Shown: piece after piece, positions 1 to 56,770 of the stretch
Layout of the letters: each line of letters opens with the position of its first letter
Numbering within the stretch: position 1 is the first letter of the stretch
DNA from: Bacillota bacterium
GTDB taxonomy: Bacteria > Bacillota > Sulfobacillia > DUMF01
Assembly: GCA_012840015.1 (NCBI GenBank)
Contig: DUMF01000001.1
Span: 1 to 56,770, forward strand
Reading direction: 5' to 3'
Length of the DNA stretch: 56,770 bases
Position numbers and translations under genes: made by a program
Notes under the pieces: generated by a model
What the model was told of the DNA's origin: nothing
The model's input: the letters and a program-made list of their open reading frames with translations, nothing else
Databases searched by the model: none

Positions 1-277
1 CCGCAAGTTCGTTCGTCTGGTCTACTCCATGCCGAGGAGTGGCCAAATCTATCGCTCGGGAGTGATGTCTTAACTCGACACTGCAACCTAATGCCACAGA
101 TTGCTGCTGGTTAAACTCGTTTACAACTGGCCAAGTCACTTATTCCCTTGTCAAGGATCGTAAACACCATTCCCCACTATTTGGTCTTTGACATTTCACC
201 GTAAGTCTTGCATTTTATATAATTCCACAAAAGCCCTTGAAGTCCTCTTCTCTCTGGGCCGCTCCGCACGCTTCACT
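1..277. other. Non-coding stretch downstream of ddl
   Basis: I see no convincing gene, RNA or terminator here. A TATAAT hexamer lies near position 215-225 on the plus strand, but no -35 element sits at a suitable distance and transcription would run antisense into ddl. I do not call a promoter. Confidence 0.4.
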
Positions 278-1384
278 CTAATCGAAATAGCTGGTCCTAT
301 TTCGCTTCTTATCCTCGTATACCTCGAAGCCCAGACGTAATAACTCAGTGATGAGGGACGGATAGGAAAGCCCCACGTATTCCCACAGCTTAGGATACAT
401 GCTTATCGATGTGAAACCGGGTATCGTGTTGATCTCGCTGATGAATATTTTGTAATCGGATTTCCTTACGAAACCATCCACTCTCCCCATTCCTACACAC
501 CCCGTCGCCCTAAATGCTTTCAGCGCGTACTCCCTTACCTTCTGGGAGACATCCTCTGGAAGCGGCGCAGGAATATTGATAATCGATTTGCCGTCGATGT
601 ACTTGGCGTTGTAACTATAGAACTCATCCGATGGAACGATCTCCCCAACAGCAGACGCTTTCGGCTCCAGATAGCCGAGAACGCTGCACTCTACCTCGAA
701 AATTCCCTCGATGGCATCCTCGATAATCAACCTGCTGTCATATAGAGCTGCTTCCTCGAGTGCGCGCTTTAACCCTTCCCTGTCACGGGCCTTGTTCACT
801 CCTACGCTGGACCCCAAAGCCACAGGCTTCACAAAACAAGGATAGCCTACGCTTCTTTCCACTCTTTCAATGACTTGAGCGGGCGCCTTTTCCAATTCGC
901 TTCGAGTAACACAAATGAAATCCGGCGTGGGGATACCTTCTTGCCTGAAGAGCTTCTTAGATACCACTTTATCCATCCCTACCGCAGATCCTATAACTCC
1001 GGCGCCTACGTAAGGAATGTCAGCGAGTTCCAACAACCCCTGGACCGTGCCATCCTCTCCGTTGGTACCGTGGAGTATCGGAAACACCACGTCGATGCCG
1101 AGAGGGTACGCGCGGCCCCCTTCAAACACTGCGAAAGCTTCTCTACCCAGCCCAGGTCTTAACAGGACCTCGGGCCCGGCCCCGTCCAGTACTCGGCCCG
1201 CGTCGAGCACGGGTCCCGGGTCTTCAAGCCAGTACCACTTCCCGCCCTTCGATATGCCGATACTAACTGCTTCCCACAGATTCCTGTCCATCTCCCGCAG
1301 TATGGACCTGGCTGACATCAATGAGACCTCGTGTTCCCCAGATTTGCCCCCAAAGAGTACAGCCACTCTCTTCTTCTCATTCAT
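278..1384 (-). CDS. ddl: D-alanine--D-alanine ligase
   Basis: ATP-grasp ligase that joins two D-alanines for peptidoglycan precursors in the cytoplasm; 368 residues, normal for the family. Seen: N-terminal VAVLFGGKSGEHEVS (about residues 7-21), the glycine/serine loop LGSSVGVNKA near residue 195, omega-loop FYSYNAKY with the tyrosine typical of D-Ala-D-Ala rather than D-lactate ligases, and the Mg-binding EINTIPGFTSISMYP near residue 325. The ATG overlaps the end of mtaB by 8 nt, so the two genes are probably co-transcribed and translationally coupled. The D-alanine supplier alr lies separately at about 15.2 kb. Confidence 0.95.
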   Translation of the reverse strand: MNEKKRVAVLFGGKSGEHEVSLMSARSILREMDRNLWEAVSIGISKGGKWYWLEDPGPVLDAGRVLDGAGPEVLLRPGLGREAFAVFEGGRAYPLGIDVVFPILHGTNGEDGTVQGLLELADIPYVGAGVIGSAVGMDKVVSKKLFRQEGIPTPDFICVTRSELEKAPAQVIERVERSVGYPCFVKPVALGSSVGVNKARDREGLKRALEEAALYDSRLIIEDAIEGIFEVECSVLGYLEPKASAVGEIVPSDEFYSYNAKYIDGKSIINIPAPLPEDVSQKVREYALKAFRATGCVGMGRVDGFVRKSDYKIFISEINTIPGFTSISMYPKLWEYVGLSYPSLITELLRLGFEVYEDKKRNRTSYFD

Positions 1385-2696
1385 TTTCCCGCCCCCGATT
1401 TTCGCCGCACAACTCGCCCGCCGAAACTTTATCGCCGGGAAGCGTTATGCATACTTTCACAATTTGACCGATCAGCCTATCGCTGCCTGGAAAGCTGACT
1501 CTGATATAATTACTGGTAAACCCGAGCAGGTTGCCTCCTTCATCTCTCTCTTCTTCTACCAACACCTCCATTGGCTGCCCGACGAACCGACGAGCAAAGT
1601 CAATAGCCAACTGCTTGCCATCAGCGATCAGCTGGGCAGCTCTGGCAGATTTCACCTTGGCAGGCACCTGATCCTCCATACAAGCTGCAGGTGTACCCGG
1701 CCTGGGGGAAAAGCGAAAAACGTGAAGCCTCGAGAAGCCGCACTCTTTGACCATGGACCTGGTATACTCAAAATCTTCGTCCGTTTCGCCGGGAAAGCCA
1801 ACCATGACGTCCGTACTGATCCCGATTTCAGGCATGAGGTTCCGCAAGGAAGACACCAACTGCTTGAAATACCGCGTACTGTACTTGCGGTTCATTTTTT
1901 CGAGTATCCGATCGGAACCGCTCTGCAATGGCAGGTGCAGATGATGGCAAACTTTAGGGCTCTGTGCCATCGCTTCGATCAGAGCCTGCGTCACGTCCAG
2001 CGGTTCAACCGAACTCAGCCTTATTCTACGTATGCCCTGTATTCCTTCCAGTTCTTTGAGCAGCGTACAGAGGTCCCAGCCAGCCCAAGAATATGCTGCA
2101 AGGTGAGTCCCTGTGAGCACTATTTCAGCAAACCCCGCTTTGGCTAGCCTGCTTGCCTCGCGTAAGACATCATCACCCGGCCTGCTGCGCATGGGGCCGC
2201 GAGCATATGGCACGATACAGTAACTACAGAACTCCTGGCATCCCTCTTGCACCTTAAGAAAGGCCCTCGTCCTTCCGCAAAACCCCGTGATTCCGTCCCT
2301 GGGCCAATCTTTGGCCTCCACCCGCCCGACTTCCACAAAACGGCATCCTTCTCGCAGCGCCCTGTCCACGAGGTCCACCAAGCCCTCTCTGTTCGCCGTG
2401 CCACTGACCACGCCCACTTCTCCCATGTGCGCCGCCTCTTCGAAACGAACTTGAGGGAAGCAACCCGTCATGACAAGCAGAGCACGAGGGTTTCGTTTCA
2501 GGGCGTTCCGTAACACCTGTTTAGAGCGGGCAACGCTTCGGCCGGTTACCGCACAACTGTTTACTACATATACGTCAGCCGGCCCTTCGAACTCTACTAT
2601 TGTATAGCCACGCTTCTTAAATCGCTCCATGAGGAGCTGAGTATCATACTGATTCACCTTACAACCGAGAGTGTAAAAAGCTACAGACGGGCTCAA
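1377..2696 (-). CDS. mtaB: tRNA t6A37 methylthiotransferase MtaB
   Basis: Radical-SAM enzyme that converts t6A37 to ms2t6A37 in tRNAs reading ANN codons. The N-terminal UPF0004 domain begins YTLGCKVNQYDTQ, which fits MtaB better than MiaB (usually CQMN). The radical-SAM cluster CQEFCSYC is near residue 155, and a C-terminal TRAM segment follows; 439 residues. The start is TTG at 2696 with GGGAGG seven bases upstream. In many Clostridia mtaB follows dnaJ-prmA-rsmE. Here it follows dnaJ after only an intron remnant, and prmA and rsmE are not in the window. Confidence 0.93.
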   Translation of the reverse strand: MSPSVAFYTLGCKVNQYDTQLLMERFKKRGYTIVEFEGPADVYVVNSCAVTGRSVARSKQVLRNALKRNPRALLVMTGCFPQVRFEEAAHMGEVGVVSGTANREGLVDLVDRALREGCRFVEVGRVEAKDWPRDGITGFCGRTRAFLKVQEGCQEFCSYCIVPYARGPMRSRPGDDVLREASRLAKAGFAEIVLTGTHLAAYSWAGWDLCTLLKELEGIQGIRRIRLSSVEPLDVTQALIEAMAQSPKVCHHLHLPLQSGSDRILEKMNRKYSTRYFKQLVSSLRNLMPEIGISTDVMVGFPGETDEDFEYTRSMVKECGFSRLHVFRFSPRPGTPAACMEDQVPAKVKSARAAQLIADGKQLAIDFARRFVGQPMEVLVEEERDEGGNLLGFTSNYIRVSFPGSDRLIGQIVKVCITLPGDKVSAGELCGENRGRENE

Positions 2697-2716
2697 ATGC
2701 CTACCTCCCGTTGCTC

Positions 2717-2722
2717 ATTATA
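2717..2722 (-). promoter_or_regulatory. Possible -10 element for mtaB-ddl
   Basis: A perfect TATAAT (minus strand) lies about 20 nt upstream of the mtaB TTG and just downstream of the intron remnant. No good -35 is visible 16-18 nt upstream, so this is a weak call. The mtaB-ddl pair does need its own promoter because a terminator follows dnaJ. Confidence 0.3.
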
Positions 2723-2750
2723 TCCCGACTGTACCGCTAGATGCCGGAAC

Positions 2751-3289
2751 ATCGAGCAAAACAGCGCTAGATAATCAGTCTAGCGCTGTCCCCCTCACAG
2801 AACCGTGCGTACGGGCCTCGTACACGGCTTCCGGTCAACCTCAGTCACTTGATTTCACAATAACGATGCCCCGTTTTCCTCGGCATCTCTCCCATGCTCG
2901 TTCGATCCGCGGTTGCATACTTTGGTTTACCTTCGTCCCTTCGCAGCCAGAGAAGCTTTTGGCTCCTTTGACTCAGCACCTACTGGGTGCTGTCCCCTCA
3001 GTTTTCTCCACACCATCGCCAGCTTTCATCGGTCTCGGCTTGTCTGAGCTTACCAAGTTTACTTGGATGATACAGCGCTTCCCCAGTTAAGCCCGCCCGT
3101 CTGAACATGAACCCGTGCGTCCGAACTTCCAGGTTACCCAGCTTTAGGGCTTTCCCACTCTATGCGAGGGTACCCGCCTGGAGACCCGCCGTTACCGGCG
3201 GCGTCCTTGCCTACGGATTGTCTTCTCGCTGGTCAGGTGACAGGGTTTTCCTTCAAACCCTCGGCTCAGCAGACATGCTGGGCGAATAC
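2751..3289 (-). mobile_element. Group II intron, ORF-less copy 1 (class C-like)
   Basis: About 540 nt of intron RNA sequence without any reverse transcriptase gene. It shares long stretches with the copy at 26.2-27.96 kb: the 5' domain block with GACAATCCGTAGGCAAGG, the block around ACGAAGGTAAACC, and the 3' end. Domain V is at 2800-2831 with an intact AGC triad helix, a two-base bulge and a GTACG/CGTAC upper helix. Domain VI is a hairpin with perfect 11-bp arms at 2761-2789. The 5' end lies a few bases behind the dnaJ terminator, the target preference known for class C introns. Boundaries are inferred from alignment of the two copies. Confidence 0.75.
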
Positions 3290-3290
3290 G

Positions 3291-3321
3291 AAAGGGTCCG
3301 GCCTCTGAAAAAGCCGGACCC
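3291..3321 (-). terminator. Intrinsic terminator of the hrcA-chaperonin-dnaJ operon
   Basis: A perfect 9-bp stem (GGGTCCGGC with GCCGGACCC) and a 10-nt loop, followed on the minus strand by TTTCG. It begins 16 bases after the dnaJ stop. The U-run is cut short by the 5' end of the group II intron. Confidence 0.8.
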
Positions 3322-3337
3322 CGATTACCCCGACGCC

Positions 3338-4489
3338 TCAACCAGTTCCGAAAGCATCTCTCACTTTCCGAAAAAAGCCCCCCGCCAAGATGCGCTCGCC
3401 GCGCATCTTGGCCAATTCTATCAGCAACTTCCTTTCCTTCTCTGTAAGCTTCTTCGGGATTTCCACATTGATGTGAACTACCATATCTCCCCTACCTAAG
3501 CCCGTCAAATGTGGAATGCCCTTGCCTTTCAAGCGCACTGTAGTTCCAGGTTGCGTGCCTTCGTCTATCTTCACTGTGGCTACGCCGTCAAGCGTGGGCA
3601 CATCGATGTCAGTCCCGAAGATTGCTTGAAGAAACGACACTGTAGTAGTGTAGTGGATATCATCTTTCTCCCTGGTAAAAAGCTTATGAGGCTTCAAGTG
3701 AACCACGATATACAGATCGCCGGGCGGCCCGCCCCTTAAGCCAGCCTCGCCTTCGTGCCGGAGGCGCAATTGGAGCCCTTCGTCTGCGCCAGCGGGCACC
3801 CTTACCGACACCACTCTCTTCTTCCTCACGTACCCTGAACCATTGCACACCCGACATGGAGAAGTGACCACTTTTCCTGTGCCCTTGCAACGGTCGCAGG
3901 TATGAACCGAGACGAATTGACCCAGAATGGTCCTCTGCACACTCTGAACTCGCCCACTTCCGCCACATACGGGGCAGGTAGCCTGGTGGGTACCAGCCTC
4001 AGCTCCCGTACCGTGGCAAGCCGTGCATACCTCAGTACGCCAGACCTCTACATCTTTAGTAGCACCGTGCGCCGCCTCTTCTAAAGTGATATCGAGCTCC
4101 CTTCTTATATCTGCACCACGTTCGGGTCCTTCCTGCTTTCGAGTGCTGCGGCCGAAGAATGAGTCAAATATATCGTCTATGCCGGGAAAGCCAAAGTCAC
4201 CGAAAGGACCGGTGAACGGGCCAGTGAAAGGACCGTTAAACGGTCCTTCTCCGTATGCTTCTGCGCCTTTGCCGACGCTGCCGAACCTATCGTATTGAGC
4301 CCTCTTATCCGGATCAGAGAGCACCTCATACGCTTCATTGATTTCCTTGAATTTCTCCTGGGCGGTGGGGTCACCAGGGTTTGCGTCGGGATGATATTTC
4401 TTTGCCAGTTGCCTGTACGCTTTCTTTATCTCATCTTGAGACGCATTCCTGGGCACGCCGAGAATCTCGTAGTAGTCCTTTGAAGCCAA
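3338..4489 (-). CDS. dnaJ: Chaperone protein DnaJ
   Basis: Hsp40 co-chaperone that delivers substrates to DnaK and stimulates its ATPase; 383 residues, full length. Seen: J domain at residues 1-65 with HPD at 33-35; a G/F region carrying repeats of GPFTGPF; and four CxxCxGxG zinc modules ([32 protein letters not shown]) before the C-terminal substrate domains. The start is TTG, 24 nt after the chaperonin stop. It is the last gene of the CIRCE-controlled operon. Its usual partners dnaK and grpE are not in this operon, so DnaK must be encoded elsewhere if present. Confidence 0.96.
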
Positions 4490-4513
4490 ACCACCTCACC
4501 ACCCCGTTACGGT

Positions 4514-6100
4514 CTAAAACTCCTCATCAGAGGCAGCCCCCTGCTGGGCTTGCTGCTCCGTACCCGAACCCTCGTCTTTCTTCTTGATTATGGTATCGAT
4601 CCGCAAGATAGCCTCCGCAATCTCCCCAGCTGCCCGAAGGGCATGTGTTTTCACCAGCTTTGGATCGACAACTCCTAGCTCATACATGTCCTCCACATTT
4701 CCTGTCTCGCAATCTATAGCCAGGCTGTCGCTGGAGCGTTCCGCCTGGGCCGCTATGACGTCCCCCACCTTTTCTAGCTGGTTGAAGCCAGCATTTGCCA
4801 CTATCTGCGCCAAAGGTTTCTTGAGCGCTTCGATCACACAAGCCGCACCATAGGCCGCCATGCCCTTCATGCCACCTCTGAGTTTTTCAAGCTCTCTGGC
4901 TACTGCGATTTCGATAGCCCCGCCTCCGGGGACTATTCCCCCTTTCACGGCAGCTTGTACCGCCGAGGCAGCATCTTTGGCTATCCGTTCTCGTTCACCG
5001 ACGACCTCTTCGGTAGCCGCGCCTACCAGGATAGTGGCCATAGGCTTGCCTTTACCGCCGACTATTCTAATGTGCCCGAGTTTTTCATCCTCGTACACTA
5101 GATCGGCAGTGCCCACACATTTCTCGATTTCTTCGGGTTCCTTCCTCAAGCTCGTGCGCTTTATCGGTCTCGCCCCGGTATGCTCTGCAGCCCTGCGTAA
5201 ATCGTCTGAAGCAACCCTCTCTACCACCATCACACCCGCGTCGGTGAGCAGCTCTTCGGCTGTGTCATGCACTCCGCGATCCACCAGGATCACATTTATG
5301 CCCATCTGTGTTAGCTTCTGTATGTTCCGCTTGAAGTCTTCTTGTAATTCCATGTAACGGCTAAAGCCGGCCTCTGTACCTAGTGCCTCTTCCTCCATCT
5401 GCTCAGGCTCGAGAGCGTCATCCACGATCAATAGGCGTGCCTTCTCCACCCTTTCGGGCATCTGCTTCGACAGCCGCTCCTTACATATTATGACGCCCAT
5501 GAAGACCTCGTTGGAGGCACCTTCCTCAGCCAGGATAGTATCTGAGAGTTTGAATGCCTCGTCCTTGAGTTTTTCCTCTCCGATCATTCTGGCTGCAGCA
5601 ATCACGAGGTCCGCAATATCTTCCCTTTCCCGACCTGCTATGTACGCAACTCGCTTAAGCATGGCATCATCTAAACCATTAAGCGGCCGAGCTTTTTCCT
5701 CCATGAGCTCAAGGGCACGCTTTATTGCGATCCTTATGCCTTCGATTATCCTTGTCACTGGCACACCTTTTATCGCGTGCGTGACCCCTTCCGATAGCAA
5801 AGCCGCTGCCATAATCGTTGTCGTGGTGGTACCATCCCCCACTTCTTCTTCTTGAGCCCTGGCAGTATTTATCACCATTCGGGCTGCGGGATGGTTCACA
5901 TCCATCTTTGTGAGGATAGTGATCCCGTCATTGGTAATTATCACTTCCCCGAACCGGTCGACCAGCATGGTGTCGAGCCCCTTCGGGCCGATCGTACCCT
6001 CCACGGCAGAAGCAATTGCTCGGACAGCGTTCGCATTTGTTAGCAGAGCAGCTAGCTTTTCGTCTACGTCAGAACCGCCAGGACCCTGTTTTAAAGACAC
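4514..6100 (-). CDS. Group III (archaeal-like) chaperonin, TCP-1/cpn60 family
   Basis: ATP-dependent double-ring folding chamber of the thermosome type, found in some Bacteria (for example Carboxydothermus and relatives), commonly inside the dnaK operon. Seen: [11 protein letters not shown] near residue 43, ATP-binding [15 protein letters not shown] near residue 90, [14 protein letters not shown] near residue 390, and a polar tail rich in E, D and Q where GroEL has GGM repeats. The apical insertion looks like a thermosome lid and not a GroES-binding face. 528 residues from GTG at 6100, which has AAGGAGGG seven bases upstream; a TTG at 6106 touches the SD and is unlikely. It occupies the slot where grpE-dnaK normally stand. 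Confidence 0.93.
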
Positions 6101-6145
6101 CTGCAACCCTCCTTAAGCGCAATCGTGATCAATATATTAATAATG

Positions 6146-6165
6146 GGCTCTCCGAATGGAGAGCC
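6146..6165 (-). other. Intergenic RNA hairpin between hrcA and the chaperonin gene
   Basis: An 8-bp perfect stem (GGCTCTCC/GGAGAGCC) with a 4-nt loop in the 97-nt gap. An AU-rich segment follows it, not a U-run, so it does not look like an efficient terminator. By analogy with hrcA-led operons elsewhere it may be a processing or mRNA-stability element that separates low HrcA output from high chaperonin output; this is inference. Confidence 0.5.
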
Positions 6166-6197
6166 GCAAGCACCCAGAACGGCCCTGCCCGTTTAGC

Positions 6198-7232
6198 TCA
6201 CAACGCCGACTTTTCCAGCCAGTCATTGATCAATTCCTGTACGTAGGTGACCACCGCTAAGGCCTTATTGTACTTCATTCTTCTCGGTCCCAGTACACCG
6301 ATTCTGCCCACAATGCCACGCTTGGAGGAGTATTCCGCCGTTATCAAGCTGAGTTCCCGTGCTCTCTGATCTCGATTTTCTGTACCTATCCTCACCACGA
6401 CTTCCCCTTCACCAGCCGCTGCTAATCGGATAAGATCGGCCCGCCGCTCGATCAGTTTCAGAATCAGCTGGAGCTTCTCTGTGTCACGAAATTCGGGTTG
6501 CTTGAGAATGTTGCTCGCTCCCCCAAGCGCCAGTCTTTCGTATCCGGGGGTTTCCATCAATGTGTGCAGTGCTTCGATGGAAGCTTCAAGCAAATCGCGA
6601 TGCTCGTTTAGCTCAGAACGAAGCATTTGAAGTGCTCGGGCACTAACCTTAGAAAACGCTAACCCCCGTAGCGCTTTAGTGACGATTTCCCCGATCATCA
6701 CGAGTTGCTGAGCTGTAGTTCCCGGCGGCATATCTATAATGGCCTCGTGGATCAGACAGGTGTCATTGACTACCACAAGCAATGCCTTGTCTTCGGTTAA
6801 CTTCACATAACTTATCCTCTCGATAACGGCATCTTCGACTTCTGGCCCGAGGACCACCGCCATATAGTCCGTTGCCTCTGAGAGCACCCTGGCCGTAGCC
6901 TGCAATAATTGGTCAAACTGCGTCGCCTTTACATATAGCCTATACTGGATTTCCGCGAGCGTTTGTGGGTCCAGCGTAACCTTGGGCATGAGCTCATCAA
7001 CGTAGTAACGATAGCCGCGGTCCGAAGGGACCCGGCCCGCTGACGTATGAGGCTGTTCGAGGAGGCCCATTTCTTCCAAGTCTGCCATCTCGTTGCGGAT
7101 AGTAGCTGGGCTGATGCCTAAGTTATATCTCTTGGATAGAGTCCTCGAACCAACCGGTGTACACGTCTCAATGTAATCTTCCACCACAGCTGATAGCACA
7201 AGACGTTTTCTTTCGTCCAGTTGGCGAACCAT
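6198..7232 (-). CDS. hrcA: Heat-inducible transcription repressor HrcA
   Basis: Repressor that binds CIRCE and shuts off chaperone operons at normal temperature. Seen: N-terminal winged helix region with VGSRTLSKRYNLGISPATIRN and the conserved LLEQPHTSAGRVPSDRGYRYYVD near residues 60-80, followed by the GAF-like and dimerisation part; 344 residues. I take ATG 7232, preceded by AAGGCAGGGTG. An in-frame ATG at 7253 sits two bases from CIRCE with no room for a ribosome site. It is the first gene of hrcA-chaperonin-dnaJ and must autoregulate through the CIRCE directly upstream. Confidence 0.95.
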   Translation of the reverse strand: MVRQLDERKRLVLSAVVEDYIETCTPVGSRTLSKRYNLGISPATIRNEMADLEEMGLLEQPHTSAGRVPSDRGYRYYVDELMPKVTLDPQTLAEIQYRLYVKATQFDQLLQATARVLSEATDYMAVVLGPEVEDAVIERISYVKLTEDKALLVVVNDTCLIHEAIIDMPPGTTAQQLVMIGEIVTKALRGLAFSKVSARALQMLRSELNEHRDLLEASIEALHTLMETPGYERLALGGASNILKQPEFRDTEKLQLILKLIERRADLIRLAAAGEGEVVVRIGTENRDQRARELSLITAEYSSKRGIVGRIGVLGPRRMKYNKALAVVTYVQELINDWLEKSAL

Positions 7233-7254
7233 AAGCGCACCCTGCCTTAGCATG

Positions 7255-7281
7255 TTAGCACTCTCTATTATTGAGTGCTAA
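7255..7281 (-). promoter_or_regulatory. CIRCE operator
   Basis: A perfect inverted repeat TTAGCACTC-N9-GAGTGCTAA, the HrcA operator. It lies downstream of the -10 and within the 5' leader of the hrcA operon, so bound HrcA would block initiation or early elongation. Confidence 0.98.
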
Positions 7282-7295
7282 CCGCTTCATTTAAG

Positions 7296-7324
7296 AAAAT
7301 AGCATCCGCCCATGGTCGTGTCAA
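7296..7324 (-). promoter_or_regulatory. Sigma-A promoter of the hrcA operon
   Basis: The -35 is TTGACA at 7319-7324 and the -10 is TATTTT at 7296-7301, with a 17-nt spacer. CIRCE follows 15 nt downstream of the -10. Confidence 0.85.
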
Positions 7325-7348
7325 CCCAGCCGATCTCGCCGGAGTAGG

Positions 7349-7585
7349 TCAAGCGAAATCGGGCCGGGGCTCTCCCTTTCTTTCTAACTGCCACAAAGAC
7401 CTAGACAGACCCGCCCAGCGATATAGCCCTGCGTCGTAGCTGGTATGTGTGACTTTAATCCTCACGTCCACTTCATTGGCAACTTCTACCGCTGCGCACT
7501 CGGCTCCTGAAGCCAGCTTTTCTCCGTCGGTCATAGGCAGTCCTGCGAGTCCCCCCTCGAGTCGTTTGGCCATCGTATGAATCAT
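7349..7585 (-). CDS. Small hypothetical protein
   Basis: A 78-residue open frame with balanced composition and no recognised motif. It contains two cysteines at most and no membrane segment or signal. The first ATG has AGGAGG, but 16 nt upstream, which is too far; inner ATGs at 7573 and 7534 have only weak sites. It lies directly behind the hrcA promoter on the same strand, in an otherwise decayed stretch. It may be a real small gene or a remnant. Confidence 0.3.
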   Translation of the reverse strand: MIHTMAKRLEGGLAGLPMTDGEKLASGAECAAVEVANEVDVRIKVTHTSYDAGLYRWAGLSRSLWQLERKGEPRPDFA

Positions 7586-7974
7586 TGCAGCAAGCCAATT
7601 ATCCTCCTAGCTTTCTTCAGCGCTACCGTCTGGACAACTTGTTTACGCTGGACTCGGCAGCATCCATTCCCCGCATACCGGACATGTCGCATCTGTTTGC
7701 TTTCAGGCTGAGCCGATAGTCGATCACGCTTCCCGCCTTAGACGTTGAAACGTGGCTGCAAAAGACGCCGTTTGGCAAGCCGTTCAAGCCTGAGAAGACG
7801 TTGCGCCTTGAAGAGCAGGTCCGCGGCGCCCAAGGAGTGCACCTGATAAACTGCTTAGACTGCCCGCTTGACCACTACCCCGACCGCAAAACGGATTTCG
7901 ACAATCTGGTGAAGGCGGTCAATAAGACCTACAAACGGTATGGTAACCAGCCCTGGGTTGAGGTAGAGAGGTAG
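7537..7974 (+). pseudogene. Coding remnant interrupted by one in-frame TAG
   Basis: A plus-strand frame open from 7537 to the TAG at 7972, apart from one TAG at 7717-7719. The downstream part (84 codons) looks coding: it contains ETWLQKTPFGKPFKP, then INCLDCPLDHYPDRKTDFDN, and ends QPWVEVER. No family is recognised. No clear ribosome site or start precedes it. I favour a degraded gene. Amber readthrough is not supported by anything else in the window. Confidence 0.3.
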
Positions 7975-8610
7975 AGAGGTAGATGTTCGGTGCGACAGAA
8001 ATGCTGCCCGCGTCACCCGCGAAGATAGAGGTTTTGGTTGGTATGGCGGCAATGTCGGTTAGCTAAACCGCCAGGTGCGGTGGGTGAGAATTATTGGACG
8101 AGTTGGCCTGTTTGCAGGTGGTCTCCGATCACGATAGGAGAATTCATTGCCAGGAAACAGATGGCTATCTGGGACCGGTTGTTGCGCCGGTATCTCTGCA
8201 TACTGCTACACTATGGACTGGCAGGTGATTATGACCGTGCAGCTTTTCCTCGGGCGGGTGGCAGCGCTGCCGGAGGAGGTAGTGCAGACAAACCACATCT
8301 ATCCACCGCTCCCAGACGAATAGCTTTGAAAAACACGTAATAAGCTTTACGCGATCCTCTGTGCAATCATGCGGCTTGGTGGTATCCTGGTCATGGGTCT
8401 GGGCTTCCTTTCTATCGACTGTCAACAAACAACATCTTAGCCCGAATCCACCCGTTTTTGCAGCTATTCTAAGACATCACCGTTTGAAGCAAACAGTCAC
8501 CACCCGAGAGCTTTAGAAACGCAGGCGCTGTTGCCAGTCTTGAACATAAGGTTCAAACTCCTCTCCCATGTGCGTCGCGGGGCCTGCCAAGGCACGGGAT
8601 TTGCTGGGGG

Positions 8611-8640
8611 TTGAGTTTCAAAAGGACGGGATGGTAGAAT
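8611..8640 (+). promoter_or_regulatory. Promoter of the c-di-AMP riboswitch / GNAT unit
   Basis: The -35 is TTGAGT at 8611-8616 and the -10 is TAGAAT at 8635-8640, with an 18-nt spacer. Transcription would start near 8647, about 40 nt before the riboswitch. Confidence 0.6.
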
Positions 8641-8685
8641 CTAATCACTAGGGTCAGATACTCCTCAATTGAAAAGGGATCGAGC

Positions 8686-8800
8686 ACGCTGAATTCTCTG
8701 AAGGAGAAGCGGGGGACCCAAGTCTGATGGGGTGAATCTCGCAAAAAGCGAGTAGGGCCTACTCCTTCCACCCGAACCCGGCAGCTAACCTCGTAAGCGT
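8686..8800 (+). promoter_or_regulatory. c-di-AMP riboswitch (ydaO/yuaA class)
   Basis: The conserved core of the ydaO class is present in order: GGGGGACCCAAG at about 8711-8722, GATGGGGTGAATC at about 8726-8738, an AGGGCC block, then CCCGAACCCGGCAGCTAACC at 8771-8790 and CTCGTAAGCG. P1 closes with ACGCT (8686-8690) and AGCGT (8796-8800). Family members sense cyclic di-AMP and usually repress genes for osmolyte transport or cell-wall remodelling. No terminator lies between P1 and the gene. The ribosome site GAAGGAGGT starts two bases after P1, so control of translation initiation is a possibility here. Confidence 0.88.
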
Positions 8801-8817
8801 CGAAGGAGGTTCAAGCA

Positions 8818-9459
8818 ATGTCTCGTTCCATTCCTGTTTCTTCCCCTGACCTCGCTAGTCAGGACATACTCACTGACTACAAGCTGTCTCATCTCAAAAT
8901 CCGTAAAGCAGTTCCCGGAGACGTAGAAGGAATAATTAAAGTGGCTGCAAGCGTCGGGAAGTCAACCAAAGACCCAGAAATCGGTTTTCTCGTAAGTGAC
9001 TACAGTTCCAATAAACTCGTGCACACTTTCAAACTGAAAAGGCAGTTCAACAACGTTGACTACTTTTATGTGGCCGAAACGCTTGGCGAAATCGTCGGCT
9101 TCCTACAGGCTTATTCGAAGCAAAAATGGTTAGAAGAGAACCCGTTCTGGCTCTCTGAAGTGTACTGGAAGCCAGGATACGCCCACATTAAAAATAGCGA
9201 TTTTGCCGTCATTGAGAAGACTGCTGTAATAGCTCCACTAACGGGTTACGGCATCGGGAGTAGGCTTTACGAAGTTCTGTTCCAGGCGTTAAGGAAAGAC
9301 GGGCTTAGTGGCGTCATCGCGGAGACGGTGGTGTCTCCGTTACCCAATCTCGCTTCTTTGAGGTTCAGAGTCAAACAACGTTATGAGCTCGTAGGGATAA
9401 GGTATGAGCGAGTTAGAGATGAAATGCTTACTGATCTGGTGTACTACAAGAAAGTCTAG
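8818..9459 (+). CDS. GNAT-family N-acetyltransferase under c-di-AMP control
   Basis: A 213-residue protein with a GNAT fold from about residue 25: LKIRKAVPGDVEGIIKVA at the start, the FYVAETLGEIVGFLQAY strand pair near residue 85, the acetyl-CoA loop region VIAPLTGYGIGSRLYEVLF near residue 140, and a C-terminal strand of the RYELVGIRYERV type. The acyl acceptor cannot be told from sequence. It starts at ATG with GAAGGAGGT seven bases upstream. It stands alone between its riboswitch and a terminator, so c-di-AMP control points to a role in osmotic or cell-envelope physiology (inference), for example acetylation of an osmolyte or cell-wall precursor. Confidence 0.8.
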   Translation: MSRSIPVSSPDLASQDILTDYKLSHLKIRKAVPGDVEGIIKVAASVGKSTKDPEIGFLVSDYSSNKLVHTFKLKRQFNNVDYFYVAETLGEIVGFLQAYSKQKWLEENPFWLSEVYWKPGYAHIKNSDFAVIEKTAVIAPLTGYGIGSRLYEVLFQALRKDGLSGVIAETVVSPLPNLASLRFRVKQRYELVGIRYERVRDEMLTDLVYYKKV

Positions 9460-9480
9460 GTCTCCTCTTCTCCGGAGGGC

Positions 9481-9517
9481 GGGCGCGCTGTGCCTGCCAG
9501 CGCGCCCTTTACCTTTT
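9481..9517 (+). terminator. Intrinsic terminator of the GNAT gene
   Basis: A 10-bp perfect GC-rich stem (GGGCGCGCTG/CAGCGCGCCC) with a 7-nt loop, followed by TTTACCTTTT. It starts 21 nt after the GNAT stop. Confidence 0.85.
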
Positions 9518-9663
9518 CCTGGGAGGATTTTGGCTTGCAAGCGTCGAATGCTTTCTCGTGAACTTTACGAGAGAAGCGAAGTCGGCACTATCTTTTCTTT
9601 GCACGGTCATCATATTGTTTAGTCTTCTAGAAGTACTGTTCAGGTGACCTATCCCCCGCCTAA

Positions 9664-10938
9664 TCAGGCAAGCGCCTGTTCAAAATCCCGCAGTATATCT
9701 TCCGTGTCTTCGATGCCGGCGGAAACACGGATCATATCGGGAGTGACCCCTGCCATCTCTTGCTCTTGAGCAGTTAGCTGCTGGTGTGTGGTCGTGGCAG
9801 GTTGGATCACCAGCGTCCGCGCATCCCCCAAGTTCGCTAGGTGCTTCGCCAATCTCAGCCTGTCCACGGTTCTGGCACTCGCATCCTTGCCGCCTTTCAT
9901 ACCGAATGTGAGCATGGCTCCCCCTTTGCCGTTAAAGTATTTCTCACAAAGATCGTGATATGGACTGCCTTTTAGCCCAGGGTAGTTTACCCAACTGACT
10001 TTGGGGTGTGAAGCGAGAAACTCAGCTATGGCCTTGGCGTTAGCACAGTGACGCTCCATCCTGAGGTGCAGCGTTTCCAGCCCTAACAAAAGTAAGAAGG
10101 CATTAAACGGTGCCATACACGCGCCCAGGTCTCGCACGAGTATACTCCGGAGGCGGGCAGCGAAGGGCGCTTCGAAGCGGTCGGTAAAGCGGATGTCGTG
10201 GTAAGCTGGTTCCGGCTCGCAGAACTGCTTGAACCTGCCAGCTTTCCAATCGAAACGGCCCGAATCCACAACTATTCCCCCTATCACCAGGCCGTGGCCT
10301 CCAATGAACTTCGTTGTAGAGTGTATTACTATGTCGGCTCCGAACTCAAAAGGCCGACAAAGATAAGGCGTGGCGAAGGTGCTGTCCAGGACCAGTGGGA
10401 CTCGGTGCTTATGGGCAAGTTTTGCCCAGGCCTCGATGTCCAGGACGTCGAGGCGTGGATTCCCTATAACCTCGGCGTACAGAGCACGCGTGCGCGGAGT
10501 AATGAGCTTTTCCACGTCTTCCACTGCGGTAGTTGGGGCGAATTTCACCTCAATGCCTAGCTTGGGCAGATCGATCGAGAAGAGGGTATACGTCCCCCCG
10601 TAGAGGTTCGGCGAAGATATGATTTCGTCGCCAGCAGAAGCAAGGTTCAAAATGGTAGAGAATATGGCAGCCATACCGGAAGACAGGGCAACGGCAGCCT
10701 TACCCCCTTCGAGGGCGGCCATGCGCTTTTCGAACACTTCAACCGTTGGGTTGCTAATCCGCGAATATATGTGCCCCTCTTCATCCAGATTGAACAGCGC
10801 CGCAGCGTGCCGGCCGTCCTTAAACACATATGCAGCCGTCTGGTAAATGGGCACTGTGGCTGCACCTGCTACGTCTGAGCTCGCATCGTAACCAGCATGC
10901 ACACACAGGGTGCCAAGCCCTTTTACTAAATCGTTCAC
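9664..10938 (-). CDS. metY: O-acetylhomoserine sulfhydrylase
   Basis: PLP enzyme of the Cys/Met-metabolism (gamma) family that makes homocysteine from O-acetylhomoserine and sulfide in methionine synthesis; 424 residues. Seen: TLCVHAGYD near the N-terminus, YSRISNPTVEVFEKRMAALE near residue 60, SSGMAAIFS, and the PLP lysine in STTKFIGGHG near residue 210. The long form with a 240-260 insertion is typical of MetY rather than MetB or MetC. It overlaps metX by 4 nt (ATGA), indicating translational coupling, and shares its SAM-I riboswitch. Confidence 0.95.
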   Translation of the reverse strand: MNDLVKGLGTLCVHAGYDASSDVAGAATVPIYQTAAYVFKDGRHAAALFNLDEEGHIYSRISNPTVEVFEKRMAALEGGKAAVALSSGMAAIFSTILNLASAGDEIISSPNLYGGTYTLFSIDLPKLGIEVKFAPTTAVEDVEKLITPRTRALYAEVIGNPRLDVLDIEAWAKLAHKHRVPLVLDSTFATPYLCRPFEFGADIVIHSTTKFIGGHGLVIGGIVVDSGRFDWKAGRFKQFCEPEPAYHDIRFTDRFEAPFAARLRSILVRDLGACMAPFNAFLLLLGLETLHLRMERHCANAKAIAEFLASHPKVSWVNYPGLKGSPYHDLCEKYFNGKGGAMLTFGMKGGKDASARTVDRLRLAKHLANLGDARTLVIQPATTTHQQLTAQEQEMAGVTPDMIRVSAGIEDTEDILRDFEQALA

Positions 10939-12095
10939 ATCAGACCACCCTTTCTCATGAAATCCTCAATTATCTCGCTCATTGGCTTGGTATCTAATAG
11001 GAAAGCGTCATGTCCATGAGGAGACCGGAGTAGAGCAAAATGAGCGTCCACACCAACCGACTGCGCCTTCCGGTAAAGATTAGCGATCAACGAAGCAGGA
11101 TACAGTATGTCGGAGGATATGCCTACAAGCAGAAGCCTCGCCTTGATCTGTCGTAGCGCCCCCAACATGCCTCCCCGACCTTCGCCGATGTCGAACAAGT
11201 CCATGGCCCTCGTCAGGTAAATGTAGCTGTTGGCGTCAAACCTTTTGACTATTTTCTCCGCCTGGTGGTGCAAGTACTTCTCAACCTGGAAGACTGGATC
11301 ACCCTTGTAACCTGCCCATGCGAGCCCATCCGGGAGCCCTGGTACCCTCTCCCTTCCAAATCTCATGTCCATGGACAGGTGGCTATGATAAGTAATCATT
11401 CCCACCATCCGCGCTAGGCCAAGCCCCAGCCTCGGAGCGTCATCCGGTGAATACCATCCATCCCGCCAGGCCGGATCCAGCATTATGGCGCGGCGCATCA
11501 CCTCGTTGAACGCTATCGCCTGTGACTGTTGTGCACCTGGAGCCGCGATGGCAATAACGTTATCCACGAAATCGCCTGCCATAACCGCCCATTCCAGGGC
11601 CTGCATACCCCCCATGGAACCGCCAGCAACGAGTCTCAAGCGCCGTATACCCAGCCTCTGCAGCAGGAGTCTTTCCGCCCTCACCATATCCCTTATTGTG
11701 ATCGGCGGAAACCTCATGGCATAGGGACGCCCATCCTTTGGATGGGGAGAACATGGGCCAGTGCTGCCGCTGCACCCCCCCAGCACGTTCGAGCAAACCA
11801 CATAATACTTCCTCGTGTCGATTGCCTTTCCGGGCCCGACTATATCCTCCCACCAGCCCGCCCTTAGAGAATCGCCACGAGTGACGTGCGAATCACCGGT
11901 AAGAGCGTGGGCAATCAGCACCGCATTTGAACCGTCAGGCGCAAGCTCCCCAAAGGTCTCGTAGGCGATTACGATCTTGCCCAGGTTCTTACCACAGTCC
12001 AGACGTAAGGCAGGCTTACCGATAATCTCTTCAAACCTTACCTCTACCTTAGCTGTCTGTTCCCACGGAACCAACCTTTCTTGGTCGACCGACAT
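10935..12095 (-). CDS. metX: Homoserine O-acetyltransferase
   Basis: Alpha/beta-hydrolase-fold acyltransferase that acetylates homoserine, the first committed step to methionine; 386 residues. Seen: ALTGDSHV near residue 63, NVLGGCSGSTGP near residue 105, the nucleophile elbow GGSMGGMQALEWA near residue 155, and the terminal catalytic histidine in SPHGHDAFLLD. The ATG has GGAGG seven bases upstream. It is the first gene of metXY. Some MetX-fold enzymes use succinyl-CoA; the paired O-acetyl-type MetY favours acetyl (inference). Confidence 0.95.
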   Translation of the reverse strand: MSVDQERLVPWEQTAKVEVRFEEIIGKPALRLDCGKNLGKIVIAYETFGELAPDGSNAVLIAHALTGDSHVTRGDSLRAGWWEDIVGPGKAIDTRKYYVVCSNVLGGCSGSTGPCSPHPKDGRPYAMRFPPITIRDMVRAERLLLQRLGIRRLRLVAGGSMGGMQALEWAVMAGDFVDNVIAIAAPGAQQSQAIAFNEVMRRAIMLDPAWRDGWYSPDDAPRLGLGLARMVGMITYHSHLSMDMRFGRERVPGLPDGLAWAGYKGDPVFQVEKYLHHQAEKIVKRFDANSYIYLTRAMDLFDIGEGRGGMLGALRQIKARLLLVGISSDILYPASLIANLYRKAQSVGVDAHFALLRSPHGHDAFLLDTKPMSEIIEDFMRKGGLM

Positions 12096-12111
12096 AGCAA
12101 ACCTCCGCGAG

Positions 12112-12145
12112 AAAACTAAGATCCCCTTCCTGAAAGAAGGGGATC
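12112..12145 (-). terminator. Expression-platform terminator of the SAM-I riboswitch
   Basis: A 10-bp perfect stem (GATCCCCTTC/GAAGGGGATC) with a 6-nt loop, followed by TTAGTTTT on the minus strand. It lies between the SAM-I aptamer and the metX start. Confidence 0.9.
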
Positions 12146-12155
12146 CTTTGGCTCC

Positions 12156-12259
12156 CTCTTATCTCCCAGGAATTCTCCTGCAGGATTTGGCACCCTTCCG
12201 GCGATACCGGCGGTTGCCGGGCTTCATTGGGCCAGTCCCTCCGCCTCTCTCGATAAGAG
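12156..12259 (-). promoter_or_regulatory. SAM-I (S-box) riboswitch
   Basis: P1 pairs CTCTTATC (12252-12259) with GATAAGAG (12156-12163). In order between them are GAGAGGCGGAGGGACTGGCC, ATGAAGCCCGGCAACC, GAAGGGTGCCAAATCC and CAGG, the hallmark S-box blocks. High SAM should stabilise the aptamer, form the downstream terminator and switch metXY off. Confidence 0.97.
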
Positions 12260-12279
12260 CTCAGTATTTGGTTACAAGT

Positions 12280-12308
12280 ACTATAACCCTGACCACTTGG
12301 CGTGTCAA
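12280..12308 (-). promoter_or_regulatory. Sigma-A promoter of SAM-I-metXY
   Basis: The -35 is TTGACA at 12303-12308, the -10 is TATAGT at 12280-12285, and the spacer is 17 nt. The -35 hexamer contains the stop codon of spmB (the TGA at 12305-12307), so the two units abut completely. Confidence 0.85.
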
Positions 12309-12844
12309 TGCCCAAATATCATGGCTACTACAGCCACGGTCACCAAGAAACTCACCCAGTCGGTTATCAGCCCTGCTGCAACGGTATGACGGACTTTCCT
12401 TATTCCGACTGCCCCCAGGTAGACGGTTACAATATACAGCGTTGTAGAGGTGCCTCCCTGGAACACCGAGGCCACACGCCCAACGAACGAGTCTGGTCCG
12501 TGGGCTTTTAGGATTTCCGACATGACGCCCGTGGACCCGCTGCCCGAAAGAGACCTCGTGATTATGTGTGGTATGACGTCCGGCGTCACTCCCAGTGCGC
12601 TGGTGACTGGTGCAAACAACTTAGACAGGTACGGCAATACTCCACAGGTCCTAAATACGCCTATTGCGACGAAAATCCCTACGAGGTACGGTATGATCCT
12701 AACGACGGTATCGAAGCCCTCCTTTGCACCTTCGATAAAAAGAGCATATATATCAACTTTTTTGTAGAGTCCGTAACAGAGGATTATCGCGACAAGGATC
12801 GGAACGAACCACGTGGAAAACACGTCGATTGCGTTCGCGAACAT
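12305..12844 (-). CDS. spmB: Spore maturation protein B
   Basis: An integral membrane protein of the nucleoside-recognition (Gate) domain family, needed together with SpmA for spore-core dehydration in Bacillus; 179 residues. Seen: several hydrophobic spans starting at residue 12, the conserved VVRIIPYLVGIFVAIG, and SLSGSGSTGVMSEILKAHGP near residue 95. It follows spmA by 26 nt. Its stop codon lies inside the -35 of the metXY promoter. The gene supports sporulation capacity of the organism. Confidence 0.92.
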   Translation of the reverse strand: MFANAIDVFSTWFVPILVAIILCYGLYKKVDIYALFIEGAKEGFDTVVRIIPYLVGIFVAIGVFRTCGVLPYLSKLFAPVTSALGVTPDVIPHIITRSLSGSGSTGVMSEILKAHGPDSFVGRVASVFQGGTSTTLYIVTVYLGAVGIRKVRHTVAAGLITDWVSFLVTVAVVAMIFGH

Positions 12845-12870
12845 TCTCTTCCTCCCCTTTCAGACTCCAG

Positions 12871-13461
12871 TTACTGGCCTATCTTATAGGCCTTCCAGTT
12901 TTGCATCCATTTGACCAACGCCACGTTCAGTATCGTCGAAATGGTGGTGACAATTATCGTGGGCCCTATTATCTCGCTGGGGTTTGCAGATTTAGCAGCC
13001 ACACGTGCGGCCAACACTGTTGGCACCACCAGGGCGATATTCGACGTCAAGATAGCGGTATATACCGCCTGGGAGTCGGAGACTGTATCGGGGTGCGGAT
13101 TGTACTCCTGCATGTCCTTCAAGGCCTTGATGCACATCGGAGTGCTGGCATCGAGAAGACCAAGCATTACCGCTGCCAGCGAAAGAGCAATCGAGCTCTG
13201 GGCCGGACTATCCTTCGGTATGTCTGGGAACAGCCTCCGAGTGATAGGCCAGATGGCCTTTGCCAGCAGGTCTGCAAGGCCCGACTTCTCTGCGATCTTC
13301 ATCAGGCCGAGCCACAAAGCCATAATCCCTATGAGGCCCAACGCGAAGGAACCTGCGGAAGCAGCTTGCTTCAGTATTTCGCCGTTGACTTGAGCCATAT
13401 TGCCCGTGAAGGCGGCAAATATGATTCCTCCGGTGAAAAGCACGAACCAGACCAGTACCAT
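12871..13461 (-). CDS. spmA: Spore maturation protein A
   Basis: Membrane partner of SpmB, 196 residues, the family's usual length. Seen: an N-terminal hydrophobic segment, GFALGLIGIMALWLGLMKI-like second span near residue 37, AVMLGLLDASTPMCIKALK near residue 97 and a final hydrophobic pair. It precedes spmB. The upstream D-aminoacylase ends 24 nt away, so a common transcript with that gene is possible. Confidence 0.92.
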   Translation of the reverse strand: MVLVWFVLFTGGIIFAAFTGNMAQVNGEILKQAASAGSFALGLIGIMALWLGLMKIAEKSGLADLLAKAIWPITRRLFPDIPKDSPAQSSIALSLAAVMLGLLDASTPMCIKALKDMQEYNPHPDTVSDSQAVYTAILTSNIALVVPTVLAARVAAKSANPSEIIGPTIIVTTISTILNVALVKWMQNWKAYKIGQ

Positions 13462-13485
13462 CGGATATTCCTCCCCCGCACAGAA

Positions 13486-15084
13486 TCAGAGTCTTAGAAC
13501 CTTTCCATTCCGTGTGGCGATCTTTCCTCCTTCAAACGTCACCTCCCCGTTCACGATGATGCACTTGATTCCTTCACAATACTGGTGAGGGTTTTCGAAG
13601 CTGGCCATGTCGCTCAGCTCATCCAGGGAGAAAATCGTTAGATCCGCGTAGTTTCCGACCTTGATGAGGCCACGTCTTTCTATCCCGACTCTTTCGGCCG
13701 GCATAGATGTCATTTTGCGTACCGCTCCCTCGAGCGTCAGAGCCTTCTTCTGTTTGACCACCCATTTGATGATTCGTGGGAAAGCACCATAGTTTCTGGG
13801 ATGTGGTCGTCCGTGGCTGAGAGGTCCTTCCGTGCAAAGGATTTTCCCATCTGAGCCGGCCATCGAAAATGGAGCCTTGAATACCTCGACGACGTCTTCT
13901 TCGTTCATCGAAAAACACACGATCATGGTCGACCCCAGGGATTCCAGAGAAATGTCTACCGTGGTCTGTTCAGGAGATTTGCTTCTCGTAGCTGCAATTT
14001 CGGCGATGGACTTACCGACCACTTCTTCAGGGTGTTTTAAGTTCGATGCGGAAGCTACAACCACGTTTTCCCAACCACCGTAGCTGCCCGACCTCTTCGC
14101 AAGGTGCTCCAAAGTTCGCTGGAGGGTAGCCCGATCCTGGAGCTTTCTCTTTGCGACTTCAATGCCACCAGAAATCACATCGGCGGGAAGTAAGGAAGTC
14201 AAGACGGTGTTTATCGCAATGTATGGATAGACGTCAACGGTGATGTCCACACCGCTCTCGCGGGCCTCTGATATGAGTTCAAGAGATCTCTTCACTTTGC
14301 CCCAGTTTGCCTTGCCCATCGACTTCAGGTGTGAAATCTCAACGGATGCTCCGGTCTTCCTGGCGGCATCGATGACCCATTGAACGCTGTCAACGCAGGA
14401 GTTCGCCTCATCCCGCACATGCACCGACACGATCTTGCCTCTCGATGCCGTGGCCTTCATGAGCGTGTAGAGCTCAGAATCTCTTGCGAACGATCCAGGC
14501 GGGTACGCAAGACCTAAGGACAGTCCCACCGCGCCCTCATCCAGAGCCTCCAGCACCAACGCATTCATCTCCGCGAGCTCCTCTACGTTCGCCGCCGACC
14601 TCTCGAACCCTTTTACTGCCAGCCTTACCGCCGAGTGCCCCACGTATGTACCGAAATTGATTGCGGGAGCTGCATCCTCAATGCAATCCAAGAACTCCCC
14701 TGCACCTGTCCAGCTATAGCTCCTTTCGCCCGGGAATATCGAAAGGAATTCCTTGAGCTCCTTCAAGTGGCTTTGGGCTACAGGGAAAAGGGAATAACCA
14801 CAGTTTCCTCCGATTTCGGTGGTTATCCCTTGCCTCAACTTGCTATCGGCACTTGGACAAGACAGGATGGTAGTATCCGAGTGCGTATGTATATCCACGA
14901 AACCGGGAGTCACCACCAGCCCCGCGGCGTCTATCACTCGACAACCCTCGTATTCTGCTTGTTCCCTAGATCCTTCTCTACAGATACCCGAAATGCGGTC
15001 GCCTGTAATGTAAATGTCCCCCGGGTAAGCCTGATTCCCGGACCCATCTACGACGAGTCCGTTTGTCACCACTATACGGTGCAA
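13486..15084 (-). CDS. N-acyl-D-amino-acid deacylase (D-aminoacylase)
   Basis: Zinc amidohydrolase that removes acyl groups from D-amino acids; 532 residues. Seen: the metal motif GFVDIHTHSDTT near residue 63, QGITTEIGGNCG near residue 85, HVRDEANSC near residue 220, EISHLKSMG near residue 247, and a C-terminal beta-sandwich with GNYADLTIFSLDE. The start is TTG with GGAGG eight bases upstream. The family also includes hydantoinase-like enzymes, so the exact substrate is uncertain. Its place beside spore and D-amino-acid genes (alr) suggests D-amino-acid recycling, which is inference. Confidence 0.85.
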   Translation of the reverse strand: MHRIVVTNGLVVDGSGNQAYPGDIYITGDRISGICREGSREQAEYEGCRVIDAAGLVVTPGFVDIHTHSDTTILSCPSADSKLRQGITTEIGGNCGYSLFPVAQSHLKELKEFLSIFPGERSYSWTGAGEFLDCIEDAAPAINFGTYVGHSAVRLAVKGFERSAANVEELAEMNALVLEALDEGAVGLSLGLAYPPGSFARDSELYTLMKATASRGKIVSVHVRDEANSCVDSVQWVIDAARKTGASVEISHLKSMGKANWGKVKRSLELISEARESGVDITVDVYPYIAINTVLTSLLPADVISGGIEVAKRKLQDRATLQRTLEHLAKRSGSYGGWENVVVASASNLKHPEEVVGKSIAEIAATRSKSPEQTTVDISLESLGSTMIVCFSMNEEDVVEVFKAPFSMAGSDGKILCTEGPLSHGRPHPRNYGAFPRIIKWVVKQKKALTLEGAVRKMTSMPAERVGIERRGLIKVGNYADLTIFSLDELSDMASFENPHQYCEGIKCIIVNGEVTFEGGKIATRNGKVLRL

Positions 15085-15189
15085 AACGTTACCCTCCCTT
15101 TGACTAACCTCTATAGGAAGGAATATTCAGTAAATAAAGGACTAATTACTTCTCCAACTAAAGTGGGTAGAACGGACTGAGGAAAAGTA

Positions 15190-16326
15190 TCATTCCACGT
15201 ACACGCGGGTTACTCTGGGGGAAATCGAGGTCAGCACCTCGTAAGGAATGGAATCCAGCAAGGCTGCATGATAATCTGCCGGTAAAGACGGCCCGAGCAA
15301 AACCACGTAGTCTGGCTCTCCGCAGTCGGTAACGTCAACCATGAGGTAATCCATGCAAACCCGGCCGAGTACTGGCGCTCTTAGACCGTTAGCAAGAACG
15401 AAGGCTTTGCCGGAGAGGGACCGCCGGTAACCGTCCGCGTAACCGACTGCCACTGTGGCAACCACTCTAGGAGTAGCAGCCGTGTAAATACCACCGTAAC
15501 TGATCTTATCGCCCGGCTCCACGCGTTTCACCTGGACGACTGCCGCTTTCCAGGTGAGGGCCGGCCGTAACTGAATCAGCGGCTTCGTCTGCTCACAGGG
15601 ATGATATCCGTAAAGCATTATACCGGGGCGTACCAAATCGAAGCGCGACTCAGGATAAAGCAGAGCCGCTGCGCTGCTCGCCGCATGCACCGTGAGCCCG
15701 CCGAGCCCGGCTTTCTCGAGCTGTCGCAGCCCCTGGTAAAACCGGTCAAGTTGCCTCCGTACGGCTTCAGCGTCCTCGGCGCTGGCAAAATGGGTAAACA
15801 CTCCGCTCACTCTGACGTGGCGACAGTAACTGAGCCGCCTTATCAGGCTCTCCAGCTCGAGTCCTGGTTTGACGCCAATGCGGTTCATGCCCGTCTCCAG
15901 CTTCAGGTGTACCTCCGCCACGTGCCCACAGGTCCGTTCAATACGCTCCAACGATTCCAGCGAATGCACCGTCTGTACGACCCGTGCATCCACAAGCTCG
16001 GCTGTTCTTTCCCCCGGGCTTCCCAGGACCAAAACCGGGGTTTCGATGCCCGCATCCCTCAACTCTAGCGCTTCTTCCCCGGTCGCTACCGCGAGCCACC
16101 GAGCACCTGCCTCAATGCAGGCCTTAGCCACAGGTATCGCACCATGGCCATAAGCATTCGCCTTGATTACAGCCATCACGCCTGTGTGCATGCCGACTGA
16201 ATCTACCACCGCCTTGCAGTTATGCCGGATTGCGTTTAAGTTTATCTCCGCCCACGTACGATCCGTTCCGTTTACCGTTCGAGAAGCCCCCTCTCGCTTT
16301 CTCGTTTGACTGAAGTATACGCCCAT
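15190..16326 (-). CDS. alr: Alanine racemase
   Basis: PLP fold-type III racemase that supplies D-alanine for cell wall synthesis; 378 residues. Seen: the PLP lysine in VIKANAYGHG near residue 54, HLKLETGMNRIG near residue 140, the catalytic tyrosine in KISYGGIYTA near residue 265, and GRVCMDYLMVDVT near residue 312. The N-terminus carries about 20 extra residues before TWAEINLNAI. No strong ribosome site is seen at the ATG. It lies 29 nt after spoIIP, probably on the same transcript. In spore-formers a dedicated Alr can sit in the spore coat; this cannot be decided here. Confidence 0.95.
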   Translation of the reverse strand: MGVYFSQTRKREGASRTVNGTDRTWAEINLNAIRHNCKAVVDSVGMHTGVMAVIKANAYGHGAIPVAKACIEAGARWLAVATGEEALELRDAGIETPVLVLGSPGERTAELVDARVVQTVHSLESLERIERTCGHVAEVHLKLETGMNRIGVKPGLELESLIRRLSYCRHVRVSGVFTHFASAEDAEAVRRQLDRFYQGLRQLEKAGLGGLTVHAASSAAALLYPESRFDLVRPGIMLYGYHPCEQTKPLIQLRPALTWKAAVVQVKRVEPGDKISYGGIYTAATPRVVATVAVGYADGYRRSLSGKAFVLANGLRAPVLGRVCMDYLMVDVTDCGEPDYVVLLGPSLPADYHAALLDSIPYEVLTSISPRVTRVYVE

Positions 16327-16355
16327 GACGGTACCACTACAAGTGCGTGCGGGCC

Positions 16356-17429
16356 TTACTCGCCGACTTGTTGCACGAGCATTGCAGCCACATCCGCGAT
16401 GGCAGCAGCTGTCTCCATTTCTTCGTCCAGTGTGTTTTCTACCCCACCGACCTCAAGCAATAAGGCATTGGGTGAATAGTGCTGATTGAAACGGCCCGGT
16501 TTAGGATAGATTCCGAGCGAAAGCCCAGGGTAACGTCCATCCAGCAAGTCCAAGAAACGTTCCGCCAGGGCGTAATTTTCTTTCCACCGCGGATTGTCGG
16601 TCCCGAGTACCACCATTACCCGGGCCATTTTCCTCTTGCCTATTTCGACCGTCGTATGGGAGCGCGGTTGAGAGTCTCTGTGAATGTCCAATATTAGTCT
16701 CACGCTTGGATATTCCTTTACTATCTTGTTCATCGTATATTCCGACCTAGTGTAGGCTCCCAGTTTGCCGCTGGAATCATGGATTTCCGGCGAGTGCAAG
16801 CAGCCGACGGCATATCTGGTCTGAAGGGTCCTTGCAATCTCCCTGCCTACCCGCATTACAGTAATTGACATATCCATAGAGTGAGCATCGTCGGGGTCCT
16901 TGACTGTACCCTTCATCTCCGTAAGGAAAGACTCCATAGCATGGGTGTGATAAATCGCTACGAGCGGGCTCCCGGCCCGCCCTGCCTGAGGCAAGATCTC
17001 GTCTCCAAGCGAAAACAATGCCTTCGGTTCTTCGGCCGAGCGTACAGGACCAGCGTAGGCGCCGGGCTCATAAACATCGAGATGAGGCAAAGTACCCGGT
17101 ATCGTGCCCACGAACAGCTCAATGGGTGAGAGTTGGCCAAGCCCGAAGAGCAACCGGGCCAGGAGAGCACGGAGCGAGATGTCATCTGGCTCGCTCTCGT
17201 CCACCCCTAGCATTGGGACAGATAATCTAAGGCAGGATTTCTGCCAGTCAGGGACCAGGTGAAGTACAGTCATAAAGGCAGGTTCCCCTTCGGTGCTCCG
17301 CTTTTCTGCGAAGGCTGGAATCGCCTCCTCTCTCTCCGGCAAGAAGAGAACGCTGAACACGACTAGTACGGACGCAAGGTAAGCGAGGATCAACCTCGAG
17401 CTTACCCTGCGCAGTCGCCACTTTACCAA
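16356..17429 (-). CDS. spoIIP: Stage II sporulation protein P
   Basis: A membrane-anchored amidase/endopeptidase of the DMP engulfment complex (SpoIID-SpoIIM-SpoIIP) that degrades septal peptidoglycan; 357 residues. Seen: a membrane anchor at about residues 12-32, the zinc-amidase motif IYHTHAMESFL near residue 160, LDIHRDSQPR near residue 245 and FNQHYSPNALLLEVGG near residue 312 followed by NTLDEE. The start is TTG with GGGAGTG eight bases upstream. The gene is a strong marker of endosporulation. Confidence 0.94.
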   Translation of the reverse strand: MVKWRLRRVSSRLILAYLASVLVVFSVLFLPEREEAIPAFAEKRSTEGEPAFMTVLHLVPDWQKSCLRLSVPMLGVDESEPDDISLRALLARLLFGLGQLSPIELFVGTIPGTLPHLDVYEPGAYAGPVRSAEEPKALFSLGDEILPQAGRAGSPLVAIYHTHAMESFLTEMKGTVKDPDDAHSMDMSITVMRVGREIARTLQTRYAVGCLHSPEIHDSSGKLGAYTRSEYTMNKIVKEYPSVRLILDIHRDSQPRSHTTVEIGKRKMARVMVVLGTDNPRWKENYALAERFLDLLDGRYPGLSLGIYPKPGRFNQHYSPNALLLEVGGVENTLDEEMETAAAIADVAAMLVQQVGE

Positions 17430-17494
17430 AATAGATTCACTCCCGTCTACACATGTATATGACGGAAGTAAGGCTTAGAATGTGCCCGTCTCCT

Positions 17495-17821
17495 TCAGCG
17501 AAGCTCCGTAGGTACGAACATGTCGATTACGCCAATTACCACCGAAGCGATCAATGCGCCCAGAATGGAAACCCTCATGGTTGGAACGAGGAATTGAGTG
17601 AGGTATATGACCACTGCTGCGGAAATAAACCCCACGACCCCTCTCGCCTGCGGGGACACTTTCTTGCCCAAGACACTCTCGATCACGAAGCCTATCACGG
17701 CTATAACTATGGCTGCCAACAAAGCGTTCCAGAATCCCAGCAGCCTGAACCCCGGGACGACATACTGCACTACGAGTAGTACTATCGCGGACACAATTAG
17801 CCTGATTACGAAACCCAACAT
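17495..17821 (-). CDS. Phage-holin-4-superfamily (YvlD-like) membrane protein
   Basis: A 108-residue protein with four hydrophobic spans: MLGFVIRLIVSAIVLLVVQ, the segment around GFWNALLAAIVIAVIGFVI, GVVGFISAAVVIYLTQFLVP and ILGALIASVVIGVIDMFVPT. The closing pattern VIGVIDMFVPT is usual in the family. The function is unknown despite the holin name. The ATG has GGAGGTGG nine bases upstream. It lies 65 nt upstream of spoIIP and divergent from lepA. Confidence 0.8.
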   Translation of the reverse strand: MLGFVIRLIVSAIVLLVVQYVVPGFRLLGFWNALLAAIVIAVIGFVIESVLGKKVSPQARGVVGFISAAVVIYLTQFLVPTMRVSILGALIASVVIGVIDMFVPTELR

Positions 17822-17908
17822 TGGTAAGATCCACCTCCGTTTTTCTCTAGTTCTAGATTGTCCCCACCTGCGGCAGGTTATTCCCCAGCGTGCAAGCACT
17901 GTAAATGG

Positions 17909-17918
17909 ATGCTATAAT
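17909..17918 (+). promoter_or_regulatory. Extended -10 promoter of lepA-hemW
   Basis: TGCTATAAT: a perfect TATAAT at 17913-17918 with the TGn extension. The -35 region (GTGCAA, 17-nt spacing) is weak, as is usual for extended -10 promoters. The leader before lepA would be very short. Confidence 0.6.
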
Positions 17919-17943
17919 GTAAAAGCGTTTGGAGGTCATGGCG

Positions 17944-19755
17944 TTGCCGGCACAAAATATCAGGAATTTTTGTATTATCGCCCATATAGACCATGGCAAA
18001 TCCACTTTGGCCGATCGGATCCTCGAAATAACCGGTACGCTCCCACCACGTGAGATGCGGGATCAGGTGCTCGATCAGATGGACCTCGAAAGAGAACGGG
18101 GCATCACGATCAAGGGCAAGGCTGTGAGGATCAGCTACCGTGCGAGGGACGGCCAGGACTATGTCTTGAACCTCATCGATACTCCCGGACATGTAGATTT
18201 CAGCTATGAAGTATCGAGAGCCTTAGCGGCTTGCGAAGGCGCGTTGCTCGTCATCGACGCCACCCAAGGAGTGGAGGCCCAAACATTGGCCAACCTGTAT
18301 ATGGCCCTTGATCACGACCTCACGATCATCCCTGTGATAAATAAGATCGATCTTCCCAGTGCAGATCCCGAACGAGTGAAGAGGGAGATCGCGGAAATTG
18401 GACTCGATCCGAACGAAGCGATCCTTGCCTCCGCGAAGTCCGGCGAAGGTGTGAGTGATGTCCTCGAAGCGCTTGTGCAGCGTATACCGCCACCCCGGGG
18501 TTTTAAGGACGCTCCGACCCGCGCGCTGATAGTGGATTCCCACTATGACAGTTATAAGGGCGTCATCGCCTACGTTCGCATGGTAGACGGGACGCTGAAG
18601 CCGGGGCAGAAGATCATCATGATGTCTACGGGAAAGACCTTTGAAGTTTCGGAAGTGGGCGTATTCAAACCAAAATTGGTATATGTGGACAGCCTGACCG
18701 CGGGAGAAGTAGGCTTCATTGCTGCGGGGATTAAGTCTGCACGAGACTGCAGAGTCGGAGATACAATAACCGAGGCCTCGAATCCTGCTTCTGAACCATT
18801 ACCCGGGTATAGGAAAGTGAAGCCCATGGTGTTTGCAGGGCTTTACCCATCGGAGAGCTCAGATTACGAAGCGCTCCGTGATGCCTTGGAAAAACTCCAA
18901 CTCAATGACGCCGCCCTTTATTTTGAGCCCGAGACCTCGCAAGCTCTCGGTTTCGGTTTTCGTTGTGGCTTTTTGGGCCTACTGCACATGGACGTGGTAC
19001 AGGAAAGGCTAGAGCGAGAATTCGAAATGAACATCGTCACTACTGCTCCGAACGTGGTTTACCGCGTTGCGTTGAGAAACGGTGAAGTGGTAGAAATCGA
19101 TAACCCTACGCGCATGCCACCTGAGGGAGAAATAGAACACGTCGAAGAGCCCTATGTGAAAGCCACCATCCTCACCCCTTCAGACTTCATCGGGCCACTG
19201 ATGGAGCTCGCTCGTGAGCGGCGTGGAAATTACCTTAGCATGGAGTACGTTTCTGAAAAAAGGGTCATCCTCACGTACGAATTGCCTCTCGCGGAGATCA
19301 TGTACGATTTCTTCGACGAGCTCAAATCAAGGAGCCGTGGTTATGCTTCGCTCGATTACGAGCTTTCGGGGTACAAACCAAGCGACCTCGTTAAGCTCGA
19401 TATAATGGTGGCGGGGGAACCGGTCGATGCCCTTTCGTGTATAGTTCACAGAGAGTCAGCTTATGCCGCGGGGCGCAGATTGGTGGAACGGCTTCGCAAG
19501 CTCATACCCAGGCATCTTTTCGAGGTGCCTGTACAGGCTGCAATCGGGCAGAAGGTAATAGCCAGGGAAACCATCAAGGCGCTCCGGAAAGACGTATTGG
19601 CAAAATGTTATGGCGGCGACGTCACACGGAAGCGCAAGCTCTTGGAAAAACAGAAGGAAGGCAAGAAACGCATGAAGCAGGTGGGGCGGGTCGAGATCCC
19701 ACAAGAAGCGTTCATGGCCGTCTTGAAAGCTGAGGGAGAGGAACAACGAAGGTAA
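17944..19755 (+). CDS. lepA: Elongation factor 4 (LepA)
   Basis: Ribosome-dependent GTPase that can back-translocate stalled ribosomes. Seen: G1 AHIDHGKST, the switch I region with RERGITIK, G3 DTPGHVDF, G4 [10 protein letters not shown] and the LepA-specific C-terminal domain with [26 protein letters not shown]. About 603 residues. GGAGGT lies seven bases before TTG 17944, which I prefer as start; ATG 17938 has only one or two bases to the SD. It heads lepA-hemW-mpg; hemW starts within the lepA stop codon. In many Firmicutes the hrcA operon follows hemW, but here it lies 12 kb away. Confidence 0.97.
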
Positions 19756-20906
19756 TGGGTTACGGCGTCTACGTGCACGTCCCTTTCTGCGTGCAAAAAT
19801 GCAACTACTGCTCTTTCGTCTCTTACCCGATTTCCACTGTCGGTAGCGAGACCCTTTGCAGATACTGTACGAACGTGCTCAGGGAAAGAGAGCTTTTACA
19901 GTCTGACCTTGCTGAGGGTTTCAGCCCCCTTTCAGCCTCGACGGTTTACATCGGTGGCGGCACGCCCACGTCGCTGCCCGGAGCAGATCTCATCCGTTTG
20001 ACGCGCGGCGTGCTGCGCCAGGTAAATCCATCCGCCGACGCGGAAATCAGCGTAGAAGCCAACCCTGGAACCCTGACCCTTAGTCTTTTGGAAGCGCTAA
20101 TCGAGAACGGTGTAAACAGGCTCAGTATGGGCGTCCAGTCTTTTTCCGAGCAGGCGCTTAAGTCCCTGGGGCGAATTCACAGTGTCGAGCAGGCTCTCCA
20201 TGCTGTGAACCTAGCACGCGAGGCTGGTTTCCATAACTTGAGCATCGATCTGATTTTCGGCATACCGGGGCAGTCCCTGGATGACTGGAAGTGCACCCTC
20301 GAAACCGCCATCTCACTGGGCCCCGAACATATATCGACTTATGAGCTGTCCGCCGAGCCCGGTACTAAACTGGACAGCTGGGTACGGGAAGGGGCGGTTC
20401 GGATGCCAGATGAAGATTTGGTGGTAGATATGTGGGAGCTGGCCCACGAACTTCTGCGTGAAGCCGGTTACGAGCATTACGAGATCTCAAACTACGCCAA
20501 ACCCGGCTTCCAGTGCCGGCATAACCTCAATTACTGGCGCTGCGGCAACTACCTCGGTCTCGGGGCAGCCGCTCACTCCCACTTCGATGGAATACGCTGG
20601 TGCAACGTGGATGATCCTGTAGAGTATTGTCAAAAGGTGGAACGCCGTTCCTCTCCAATCGCCGGTCTTGAACAGCTATCCAGTACGCAGAGGGCGACTG
20701 AGAAGTTTATGCTGGCGCTTCGTATGGCGGAAGGACTGGACACGCAAAGCTTGGAGGACTTCGGAGCGAACCTCCCCGACTCGTGGTGGGCTCAGGTACG
20801 GCTACTTGAAGAAAACGGCTTACTGGAGGTAAATGGAACACGCATATGCCCGACACCTCGCGGAATGCTGATGAACAACGTCGTATCGAGGATGTTAGCC
20901 GTTTAG
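19755..20906 (+). CDS. hemW: Heme chaperone HemW (HemN-like radical SAM protein)
   Basis: A radical-SAM family protein of 383 residues. Seen: VHVPFCVQKCNYCSF (residues 6-20) with CxxxCxxC, YIGGGTPTSLP near residue 66, SMGVQSFSEQALKSLGR, LSIDLIFGIPGQS near residue 163, YEISNYAKPGFQCRHNLNYW near residue 250 and a HemN C-terminal domain. HemW lacks the cysteine after CxxC that true coproporphyrinogen dehydrogenase HemN has, and phenylalanine follows the final C-S here. The family is now considered a heme-trafficking chaperone. ATG overlaps the lepA stop by one base. Confidence 0.92.
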   Translation: MGYGVYVHVPFCVQKCNYCSFVSYPISTVGSETLCRYCTNVLRERELLQSDLAEGFSPLSASTVYIGGGTPTSLPGADLIRLTRGVLRQVNPSADAEISVEANPGTLTLSLLEALIENGVNRLSMGVQSFSEQALKSLGRIHSVEQALHAVNLAREAGFHNLSIDLIFGIPGQSLDDWKCTLETAISLGPEHISTYELSAEPGTKLDSWVREGAVRMPDEDLVVDMWELAHELLREAGYEHYEISNYAKPGFQCRHNLNYWRCGNYLGLGAAAHSHFDGIRWCNVDDPVEYCQKVERRSSPIAGLEQLSSTQRATEKFMLALRMAEGLDTQSLEDFGANLPDSWWAQVRLLEENGLLEVNGTRICPTPRGMLMNNVVSRMLAV

Positions 20907-21553
20907 AACCCCTTGACAGGCAGTTCTACATGGTAGACGGCCTGACATTAGCCAAGTCTCTTATCGGCAAGCTACTAGTTCATGATTCGCCGGAGGGCCT
21001 TACCGCCGGAGTCATCGTCGAAACTGAGGCCTACATGGGCCCATCAGACCGGGCGGCCCATACTTGGAGAGGCAGGCGAACCCACCGGACTGAAGTGCAG
21101 TTCGGGCCCGGGGGCCATGCGTACGTGTATTTCATCTATGGAATGCACTACTGCTTCAATGTCGTGGCGAACGCCCCTGGCATTCCGGAAGTTGCGCTTG
21201 TCCGGGCACTTGACCCGGTCGCAGGTCTCGACCTCATGGCTCGAAGATCCGAAAGCCGTGTCAATCGCATGCTCTGCTCTGGCCCTGGAAGATTGTGCCG
21301 AGCTATGGGCATTGGCCGCCAGCACAACGGGATAGACCTTTGTGGCAAACAGCTCTTTGTCTGTGAGCCTCCAGCCTCAATGTTCGGAGGATCGCTCAAA
21401 ATCCAGTGTACGTCCAGAATCGGGATAGACTATGCTGGCGAAGCCAAAAACTACCCCTGGCGATTCGTCCTTCAAGGGAACCCGTGTGTCACTAAGATGC
21501 CGCACTCCAAAGGCGCTCCAGGTCGTAGTAGGCCCGCTCCTCCGGAAGCATGA
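20846..21553 (+). CDS. DNA-3-methyladenine glycosylase (Mpg/AAG family)
   Basis: Base-excision repair enzyme that removes alkylated purines; 235 residues. Seen: TLAKSLIGKLLVHD near residue 33, VETEAYMGPSDRAAHTWRGR with the catalytic glutamate near residue 58, VYFIYGMHYCFNVVA and the C-terminal IDYAGEAKNYPWRF. Conserved LDRQFY lies before the ATG at 20930, so the upstream ATG 20846 is the likely start even though it overlaps hemW by 61 nt. The last 20 codons overlap the 3' end of rsfS on the other strand. Confidence 0.9.
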   Translation: MPDTSRNADEQRRIEDVSRLEPLDRQFYMVDGLTLAKSLIGKLLVHDSPEGLTAGVIVETEAYMGPSDRAAHTWRGRRTHRTEVQFGPGGHAYVYFIYGMHYCFNVVANAPGIPEVALVRALDPVAGLDLMARRSESRVNRMLCSGPGRLCRAMGIGRQHNGIDLCGKQLFVCEPPASMFGGSLKIQCTSRIGIDYAGEAKNYPWRFVLQGNPCVTKMPHSKGAPGRSRPAPPEA

Positions 21554-21812
21554 CGTTGGCAATGACGCTGCCCATATCCATCAAGATCCAGCGGCTGTTG
21601 TCGTAGCCTTCCACGTGATCCAACACACCTTGAGGCACTTTTTCCGCTATTCCGTCTGCTATCGCTTGTGCGTGCTTGCGGTTCTCCGCCGAAACCACCA
21701 CGAAAAAGTCTGTCACGGTCGTCAACTTACGCACATCAAGGAGCACAATGTCAAACGCCTTTTTTTCTTCCGCCACCTTACATACGAGCGATGCTAGCTC
21801 CGCCGCATCCAA
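21492..21812 (-). CDS. rsfS: Ribosomal silencing factor RsfS
   Basis: A 106-residue DUF143 protein that binds L14 on the 50S subunit and blocks subunit joining in starvation. Seen: VLLDVRKLTTVTDFFVVVSA near residue 24, RKHAQAIADGI near residue 45 and the conserved HVEGYDNSRWILMDMGSV near residue 67. It is the last gene of the nadD-yqeK-LCP-rsfS cluster, a usual Firmicutes order. Its 3' end overlaps the 3' end of the convergent mpg gene by 62 nt. Confidence 0.95.
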   Translation of the reverse strand: MDAAELASLVCKVAEEKKAFDIVLLDVRKLTTVTDFFVVVSAENRKHAQAIADGIAEKVPQGVLDHVEGYDNSRWILMDMGSVIANVMLPEERAYYDLERLWSAAS

Positions 21813-21816
21813 CTAG

Positions 21817-23073
21817 CTACCTACCCCCCACTGCAGTAGAAAAGTTCTTTCCCAATATGATGGTGACGTCTACCGGCGGGTCATCGGAGATTTTCCTTCT
21901 TGTCCTTACATCCTCGCAGCAGTATAATACAGATCTCTCCACCGCCTTGAATGCTTCCGTACGATTCGAATTCTGCACCAACACGGTGAACTCCTGGGGC
22001 TCTTTAGACCAGACTTCTTCTGAGGGAACCACGTTGAATCCTTGGCTGGCGAGCAGTCTCTCCAGTTTCTTCCCATTCCCTCCTGTCCCCGAAGCGTCAA
22101 CCACGCTCACCCTATATTTCGCATTCGCGTCGTGATCAATCCCTCTTACGGTCTTGTCCACTACTTTTTGGGCAGAGCTCTTGTTGACCACCCAATAAGA
22201 TATGGCCGCACCTGAGGAATCGGTTATAAACGCAGGTTCTCCTGGCAGAATACCGGTCTCCAGGTTGTATTCCTTAGCCTGCTTCGCCATCATCATAAGC
22301 CGCACCATATCGCTCGGCGACATATTTGTATCGACGTATTTCACCATCTCTCGTTGGATCGCAGGTAATCTGCTGAGCGTTTCCAGCTGAAACAACTTGT
22401 TCATCAAAGCCTGTATGAACTTTTGTTGCATTTCGATCCTGCCGATATCGCCATTTGGATATTGTCTGTATCGGATGACCTGGAGTGCTTTCTCCCCGTT
22501 CAGCAGTTGCTTCCCCGCCTTGATATGGATATAGAGGTTCTGATATGGGTCTTCATAATCCAATTGCTGCGGGATCGTCATTTCCACGCCGCCCAACGCG
22601 TCTACCAGCGCCTTGAAACCCATGAAATCGATACGCACGTAGAAATCCACAGGTACCTCGAGAAGCGCCTCAACCGTTTTCATCGCTAGGGCAGGCCCGC
22701 CATAAGCATTCGCGTGCGCGATTTTCTCGTAGCCCGAGCGTCCCGGAATCTGTACTCGCGTGTCCCTGGGCACGGACAACACGCCTATTCTATTTTCCGC
22801 CTGATCGAGCGAAACTAACATCATCGTATCGCTACGTGTGTGGCTTTTCAGTGGTTCCCGAATGACATGTCCGTTTGAATCCACGCCGCTGTCGACGCCG
22901 AGAACGAGAATAGTAGTGGGCAAACTCGCGGCCTTAGCCTGAGGTGACTGCACCACTTCTGGGTTCTGAAATCCCTTCAACCAGAAATACGCAGTGAAAC
23001 AAAGAGTGCTGACGATCCCCACCAGCACGCAACTCAGTACCAGGAAGGCTAGCCCTTTGCGCAACTTTTTCAC
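21817..23073 (-). CDS. LytR-CpsA-Psr (LCP) family glycopolymer ligase
   Basis: Membrane enzyme that transfers anionic glycopolymers to peptidoglycan; 418 residues. Seen: a membrane anchor at about residues 8-30, LVLGVDSG near residue 56, the paired arginine/aspartate sites TRSDTMMLVSLD and LSVPRDTRVQIPG (residues 82-112), GGVEMTIPQQLDYEDPY near residue 165 and LNGEKALQVIRYRQYPNGDIGR near residue 192. A C-terminal LytR_C domain follows, with VSVVDASGTGGN near residue 315. Its start overlaps the yqeK stop by 4 nt. Confidence 0.9.
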   Translation of the reverse strand: MKKLRKGLAFLVLSCVLVGIVSTLCFTAYFWLKGFQNPEVVQSPQAKAASLPTTILVLGVDSGVDSNGHVIREPLKSHTRSDTMMLVSLDQAENRIGVLSVPRDTRVQIPGRSGYEKIAHANAYGGPALAMKTVEALLEVPVDFYVRIDFMGFKALVDALGGVEMTIPQQLDYEDPYQNLYIHIKAGKQLLNGEKALQVIRYRQYPNGDIGRIEMQQKFIQALMNKLFQLETLSRLPAIQREMVKYVDTNMSPSDMVRLMMMAKQAKEYNLETGILPGEPAFITDSSGAAISYWVVNKSSAQKVVDKTVRGIDHDANAKYRVSVVDASGTGGNGKKLERLLASQGFNVVPSEEVWSKEPQEFTVLVQNSNRTEAFKAVERSVLYCCEDVRTRRKISDDPPVDVTIILGKNFSTAVGGR

Positions 23074-23648
23074 TGCCTTTCATCACGAGCGGCTATGCAT
23101 TCGTTCCATGCGGCCAGGCTGTCTGGATGGATGAGAGCTCTGTTATCCAGAAGCCATTTGATCGTGCTGGCCAGGCATAGCGCAAACCCGTCGTCCAGAG
23201 AACCCAGCTCAACCATGGACCTTACATTTTTTACGTCGCTCCAAGTCCTCCCCGGTTCCACTTTATCGGCTATGAAAATCACTTTGTCCAACGGCCCGGC
23301 GGAAGGACCGCCCGTGGAGTGAATCGCGATGGCATGGAGCACCTGACGGTCTTCGACTTCGAATTCACGCCTGGCTATTTCCGCGCCAACCGGCCCGTGT
23401 AGCAGCACCGGAACACGGCTTTCTATGCTGTCAACAATGATACCCATCTCCGCGGCAGTCCTCAATAGCACACTATTTTCCTGCGCTCTCGCTACGTCGT
23501 GGAGTAACCCGGCCCAAGCCGCTTTTGACGGATCCACTCCTTTTTCTGAAGCTAACCTTGCAGCAAACTCGGAAGTGCGCAGGCAATGTGCGTACACCTC
23601 GTTAGGAAGCATTTCAGCAAGCTTGCGTTTGGCCTCTTCGAACCTCAT
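23070..23648 (-). CDS. yqeK: YqeK-type HD-domain Ap4A hydrolase
   Basis: A symmetric diadenosine-tetraphosphate hydrolase of the HD superfamily; 192 residues. Seen: VYAHCLRTSEFAARLA with the first metal histidine near residue 21, the HD pair in AGLLHDVAR near residue 48, LLHGPVGAEIARREF near residue 82, AIAIHSTGG near residue 107 and FIADKVEPGRT near residue 125. It sits between nadD and the LCP gene as in many Firmicutes, and has AGGAGGG in front of its ATG. Confidence 0.92.
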   Translation of the reverse strand: MRFEEAKRKLAEMLPNEVYAHCLRTSEFAARLASEKGVDPSKAAWAGLLHDVARAQENSVLLRTAAEMGIIVDSIESRVPVLLHGPVGAEIARREFEVEDRQVLHAIAIHSTGGPSAGPLDKVIFIADKVEPGRTWSDVKNVRSMVELGSLDDGFALCLASTIKWLLDNRALIHPDSLAAWNECIAARDERQ

Positions 23649-23661
23649 GTAGGGCCCTCCT

Positions 23662-23696
23662 AAAAAACGAGCCCCCTCGCCCAGGGGTCAAGGAGG
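23662..23696 (-). terminator. Intrinsic terminator of the RRM gene
   Basis: A long GC-rich hairpin (minus strand GCCTCCTTGACC with GGGCGAGGGGGC, containing G-U pairs and one mismatch), followed by TCGTTTTTT. The U-run is only about 10 nt upstream of the yqeK ribosome site, so readthrough would feed yqeK. Confidence 0.7.
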
Positions 23697-23741
23697 CATC
23701 GCGCCTATCTTATTCCATGTTACTACAGCAGCCGTCACCGG

Positions 23742-23996
23742 TCAAAACTTGTTTTGCCTCGGTTTAGCCTCGTTAACGATAATCTCCCTTCCAGCCATAA
23801 CTGACCCGTTGAGCTTGCTTATCGCTTTCTGTACGTCAGCATCATCTACTTCGACGAATCCGAAGCCCCTCGAGCGCCCAGTTTCTCTGTCCGTAATGAT
23901 CCGACAGCTTTTCACGTTCACGTGCGGTGAGAACGTCTTGATCAGATCATCCTCTGTAGTGGCCCAAGGCAGGTTTCCGACATACAAGGTTTTCAT
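23742..23996 (-). CDS. Small RRM-type RNA-binding protein
   Basis: An 84-residue single RNA-recognition-motif protein. RNP2 is LYVGNL at residues 4-9 and RNP1 is RGFGFVEV at residues 44-51; both aromatic RNA-contacting positions are kept. It ends in a short basic tail. Such proteins are known from cyanobacteria (Rbp) and scattered other bacteria, where some are cold-responsive. The ATG has GGAGGGGTG upstream. It lies between nadD and yqeK with its own terminator, breaking an otherwise conserved gene pair. The RNA targets are unknown. Confidence 0.93.
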   Translation of the reverse strand: MKTLYVGNLPWATTEDDLIKTFSPHVNVKSCRIITDRETGRSRGFGFVEVDDADVQKAISKLNGSVMAGREIIVNEAKPRQNKF

Positions 23997-24023
23997 TTTA
24001 CACCCCTCCAGGATAGCGATCTA

Positions 24024-24662
24024 TCACAAGGCAATTGCCTCATGCGCACTGTAAAGTCCGTACTTGCGGATATACTGAAGCACCACATCGGGCACCAGGT
24101 ACTTGACCGACTTACCTTGCCCCAGCCTCGACCGAATTTCGCTGGAGGATATCGCCACGCCAGACACGGTATAAGGATGTATCTTCGCGAAATACTCCGG
24201 CCCCAATCGCACCTCCAGTTCTCTCAACCCACTGAGGTCATAACCCGGCCTCGTAACCGCGATGAACTCACACGTCCGAAACAGGTCATCAACCCGAAAC
24301 CACGAGTCCACGTCGAGAATCGCATCGGCTCCGGTGATGAAATAGATTCGGGCATCAGGGCTGAGTGCCTGGCGAAACTCCAGAATCGTCTCGGCCGTGT
24401 ATGAGAGCCCCCCACGGTCTATCTCGACGCGTGAAGCCTCGAACCGAGGATGGTCAAGCGTGGCAAGCAAGACCATGTTGTACCTGTGTTCGGCATCAGT
24501 AACCTGGCGGCCTCGCTTATGCGGAGGGAAACCAGAGGGTACGAAGATCACTCGATCCAGTCGGAAACCTTCCATTACCTGCTCGGCTGCCACCAGATGT
24601 CCACAGTGTATGGGGTCGAACGTCCCGCCCATGACCCCGATACACCGCTCATTGCCTAGCAT
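24024..24662 (-). CDS. nadD: Nicotinate-nucleotide adenylyltransferase
   Basis: Transfers AMP to nicotinate mononucleotide in NAD synthesis; 212 residues. Seen: GVMGGTFDPIHCGHL (residues 9-23) with the (H/T)xGH nucleotide signature, VFVPSG-type segment IFVPSGFPPHK near residue 39, YFITGADAILDVDSW near residue 104 and ISSSEIRSRLGQGKSVKYLVP near residue 175, the ISSTxIR-type motif. It lies between obg and the RRM gene. Confidence 0.95.
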   Translation of the reverse strand: MLGNERCIGVMGGTFDPIHCGHLVAAEQVMEGFRLDRVIFVPSGFPPHKRGRQVTDAEHRYNMVLLATLDHPRFEASRVEIDRGGLSYTAETILEFRQALSPDARIYFITGADAILDVDSWFRVDDLFRTCEFIAVTRPGYDLSGLRELEVRLGPEYFAKIHPYTVSGVAISSSEIRSRLGQGKSVKYLVPDVVLQYIRKYGLYSAHEAIAL

Positions 24663-24695
24663 GTCGACACATCAACCTCTCACGCCAATGACTAT

Positions 24696-25724
<1,029 letters not shown>

Positions 25725-26231
25725 TCATCTCCCTGCTCCAGGCCTTATCCTCAACTCGATCTGCCTACCTGAAACGAGCAGCTTCCGGCGTATCGAATGG
25801 GGCAGACTCTCGAGTGCCCCCTCTCCGGCACAGCCGCCTACAACGCCCACGATCGTTATGAGACTCCTCGAGAAGCTCAGCGTCATTCTCTCGCATATTT
25901 CCGTCAAAGCACTTAGCGCCGTGGAGATAGTCTGCCTCAAATCGGAGGAAAGAGAGCATGTTTTCTCCTCCACTTTCACGTTCGCGAGTACTCCCTGCGA
26001 AGCACTCTCGCTCAGCCATTCCAAAACCATGGCGGCTTCTTTCTCTGGCAAAAGTCGCCGGGCATGGCTTCTTTCCGATATTGCTTCCTGAGCGAGGGCC
26101 GCCGCCTCCCTGGCTTTATCGGTTGCCCCTAGCTGCAGCCACCCGCTAATGGTCTGAATGTAATTTGCGAACTCGTGGTCAAGATATGTAGCCACGGAGA
26201 CAATCCTGGATTCGACGCTCTTGCGCATCAC
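25725..26231 (-). CDS. Spo0B-like sporulation phosphotransferase
   Basis: A 168-residue protein resembling Spo0B, the phosphorelay protein that passes phosphate from Spo0F to Spo0A. Seen: a four-helix-bundle type segment with DHEFANYIQTISGWLQLG at about residues 18-35, where the histidine matches the phosphoacceptor of SPOB_a domains, and a degenerate ATPase-like C-terminal part. Location supports the call: rplU-rpmA-spo0B-obg is the Bacillus order. Similarity beyond the helix motif is low, so a generic Spo0B_a sensor fragment is the alternative. Start GTG 26231 or ATG 26228. The intron 3' end is only about 17 nt upstream. Confidence 0.75.
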   Translation of the reverse strand: MMRKSVESRIVSVATYLDHEFANYIQTISGWLQLGATDKAREAAALAQEAISERSHARRLLPEKEAAMVLEWLSESASQGVLANVKVEEKTCSLSSDLRQTISTALSALTEICERMTLSFSRSLITIVGVVGGCAGEGALESLPHSIRRKLLVSGRQIELRIRPGAGR

Positions 26232-26247
26232 CTCTCACGCTCCTCTG

Positions 26248-27956
26248 ATCGAGTAGGGCCGCACTACGTGATCAGTCTAGTGCTGTCCCTTTCACAGAAC
26301 TTTGCGTACGGGCCTCGTACACGGCTCCTTGTAGACCCCAGTCAGGCAGTCTCGTCAAAATGCCAACCTCATATCGTTCGAGGTTGATTAAACCGATGTC
26401 GTCAAACCAAGTGTTCGGAAGAACCATTGAGATATTGTATGGGTATTTCCTCAAATTCTCCCTTATATCCTCGCCGCCTTACGGCTTTATGAAGCGCCTT
26501 CCAGGTCTTCGATTCTCGCATCCTCTTCATTCGCCGCCCACGTACCCATTCCATGAGTTCACTACCCATTTCCTCGCAATTTGCAACACGGAAGTAGTTA
26601 ATCCATCCTCGTAGAATGGGCGTGAGCCTTTTGACCATCTCTCCCACGTTCATGCCATGTTAGGTGTTACTGGACGTATGCTCACGTTCTTGGGGTAGAT
26701 CATCACAAACCCTAAGTAAGCCATCCCTGAAAGACGCTTGTCACATGCGTCTTCTCCTCGTTAACGGCGAGCTTAAACACAACTTCAAGAACGCCACCGG
26801 CTATCTTCTTGTACCTTTCCGCCGACTGGGGCGTCCGGACGAAGATCAGGATGTTCATCGCCTGGTCGAAGTAGTCCAGACAGACGTCACTCCCTGTGGC
26901 CCCCCTCCCCGTTCCCTCAAAGGCACCCCATTCATGACCACGGCTTCGAGGAATTGCCGGATAAGCGGAAGCACAGAGCCATAGCTTACGTTGCGGTTAA
27001 CTTCTTGAACTACAAGGCCATGATCAAGACGATCAAAGCACTTCCAGAGGTCCATGCCCCCTACGCACTTGAGACCGTACTTCTTCATGAACCTTTTGGC
27101 TTTAGCCACTGCCTGTTAGCCGGAGCGCCCCGGTCGATATCCAATAGCGTGATGCCTGAAAGTCTGGTTCAAATATCCACTGCAGAACATCGAGCAACGC
27201 TTGTCGGACTACCCTCTCCCTAACGATGGGTATCCCAAGCGGTCGTTTGCCTCCGCCCGATTTGGGTATCCCCACTCTCCGAACTGGGCTTGGTCTGTAC
27301 GTACCCGTTTTGAGTTCAAGATGAAGTCTCGTGATTTTACCTTCAATGTTATCTCCAAAGGCTTGCACGCTCTGCCCGTCTGCTCCGGCAGCGCCATTGT
27401 TCGCCTTGACGGCGCCATATGCCTCTTTTAGGTTTTTGCCACGGTATAATTTTAGCTCTCAGGCAATCTACCGCACTCAGCTCCAATAATCTGCTCAGCG
27501 AACGAAGGCTCCAGCCGGCGCCTCGGTTACCTATCCCATGCTCGTTCGATTCGCGGTTGTACACCTGGGTTTACCTTCGTCCCTTTGCAGCCACAGAAGC
27601 TTTTGGCTCCTCTGACTCAGCACCTCCTGGATGCTGTCCCTTCAGTTTTCTCCTCCACACCGTCGCCAGCTTTCACTGGCTGAAGGTCCCTCTCTACTGA
27701 GGACTCGCCTGCCGCCCTGCACAACGCCTTTGCCTGAGCATGAACCCGTCCCAACTCCCCAGGTCATCCAGCTTTTGGGCTTCCCCACTTCATGCAAGGT
27801 TACCCGCCTGGAGAGCCAATCTCAGTTCCCTTGCGCTATGTTCCACTTCCTCTCTTCGGCTTCCTTCAGACCCCGCCGTTACCGGCGGCCTTGCCTACGG
27901 ATTGTCTTCCCGCTGGCCAGACAACAATGTCCCCTTCAACACATTTGGGCACATAC
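26248..27956 (-). mobile_element. Group II intron, copy 2 (class C-like), degenerate
   Basis: About 1.7 kb in the minus orientation, between rpmA and the spo0B-like gene. It starts directly after the rpmA terminator (class C target preference) and ends in CTCGAT, like copy 1. It carries remnants of the intron-encoded protein. Domain V (26297-26328) has CGCAAAG where copy 1 has CGCACGG, which breaks two pairs of the catalytic lower helix. Domain VI pairs imperfectly around 26265-26287. The intron therefore looks dead both as ribozyme and as retroelement. Confidence 0.85.
26402..27564 (-). pseudogene. Intron-encoded reverse transcriptase/maturase, broken
   Basis: Remnants of an LtrA-type protein in several frames. 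In order: VQAFGDNIEGKITRL and RRVGIPKSGGGKRPLGIP (27.1-27.4 kb), a frameshift, then CVGGMDLWKCFDRLDH (near 27.05 kb), a second shift, DYFDQAMNILIFVRTPQSAE near 26.85 kb, stops near 26.68 kb, and the maturase/X-domain tail LRGWINYFRVANCEEMG at 26.4-26.65 kb. The catalytic YADD box is missing: the sequence jumps from DYFDQ to NILIFV. At least two frameshifts, one internal deletion and stop codons rule out function. Confidence 0.85.
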
Positions 27957-27958
27957 CC

Positions 27959-27986
27959 AAAAAGCCTGGCCTTCAAAGGCCAGGCT
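27959..27986 (-). terminator. Intrinsic terminator of rplU-rpmA
   Basis: A perfect 9-bp stem (AGCCTGGCC/GGCCAGGCT) with a 6-nt loop, followed by TTTT on the minus strand. It lies 40 nt after the rpmA stop. The intron 5' end follows within a few bases, so this hairpin is the probable insertion target. Confidence 0.85.
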
Positions 27987-28026
27987 GCCGTAGGCTTCTT
28001 GCGATCCTACGATCTCCGGACCAAAC

Positions 28027-28293
28027 TCACGCATTAGCAGGTTCCGCAGGAAGGACGCTTACCGTCTTTTTTCCCTTCCGATTTCCGAAGGAGACATAAC
28101 CATCAGCCGTAGCGAACAGAGTATAGTCGGACCCAGTCGCCACGTTGAGGCCAGGATGGACCTTCGTACCCACCTGCCTCACGATGATGCTGCCAGCAGT
28201 CACGAACTGGCCGTCATATCTTTTCACCCCAAGCCGTTTGGAGTGGCTGTCTCGACCGTTACGAGAACTACCTACACCCTTCTTGTGCGCCAT
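28027..28293 (-). CDS. rpmA: 50S ribosomal protein L27
   Basis: An 88-residue protein whose N-terminal tail reaches the peptidyl-transferase centre. It begins [16 protein letters not shown]. Most Firmicutes L27 proteins carry an extra N-terminal stretch removed by the protease Prp (YsxB), so the mature form is encoded directly here. The usual prp gene between rplU and rpmA is absent, since only 5 nt separate them. Confidence 0.97.
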
Positions 28294-28298
28294 TTATT

Positions 28299-28652
28299 TC
28301 ACCCCGCTTCCGTGCTCGCCGAGGGCGTACCCGTACTTATCGCACCTATTTTCAGGCTGGTGTAAGGTTGTCGATGCCCATACTTCCGCCTGTAATTCGA
28401 CTTATGCCTGTATTTGAAAACGACAATTTTCGGGGCCTTGCCTTGTTTGATAATATCCGCACTCACGCTTGCCCCTTCGATGTACGGTTTGCCGATGATG
28501 GTTTGACCGTCGTTATCGTGGATCAGCAGCACCTTATCGAATTTAACCGTGGTGCCTGGCTCCCCGTTTATTTTTTCAGTCCAAATCACATCTCCGGTAG
28601 AAACCTTATACTGCTTTCCACCGGTTTCTATTACCGCGTACAATGCATTCAC
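28299..28652 (-). CDS. rplU: 50S ribosomal protein L21
   Basis: A 117-residue 23S rRNA-binding protein. Seen: YAVIETGGKQYKVSTGD near the start and KIVVFKYRHKSNYRRKYGHR, the conserved basic loop, near residue 75. The C-terminus is about 14 residues longer than the usual 103. First gene of rplU-rpmA. Confidence 0.97.
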   Translation of the reverse strand: MNALYAVIETGGKQYKVSTGDVIWTEKINGEPGTTVKFDKVLLIHDNDGQTIIGKPYIEGASVSADIIKQGKAPKIVVFKYRHKSNYRRKYGHRQPYTSLKIGAISTGTPSASTEAG

Positions 28653-28726
28653 CTCTCAGACTCGCCCCACAGGTGGCCTCTAGCCTTCATAAACCTGTTT
28701 TAGAACGGTATCAAGACGTACGTTTT

Positions 28727-28756
28727 ATTCTAGCACTGCGTTTTGATATGAGTCAA
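28727..28756 (-). promoter_or_regulatory. Promoter of rplU-rpmA
   Basis: The -35 is TTGACT at 28751-28756 and the -10 is TAGAAT at 28727-28732, with an 18-nt spacer. The leader to rplU is about 65-70 nt and contains short complementary segments (CCACCTGTGGGG region). An L21-type autoregulatory leader is possible but cannot be confirmed by eye. Confidence 0.6.
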
Positions 28757-28777
28757 CGATTCTAAGGCACGAGACCC

Positions 28778-31267
28778 CTACGGCCTTGTGGCGATGCTGA
28801 CCAACTTGTCTGGGATCGATATTATTCTAGCAATCTGCCGGTTTCCCAGCCACTTCTTTACCCGCTCGGCAGATAAGGCCGCTCGTTCTAATTCTTCCCC
28901 GCTAAGTCCCGCTTGCACCTCGATCCTATCCCTTACCTTTCCGTCAATCTGGATCACTATTATCGAGGTTTCTCTTTGGAGTGCCTTCTGGTCGAAAACC
29001 GGCCAGGTCTGAAGATGGATGCTATCTTCGTGACCGAGCTGACTCCACAGTTCTTCTGTCATGTGCGGTGCAAACGGAGCCAACATCAACAGCAGCTTCT
29101 CGGCGCACTCCAGCAGGAGTCCGGGATTCCTCTTGTCGGCAGGTACTTTTTCCATATAGGCATATAGCTGGTTGACGAATTCCATCATCGCCGCTATAGC
29201 CGTATTGAAGTTGAACCTACCTTCAACATCGTTCGTAACTTTTTGGATAGTTGCGTTCAAGCTACGGTTCAGTTCGGTATCTTCTGCAGATCGTTGGCCG
29301 TTCCGCTCGAAAGCTGCTTCACGGCTTCCCTTGAGCCCAGCAATGGCCGTCACGATTCTCCACGTCCTATTCAAGAAGCGCGAGGCCCCTTCTATGCCGG
29401 TGTCACTCCATTCGAGTTCTTTCTCAGGAGGAGCAGCAAACAGAATGAACACTCGGGTGGCATCGGCGCCGTATCTGGAGATGATATCGTCAGGCGCTAC
29501 AATGTTGCCCTTTGATTTGGACATCACTGCCCCATCTTTCAATACCATCCCTTGGGTCAGCAAGTTAGTGAAAGGCTCCACTTCTTTCGTCAGACCAGCG
29601 TCATGTAGTACTTTCGTAAAGAAACGCGAATACAAGAGATGCAGTACGGCGTGCTCGATCCCACCTATATACTGGTCCACGGCCATCCAGTAGTCCACAG
29701 CCGCCCGCGAGAACGGTAGCTCGGTATCGTGCGGCGAGCAATAACGGTAATAGTACCAGGATGAGCATATGAACGTATCCATGGTATCCGTCTCGCGCCG
29801 CGCGCTACCTCCACACTTCGGGCAAGTAGTCTCTACGAATTGCTTGCAGGAACCCAGGGGGGAAATCTGCCCAGGCTCGAACGAAACAGTCTCTGGTAGC
29901 AACACGGGAAGGCTGCGCTCAGGAACGGGTACCACCCCACACTTATCGCAATATACGATCGGGATAGGTGCACCCCAATAACGCTGCCTAGATATCAGCC
30001 AATCGCGAAGCCTGTAGTTGACTTTCCTACTGCCCAGCCCATGCTCTTCCGCGTATTGTGCTATTGCGGCTTTGCCATTCTCGACTGAAAGGCCGTCGAA
30101 CTGGCCTGAATTCACCATATAGCCTTCGCCGGGATAAGCTTCCTTCATAGTACCTGCGTCGAGCGAACCATCAGGAGCCTGTATCACGACTTTTATAGGT
30201 AAACCATATTTCCTGGCGAATTCGAAGTCCCTTTGGTCGTGAGCCGGTACTCCCATGACCGCCCCGGTACCGTATTCCATCAAAACATAATCTGCCACCC
30301 ATATGGGTATCTCTTCACCATTCATCGGGTTTACAGCATAGGCCCCCGTAAAGATGCCATCTTTATCCCTCTCTGCCGAGGTCCTGACTATTTCGGGCAT
30401 CAACCTACATTTCTCTGCGAATTCTGCCACCTTTGCCTCGTAAGGGGTGCCTGCCGTAATCTCCTTGACAAGCGGATGATCCGGAGCAAGCACCACGAAA
30501 GTTACACCGAAGATGGTATCCTGCCTCGTAGTGAACACTGCGAACTTCTTATCCGAACCTTTCACCCCGAACAAGAATTCCACACCTTCGCTCCGACCGA
30601 TCCAATTCTCTTGCATAATCCTTACCTGCTCAGGCCAGCCCTTGAGCAGTTTGAGGTCTTCGAGCAACCGGTCGGCATAAGCGGTAATGCGCAAAAACCA
30701 TTGGTCAAGCTCGGTCTTGGTAACCGTACTGTGGCACCGCCAGCACTCCCCCTCGATGACCTGCTCGTTGGCGAGTACGGTTTTACACGAAGGGCACCAG
30801 TTGACTATGGCCCGTTTCTTGTATGCGAGGCCTCTGTGATACATGAGCAGGAACAGCCACTGTGTCCATCTATAGTAGCGCGGATCGCAAGTGGCCACCT
30901 CCCGGTCCCAATCGTAGCTGAGGCCCAGCCTTTTGAGTTGACGGCGCATGTTCGCGATGTTATTCCAAGTCCATTCAGCCGGATGAATCCCTCGTTTAAT
31001 CGCGGCGTTTTCGGCAGGCATTCCGAAAGCGTCCCAGCCCATCGGATGCAGCACGTTGAAACCCTTCATCCTCTTGAAACGCGCCACCACATCGCCCATT
31101 GTGTAGTTCCGGACGTGACCCATGTGAAGGTCACCTGAGGGATAGGGAAACATTTCGAGACAATAAAACTTCGGCTTCTCGGGGGTTTCCACTACCTGGT
31201 ATATCCCCGACTTTTCCCAACGCTCCTGCCACTTGGATTCCACCACATCGAAATCGTACCTATCCAT
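28778..31267 (-). CDS. leuS: Leucyl-tRNA synthetase
   Basis: Class I synthetase that charges tRNA-Leu; 829 residues from ATG 31267, which has GGGGGG upstream. The frame is open for 30 codons upstream, but this stretch is the T-box terminator. Seen: the HIGH-type motif [15 protein letters not shown] near residue 40, a CP1 editing domain with [15 protein letters not shown] near residue 330, a zinc-type insert with CPKCGG, and the KMSKS-type [11 protein letters not shown] near residue 577. Expression should depend on the upstream T-box leader, which here contains a tRNA-Ala gene. Confidence 0.97.
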
Positions 31268-31286
31268 AAACAGCCCCCCGATTACG

Positions 31287-31317
31287 AAAAAGCTCCCACC
31301 CTTCAAGGGGCGAGAGC
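31287..31317 (-). terminator. T-box-controlled terminator of leuS
   Basis: A 10-bp stem (GCTCTCGCCC with GGGTGGGAGC, including G-U pairs) with a 6-nt loop, followed by TTTTT. It lies 20 nt before the leuS start. In the default state it would also end the tRNA-Ala transcript. Confidence 0.88.
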
Positions 31318-31358
31318 ATCGCTTCCCGCGGTACCACCCTACGTTCAGGAAAATCAAA

Positions 31359-31434
31359 TGGTGGAGCTGATGGGGATCGAACCCACGACCTCATGAATGC
31401 CATTCATGCGCTCTCCCAGCTGAGCTACAGCCCC
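31359..31434 (-). tRNA. tRNA-Ala(GGC)
   Basis: A complete 76-nt cloverleaf with encoded CCA. The acceptor is GGGGCTG/CAGCTCC with the alanine identity pair G3-U70 and discriminator A. The D arm is GCTC/GAGC. The anticodon stem is CATGA/TCATG with loop ATGGCAT, giving anticodon GGC (codons GCC/GCU) and the A32-U38 pair typical of this isoacceptor. The T arm is GTGGG/CCCAT with TTCGATC. All invariant positions are present, so it looks functional. It lies inside the leuS T-box leader, between the last leader hairpin and the antiterminator. Confidence 0.97.
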
Positions 31435-31610
31435 ACTTCCCGCGCTCAAACTGCTTAACGCGCAGCCCACGGCGCCAGCTACCAGGTTGAGACCTTTCGC
31501 CGCGCTGCTCCAGAGCGAGAAACTTCTTTCGGTTTACCGGCTTCCACCTACCGCCAGCTCTCTCTAAAACCCGAATAAAAGTGCTCTCCTTCATTGCAGT
31601 TGCAGATAAA

Positions 31611-31638
31611 ATTATACCTGTAGCGGTCCTAATGTCAA
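31611..31638 (-). promoter_or_regulatory. Consensus sigma-A promoter of the T-box/tRNA-Ala/leuS unit
   Basis: A perfect TTGACA (31633-31638) and a perfect TATAAT (31611-31616) with a 16-nt spacer. Such a strong promoter suits a tRNA gene. The T-box Stem I starts about 12 nt after the -10. Between here and 31884 I see no further gene or clear element. Confidence 0.9.
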
Positions 31639-31884
31639 GCTGCTGCCCTGGTTCGGAGTCTGTCAACCGAACGCGGGTCGATGTCCTTTCTCTCAATCAT
31701 TTGAGTCAATAATTGCGGCTTGCACCACGTCTTCTCTCCCTTGCCTCTCGGCTTGCTTGAGCTCACGAAGTTAATCTGTATGAAATCGAGGACCTGTGAT
31801 AGTGGTTTTCAGGTGCACTTGAACTTCTAACCGGAAAGACTGTTGATCCGGCAGTAATCCGACGTCAGCTTTCTCAAGAAAACG

Positions 31885-33981
31885 TTAGGAACGGGGTCTG
31901 TACCGCAAGGTCCTGGTTGCGTTGAAAATGGCCACCAAGGCTACGCCTACGTCGGCAAAGACCGCTTCCCAAATCGTCGCCACACCCAAAACACCTAGAG
32001 CCAGGAAGAAGGCTTTCACCCCCAGGGCAAGCACCACATTTTGGCGCACGATCCGGCTGGTGTACCTGGCTATCTCCACCGCCGTGGCCAACCTTGAGGG
32101 CTTATCCTCCATCAGCACCACGTCGGCGGCTTCAATGGCGGCATCACTGCCCAATGCCCCCATGGCCACCCCCACGTCGGCTCTGGTGATCACCGGGGCG
32201 TCATTGATCCCATCCCCGACAAAGGCCAATTTCTGCTTGCGAGGATTGAGACTCCTTGCCAGTTCCTCTACCTTGGCGAGCTTATCCTCCGGGAGGAGCC
32301 CGGCCCAGTAAGCGTCCAGGCCCAGATCTTCCGCTACCCGGCGGGCTACGGCCTCCGCGTCGCCCGTCAACATAACGGTTTCCTTGATGCCGAGCCGCTT
32401 GAGGCTAGCGATGGCTTGGCTGGAGTCCGGTTTGACCATATCGGAGATTACGATGTAGCCAGCCAAGACTCCGTCTACAGCCACGTACACGCCCGTACCT
32501 TCTACTTCGCAAACCTCATGGGCGATGCCTTCCCGGTGCATCAAGCGGTCGTTGCCCACCAGAACTTTCTTCCCGCCTACCAGGGCAGAGATCCCATGGC
32601 CTGCAATCTCCTGATACTCTTCGACCCGGTCTTGGGGAATCTCTTGCGCGTAAGCACTGAGGATAGACTTGGCAATAGGGTGTGTGGAATAGTTTTCCGC
32701 GGCGGCAGCCATGGCCAGGAGCTCGTCGCTCGAATAACCGTTGGATGGTATCACCCCGTTGACGCGGAAAACGCCCTGGGTCAAGGTACCGGTCTTGTCG
32801 AAAACCACCGTATGGAGCTGCGCTAGGGCGTCCAGAAAGTTGGCCCCTTTCACCAGGATACCGCGGCGGGACGCTGCCCCAATTCCCCCAAAGTAGCTCA
32901 ACGGGACGGAAACCACCAGGGCGCAAGGACAGGAAATCATCAGCATGACGAGGGCACGGTAAACCCACTCCGCTAAGGCGGTCCCAGGGATTACCAGAGG
33001 TGGACCCAAGGCCAAAGTCACGGCGCCTAAGACTACCGCAGCGGTGTAATAGCGGGCAAAGGAAGTGATGAACTGCTCGGTGGGAGCCTTGCGTTCGGCA
33101 GCGTTCTCAACTAGCTCAAGGATTCGGCTTAAAGCGGACTCGCCAAAAGGCTTAGTCACTTTCACTGCTAATAGCCCCTGCCCGTTCACCATACCGGCGA
33201 GAACTTTTTCACCTATCTCTACCTTGCGCGGAACAGGTTCGCCGGTCAGGGCAGAAGTATCTACAAAGGACCTACCCTCCACTACTTCCCCATCCAGCGG
33301 CACCCGCTCGCCTGGCCTGATGATGACGATCTGCCCGACTTCGACCTCTTCGGGCAGTACCTCCTTCGTTTCCCCGTCGACCTTGAGGTGAGCGATCTCC
33401 GGGCGGGTGTTAAGGAGAGCTGCGATAGAACGGCGTGAACGGTTAACCGCCCTGTCCTGGAAATATTCGCCCACGGCATAGAAGACCATTACCGCAGCCG
33501 CCTCCTGTAACTGGTGGATGGCGATGGCACCAATAGTGGCTACGCTCATCAGGAGGTTCTCATCAAACATCTGGCCGCGAGTCAGGGTCCTTAATGCCGC
33601 CCAGGCCACCCGCCAGCCAGCTAAAAGGTAGGAGGCCAATAATACCGCATATTCGCCTAAGGCGTATGGAGTTTGCCGTAGGGGCTCATTGAACAGGGAC
33701 CCCACTGCCAAAAGGATAACTGAAGCAACGATGGTATATAGCTTGCCTCTCTCGTCATCTTCCTCCTGAGACCCGTGCACTTCAACAGGCTGCGCGATGT
33801 CTGCCTCAGGTTCCACCCTGGCTATAACTTCGCGCGCGACCGACAAAAACTCTGGGGGCAACTCCAGGCTTTGGGTTGCGAAGTTAATCGTCGCGTGCTC
33901 TAACCCTTTGATTTTTCGCAATTCCTGCTCGACCCTCGCCGCGCAATTGGCGCAACCGAGTCCTCTCAGCCGGTAACGCAT
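31885..33981 (-). CDS. Heavy-metal-exporting P-type ATPase (CadA/ZntA type)
   Basis: A P1B-type ATPase of 698 residues. Seen: an N-terminal HMA domain with GLGCANCAARVE (metal CxxC), paired membrane helices, the actuator motif DTSALTGEPVP near residue 242, the CPC metal site in MISCPCALVVS near residue 347, phosphorylation DKTGTLTQG near residue 395, the HP pair in STHPIAKSI, and the hinge VGDGINDAPV near residue 595. CPC with a CadC-like regulator suggests Zn, Cd or Pb export. It lies 12 nt behind the ArsR-family gene, so the two form one operon. Confidence 0.93.
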   Translation of the reverse strand: MRYRLRGLGCANCAARVEQELRKIKGLEHATINFATQSLELPPEFLSVAREVIARVEPEADIAQPVEVHGSQEEDDERGKLYTIVASVILLAVGSLFNEPLRQTPYALGEYAVLLASYLLAGWRVAWAALRTLTRGQMFDENLLMSVATIGAIAIHQLQEAAAVMVFYAVGEYFQDRAVNRSRRSIAALLNTRPEIAHLKVDGETKEVLPEEVEVGQIVIIRPGERVPLDGEVVEGRSFVDTSALTGEPVPRKVEIGEKVLAGMVNGQGLLAVKVTKPFGESALSRILELVENAAERKAPTEQFITSFARYYTAAVVLGAVTLALGPPLVIPGTALAEWVYRALVMLMISCPCALVVSVPLSYFGGIGAASRRGILVKGANFLDALAQLHTVVFDKTGTLTQGVFRVNGVIPSNGYSSDELLAMAAAAENYSTHPIAKSILSAYAQEIPQDRVEEYQEIAGHGISALVGGKKVLVGNDRLMHREGIAHEVCEVEGTGVYVAVDGVLAGYIVISDMVKPDSSQAIASLKRLGIKETVMLTGDAEAVARRVAEDLGLDAYWAGLLPEDKLAKVEELARSLNPRKQKLAFVGDGINDAPVITRADVGVAMGALGSDAAIEAADVVLMEDKPSRLATAVEIARYTSRIVRQNVVLALGVKAFFLALGVLGVATIWEAVFADVGVALVAIFNATRTLRYRPRS

Positions 33982-33993
33982 AGCTAGTCTCCT

Positions 33994-34371
33994 CTATCGC
34001 CCTTCCGCATAATGTTCTTGGGCCTCACTGATCAGGTTCAGAACATGCTCGTCGTCCAGAGAGTAATAGGCCATCTTGCCCTCCCGGCGATACTTGACCA
34101 GGCGCAGCGCCTTTAGGAGTCTCAGGTGGTGTGATATAGCGGGCAGGCTCATGTCGAGAACCCCAGCCAGGTCGCAGACGCAAAGCTCCTGTTGGGCCAA
34201 TAGAAACAAAATCTTGGTTCTGGTCTCGTCGCTCAGTACCTTGAAGATCTCCGAGAGACCAGCCACTTCCAAGACCTTTTCCCTGAGGTACTCCACCTTT
34301 TCGGACGGGCAGTAGGTGTCACAAAGGTCGTTGTTCTTCTTTCCCGGCCTTTGGGTGGCCAAGAGATGCAT
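33994..34371 (-). CDS. ArsR/SmtB-family metal-sensing repressor (CadC-like)
   Basis: A winged-helix repressor of about 125 residues. Seen: an N-terminal cysteine pair CDTYC near residue 17 and ELCVCDLAGVLD near residue 62, which together resemble the alpha3N soft-metal site of CadC. The recognition helix is SLPAISHHLRLLKALRLV, and DDEHV near the end may contribute to a second, alpha5 zinc site. The start is ATG 34371 or TTG 34377; no strong ribosome site decides. It would derepress the following P-type ATPase when Cd, Pb or Zn binds. Confidence 0.9.
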   Translation of the reverse strand: MHLLATQRPGKKNNDLCDTYCPSEKVEYLREKVLEVAGLSEIFKVLSDETRTKILFLLAQQELCVCDLAGVLDMSLPAISHHLRLLKALRLVKYRREGKMAYYSLDDEHVLNLISEAQEHYAEGR

Positions 34372-34389
34372 CCCCAATCGTTAAATAAT

Positions 34390-34412
34390 TGTTTAAACGT
34401 ATAATCTAAACA
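34390..34412. promoter_or_regulatory. Putative ArsR-family operator
   Basis: An AT-rich imperfect palindrome, TGTTTA-N11-TAAACA, just upstream of the regulator gene. Size and composition suit an ArsR/SmtB operator. Promoter hexamers in the area are not clear on either strand. Confidence 0.5.
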
Positions 34413-34542
34413 TATGATAGCGCGTAAACCCCCTTGATCGTCAAGATGGTCCATAGGGGATAGACTTGCTCGCATGTATCGCCAGTCTTAAGGTGTGGTA
34501 ATATTAGTGCCAGCCCAATCCAATTCTGAGGGGGGTACCGCA

Positions 34543-34902
34543 GTGCGTCTGCTCATTGCCGTACTGAACAAAGGAGAACGTCTCGATGAGATAATCGAAG
34601 GTTTCCTCCGTCTGGGTGTCAAGGGTGCAACGGTAATCGACGCTGCCGGCTACGGCGAGAAAACCCTCTACCGCTTCGCAAAGATAGCCTTCATTCGCAG
34701 TCCAGTCACAGAAATGCTGGCCACCAAGCCACGCCATAAAGTCATCATGTCTCTTATCCGGGACGAAGTAGCTCACCAAGCGGTGGACTTGATAAGGGAG
34801 ACGTGCGAACGATGGCCGAAAACCAAAGCGCGGGTCGCTCTGTTACCCGTCGAGGAGTGCTATCGCTTTGGTCAGGCTAGCCAGCAGGAGGACAAGAAAT
34901 GA
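34543..34902 (+). CDS. PII-like signalling protein
   Basis: A 119-residue protein with a PII-type ferredoxin-like fold: RLLIAVLNKGERLDEIIEGF, then LRLGVKGATVIDAAGYG, which matches the beta1-alpha1-beta2 pattern of GlnK/SbtB relatives. The uridylylated-tyrosine T-loop of true PII is not recognisable. It starts at GTG 34543 with GGGGGG upstream; the open frame continues upstream without a ribosome site. Its stop overlaps the transporter start by 4 nt, as in glnK-amtB and sbtA-sbtB pairs, so it probably gates that transporter in response to a nucleotide (inference). Confidence 0.72.
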   Translation: MRLLIAVLNKGERLDEIIEGFLRLGVKGATVIDAAGYGEKTLYRFAKIAFIRSPVTEMLATKPRHKVIMSLIRDEVAHQAVDLIRETCERWPKTKARVALLPVEECYRFGQASQQEDKK

Positions 34903-36170
34903 CGAAGATCATAGCAGTAGTCATTTTTGCGATCACCTACATAGGTATAGCCAGCGAGAAGGCTCCTAGGCACGTGGTGGGCCTTTTGGGAGCACTTCTT
35001 TTGATGTTTACGGGAGTGCTCGACCTCAACAAAGCCATTACCTATGTCAATTGGGATACCATCGGGCTGCTCCTGGGGATGTTCGTTCTCATGGCTGTCC
35101 TGGCTGATGCGGGCTTCTTCCAGTATCTGTCAGCAAGGGTGGCCGCCATGATTCACTATAACCCGTCGCGGGTTATAATCATCTTCCCGATCATGGCTGG
35201 GGTTCTAGCCGCCTTTATGGACAGCATCACTGTGGTTTTGTTTCTCTCCGCTCTATCGTTAGACCTCTGTAAGCTGCTCAAACTAGATCCCGTCCCTCTG
35301 GTGATAGCGGAGGTATGTGCTGCAAACATTGGTGGAGCGGCTACTTTGGTAGGGGATCCCCCCAACGTAATCCTGGGAACCATGCTGGGCTTCACCTTCA
35401 CAGATTTTGCACACGGAACAGGTCCGTTCGCCCTAATGAGTCTCTTGCTGACGGTAGGCTATTTCCGCTTGCTCACAAGAAAGGAGTATGGTAACCGTAA
35501 TGTCGTGGTCAAAGGAGTAGATCCTGAATACATGATAACTGACCGCCGCCTGTTCTTCTTGGGTCTCGGAGGACTCATCAGCGCAGTGGGCCTTTTGATC
35601 AGCTACAGATATATCGATCTCCGCTTAGGCACCAAAATCAGCCCGGCTGTAGCCAGCCTGCTACCGGCGCTCGTAGTTCTTTTCGTAGGAGGAGAAGCCA
35701 CGAGGGAAGCATTCGATAAAATTGACGGCGAGAGCCTCTTGTTTTTTATATCTCTCTTCATGGTCATCGGAGGTCTCGAAGAAACAGGTGTGGTAAGCTC
35801 TATCGGCAGCGTGCTGGGTGCAATGGTGGGCCGGAACAAGGGGATCCTGGTAGCAACCCTGACATGGGCTTCGGGACTGCTCAGCGGAATCGTGGATAAT
35901 GTGCCTCTCGCACTTACGATGGGATACCTCATTAAGTACCTAGCCGGACGAGAAGGGGCAGGGCTGCTGCCTCTCTTGACGTGGTCTGTCGCACTTGGGG
36001 TAGATTTGGGCGGTAACCTCACGCCGATCGGTGCATCAGCTAACGTTGTGGGGTACTCCGCCCTGGAAAGGAGAGGGGCGAAAGTCGGGTGGAAAAGGTG
36101 GCTAGTGCTCGCTGTGCCTCCTACGCTGCTCTCCCTGGCATTGTCTTCCTTGATCTTGGCATTGCGGTAA
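34899..36170 (+). CDS. ArsB/NhaD-family ion transporter (IT superfamily)
   Basis: A 423-residue membrane protein with about 11 hydrophobic spans. Seen: WDTIGLLLGMFVLMAVLADA near residue 52, AFMDSITVVLFLSALS near residue 107, GDPPNVILGTMLG near residue 153, and the second-half repeat SGIVDNVPLALTMGY near residue 337 with GGNLTPIGASANVVGYS near residue 377. The inverted-repeat pattern fits the ArsB/NhaD/CitT superfamily. The substrate (Na+/H+, arsenite, dicarboxylate or other) is not certain. Its ATG overlaps the PII-like stop. Confidence 0.85.
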   Translation: MTKIIAVVIFAITYIGIASEKAPRHVVGLLGALLLMFTGVLDLNKAITYVNWDTIGLLLGMFVLMAVLADAGFFQYLSARVAAMIHYNPSRVIIIFPIMAGVLAAFMDSITVVLFLSALSLDLCKLLKLDPVPLVIAEVCAANIGGAATLVGDPPNVILGTMLGFTFTDFAHGTGPFALMSLLLTVGYFRLLTRKEYGNRNVVVKGVDPEYMITDRRLFFLGLGGLISAVGLLISYRYIDLRLGTKISPAVASLLPALVVLFVGGEATREAFDKIDGESLLFFISLFMVIGGLEETGVVSSIGSVLGAMVGRNKGILVATLTWASGLLSGIVDNVPLALTMGYLIKYLAGREGAGLLPLLTWSVALGVDLGGNLTPIGASANVVGYSALERRGAKVGWKRWLVLAVPPTLLSLALSSLILALR

Positions 36171-36192
36171 TACGCTGGACCGTTAAAAGCAG

Positions 36193-36771
36193 TCAGTGGG
36201 GCCAAACGTAAGGGTACGTGACAAAGGCGGTAACCACAGCAAATAAACCCAAAACGATGAAAAGAGTTGCACCCAGACACTTAATGATAATCGGGCCCGT
36301 CACCTCCCCCAGCATCCGGGACAAACCTGCCGCGAGCATTTCCGATGCCATTAACCCCGCAACCGTCCCCAGCCATACTACGTGTGGCGCGAACCTACCC
36401 GCCATGCTAGCGCTGGCCAGCATCGTCTTATCGCCAAGTTCTGCTAGGAAGAAACCCATTGCTATCCCGAGTACTGTCCCGTCTCCCGAGTATGAGCTGG
36501 ACCCTTTGGGCTCTGCCGTATGAAGCAACCATTTTACTCCCAGCGAAAAGAACAATAGCCCCGAACAAACCTGAAACAGTTTGGCCGGTAGAAAGGTGGA
36601 AAAACCGACTCCCAAAAGCACCGATACCAGGCTGACTGCAGCTGCACCTATGAGCGCACCCAGAAGCATTTTCCCCGAACCATACCGCGCGGCGACAATC
36701 ACTGAAAGGATTTGCGTCTTGTCGCCCAGCTCCGCCAGGAATATGGTCACGAAGCATGTTATCAGACTCAT
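36193..36771 (-). CDS. GDT1/TMEM165-family (UPF0016) cation exporter
   Basis: A 192-residue membrane protein with six hydrophobic spans and the duplicated signature ELGDKT, at FLAELGDKTQ (residues 11-20) and FFLAELGDKTM (about residue 110). Relatives export Mn2+ or Ca2+ in exchange for protons. The start is ATG 36771, which overlaps the cwlD stop as ATGA, so the two are coupled. The next gene on the other strand ends 22 nt away with no visible terminator. Confidence 0.9.
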   Translation of the reverse strand: MSLITCFVTIFLAELGDKTQILSVIVAARYGSGKMLLGALIGAAAVSLVSVLLGVGFSTFLPAKLFQVCSGLLFFSLGVKWLLHTAEPKGSSSYSGDGTVLGIAMGFFLAELGDKTMLASASMAGRFAPHVVWLGTVAGLMASEMLAAGLSRMLGEVTGPIIIKCLGATLFIVLGLFAVVTAFVTYPYVWPH

Positions 36772-37499
36772 CTCGGCTGACTGGACTCTCGGAAATATTT
36801 GAGGATTCCACTGCATATTGCCCAGGCCATCTTGGCCTGATAATCAGGACTTGCCAGCAATGCCTCTTCTTCCGGGTTGGATAAGAACCCGATTTCAACC
36901 GTAGCGGCTGGCATTTTGACGCTCTTGAGCACATACTGATTTATGTTGCTGGACACTTCCCTATCGGTATTCTTGCAGATACGTGCAATTTCGGACTGCA
37001 GGGCTCGCGCCAGTCGCTCTGAATCTTTGTTGACGTCCGCCCTATAAAACACCTGCGCCCCGCGACAATAAGTATATACATCCGCGTTAGCGTGCACGCT
37101 TATGAAGATATCCGCCCTGCAACTGTTCGCCGTCCTGACGCGAGCACTCAGATCTCCAACTTTCCAGCCCGCGCCGGTCTCTTGACCAAGCTCGACGTCT
37201 GTAGTCCTGGTAAGCACTACCTCGATACCAGCACGCTGCAACAAACGGGCGAGCTCCAGTGAGACATTTAACACCACGTCCTTCTCGAGGACACCGCGTT
37301 TACCGACTGCGCCTGGGTCTTCTCCGCCATGGCCCGGGTCAATGACCACGCATCGTAACCCTGACATCACGGGGTGACCTCCACTTACGATAAACCACTT
37401 CAGCCACATCGCCATGCCTACCGCCACTAAGAGCGCCGCAAAGCACACCCGCCTTATACCTCTACCCCGTGACAAAAAAATACCCCCCGCATCTTCCAC
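36768..37499 (-). CDS. cwlD: N-acetylmuramoyl-L-alanine amidase CwlD
   Basis: An amidase_3 enzyme that makes muramic-delta-lactam in spore cortex; up to 243 residues. Seen: an N-terminal membrane anchor at about residues 17-38, VVIDPGHGGEDPGAVG near residue 51 with the zinc histidine, VLEKDVVLNV with the zinc glutamate, ISVHANAD near residue 130 and AATVEIGFLSNPEEE near residue 200. The frame starts at GTG 37499, but the terminator hairpin covers this start. TTG 37475, eight bases after GGGGGG, is a likelier start. Confidence 0.92.
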   Translation of the reverse strand: MEDAGGIFLSRGRGIRRVCFAALLVAVGMAMWLKWFIVSGGHPVMSGLRCVVIDPGHGGEDPGAVGKRGVLEKDVVLNVSLELARLLQRAGIEVVLTRTTDVELGQETGAGWKVGDLSARVRTANSCRADIFISVHANADVYTYCRGAQVFYRADVNKDSERLARALQSEIARICKNTDREVSSNINQYVLKSVKMPAATVEIGFLSNPEEEALLASPDYQAKMAWAICSGILKYFRESSQPR

Positions 37500-37527
37500 C
37501 CAACTAGAGGGATATGCAACGCGGGAG
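37474..37527 (-). terminator. Terminator after rpsI, overlapping the cwlD start
   Basis: A 10-bp stem (minus strand CTCCCGCGTT with GATGCGGGGG, including G-U pairs) and a 24-nt loop, followed by GTATTTTTTT. The 3' arm carries the GGGGGG that would serve as the cwlD ribosome site, so the hairpin could both end the ribosomal transcript and limit cwlD translation. Confidence 0.6.
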
Positions 37528-37558
37528 ATGTCCTATGCTTACGCCTGGACCCCCGTTT

Positions 37559-37951
37559 TCAACGTTTGGAGAATTGCGGCGCCTTCCTTGCCTTCTTCAA
37601 GCCATATTTCCTGCGTTCTTTCATTCTTGGGTCCCTGGTGAGAAGTTTGAACGCCTTCAAAGTCGGCTTCAAACTCGGGTCCAGCACAACCAAAGCCCTG
37701 GCAAGACCATGCCTCACCGCGCCGGCCTGACCTGAAAGCCCGCCCCCCTCTACTTTAACCTCGGCGTTGACCTTGCCTTCCATATTCGTTACCTTCAGCG
37801 GCTCCAACACCCGTACCTGGTAGCTTTTCAGGGGGAAATACTGGTCGAACGGCTTGCCGTTCACTATTAATTTACCCGTACCCGAACCTAACTTTATTCG
37901 GGCCACCGCTTCCTTCCGACGCCCCACGGCGATGTAAAATAACTTAGCCAT
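37559..37951 (-). CDS. rpsI: 30S ribosomal protein S9
   Basis: 130 residues from ATG 37951, with GAGGAGG upstream. Seen: IAVGRRKEAVARIKLG near the N-terminus, GGLSGQAGAVRHGLARALV near residue 70 and the basic tail ERRKYGLKKARKAPQFSKR that reaches the P-site tRNA. Last gene of the long ribosomal cluster, paired with rplM. Confidence 0.97.
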   Translation of the reverse strand: MAKLFYIAVGRRKEAVARIKLGSGTGKLIVNGKPFDQYFPLKSYQVRVLEPLKVTNMEGKVNAEVKVEGGGLSGQAGAVRHGLARALVVLDPSLKPTLKAFKLLTRDPRMKERRKYGLKKARKAPQFSKR

Positions 37952-37963
37952 CAAACTACCTCC

Positions 37964-38398
37964 TCAGCCTACTGACAGCTGTTCCGGCTTTTGAGCCTGG
38001 TGCGGGTGATCAGGTCCACCGTATACTTTCAGTTTCCTGATAAGCTTCCGCCCAAGCCTATTGTGAGGCAACATTCCCTTGACAGCCAGCTCAACCAACT
38101 TACGAGGGTTCTTTTCCCTCAATTCGCCCAGAGGTGTAACTTTCAGCCCTCCTGGGAACATGCTGTGCCTGTACCACGCGTCATGCGTGGCCTTCTTCCC
38201 AGTAAGCAGCACCTTGCTGGCATTTATTACCACAACGAAGTCTCCGGTATCAACATGTGGCGTGAAGACTGTCTTGTGCTTACCTCTGAGGATAGAAGCG
38301 ATTCTCGCAGCCAGCCTGCCAAGAGGTTTGCCAGCAGCATCGATTACGTACCATTTGCGCTCTATTTCCCCTGGCTTAGCCATATATGTCGTGCGCAT
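37964..38398 (-). CDS. rplM: 50S ribosomal protein L13
   Basis: 144 residues from ATG 38398 (AGGAGG nine bases upstream). Seen: [20 protein letters not shown] near residue 17, [18 protein letters not shown] near residue 50 and [19 protein letters not shown] near residue 105. Its ribosome site and first codons lie within the 3' end of truA, a different reading frame. Confidence 0.97.
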
Positions 38399-39236
38399 TT
38401 CCACAAACCTCCTGACCACCGGTAATCAAACGACAAAAGTCATTGTAATTCACCCAGCCAGCAGTGTCAAGGAAATCGTAGCGCACACCTAGCAGCCACA
38501 CGCCTTGAGCGGGCAAGGTCTCGCCCGCGTCTTCTCTTCGTCCTGTCTCGAGACACCTTCTAACCGTCCCAGTGGGTAGTCTACCCCTTCCTACCTCTAG
38601 CAGAGTACCCGCGCAGATCCTGACCATGTTATAAAGAAAGCCATTCGCTTCCATTTTCAAGATCAGAAGCCGCCCGGCGTTAACAGGGAGTTCACAGAGC
38701 TCAGCGCTGAAAACCCTGCGCACAGTCGATCTCACCGACGAACCTGTGGCGCAGAACGCGGCAAAATCATGCTCCCCTTCCAACGCCTTAGCTTCGAGCT
38801 TCATTAGCTTCGAATCAAGTTTTCCCCGATAGTGATACGTATAGCTACGTAAAAACGGCGATCGCACTTCCCCCTCGTAAATGACATAGACATAGGTTTT
38901 GCTGCAAGCTGAAAAGCGTGGGTGGAACCCCAAAGGTGCATCGAAAACCTGCGTAATAGAAACGTCTTCAGGCAACCAAGCGTTTAGCGCAGGTACCCAT
39001 TTCTCCCGCGCCAATTCCACATCCGTATCGAAGCTCACTACCTGGCCCAGAGCATGTACTCCGGCGTCAGTCCGTCCGGATGCTAAGACTCGGACTCTCC
39101 TCCCTGTCACCTTCTCGAGTGCACGTTCTAACACCAGCTGCACGGTACGCATTTCACCTTGTAGCTGGAAACCATGGAATCTCGACCCGTCGTATTGGAC
39201 TACAGCTCCTAGCCGTCTTAGACCCTCCGGAGCCAA
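38376..39236 (-). CDS. truA: tRNA pseudouridine(38-40) synthase TruA
   Basis: Isomerises U38-40 in tRNA anticodon arms; 286 residues from TTG 39236. Seen: [13 protein letters not shown] near residue 12, the catalytic aspartate in [15 protein letters not shown] near residue 52, YHYRGKLD near residue 133, and [18 protein letters not shown] near residue 207. No better start is found after the ecfT stop, so it overlaps ecfT by 19 nt. The C-terminus runs about 30 residues past the usual end (after WLLGVRYD) and overlaps rplM by 23 nt. Confidence 0.93.
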
Positions 39237-40015
39237 ATCACAGCGACCCCCAGAGCGCAGACTACTGCCATGGCCACGTAATCCCCCAAGCCCATCCGCA
39301 GCTGAACCAGCCTGGTACGTTTCTCGGAGCCCCGGTAGCACCGCGACTCCATAGCCATAGCCAACTCATCCGCACGGCGAAAAGCACTTACGAATAAGGG
39401 CACAAGCAATGGCACCAGGCTTTTTGCCCTTTGAAAGACGTTGCCGCTCTCGAAATCCGCCCCGCGGGCCATTTGCGCCTTCATGATCTTATCCGCTTCT
39501 TCCATCAGCGTGGGAATGAACCTCAAAGCTATGGTCATCATCATGGCCAGTTCGTGCGCCGGTACCCCAATCCGCTGGAGCGGCGAAAGCAGGCTCTCCA
39601 GCCCATCTGTCAACGCGATGGGCGAAGTGGTAAGTGTGAGCAAGGAAGTCGTGCCTATCAGTATGATTAGGCGGATAGACAGGAACATACCCTGCCTTAT
39701 CCCCTCGTAGGTGCCTACCAATGGCCCCAGTTGGAACGCTCTTGTGCCAGGTGTGGTGAAAATGTGTAAGGCCATCGTCAAAATAAGGATGTACAGCACT
39801 GCCCGAAAAGTCCTAACCATTAACTTCAATGGAACTCTAGAGAGCAAGATTGTCAAAACCGAGAATATGCCCATCAGTACCATGCTCATCGCATTCCCGG
39901 CGAGGAATAACAGTATTATGAATGCGACCATCAGGCTGACCTTCGTGCGGGGGTCAAGCGCATGTATGGGGGAGTCCACTGGGTAATACTGGCCGATTAC
40001 GATTCCCTTGAACAA
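39218..40015 (-). CDS. ecfT: ECF transporter transmembrane protein EcfT
   Basis: The membrane scaffold of energy-coupling-factor vitamin and metal importers; 265 residues from TTG 40015 (GGAGG eight bases upstream). Seen: SPIHALDPRTKVSLM near the start, several membrane spans, and the two coupling helices with ARG-type motifs at ALRFIPTLMEEADKIMKAQM and AMESRCYRG. It lies with ecfA1-ecfA2 between rplQ and truA, the standard Firmicutes position. Substrate-binding S components are not in the window. Confidence 0.94.
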   Translation of the reverse strand: MFKGIVIGQYYPVDSPIHALDPRTKVSLMVAFIILLFLAGNAMSMVLMGIFSVLTILLSRVPLKLMVRTFRAVLYILILTMALHIFTTPGTRAFQLGPLVGTYEGIRQGMFLSIRLIILIGTTSLLTLTTSPIALTDGLESLLSPLQRIGVPAHELAMMMTIALRFIPTLMEEADKIMKAQMARGADFESGNVFQRAKSLVPLLVPLFVSAFRRADELAMAMESRCYRGSEKRTRLVQLRMGLGDYVAMAVVCALGVAVIWLRRV

Positions 40016-40854
40016 GTGCCTTTCCTCCTGAGCCAATCCCTTATTGCAGTCCTGGCCTCCTCTACGGTAATCACGTCGCACGGCAAGCCCAGCCTGTACA
40101 TGAGCTCCGTCACCTGCGGCACGCCCAGCCCGACTTCGTGGAGGGCCTCCACCTCGCTGAATACAGACCTTGTGCTGCCATCCATCACTACTTTGCCCTT
40201 GCTAAGCACTATAACCCGCTTGGCCACTCTGGCGATATCCTCCATGTTATGGGAAACCAATATCACCGTTATCTTTCGCTCCTCATGAAGCCTCACGATG
40301 CGCCCCAGAATTCCATTTCTGCCTCTGGGGTCTAATCCGGCGGTGGGCTCGTCCAAGATCAACGTATTGGGAGACATCGCGAGCACCCCTGCGATCGCCA
40401 CGCGGCGCATCTGCCCTCCAGAGAGCTCAAAAGGCGAACGATGGAATAGCTTCTCGTCCACGCCGACCGCCCTAAGCGCTTCTCTTGCCATGATCTCTGC
40501 CTTGTCTGGGGGAAACCCCATATTTCGTGGGCCAAAACACACGTCCGCGAGCACAGTCTCCTCGAACAACTGATGCTCCGGATACTGAAACACCAGGCCC
40601 ACCCTTTGGCGCAGGCTTTTCAGGTTCGTTCCCTTGCTACTCAAGTTGATTCCGTCCACGAGGACCTCCCCGGCAGATGGCTTGAGAAGTCCGTTCATCA
40701 ATTGCACGAGGGTGGACTTGCCCGACCCAGTAGGTCCCATTATGCCGACCGATTCTCCGTCCTCAATTGACAGGCTCACGCCGTCAAGCGCCTTAACTTC
40801 CATGGGAGTGCCGGGGAAATAGTAAAAGCTGACGTCCTTCAGTTCAATCGACAT
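39997..40854 (-). CDS. ecfA2: ECF transporter ATPase EcfA2
   Basis: ABC ATPase of the ECF module; 285 residues. Seen: Walker A GPTGSGKST near residue 40, Q-loop VGLVFQYPEHQLFEETV, signature LSGGQMRRVAIAGVLA near residue 143, Walker B TLILDEPTAGLD, and the switch histidine ILVSHNMEDIA. Start overlaps ecfA1 by 16 nt and its stop overlaps ecfT by 19 nt, indicating tight coupling. Confidence 0.95.
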   Translation of the reverse strand: MSIELKDVSFYYFPGTPMEVKALDGVSLSIEDGESVGIMGPTGSGKSTLVQLMNGLLKPSAGEVLVDGINLSSKGTNLKSLRQRVGLVFQYPEHQLFEETVLADVCFGPRNMGFPPDKAEIMAREALRAVGVDEKLFHRSPFELSGGQMRRVAIAGVLAMSPNTLILDEPTAGLDPRGRNGILGRIVRLHEERKITVILVSHNMEDIARVAKRVIVLSKGKVVMDGSTRSVFSEVEALHEVGLGVPQVTELMYRLGLPCDVITVEEARTAIRDWLRRKGTCSRES

Positions 40855-41669
40855 AGGCTTTCCACCATCTCATCGACAGTCAGAACCCCTGCAGGTATTG
40901 CAAACCCATCCTCTCGGAGCATAGCACCCAGCTCCGCCATAGGAGGCACGTCCAGGCCCCATTCCCTGATGTCGTCTACCCTTTCAAATAAGCTCCTCGG
41001 TTCTCCGTCAGCCACTATGACACCGTCGTTCATAACCACGACCCTATCCGCTAACACAGCCTCGTCCATGAAATGAGTGATATACACCACGGTAATCTTT
41101 TCTTCCCGATTAAGCCTTCGCACAGTCGATACCACTTCGCTTCGTCCGGTCGGATCCAGCATCGCAGTAGGTTCGTCCAGTACGATGCACTCCGGCTGCA
41201 TCGCCAGAATACCCGCTATCGCAAGCCTTTGCTTCTGGCCTCCGGACAAGTTATGAGGTGCAACTTTCCTGTACTCCTGCAAACCCACACATTCCAGGCT
41301 CGCCTCCACCCGTCGTCTGATCTCGGGCGATGGGATGCACAGGTTTTCAGGGCCAAATGCCACATCCTCTTCGACCACGGTAGCAACTATTTGATTGTCG
41401 GGATTTTGAAAGACCATCCCGACCGTCTTTCGAATATCCCATAGCAGGTCTGGCGATTTGGTATTCATCCCCGCGATTAAAACGTCCCCCCTGGTAGGTA
41501 AAAGAAGCGCATTCAAATGCTTGGCCAGGGTGGACTTACCAGAGCCGTTAGGGCCGATGATCGCCACGAAATCCCCCTTTTCAATCCGAAGGTCGATGCC
41601 TCGCAAGGCCTCGACCTCTTCTGGATTGTCGGGGTCGTACTTGAACCATACATCCCTGACTTCGATCAT
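40839..41669 (-). CDS. ecfA1: ECF transporter ATPase EcfA1
   Basis: Partner ATPase, 276 residues. Seen: Walker A GPNGSGKSTLAKHLN near residue 39, Q-loop VGMVFQNPDNQIVATVVEED, signature LSGGQKQRLAIAGILA near residue 143, Walker B CIVLDEPTAMLD and VVYITHFMDEA. It begins 3 nt after the rplQ stop. Confidence 0.95.
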   Translation of the reverse strand: MIEVRDVWFKYDPDNPEEVEALRGIDLRIEKGDFVAIIGPNGSGKSTLAKHLNALLLPTRGDVLIAGMNTKSPDLLWDIRKTVGMVFQNPDNQIVATVVEEDVAFGPENLCIPSPEIRRRVEASLECVGLQEYRKVAPHNLSGGQKQRLAIAGILAMQPECIVLDEPTAMLDPTGRSEVVSTVRRLNREEKITVVYITHFMDEAVLADRVVVMNDGVIVADGEPRSLFERVDDIREWGLDVPPMAELGAMLREDGFAIPAGVLTVDEMVESLCRLN

Positions 41670-41672
41670 TTC

Positions 41673-42020
41673 TTATACCAGCTCTATGATGGCCATCGGG
41701 GCGGAATCGCCTCGTCTAGGTCCTATTTTGATGATGCGCGTGTACCCACCCGGCCTGTGGGCATATCTCGCGGAGAGCGTGGTGAAAACCTTCTTGACCA
41801 CGTCCGGGTCCATCAGGAACGCTGCAGTCTCCCTGCGTGAGGCGAGTGTCCCCTCCTTGCCGAGGGTTATCATCTTCTCCGCCAGCCTGCGCACCTCTTT
41901 TGCCCTGGCGTCGGTGGTTATAATCCTTTCCTTCGCCAGGAGCGCTGTAACCAGGTTCCGCAACATAGCCCTTCGCGGGGCTGAAGAAACCCCGAGCTTC
42001 CTATAACCAGTAGCCAACAC
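41673..42020 (-). CDS. rplQ: 50S ribosomal protein L17
   Basis: 115 residues; GTG start with AGGAGGGAG upstream. Seen: [19 protein letters not shown] (residues 6-24), [20 protein letters not shown] and the closing [12 protein letters not shown]. It follows rpoA, closing the alpha-operon part. Confidence 0.97.
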
Positions 42021-42032
42021 GGCTCCCTCCTA

Positions 42033-42980
42033 CTATTCCTCAGAAGGCTTCAAGGATAGCCCCAAGGCAGCTAGTTTCTGTTTCACTTCTTCCAGCGATT
42101 TCTTGCCCAGGTTCCGCACCTTGATCATTTCTTCATCAGTCTTTTCCACGAGCTCACCAACGGTGTTGATGCCCGCACGCTTCAAACAGTTATACGAGCG
42201 TACTGACAGGTCGAGCTCGTCGATAGGCATCTCCAACAGGCGAGATGTGTTATCCTCTTCGTTGGTGGTAGTCTCCACGGGCATGACGGGGCGTTCCTTA
42301 AGCCCTGCGAACAGCTTAAGGTAATCAGTAAGGATGTTGGCTGCCGCACTTGCCGCCTCGTCAGGGGCAATCGTCTTGTTGGTCCAGATTTCCAGGATTA
42401 GCCTGTCGTAGTCAGTAACGTGTCCGACCCTCGTATCTTCCACCGTAAAATTAACCTTCCGCACCGGAGTGAAAATGGAATCCACTGGGATTACCCCGAT
42501 AGGCTGATCGGGCTTCTTGTTCCTCTCCGCCGACACGTAACCTCTGCCCCGTTCGACGGTCATCTCCATGGCAAGCCTGCCACCCTCAGCCACCGTAGCG
42601 ATGTGCAGTTCCGGATTCATAATCTCCACATCCGCGTCGGTGACAATGTCCGCCGCCTTCACTTCCGTTTCGCCCGTAGCTTCAATTCTCAAGATCCTCG
42701 GTCCTTCCGAGAACATCTTCAAACACAATTCTTTGATGTTTAGCACGATATCTGTTACGTCCTCCACGACACCGGGTATCGTTGAGAACTCGTGCAACAC
42801 GCCCTCTATCTTGACGGATGTAACGGCAGCCCCGGGTAGAGAAGACAGTAACACCCTGCGCATCGCATTGCCCAGCGTGGTCCCATATCCCCTCTCAAGG
42901 GGCTCCACGATGAATTTGCCATAAGACTTATCATCGCTAATCTCGGCGCACTTGATCGTGGGCTTCTCAACCTCTACCAA
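42033..42980 (-). CDS. rpoA: RNA polymerase subunit alpha
   Basis: 315 residues. The N-terminal dimerisation domain has [20 protein letters not shown] near residue 24 and [12 protein letters not shown] near residue 75; the C-terminal domain (from about residue 245) has [18 protein letters not shown] and [21 protein letters not shown], which bind UP elements and regulators. It lies between rpsD and rplQ as usual. Confidence 0.98.
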
Positions 42981-43017
42981 CTCAACGCCCTCCTCATCTT
43001 CTCTAAGCCTGAGCGCC

Positions 43018-43653
43018 TTACTTCGAGTACAACTCCACTATCAGGTGTTCCGTAATGGGCGTATCGATTTCCTCTCTCGACGGCAGCCTCAGCACCGTTC
43101 CTTCATAGTTCTCGGGCGAAACTTCCAGCCAAGGGGGTGTACTCCGCGCTTTCGCAGCTTCCACCAATGACTTCACCATCTCCAACTCGCGGCTGCTCGG
43201 AGCGAAGCTGACCCTGTCCCCAGCCCTTACCAAATATGAGGGGATATTTACTTTGTGCCCATTTACCATGATGTGGCCGTGAAGAACCAGCTGTCTCGCT
43301 TGCGGTCTGGAACCGGCGAAGCCCAAACGGTAAACTACGTTGTCCAGGCGTCTTTCTAGCAGCTGCAGCAACGTCTCGCCCGTAACCCCCTTCTTACGGG
43401 CGGCTGCCCTGAAGTATCTCCTGAACTGGGTTTCCAACACACCATAGATCCTTTTCGCACGTTGTTTCTCGCGCAACTGAATGGCGTACTCTGACATCTT
43501 CTTTTTTGTTTGCCCATGTTCGCCAGGCGCATACGCCCTTCTAGACACCGCACATTTGGGGGTATAGCATCTTTGCCCCTTCAAAAATAGTTTCATGCCT
43601 TCTCTGCGGCACAGAACGCAGACAGGCCCAGTTTGTCTGGCCAATAAACCCAC
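43018..43653 (-). CDS. rpsD: 30S ribosomal protein S4
   Basis: 211 residues. The N-terminus has a zinc knuckle ([18 protein letters not shown] with a further CAV cysteine), a cysteine-containing S4 type. The S4 RNA-binding motif is [20 protein letters not shown] near residue 95. S4 often autoregulates the alpha operon; no leader can be assigned here because the genes are packed within 3 nt. Confidence 0.97.
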
Positions 43654-43656
43654 CTC

Positions 43657-44046
43657 CTAGACTCTACGCCTCTTAGGTGGCCGGCACCCGTTATGAGGAA
43701 TTGGCGTGACGTCTTTTATGACGCTCACCTCAAGCCCCGCCGCCTGCAGGGATCTGATGGCGGCCTCTCGTCCGGCCCCCGGCCCCTTCACGAACACTTG
43801 CACCTCTTTCATCCCATGCTCCATAGCAGCCTTGGCTGCCGCCTCAGCAGCCATCTGTGCCGCAAATGGAGTGCTTTTCCTTGATCCCTTAAAGCCCATC
43901 TTTCCTGCCGATGCCCATGCGATCACGTTGCCTTGGGTATCGGAAATGCTGACTATCGTATTATTGAACGAAGACCGGATATGGGCTACACCTCGCTCTA
44001 CGAGGCGTCGTTCTTTCTTTTTTGTCTTCGGGCGTCCCTTTGCCAA
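43657..44046 (-). CDS. rpsK: 30S ribosomal protein S11
   Basis: 129 residues. Seen: [20 protein letters not shown] near residue 19, the platform motif [19 protein letters not shown] near residue 88 and the basic C-terminus [12 protein letters not shown]. Start ATG; it lies between rpsM and rpsD. Confidence 0.98.
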
Positions 44047-44061
44047 GCCATCATCCCTCCA

Positions 44062-44433
44062 TTACTTCTTCCTCTTCACACCAACCGTCTTTCGAGGCCC
44101 TTTCCTCGTCCTCGCATTGGTCTGAGTCCTCTGCCCCCTAACCGGTAACCCTTTTCGATGTCTCAAGCCTCGATAGCAGCCGATATCTATCAGCCGCTTG
44201 ATATTCATCTGTACCTCACTGCGTAGGTCTCCCTCTACCTTAAGATTGCGGTCGATATAGTCCCTTATCTTGGAGATTTCCTCCTCGGTGAGATCCTTCA
44301 CTCTGGTCGATGGGTTTACGCCAGTCGCAGCCAGGATCTTCCTGGAGGTTGGCCAGCCTATGCCATAAATGTATGGAAGGGCGGCTTCGATCCGCTTTTC
44401 TCTCGGCAGGTCAATACCCGCTATACGTGCCAT
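44062..44433 (-). CDS. rpsM: 30S ribosomal protein S13
   Basis: 123 residues. Begins [20 protein letters not shown], includes the helix-two-turn-helix [15 protein letters not shown] and the tail [20 protein letters not shown] that contacts A- and P-site tRNAs. It is preceded by rpmJ. Confidence 0.98.
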
Positions 44434-44444
44434 GATATACCTCC

Positions 44445-44558
44445 TTAGCCTTGCCGTTGCTTATGTTTAGGGTTCTCACAGATGACCCGCACTTTGCCTT
44501 TTCTCTTGATGATCTTGCATTTCTCACAGATTCTCTTCACTGAGGGTCTAACCTTCAT
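44445..44558 (-). CDS. rpmJ: 50S ribosomal protein L36
   Basis: A 37-residue protein: [20 protein letters not shown], then [17 protein letters not shown]. The zinc ribbon CxxC-x12-C-x4-H is intact, so this is the C+ form. The ATG has AAGGAGG upstream. It lies between infA and rpsM. Confidence 0.97.
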
Positions 44559-44570
44559 GACACGGCCTCC

Positions 44571-44789
44571 TTACTTGAAGCGCCTAGTAATCCTCCCCCG
44601 ATTAAGGTCGTAAGGAGATAATTCCACAAGGACCCTGTCTCCTGCAAGTATCCTGATGAAATTCATCCTTATCTTCCCCGAAGCATGCGCCAATACCTTA
44701 TGCCCATTGTCCAATTCTACTCTAAACATCGCATTGGGCAATAGCTCGATCACTCTACCCTCGACCTCTATAACGTCTTCCTTGGCCAT
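44571..44789 (-). CDS. infA: Translation initiation factor IF-1
   Basis: 72 residues from ATG 44789 with AGGAGGTAG upstream. An S1/OB fold: [20 protein letters not shown], then [20 protein letters not shown] and [20 protein letters not shown]. It starts right after the KOW-protein stop (1-nt gap). Confidence 0.98.
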
Positions 44790-44790
44790 A

Positions 44791-45078
44791 TCACCTACCT
44801 CCTTGATCGTGTAAACCGCCGTTCCAAAGCTCCAGAACCGCTCGCAATTCTCTATCGTAGACTCTCTGACCCGAAGCCAACTTGGACCCAATAGCTTCGG
44901 CCACATACCTTTGCGCGATGAGATGCTTTTCGTTCTTTTTCTTCGGGTTATCTATTTTTCGAGACTTGCCATCCGCAATTAACACCCATTTCTCACTAAA
45001 CCCTACGACGACAAAATGCTTCCCTTTATCTCGACCGGCCCTAGAGGTCACTATCTGACCCAACGTCAACCCAACCAC
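44791..45078 (-). CDS. KOW-domain RNA-binding protein (L14E/L27E-like)
   Basis: A 95-residue protein with an N-terminal KOW segment: [20 protein letters not shown] followed by [20 protein letters not shown]. Similar small proteins stand between map and infA in many Firmicutes and are thought to bind RNA or ribosomes; the precise role is unknown. It ends one base before infA. Confidence 0.85.
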
Positions 45079-45132
45079 CCCAATAAGAGGTACAACAAAC
45101 TAATAATACCAAATTGAGTCCAACTTATACGT

Positions 45133-45891
45133 TCATGGGTCCCTTTCAAGCGTGGTCAGGATTTCAGCACCGTCCTCCGTCACAACGATGCTATGCTCGA
45201 AATGGGCGGAAAGGGACCCATCACGAGTAACTACTGTCCACTCATCCGGCCTCACCGTGACTTCGTACGATCCGGCATTGACCATAGGTTCTATGGCAAG
45301 GGTCATGCCTGCCTTCAGAATAGGGCCCATGCCAGGAGGACCATAGTTGGGCACCTGCGGTTCCTCCCACATGGTTGTACCAATCCCATGTCCAACGTAA
45401 TCGCGTACTACCGAGAACCCCGCCGCCTCAACCACGGTCTGGATAGCGTGACTTATATCGCTCAGATGAGCGCCAGCCCGCGCCGCGCGTATCCCCTCTT
45501 CGAGGGCTGTTTTCGTTACCGAAATCAACCGTAAAGCCAGTTCGCTCACGTGACCGACCGGTACTGTGATCGCCGCATCACCGTAATACCCATCTACCAC
45601 TGCACCCGTATCGATGCTGATCAAGTCGCCTTCTTTCAGTCTCCGCTTGCCAGGTATTCCGTGCACAACTTCTTCGTTGACTGAGGTGCACAGCGTAGCG
45701 GGAAAACCTCGGAAACCTTTAAAAGCAGGAACGGCTCCATTAGACCTGGCCACGTGCTCTGCCAGTCTATCCAGCTCAGCCGTGGTCACGCCCGGGCGCA
45801 CCGCCTCGCGCACGGCTTGCAGCATTAGAGCTACTACCCGTCCAGCCTTTCTCATCGCCTTTATCTCTTCCGCTGACTTAATGTTGATCAT
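45133..45891 (-). CDS. map: Methionine aminopeptidase type I
   Basis: Removes N-terminal Met from new proteins; 252 residues. The metal ligands are present: DTGAVVDGYYGDAA near residue 94, VGHGIGTTMWEEPQVPN near residue 168, ALEPMVN-type segment LAIEPMVNAG near residue 200, and EHSIVVTEDG near residue 233. The ATG lies 14 nt inside the end of adk. A 54-nt gap separates it from the KOW gene. Confidence 0.97.
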   Translation of the reverse strand: MINIKSAEEIKAMRKAGRVVALMLQAVREAVRPGVTTAELDRLAEHVARSNGAVPAFKGFRGFPATLCTSVNEEVVHGIPGKRRLKEGDLISIDTGAVVDGYYGDAAITVPVGHVSELALRLISVTKTALEEGIRAARAGAHLSDISHAIQTVVEAAGFSVVRDYVGHGIGTTMWEEPQVPNYGPPGMGPILKAGMTLAIEPMVNAGSYEVTVRPDEWTVVTRDGSLSAHFEHSIVVTEDGAEILTTLERDP

Positions 45892-46546
45892 TATTATTAA
45901 GTCCGAGCGCCTCCTGGATATCAGAAAACACCTTATCCACGGGTTGATCGCCGTCTATTCTTTTAAGCAAGCCCTGTCTGGAGTAATAATCCACCAGCGG
46001 GCGGGTATTCTCTTCGTACACCTCTAACCGCCGTCTGACGGTTTCAGGCCTGTCGTCGTCCCGTTGATAAAGTTCCCCGCCACACAGGTCACACACGTTT
46101 GCGACTCTGGGTGGCTTGAATTTCACATGGTACGCAGCGCCGCATTGCTTGCATACCCTTCTTCCGGCTGATCTCTCCACAAGCCTATCGAAAGGTACTC
46201 CGATGTAAATCGCCGCATCCAGCTTAATTCCGAGTTCCTTAAGCAACCTATCTAGAGCTTCCGCCTGAACCAGGTTTCGCGGAAAACCGTCCAGTATGAA
46301 GCCCCTTTTGGCTTCGGGGCTGCTCAACTTGTCTCTCATCAGGTTTATTGTGATCTCGTCCGGTACCAACTTCCCGCTATCGATGTAGCTTTGGACGAGT
46401 TTGCCTAGTTCAGTATGTTCTGCTACAGCCTTTCTAAAAAGATCACCCGGCGCAATCCGAGGTATCGATACTTTCCGCGAAATGATGTCGGCCTGCGTTC
46501 CCTTCCCAGCTCCAGGTGGTCCCAGAAATATGAGCTTCAATGACAT
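45878..46546 (-). CDS. adk: Adenylate kinase
   Basis: About 222 residues. Walker A FLGPPGAGKGTQA near residue 7, AMP-site GFILDGFPRNLVQAEALD near residue 80, and a zinc-binding LID domain with CKQCGAAYH and CDLCGGELYQRDDD (residues 128-160). The four-cysteine LID is frequent in Gram-positive and thermophilic species. ATG 46546 or 46549. It lies between secY and map. Confidence 0.97.
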   Translation of the reverse strand: MSLKLIFLGPPGAGKGTQADIISRKVSIPRIAPGDLFRKAVAEHTELGKLVQSYIDSGKLVPDEITINLMRDKLSSPEAKRGFILDGFPRNLVQAEALDRLLKELGIKLDAAIYIGVPFDRLVERSAGRRVCKQCGAAYHVKFKPPRVANVCDLCGGELYQRDDDRPETVRRRLEVYEENTRPLVDYYSRQGLLKRIDGDQPVDKVFSDIQEALGLNNNDQH

Positions 46547-46564
46547 CATCCCCTCGAGCGTCTT

Positions 46565-47824
46565 CTATTTTAAGAACCCTTGGTATTGTCTCATGATAAG
46601 GTGAGCTTCCAACTGCTTCATTGTTTCGATTGTTACGCCTATCACGATCAGCAGCGCAGTCCCTCCGAGCGATATTCCGGGTATATTAGTCAGCTTCATC
46701 ACCACGTTCGGTAGCGTGGCTACGACCGCCAGGAAGATCGCGCCCACTAGAGTAATTCGCCCGAGAATCCTGGTAAGGAACTCAGCCGTAGGCCGTCCCG
46801 GCCTTATCCCCGGGATAAAGCCTCCATACTTCTTCATGTTGTTGGCCACTTCCGCCGGGTTAAAGGTTATGGCCGTATAGAAGTATGTGAAGAACAATAT
46901 CAATAAAGCATAAGCCAACATGTACCCTGGCTTCCTGTAATCGAACACCGCTTCAAGCGTCCTCGCCCACGGCGCGTTGATGAACGACGCGATTGTTGGT
47001 GGGAACGCCAAAACTGACTGGGCAAAAATCACCGGGATTACGCCGGCCTGGTTGATTTTCATGGGAATATGGGTACTCTGCCCACCATATACCTTTCTCC
47101 CGACCACGCGCTTAGCGTACTGTACGGGTATCCGACGCTCCCCTTCAGTGATGAAGATGATGCCAGCCAGAATGACGAGTGCCATCGCTGCAAAAACCGC
47201 TACGTTCCATATGCCAATTCGCCCTGCCCTGTAAAGGGCAATCATGTTTGCGATGTCGCCTGGATACCTAGATACGATCCCCGCAAATACTATTATCGAT
47301 ATACCGTTGCCGATACCCTTTTCCGTGGTTAACTCACCGAGCCACATCAAGAAGGCCGTGCCCGCAGTCAAAGTCACGACCACTGTGGCCATCGACATAA
47401 ATCCCGGATTGATCAATGCTCCCTGGTGCTTCATGGCGAAGGCCATACCCGTGCCCTGAACCAGCCCGAGAATCACGGCTCCGTACCTCGTATATTGCGC
47501 CAATTTTTTCCGTCCATCTTCCTCTTTAGCCATCTCTTCCCAACTGGGAATGACCACCGTTAGCAGCTGGACGATGATCGAAGCATTGATGTACGGGTAG
47601 ATCGTCATCGCGAAAATGGAAAAGGTCTTGAACGCTCCTCCAGAGAAAAGGTCGATTAGAGCAAATATCGTGCCTTCCCTGAACAGCTGAGCAATCACAT
47701 CGGTATTTATGCCCGGGACGGGCACGTGAGCCCCGAGCCTGAAAAGGAATATCATGAAGGCTGTGAAAGCCAGCCGTTGCCTTATATCTTTAACCCGTAC
47801 AGCCCTCGCCAATGTTTCCAGCAC
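46565..47824 (-). CDS. secY: Protein translocase subunit SecY
   Basis: The channel subunit of SecYEG, 419 residues and about ten membrane helices. Seen: FRLGAHVPVPGINTD near residue 28, the plug-side GGAFKTFSIFAMTIYPYINA, TEKGIGNGISIIVFAGI near residue 168, RVVGRKVYGGQSTHIPMKIN near residue 240 and FIPGIRPGRPTAEFL near residue 340. GTG start with GAGGTGATATAA upstream; it immediately follows rplO. Confidence 0.98.
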   Translation of the reverse strand: MLETLARAVRVKDIRQRLAFTAFMIFLFRLGAHVPVPGINTDVIAQLFREGTIFALIDLFSGGAFKTFSIFAMTIYPYINASIIVQLLTVVIPSWEEMAKEEDGRKKLAQYTRYGAVILGLVQGTGMAFAMKHQGALINPGFMSMATVVVTLTAGTAFLMWLGELTTEKGIGNGISIIVFAGIVSRYPGDIANMIALYRAGRIGIWNVAVFAAMALVILAGIIFITEGERRIPVQYAKRVVGRKVYGGQSTHIPMKINQAGVIPVIFAQSVLAFPPTIASFINAPWARTLEAVFDYRKPGYMLAYALLILFFTYFYTAITFNPAEVANNMKKYGGFIPGIRPGRPTAEFLTRILGRITLVGAIFLAVVATLPNVVMKLTNIPGISLGGTALLIVIGVTIETMKQLEAHLIMRQYQGFLK

Positions 47825-48265
47825 TTATATCACCTCGGCCTTCCCACCGGCCGCTTCTATCTTGGCCATGGCAGCAGAAGAAAACTTGTGGGCTTTGACG
47901 ACGAGGCTTTTCTCCAAGCTACCCTCGCCCAACACCTTTACAGCCTCATAATTCCCCTTAACCAGGCCCCTCTTTTTTAGTACTTCTGGAGTAACCTCGG
48001 TCCCGTTCTCGAATACATTTAGAGCGCCAACGTTAAGTATGGCATATTCCTTCTTGAAGATGTTGACGAAGCCACGCTTGGGGAGCCTTCTCGCGAGAGG
48101 CATCTGTCCGCCTTCGAATGCAGGCCCCTTAGCCCCTCCGCTCCTCGCTTTCTGCCCTTTATGACCCTTTCCGGCCGTCTTTCCCAAACCAGAGCCCAGC
48201 CCCCTGCCGACACGGCGTGCTTCCTTCGTCGCACCCGGGTTAGGCCTCAAATCATGCAGCCTCAT
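47825..48265 (-). CDS. rplO: 50S ribosomal protein L15
   Basis: 146 residues. Seen: [20 protein letters not shown], the glycine-rich [20 protein letters not shown] (residues 24-43), and [17 protein letters not shown]. In most bacteria rpmD (L30) stands between rpsE and rplO. Here the gap is 21 nt and holds only a ribosome site. Confidence 0.97.
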
Positions 48266-48286
48266 TCGCCAGACCTCCTCGTGCCT

Positions 48287-48781
48287 TTAGCTTGCTGCCT
48301 GGTCAAGTCCCCTGAGTTTCCTTACGTCATTTTTATCCTTGAGCATCTTCAAACCCTCGATGGTAGCATAAACCACGTTAAACGGGTTTGAAGACCTGAT
48401 GGATTTCGCCAGTACATCCTTAACCCCGGAAAGCTCCATGACAGCCCTTACACCGCCCCCGGCTATTACTCCCGTGCCTGGCGATGCGGGTTTTAGTAGC
48501 ACTGTACCAGCACCAAATTCACCGATTACTTCATGTGGGATTGTCGTGCCGTTTAATGGCACTTCTATAAGGTTTTTCTTTGCATTTTCAATGCCTTTAC
48601 GGATGGCCGCAGGAATCTCAGCGGCCTTACCTAGGCCAGCTCCAACTCGACCTTTACCGTCGCCCACCACTACAAGCGCTGAAAAGCTAAACCTACGGCC
48701 ACCTTTCACAACCTTTGCAACCCGCTTTATCGAGACCACCTTTTCCTTGAATTCGGGTTGCTCGTTTTCAAACCCTGGCAT
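48287..48781 (-). CDS. rpsE: 30S ribosomal protein S5
   Basis: 164 residues. Seen: [20 protein letters not shown] near residue 14, [20 protein letters not shown] near residue 40 and [21 protein letters not shown] near residue 103 (the fidelity region). It lies between rplR and rplO. Confidence 0.98.
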
Positions 48782-48802
48782 CGTGTCACCTCCGCTTAAG
48801 AT

Positions 48803-49171
48803 TTAGAATTCCAGTCCCCCGGCCCTCGCAGCCTCGGCCAAGGCTTTCACACGACCGTGATACAGGTAGCCGCCCCGATCAAATACCACCTGTTTTATGC
48901 CATGCTGTAGAGCCCGCTGCGCGATCAGCTGCCCCACTTTCTTCGCGGCCTCGATATTACCACCGCTCTTTAGCTGACTCCTCAGTTCCGGGTCCAAAGT
49001 TCCAGCTGCTACTAACGTTTTCTGGCTTTCGTCATCGATAATCTGAGCATATATGTGCTTCAGACTTCGGAACACACACAGTCTGGGCCGCGCTGGCGTG
49101 CCGAATACCTTCTTCCGCACTCTCAAGTGTCTGCGTTCTCTGAGCTCGTTCCTATCTGGCTTCTTGAGCAC
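48803..49171 (-). CDS. rplR: 50S ribosomal protein L18
   Basis: 122 residues from GTG 49171 (GGGGAGG eight bases upstream; an earlier GTG at 49180 touches the SD). A 5S rRNA binder. Seen: [18 protein letters not shown] near residue 32, [19 protein letters not shown] and [20 protein letters not shown] near residue 95. Confidence 0.97.
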
Positions 49172-49188
49172 CTGGCACACCTCCCCGA

Positions 49189-49731
49189 TTACTTCTTTAC
49201 GGCTTTGCCCGCTTTTCTCCTAATCCGTTCGCCCATATACCTGATACCCTTACCCTGATAAGGCTCAGGCGGTCTCACCCTCCTGATCCTCGCGGCTACC
49301 TGACCAACTGCTTCTTTATCGACGCCCTTTACTACAACCAGGGTCGGGTTGGGCACTTCAAATTCAATCCCTTGAGGAGGGTCTATTTCCACCGGGTGTG
49401 AGAAACCTACAGTTAGGCTGAGCTTACGTCCGGTTTTAGCCGCACGGTATCCAACACCGACTAACTCAAGCGATTTGGAGAAACCGCCGGTGACTCCCTG
49501 GACCATGTTGGCGATAAGCCGCCTCGTAAGACCATGGAGCGCATCCATGGACTGAGAGTCGGATTTAGGCTTGACTGTTATCTGCGAACCCTCTTGTATT
49601 GCTTCGATGCCTTCGGGCAGAGTCCGGCTTACCGAGCCCTTGGGCCCCTTTACTTCCACCGTATTGCCCTCAATTCTGACCTGAACGCCCGCCGGAATTG
49701 CGATAGGCATCTTTCCGACCCTAGACGACAT
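49189..49731 (-). CDS. rplF: 50S ribosomal protein L6
   Basis: 180 residues. Seen: [54 protein letters not shown] near residue 73 and the C-terminal [20 protein letters not shown]. It lies between rpsH and rplR. Confidence 0.98.
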
Positions 49732-49752
49732 CTGTTTCCCCGCCTTTCCAAC

Positions 49753-50145
49753 TTACCAGATATAGCACAGGACTTCTCCGCCCACACCCGCCTGTCGCGC
49801 CGCCTTGTCGGTCATAACGCCTTTGGGAGTGGACAGAACCGCAATCCCGAGCCCACCGAGAACGCGCGGTATTTCCTCTTTTTTCACGTAGACTCTGAGT
49901 CCCGGCTTCGAGATCCTCCGCAGGCCAGATATCACCCGCGTCTTGTCAGGGCCGTACTTGAGAAATACCCTGATGAATCCATGCTTGCCGTCGTCTATCC
50001 ACTGGTAGTCTCTAATGAAGCCTTCCTGCTTCAATATCTGCGCAATTGACCTGGCCATCTTTGAACCAGGGATGTCGACAGACTCGTGACCTGCAAGAGA
50101 CCCATTTCTTATTCTGGTCAACATATCCGCAATGGGGTCCGTCAT
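49753..50145 (-). CDS. rpsH: 30S ribosomal protein S8
   Basis: 130 residues. Begins [20 protein letters not shown]; includes [20 protein letters not shown] near residue 75 and [20 protein letters not shown] near residue 103. S8 is the usual autoregulator of spc genes through the rplE region. Confidence 0.98.
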
Positions 50146-50177
50146 GCAGAATCGATCCTCCTTTCTACAAGCCGCCG

Positions 50178-50363
50178 CTACCAGCTAGCCTTCTTGACGC
50201 CTGGGATTTCCCCCCGATGGGCTAGTTGGCGGAAGCACATACGGCACAACCCGAAGCGCCTCAAATAAGCGTGGGCCCTCCCACAGATCTTGCATCTGTT
50301 ATGCACCCTGGTCTGGAACTTGGGTGTCTTCTTCTGCTTTTCAAATTGTGACTTCCTAGCCAC
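50178..50363 (-). CDS. rpsN: 30S ribosomal protein S14 type Z
   Basis: 61 residues from GTG 50363 (AGGAGG seven bases upstream). The zinc ribbon [20 protein letters not shown] is intact, so this is the short zinc-dependent S14. It lies between rplE and rpsH. Confidence 0.97.
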
Positions 50364-50378
50364 CCACAAGCCTCCTCT

Positions 50379-50921
50379 TTATTCAGGTTTGAACGGCATG
50401 CCCAGTAATCCGAGCAAGGCCTTGCCTTCCTCGTCTGTTTTTGCCGTCGTAACGATGGTGATGTCCATCCCCCTGATCTTATCGACCTTGTCGTATTCGA
50501 TCTCGGGAAAAATAACTTGCTCCTTAAGCCCGAGCGAGTAATTACCACGGCCGTCGAAACCCTTAACGGAAACCCCTCTGAAGTCCCTAACACGCGGCAA
50601 GGCAATGTAAAAAAGTTTCTCGAGGAAATCCCACATCCGTTCTCCCCGCAACGTGACCTTGACACCTATCGGCATCCCAGTTCTTATCTTGAAAGCTGCT
50701 ATGGACTTCTTTGCCCGGGTAATCACAGGCTGCTGGCCGGTAATGGTAGCGATATCGTTAACGCACGCATCAAGCACCTTGGGGTTCTGAACCGCCTCGC
50801 TGACGCCCATGTTCACGACCACTTTGACCAGCCTCGGTACCTCCAGCTTGTTCTTGTATCCGAAGGCCCTAACTAGCTCGGGCACCACTTCCTTCTCGTA
50901 TTTCTCCCTCAGTTCCGCCAC
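50379..50921 (-). CDS. rplE: 50S ribosomal protein L5
   Basis: 180 residues from GTG 50921 (AGGAGG ten bases upstream). The frame is open to 50957, but the extra codons encode a glycine/serine stretch unlike L5. Seen: [20 protein letters not shown] near residue 29, [20 protein letters not shown] near residue 80 and [20 protein letters not shown] near residue 115. Confidence 0.96.
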
Positions 50922-50946
50922 CGAGCCGCCACCTCCTGAGCCTTCA

Positions 50947-51261
50947 TCACTTGTCAATTACCTCTCCACATTTTTTACAAAACCGCACTTTCTTCGCACC
51001 TTCCAATAATCTGACCCCGACGCGAGTTGGCTTACCGCAATTACCACATACCAACATGACCTTACAAGCCCGGATGGGTGCCTCTCTCTCGATAATGCCC
51101 CCCTGCTGAAGTTTCTGGGTGGGCTTCTGGTGTTTCTTTACGAGGTTGACACCCTCAACGAGCACGCTCTCGCTCTGTCGTAATGCTTTGATCACTTTGC
51201 CCTTCTTGCCCTTCCATTTACCAGATATCACTAACACGGTGTCGCCAGTCTTGAGTCTCAT
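50947..51261 (-). CDS. rplX: 50S ribosomal protein L24
   Basis: 104 residues. A KOW motif at the start ([20 protein letters not shown]), [20 protein letters not shown] near residue 37, and a C-terminal [13 protein letters not shown] with a second CKKC, a zinc-ribbon-like extra. Its first base overlaps the rplN stop. Confidence 0.97.
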
Positions 51262-51629
51262 CAGAGCACCTCCGGGGCGAGAGAAATAATCTTGGTAAAT
51301 TCCTTCTCGCGCAACTCTCGCGCCACAGGGCCGAAAATCCTGGTTCCCCTGGGTTCTTTGTCATCTCTCAAGATGACCGCAGCATTATCGTCAAATCTGA
51401 CGTACGACCCGTCAGCTCTGCGTACGCCTCGCTTCGTGCGAACAACTACTGCACGCACCACTTCACCTTTCTTGACCTGTCCACCCGGCACCGCGCTCTT
51501 AACCGTCGCCACAATCACGTCGCCTATATTGGCGTATCGCCGGGTAGACCCGCCGAGTGCTTGTATGCACATCAGCTCTTTTGCTCCTGTGTTATCGGCG
51601 ACAGTCAACCTCGTATAGGCCTGAATCAC
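51261..51629 (-). CDS. rplN: 50S ribosomal protein L14
   Basis: 122 residues from GTG 51629 (GGGAGG eight bases upstream). Seen: [20 protein letters not shown] at the start, [20 protein letters not shown] near residue 52 and [20 protein letters not shown] near residue 95. This is the binding site for RsfS, encoded at 21.5 kb. Confidence 0.98.
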
Positions 51630-51648
51630 ACCGGCCACCTCCCAAACC

Positions 51649-51906
51649 TCACTGGGCGCTTTCGATCACCTTGACCACGCGCCACCTTTTGCATTTAGAC
51701 AACGGGCGCGTTTCCATGATCAAAACCAGATCTCCTACCTTGCACTGCTCTTTCTCATCGTGAGCCATGAACTTCTTGGTACGCTTGATGCGTTTACCAT
51801 ACAACCCGTGCTCCACTACCCTCTCCACGGCCACGGTAACCGTCTTGTCCATTTTGTCAGAGACAACTCGACCGATTCTGGTCTTTCGCTCGGATCTCTC
51901 TGCCAT
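51649..51906 (-). CDS. rpsQ: 30S ribosomal protein S17
   Basis: 85 residues from ATG 51906 (AAGGGG upstream). An OB fold: [40 protein letters not shown] and [19 protein letters not shown]. It follows rpmC. Confidence 0.97.
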
Positions 51907-51919
51907 ATCTAAACCCCTT

Positions 51920-52126
51920 TCAGGCATTCCTGGTTGACGCCCCTTGCTTTTCCCTCATAACAGTCAACACTCTCGCGATGTCATGTCGTACCTCTCGGAT
52001 TCTGGCAGGGTTCTCCAGGTGCCCGGTTGCCATTTGAAACCTCAAATTGAACAGTTCCTCTTTAAGGCTCTTGAGCTTGGCCGCTAGATCCACACTAGAC
52101 AGTTCACGCAACTCCTTAGCTTTCAT
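51920..52126 (-). CDS. rpmC: 50S ribosomal protein L29
   Basis: 68 residues from ATG 52126. A two-helix protein: [40 protein letters not shown] and [17 protein letters not shown]. It overlaps the rplP stop by 11 nt. Confidence 0.97.
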
Positions 52127-52547
52127 CGAATTCACCTGCTTCCTCGCGCTTGACGAACCTGGTATCGATGGGCAGCTTGTGTGACGCCAGCCTCAATGCC
52201 TCAGCGGCATCTTCCTGAGATATGCCACCCACCTCGAACATTATCCTGCCAGGTTTCACCACGGCAACCCAATGATCGGGGTTGCCCTTGCCGCTACCCA
52301 TTCGGGTTTCAGCAGGTTTGGCGGTAACAGGCTTGTCAGGGAAAATCCTGATCCATACCCTTCCGCCCCTCTTCATGAAGTGCGTCAGAGCCACTCGGGC
52401 AGCCTCAATCTGCCTATCGGTCACCCATCCTGGCTCCATCGCTTGCAAGCCGTACTCGCCGTAAAGTACCTCAGAGCCTCGATCCGCAACGCCCTTCATT
52501 CGCCCGCGATGCTGTTTCCTATATTTAACCCTCTTGGGCATTAACAT
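52116..52547 (-). CDS. rplP: 50S ribosomal protein L16
   Basis: 143 residues. Begins [19 protein letters not shown]; includes GYLLQ-equivalent [20 protein letters not shown] near residue 33 and [20 protein letters not shown] near residue 82. The first ATG overlaps the rpsC end by 23 nt and has GGAGGGG nine bases upstream. Confidence 0.97.
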
Positions 52548-53208
52548 GGCTCTGTTCCCCTCCTTCGCGGGTGCGCTTCAGGGTGGGAATGATTCCCTTA
52601 TATACCCATACCTTAATACCGATTTTTCCGTACGTGGTTAGGGCCTCCGCGAAACCATAGTCCACGTCCGCATTCAAGGTGTGCAAGGGTACCGAGCCAA
52701 ACGAATCCCTTTCCCGCCTGGCCATCTCGGCTCCACCCAGTCTGCCTGCCAGTGTCACCTTGCAGCCCTTCGCGCCGAACTTGATGGCACGGCTTATTGC
52801 CTGTTTCATGGCTCGTCTGAATGAAATCCTGCGCTCGATTTGCCCGGCAATATTTTCCGCGATAAGTTGAGCGTCGGTTTCCGGGTTTTTCACCTCGACT
52901 ATGTTCACGCTGACTTGCTGTCCCGTCATCTGTTCTACTTCTTTGCGTAGTTCCTCTACACCCTGTCCACCACGACCGATTACCATTCCCGGTTTGGCCA
53001 CGTGAATGGTTAATCTCATCCGGTTTGCCGCTCGCTCTATCTCAATTCGACTTACCCCTGCCTGGTACAACTTCGATTTCACGAACTTGCGGACCTGAAC
53101 ATCTTGAAGCAGGAGGTCAGCGAACTTCTTATCGTCCGAAAACCACCTTGAGTCCCAATCCTTTATCACTCCGAGTCTTAGACCCTTTGGATGTACCTTT
53201 TGGCCCAC
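52525..53208 (-). CDS. rpsC: 30S ribosomal protein S3
   Basis: 227 residues. Seen: [20 protein letters not shown] at the start, the KH motif [16 protein letters not shown] near residue 77, and [20 protein letters not shown] near residue 157. It directly follows the rplV stop. Confidence 0.98.
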
Positions 53209-53562
53209 TTACCTGACCTCCTTTCCTCCTTGTTTTGGCCCGAGCGCCACCGTGATATGGCAGGTTCTCTTCAATATCGGGAACGCCTGCCCACGTTGCC
53301 TAGGATGAAACCTTTTCCATGTCGGGCCGGGATCCACGTATGCTTTAGCCACATAAAGTTCATCACGGTTCATCCCGAAATTGTTTTCAGCGTTGGCGAT
53401 CGCGGATCTAACCACTTTTTCGATCACCCGCGAGGCACGCTTAGGGGTAAACCTCAGTATTGCAAGCGCCTCTTTCACGCTTTTACCTCGAATCAGATCG
53501 ACAACTAGCCTGGCCTTGTATGGCGATATCCTCACATGTCTACATCTGGCTAGGGCTTCCAC
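53209..53562 (-). CDS. rplV: 50S ribosomal protein L22
   Basis: 117 residues from GTG 53562 (AAGGAGG eight bases upstream; an earlier GTG at 53583 has no site). Seen: [20 protein letters not shown] near residue 8 and [20 protein letters not shown] near residue 83, the loop lining the exit tunnel. Confidence 0.96.
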
Positions 53563-53586
53563 GCGAAATGCCTCCTTCGACACAAC

Positions 53587-53871
53587 CTACTTTAGTGCAG
53601 TGGAACGCTCGGTATGCGCACCATGGCCCCTGAACACTCTCGTCGGTGCAAACTCGCCCAATTTGTGTCCTATCATTTCTTCCGTGATATAAACCGGCAC
53701 ATGCCTGCGCCCATCGTGCACTGCAATTGTGTGTCCAACCATATCTGGTAAAATGGTGGAGTCCCTGGACCAGGTCCGTATCACCTTTTTTTCGCCCTTC
53801 TCGTTCATGGCACGAATCTTGGCGATCAGCTTCTCATCCACAAAGGGTCCTTTCTTAACCGACCTGGACAC
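53587..53871 (-). CDS. rpsS: 30S ribosomal protein S19
   Basis: 94 residues. Seen: [39 protein letters not shown] and [20 protein letters not shown]. It lies between rplB and rplV. Confidence 0.98.
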
Positions 53872-53883
53872 TCTGAGCCCTCC

Positions 53884-54714
53884 TTACTTAGTGCGTCTCT
53901 TCAAAATGTACTTATCAGACGGTTTATTCCGCTTCCTAGTCTTGTAGCCCAGCGCCGGCTTGCCCCATGGCGTCATCGGGCCAGGGTGCCCAACAGGGGC
54001 CTTGCCCTCTCCGCCTCCATGCGGATGATCTACCGGGTTCATGACAGAGCCTCTGACCGCTGGCCTCCATCCCAAGTGCCGCCTTTTCCCGGCCTTGCCC
54101 AAGGAAACGTTTTCATGTTCCACGTTCCCAACCTGACCAACGGTGGCCTTACAAGCCAAGGGTACGTATCGCTGCTCGGTCGACGGCAATCTGAGGAGCG
54201 CTAGATTTCCTTCCTTAGCCATCAGCTGGGCTGCAGCCCCAGCCGAACGCACGAGCTGCCCACCCTTCCCCGGCTGTAACTCGATGTTGTGAACCAGCGT
54301 ACCGGTAGGAATAGATGCCAACGGTAAGGCGTTACCCGGTTTAATATCCACGTTCGGCCCCGACATCACTGTATCCCCGACCGATAGCCCAACCGGTGCG
54401 AGAATGTATCTTTTCTCCCCGTCTGCATAGTGTAGCAATGCCAGGCGCGCAGACCGGCCAGGGTCGTACTCGATTGCAGCCACTTTCGCCGGGATTCCAT
54501 CCTTATCGCGCTTAAAATCCACAATCCTATAGATTTTCTTGTACCCACCGCCCCTGTGTCGCACAGTCACCCGGCCCTGGTAATTTCGCCCGGCGTGTGA
54601 CTTGAGCCTTACTACGAGTGACTTCTCGGGTTTCTCCTTCGTTATCTCCTCGTACGTGGGAATTTCCATCCCGCGGAGCCCAGGGGAGGTTGGCTTGAAA
54701 CTCTTGATTGCCAC
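53884..54714 (-). CDS. rplB: 50S ribosomal protein L2
   Basis: 276 residues from GTG 54714 (AGGGGG eight bases upstream). Seen: [20 protein letters not shown] near residue 42, [20 protein letters not shown] near residue 197 and the peptidyl-transferase-proximal [17 protein letters not shown] near residue 225 with the essential histidine. Confidence 0.98.
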
Positions 54715-54733
54715 AGCCTGCACCCCCTGCTAA

Positions 54734-55018
54734 CTACATGCCTTCAAAAAGCCTTATTTTCTGTCCGCTAGCCAAAGTGACCGTGGCGAACTTGCGCATG
54801 GGAGTCTCACCTTCGTGCATCCCCACTCTTCGCTTTTTGCCCATGCGTATAGAAGTGTTAACCTTCTCCACTTTCACCTTGAACAATTCCTCAACTGCCT
54901 GTTTAATAGCGCACTTCGTCGCCGTTGGCTTCACCTCGAAGGTGTATTTGCCCTGACTCATTCCGGCGTTGGTTTTCTCGGTAATGACAGGCTTTATGAT
55001 CACGTCATGTGCGCTCAC
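54734..55018 (-). CDS. rplW: 50S ribosomal protein L23
   Basis: 94 residues. Seen: MSAHDVIIKPVITEKTNAGM, the strand FEVKPTATKCAIKQAVEELF, KVEKVNTSIRMGKKRRVGMH and the closing GQKIRLFEGM. It is at the exit site for SRP and trigger factor. Its start overlaps rplD by 4 nt. Confidence 0.98.
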   Translation of the reverse strand: MSAHDVIIKPVITEKTNAGMSQGKYTFEVKPTATKCAIKQAVEELFKVKVEKVNTSIRMGKKRRVGMHEGETPMRKFATVTLASGQKIRLFEGM

Positions 55019-55641
55019 GGCTTCAGTGCCTCCTCGATCTTTTTGACTGCCTCTTTCGTGGCAACTACATAGGAGTGCTTGAGTACGTCCAAGGTGTTGA
55101 GACTACCCGCATCTACCACGGTTACCCCGGGAATATTGCGTGCTCCCAACCATACTGTCCTGTCTGGCAAAGCAGTCACGATCAGTGCTTTGTCGCCTAA
55201 TTTCAATTTCTGGAGCACCCCATACATGAGTTTGGTCTTGGGCTCAGCCAGGCTCAGGTCTCGTAGAACTTTGAACTCTCCATCCCTGACCTTGGCACTG
55301 AGAGCACCTCGCAAGGCCACCCTCACTGCCTTTTTCGGAATACGGAAGCTGTAGTCCCTCGGATGAGGCCCGAAAACTATACCGCCATGCCTCCAAAGAG
55401 GCGACCTTATAGACCCTTGCCTGGCCCGTCCCGTACCCTTTTGTCTCCATGGTTTACGGCCTCCACCGGAGACCTCCGACCTGGTTTTGGTATCCGCAGT
55501 TCCCTGGCGCTGGTTGGCGAGATACATTCTCACCACCTGGTGAAGCAGACCGGTATCCGCCTCAACGCCAAACACTTCCTGGCTGAGATCCATCTCTTCC
55601 ACGACGTTCCCGTCCATATCGTAAACAGCAACCCGCGGCAC
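55015..55641 (-). CDS. rplD: 50S ribosomal protein L4
   Basis: 208 residues. Seen: MPRVAVYDMDGNVVEEMDL, the loop RSEVSGGGRKPWRQKGTGRA near residue 58 that reaches the exit tunnel, and PHPRDYSFRIPKKAVRVALR near residue 93. S10-operon autoregulation by L4 is known from Proteobacteria and is not assumed here. Confidence 0.97.
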   Translation of the reverse strand: MPRVAVYDMDGNVVEEMDLSQEVFGVEADTGLLHQVVRMYLANQRQGTADTKTRSEVSGGGRKPWRQKGTGRARQGSIRSPLWRHGGIVFGPHPRDYSFRIPKKAVRVALRGALSAKVRDGEFKVLRDLSLAEPKTKLMYGVLQKLKLGDKALIVTALPDRTVWLGARNIPGVTVVDAGSLNTLDVLKHSYVVATKEAVKKIEEALKP

Positions 55642-55670
55642 GAGCTCGCCCTCCTTCCACCCAGCCCTGA

Positions 55671-56297
55671 TTACTTCTTGGCCGTATCCTTAACTACAAC
55701 GAGTGAACCCCTCGGGCCTGGTACAGGTCCCTTCAGGAGAAGCAAGTTCCGCGCAGGATCCACCTTCACCACTTCAAGGTTTTGGACGGTAAAACGGTCA
55801 GCACCGTAATGACCGGGCATCTTCCGTCCCTTGAAAACCCGGGCCGCATCTCTGGATTGGAGAGATCCTACTCGGCGGTGGTACTTGGAGCCATGCGCCA
55901 TAGGCCCTCTGTGAAAGCCCCACCGCTTGACCCCGCCAGCAAATCCATGACCTTTGCGTGTGCCCGTCACGTCGACTCGCTCACCGTCTTTGAAGATATC
56001 CACTTTTACTTCCTGCCCAACCTGGTACCCGGAAACATCCGCCAAACGCACTTCTCGCAGAAACCTCATAGGTTTGACGCCTGCTTTGGCGAAATGACCC
56101 CTGAGCGGCTTGTTTATCTTCTTCTCCTCCGTCGGAACCATACCGAGCTGAATAGCATCGTATCCGTCTTTGGAGGCAGTCTTCTTCTGAACCACAACGC
56201 ATGGCCCTGCTTCGACGACTGTAACCGGAATCAACCTCCCGGCTTCGTCAAATACCTGCGTCATGCCTCGCTTCAGCCCAAGAATTCCCTTTTCCAT
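55671..56297 (-). CDS. rplC: 50S ribosomal protein L3
   Basis: 208 residues from ATG 56297 (GGAGG eight bases upstream; the open frame extends to 56312). Seen: [20 protein letters not shown] at the start, [20 protein letters not shown] near residue 123 and [20 protein letters not shown] near residue 160. Confidence 0.97.
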
Positions 56298-56311
56298 GCT
56301 CCTGTCCTCCA

Positions 56312-56623
56312 TTAAAGCTTCATCTCGATGTCAACGCCAGCCGGAAGATCCAACCTGGAGAGCGCCTCCATGGTCTTGGTGGTAGGGTCCACTATATCGA
56401 GCACGCGCTTGTGAACCTTCATTTCGAACTGCTCCCTTATGTCCTTTTCTCCGTTCGGAGCCACCAAGATGGTATATACCGTTCTCTCGGTAGGCAGGGG
56501 TACTGGGCCCACCACCCCTGCCCCGGTTCGTTTGGCCGTATCGATGATCTTCTCGGCGGACTGATCCAGCACTCTATGATCATACGCCTTCAACCGAATG
56601 CGAATCTTCTGCTGTTTTCGCAA
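56312..56623 (-). CDS. rpsJ: 30S ribosomal protein S10 (NusE)
   Basis: 103 residues. Seen: [40 protein letters not shown] near residue 37 and [20 protein letters not shown] near residue 67. Also part of the antitermination complex. First ribosomal gene after tuf. Confidence 0.98.
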
Positions 56624-56644
56624 ATCGGATTCCCCCCACTCAAA

Positions 56645-56770
56645 TCAGTCCACGATCTTGGTGACAACTCCCGCTCCTACCGTGTGCCCACCTTCTCGGA
56701 TGGCGAACCTCAAGCCTTCTTCCATCGCTATCGGCGATATCAGCTCAATGTCCATCCGGATGTTGTCACC
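56645..56770 (-). CDS. tuf: Elongation factor Tu, C-terminal end (partial)
   Basis: The last 41 codons of EF-Tu, cut by the window edge. Seen: [39 protein letters not shown] and the stop. It lies 21 nt upstream of rpsJ, so the str and S10 genes are joined as in many Firmicutes. Confidence 0.97.

Follow-up and report, generated by a model that had tools for sequence, protein, structure and literature searches.

Bacterial tRNAs can be co-transcribed with mRNAs, as in E. coli thrU-tufB and metY-nusA, where the tRNA is freed from the common transcript by processing. The locus that we describe here resembles these two in that a tRNA shares its transcript with a protein gene that follows it, and its other parts are those of a leuS T-box leader (RF00230), with a promoter, Stem I, a Leu specifier, Stem III, the T-box sequence, an antiterminator/terminator and leuS downstream. 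As in the B. subtilis glyQS T-box, Stem III connects Stem I to the antiterminator (PMC6197855). The locus is found in the window, by which we mean the whole 56,770-nt stretch of DNA analyzed, from the draft genome of a Bacillota bacterium (29 contigs, 96% complete). Its leader runs from the promoter through Stem I, a Stem II-like region, a tRNA, the T-box sequence and the terminator to leuS (Table 1), and the tRNA, a tRNA-Ala(GGC), is the only one that ARAGORN finds in the window. An earlier note on this DNA had named the promoter, Stem I, CUC specifier, tRNA, spacer, T-box and terminator, all with correct coordinates, and its claim that a complete T-box with Leu specificity encloses a tRNA-Ala gene of functional appearance is supported by the comparisons below. 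Judging from sequence, we consider the locus to be, probably, an ordinary leucine-sensing transcriptional T-box in which the loop of Stem III houses a passenger tRNA-Ala(GGC) gene.

Table 1. Parts of the leuS leader and their positions in the window
Feature	Position	Strand	Basis
-35 box TTGACA	31633..31638	-	read from sequence
-10 box TATAAT, 16-nt spacer to -35 box	31611..31616	-	read from sequence
T-box Stem I	31503..31603	-	RF00230 alignment and fold
Specifier CUC (Leu)	31517..31519	-	aligned to relatives' conserved GAA-CUC-G..GGAG motif
Stem II-like hairpins, between Stem I and Stem III	31443..31502	-	RF00230 alignment
Stem III 5' strand CGGGAAG	31436..31442	-	pairs with 31352-31346; covariation in relatives
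Embedded tRNA-Ala(GGC), encoded CCA, replaces Stem III loop	31359..31434	-	ARAGORN; RF00005 63.4 bits; G3:U70
Anticodon of embedded tRNA-Ala(GGC)	31401-31399	-	
18-nt spacer, tRNA to T-box sequence	31358-31341	-	
Stem III 3' strand TTTCCTG	31346..31352	-	pairs with 31442-31436; covariation in relatives
T-box sequence AGGGTGGTACCGCG, antiterminator core with UGGU bulge	31327..31340	-	RF00230 alignment
Intrinsic terminator hairpin and T run, mutually exclusive with antiterminator	about 31286..31320	-	fold; hairpin finder
leuS, leucyl-tRNA synthetase	28778..31267	-	ORF; TIGR00396 1105.9 bits

The Rfam search, which the earlier note had proposed as a check, returned one RF00230 match in the window (31603-31303, minus strand; E = 1.3e-19) that is complete over model positions 1-219, spans the whole leader including Stem I upstream of the tRNA, and carries the embedded tRNA as an 83-nt insertion. 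Its score is 90.9 bits against a curated Rfam cut-off of 93, which nine relatives with a T-box around the tRNA exceed, the highest at 120.8 bits. The specifier in Stem I agrees with the downstream leuS, AGGGTGGTACCGCG is present as the conserved antiterminator-bulge sequence, a terminator hairpin with a T run competes with the antiterminator, and a tRNA-Leu(GAG) is encoded in the source genome. Among the 147 loci listed from the genome searches described below, the specifier is CUC in 103 of the 104 with a recognisable Stem I motif and CUG in one. Thermodynamic folding of the tRNA, Stem I and antiterminator, each taken in isolation, was no better than that of shuffled sequences, and for this reason we relied on comparative evidence. 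A tmRNA_permuted match across the 3' half of the tRNA, the T-box and the terminator region was discarded, scoring 28.7 bits under a cut-off of 47. The source genome (G000) has 13 T-box matches in total (L001-L013), of which the leuS one was examined for an embedded tRNA. Stem I itself varies in size: in three loci (L060, L079 and L081) it is very short and lacks space for the distal loops, since only ~30 nt separate the 5'-side motif from the specifier. In five others (L051, L087, L097, L099 and L124) there is seemingly no space for Stem II, because the specifier lies only about 41-48 nt ahead of the tRNA.

The strands that flank the tRNA are complementary at five positions anchored on the T-box in 132 loci. 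We counted 498 paired cells, compared with 397 +/- 9 (maximum 422) when partners were swapped between loci, a control that preserves base composition and not sequence relatedness; the covarying pair types are G-C, A-T, C-G and T-A. In tRNA-less leuS T-boxes of the same class, the slot of the tRNA is taken by a plain hairpin, for example GGCCGGCC-GCAC-GGCCGGCC before AACGAGGGTGG. From the covariation of the flanks and the plain hairpin of the tRNA-less leaders, we assign the tRNA to the loop of Stem III. The tRNA had previously been described as sitting in the linker, which holds for its position between sensor and switch and fails for the idea of a mere linker, as it sits atop Stem III and replaces the loop. 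That an inserted gene is tolerated here fits the behaviour of the glyQS Stem III, which tolerates shortening (PMC6197855).

Upstream of Stem I, a near-consensus promoter (score 10 or more) was detected in 67 of 92 loci. Directly upstream of the tRNA, we found a promoter in none of the 92 loci (1 of 92 in shuffled sequence), and a separate tRNA promoter was rejected. A strict finder located a terminator hairpin with a T run after the T-box in 88 of 146 loci, versus 1 of 146 when shuffled; some of the 58 loci in which it found none could act translationally or have atypical terminators. The switch and the tRNA thus lie together between a single promoter and a single terminator, and since the tRNA is upstream of the terminator, every full leader transcript contains it. 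This fits the suggestion that each initiation would yield a tRNA-Ala while leuS is reached by readthrough.

From this architecture we infer regulation by tRNA-Leu, processing of the tRNA and a decision that precedes cleavage. Transcription would begin at the single promoter ahead of Stem I, which would read tRNA-Leu through its CUC specifier while the polymerase goes on to make Stem III, with the tRNA at its tip, and then reaches the antiterminator/terminator. Uncharged tRNA-Leu would stabilise the antiterminator and allow readthrough into leuS; without it, transcription would stop at the terminator, which would also be the end of the tRNA transcript. Under both outcomes the transcript would contain tRNA-Ala, to be excised by RNase P and 3' processing enzymes, so that the supply of tRNA-Ala would be independent of leucine status and leuS, whose mRNA would begin downstream of the excised tRNA, would depend on readthrough. 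A working switch needs the decision to come first, because the 5' cut by RNase P would part Stem I from the antiterminator; excision most likely follows the antitermination decision, at least in most transcripts.

One alternative has RNase P acting on the switch itself, its cut detaching Stem I and the bound tRNA-Leu from the antiterminator. Variants of it would have the speed of cleavage, or its slowing by Stem III or tRNA-Leu, do the regulating, or have the maturation of tRNA-Ala follow leucine status. The cut site does lie inside Stem III, between sensor and switch, and the pairing around the tRNA is conserved; moreover, leader/RCCA pairing is reported to inhibit bacterial RNase P (PMC9433436), and Stem III is reported as an in vitro pausing site by Grundy and Henkin, as cited in PMC6197855. 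However, the sequence just ahead of the embedded tRNA (U at -1, GU at -2/-1) and the short extension of its acceptor stem are like those of free tRNAs, with no special tuning visible, and Stem III is present also in leaders without a tRNA. Such flanks would suit a normal substrate of RNase P, and a special end-flank pairing that would block RNase P was rejected, being the same in free tRNAs and swapped controls. We thus regard a processing-coupled switch as unlikely. The specific proposal that RNase P serves as a timer parting the tRNA-Leu sensor from the antiterminator, or that tRNA-Leu binding gates the maturation of the sole tRNA-Ala(GGC) of the cell, has a small chance of being right; if true, leucine status and alanine decoding would be coupled in one RNA.

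The 3' end of the tRNA bears on a second alternative, cis competition of the embedded ACCA for the UGGU bulge, which would make tRNA-Ala a second ligand of the riboswitch. In the window, the tRNA encodes its ACCA 18 nt before the T-box, as this reading would have it. Among the loci listed, though, CCA is encoded in 108 of 147 and absent in 39 of 147, the specifier is CUC and not an Ala codon, and a 3' end within the transcript is not free. A conserved function of this kind, which the earlier note had raised, is very unlikely.

By its other features the embedded RNA looks like a working tRNA-Ala. Besides its encoded CCA, the copy in the window has the cloverleaf, the anticodon, the G3:U70 identity pair and the discriminator A73 of a functional tRNA-Ala, and G3:U70 and A73 are found in 97 of 97 embedded tRNAs. 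The anticodon makes it Ala(GGC) in 147 of 147 loci among the matches listed. ARAGORN reports one Ala-GGC gene in the source genome, in which there are 45 tRNA matches (genome 96% complete), and a pattern search with up to 2 mismatches found no Ala-GGC gene besides the embedded copy in any of the 27 carrier genomes with fully listed matches. As no other Ala-GGC gene was found in these 27 genomes, the embedded tRNA must be excised, and on this gene content it is apparently irreplaceable. The notion that the tRNA fold is only a scaffold, a rigid loop or linker rather than a working tRNA, can point to its seat exactly at the tip of the stem; against the invariant anticodon and identity elements, the lack of a second gene and the retention of the tRNA where the T-box has decayed, we find it highly improbable, and a structured linker as sole role is accordingly unlikely. 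The locus with the decayed T-box (L248, at about 4250-4050 on the minus strand of genome G051) has lost Stem I and has a degenerate T-box core, with tRNA-Ala(GGC) and the terminator hairpin still ahead of leuS, an apparent decay state of the T-box. Several Chloroflexota (L072, L108, L111, L112 and L122) have a tRNA-Ala(CGC) gene roughly 200-300 nt upstream of the embedded tRNA-Ala(GGC), in the same orientation.

To see how widely this arrangement occurs, we searched 60 genomes of the same class with the leader DNA and ran Rfam on 20 of the loci obtained, of which 18 have a complete T-box around the same tRNA. The T-box split by a tRNA upstream of leuS, which the earlier note had suggested looking for in relatives, is thus present there and an artefact is excluded. 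Within the class, a tRNA-agnostic pattern (a tRNA T-arm 18-48 nt upstream of the T-box core) identified the arrangement in 29 of 154 genomes, and within the phylum in 65 of 398 genomes, or 45 of 270 genera; the reversed control pattern gave no match in the 398 genomes. A scan of 84,980 named species genomes gave at least 119 stretches, and pooling and de-duplication of the matches listed left at least 147 distinct loci. Two carriers are single-contig assemblies (G042 and G022), and two more have the arrangement on multi-megabase contigs (G171 and G518). Chance juxtaposition or an assembly error, to which a draft in 29 contigs might be prone, is refuted by the number of distinct loci, the single-contig genomes among them and the empty reversed control.

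Among the matches listed, carriers are mainly Bacillota, Chloroflexota/Thermomicrobiota and Armatimonadota. Named ones include Syntrophomonas, Thermosyntropha, Desulfofundulus, Pelotomaculum and Orenia, as well as many Chloroflexota and Thermomicrobia, Armatimonadota, Coprothermobacterota and Caldisericota; mis-binning may account for lone MAGs with the labels Desulfovibrio, Proteobacteria or Actinomycetota. The tRNA is missing from some pattern matches, for example in Exiguobacterium, Micromonospora and Rhodanobacter. In a sample of 30 leuS loci of the class, which are the best-scoring ones and hence non-random, 9 have a T-box with the tRNA, 8 a T-box without it, 1 the tRNA without a recognisable T-box and 12 neither.

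The gene downstream is nearly constant too, leuS being detected in 137 of the 147 loci listed; the remaining 10 end early or have another gene first. Directly after the leader, an AMP-binding acyl-CoA synthetase-like gene was read in L052, L071, L096, L115 and L231-L236, and leuS follows it in L052, L071 and L115. This first gene, named by eye and not by family search, occurs in several Bacillota. An ilvE-like branched-chain aminotransferase gene, also read by eye, lies between leader and leuS in L067, L083, L111 and L119, which are Armatimonadota/Chloroflexota-type genomes, and such a neighbour is consistent with leucine control.

In a LeuS tree restricted to the carriers, the sequences are strongly ordered by phylum, with 11 label changes compared with a minimum of 7 and a shuffled mean of 32. 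This order fits old inheritance with few transfers. The uniform identity of the arrangement, always Ala-GGC, always leuS and always Stem III, suggests one origin followed by later losses, and a single ancient origin is the sole explanation that we offer for so constant a passenger before leuS.

Here an apparently essential tRNA gene shares its stretch of RNA with a riboswitch, an arrangement conserved over deep evolutionary distances, and one transcript must be both regulatory switch and precursor of tRNA-Ala. The arrangement makes the order in time of tRNA processing and co-transcriptional regulation testable, reveals that there is room for a whole gene in a T-box Stem III, and suggests that tRNA and riboswitch annotations are best read jointly.

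The earlier note knew of no described T-box containing a tRNA gene, and our search of the open-access literature found no published description either; the parts are known, and their combination was not found described there. Compared with other leuS T-boxes, in which tRNA-less versions have a plain hairpin, the apical loop of Stem III is here a complete tRNA-Ala(GGC) gene, whereas the Stem III of B. subtilis glyQS is small and has no gene inside (PMC6197855). In thrU-tufB and metY-nusA the tRNA precedes the gene, whereas in these leuS leaders a riboswitch surrounds it, with the sensor on one side and the expression platform on the other.
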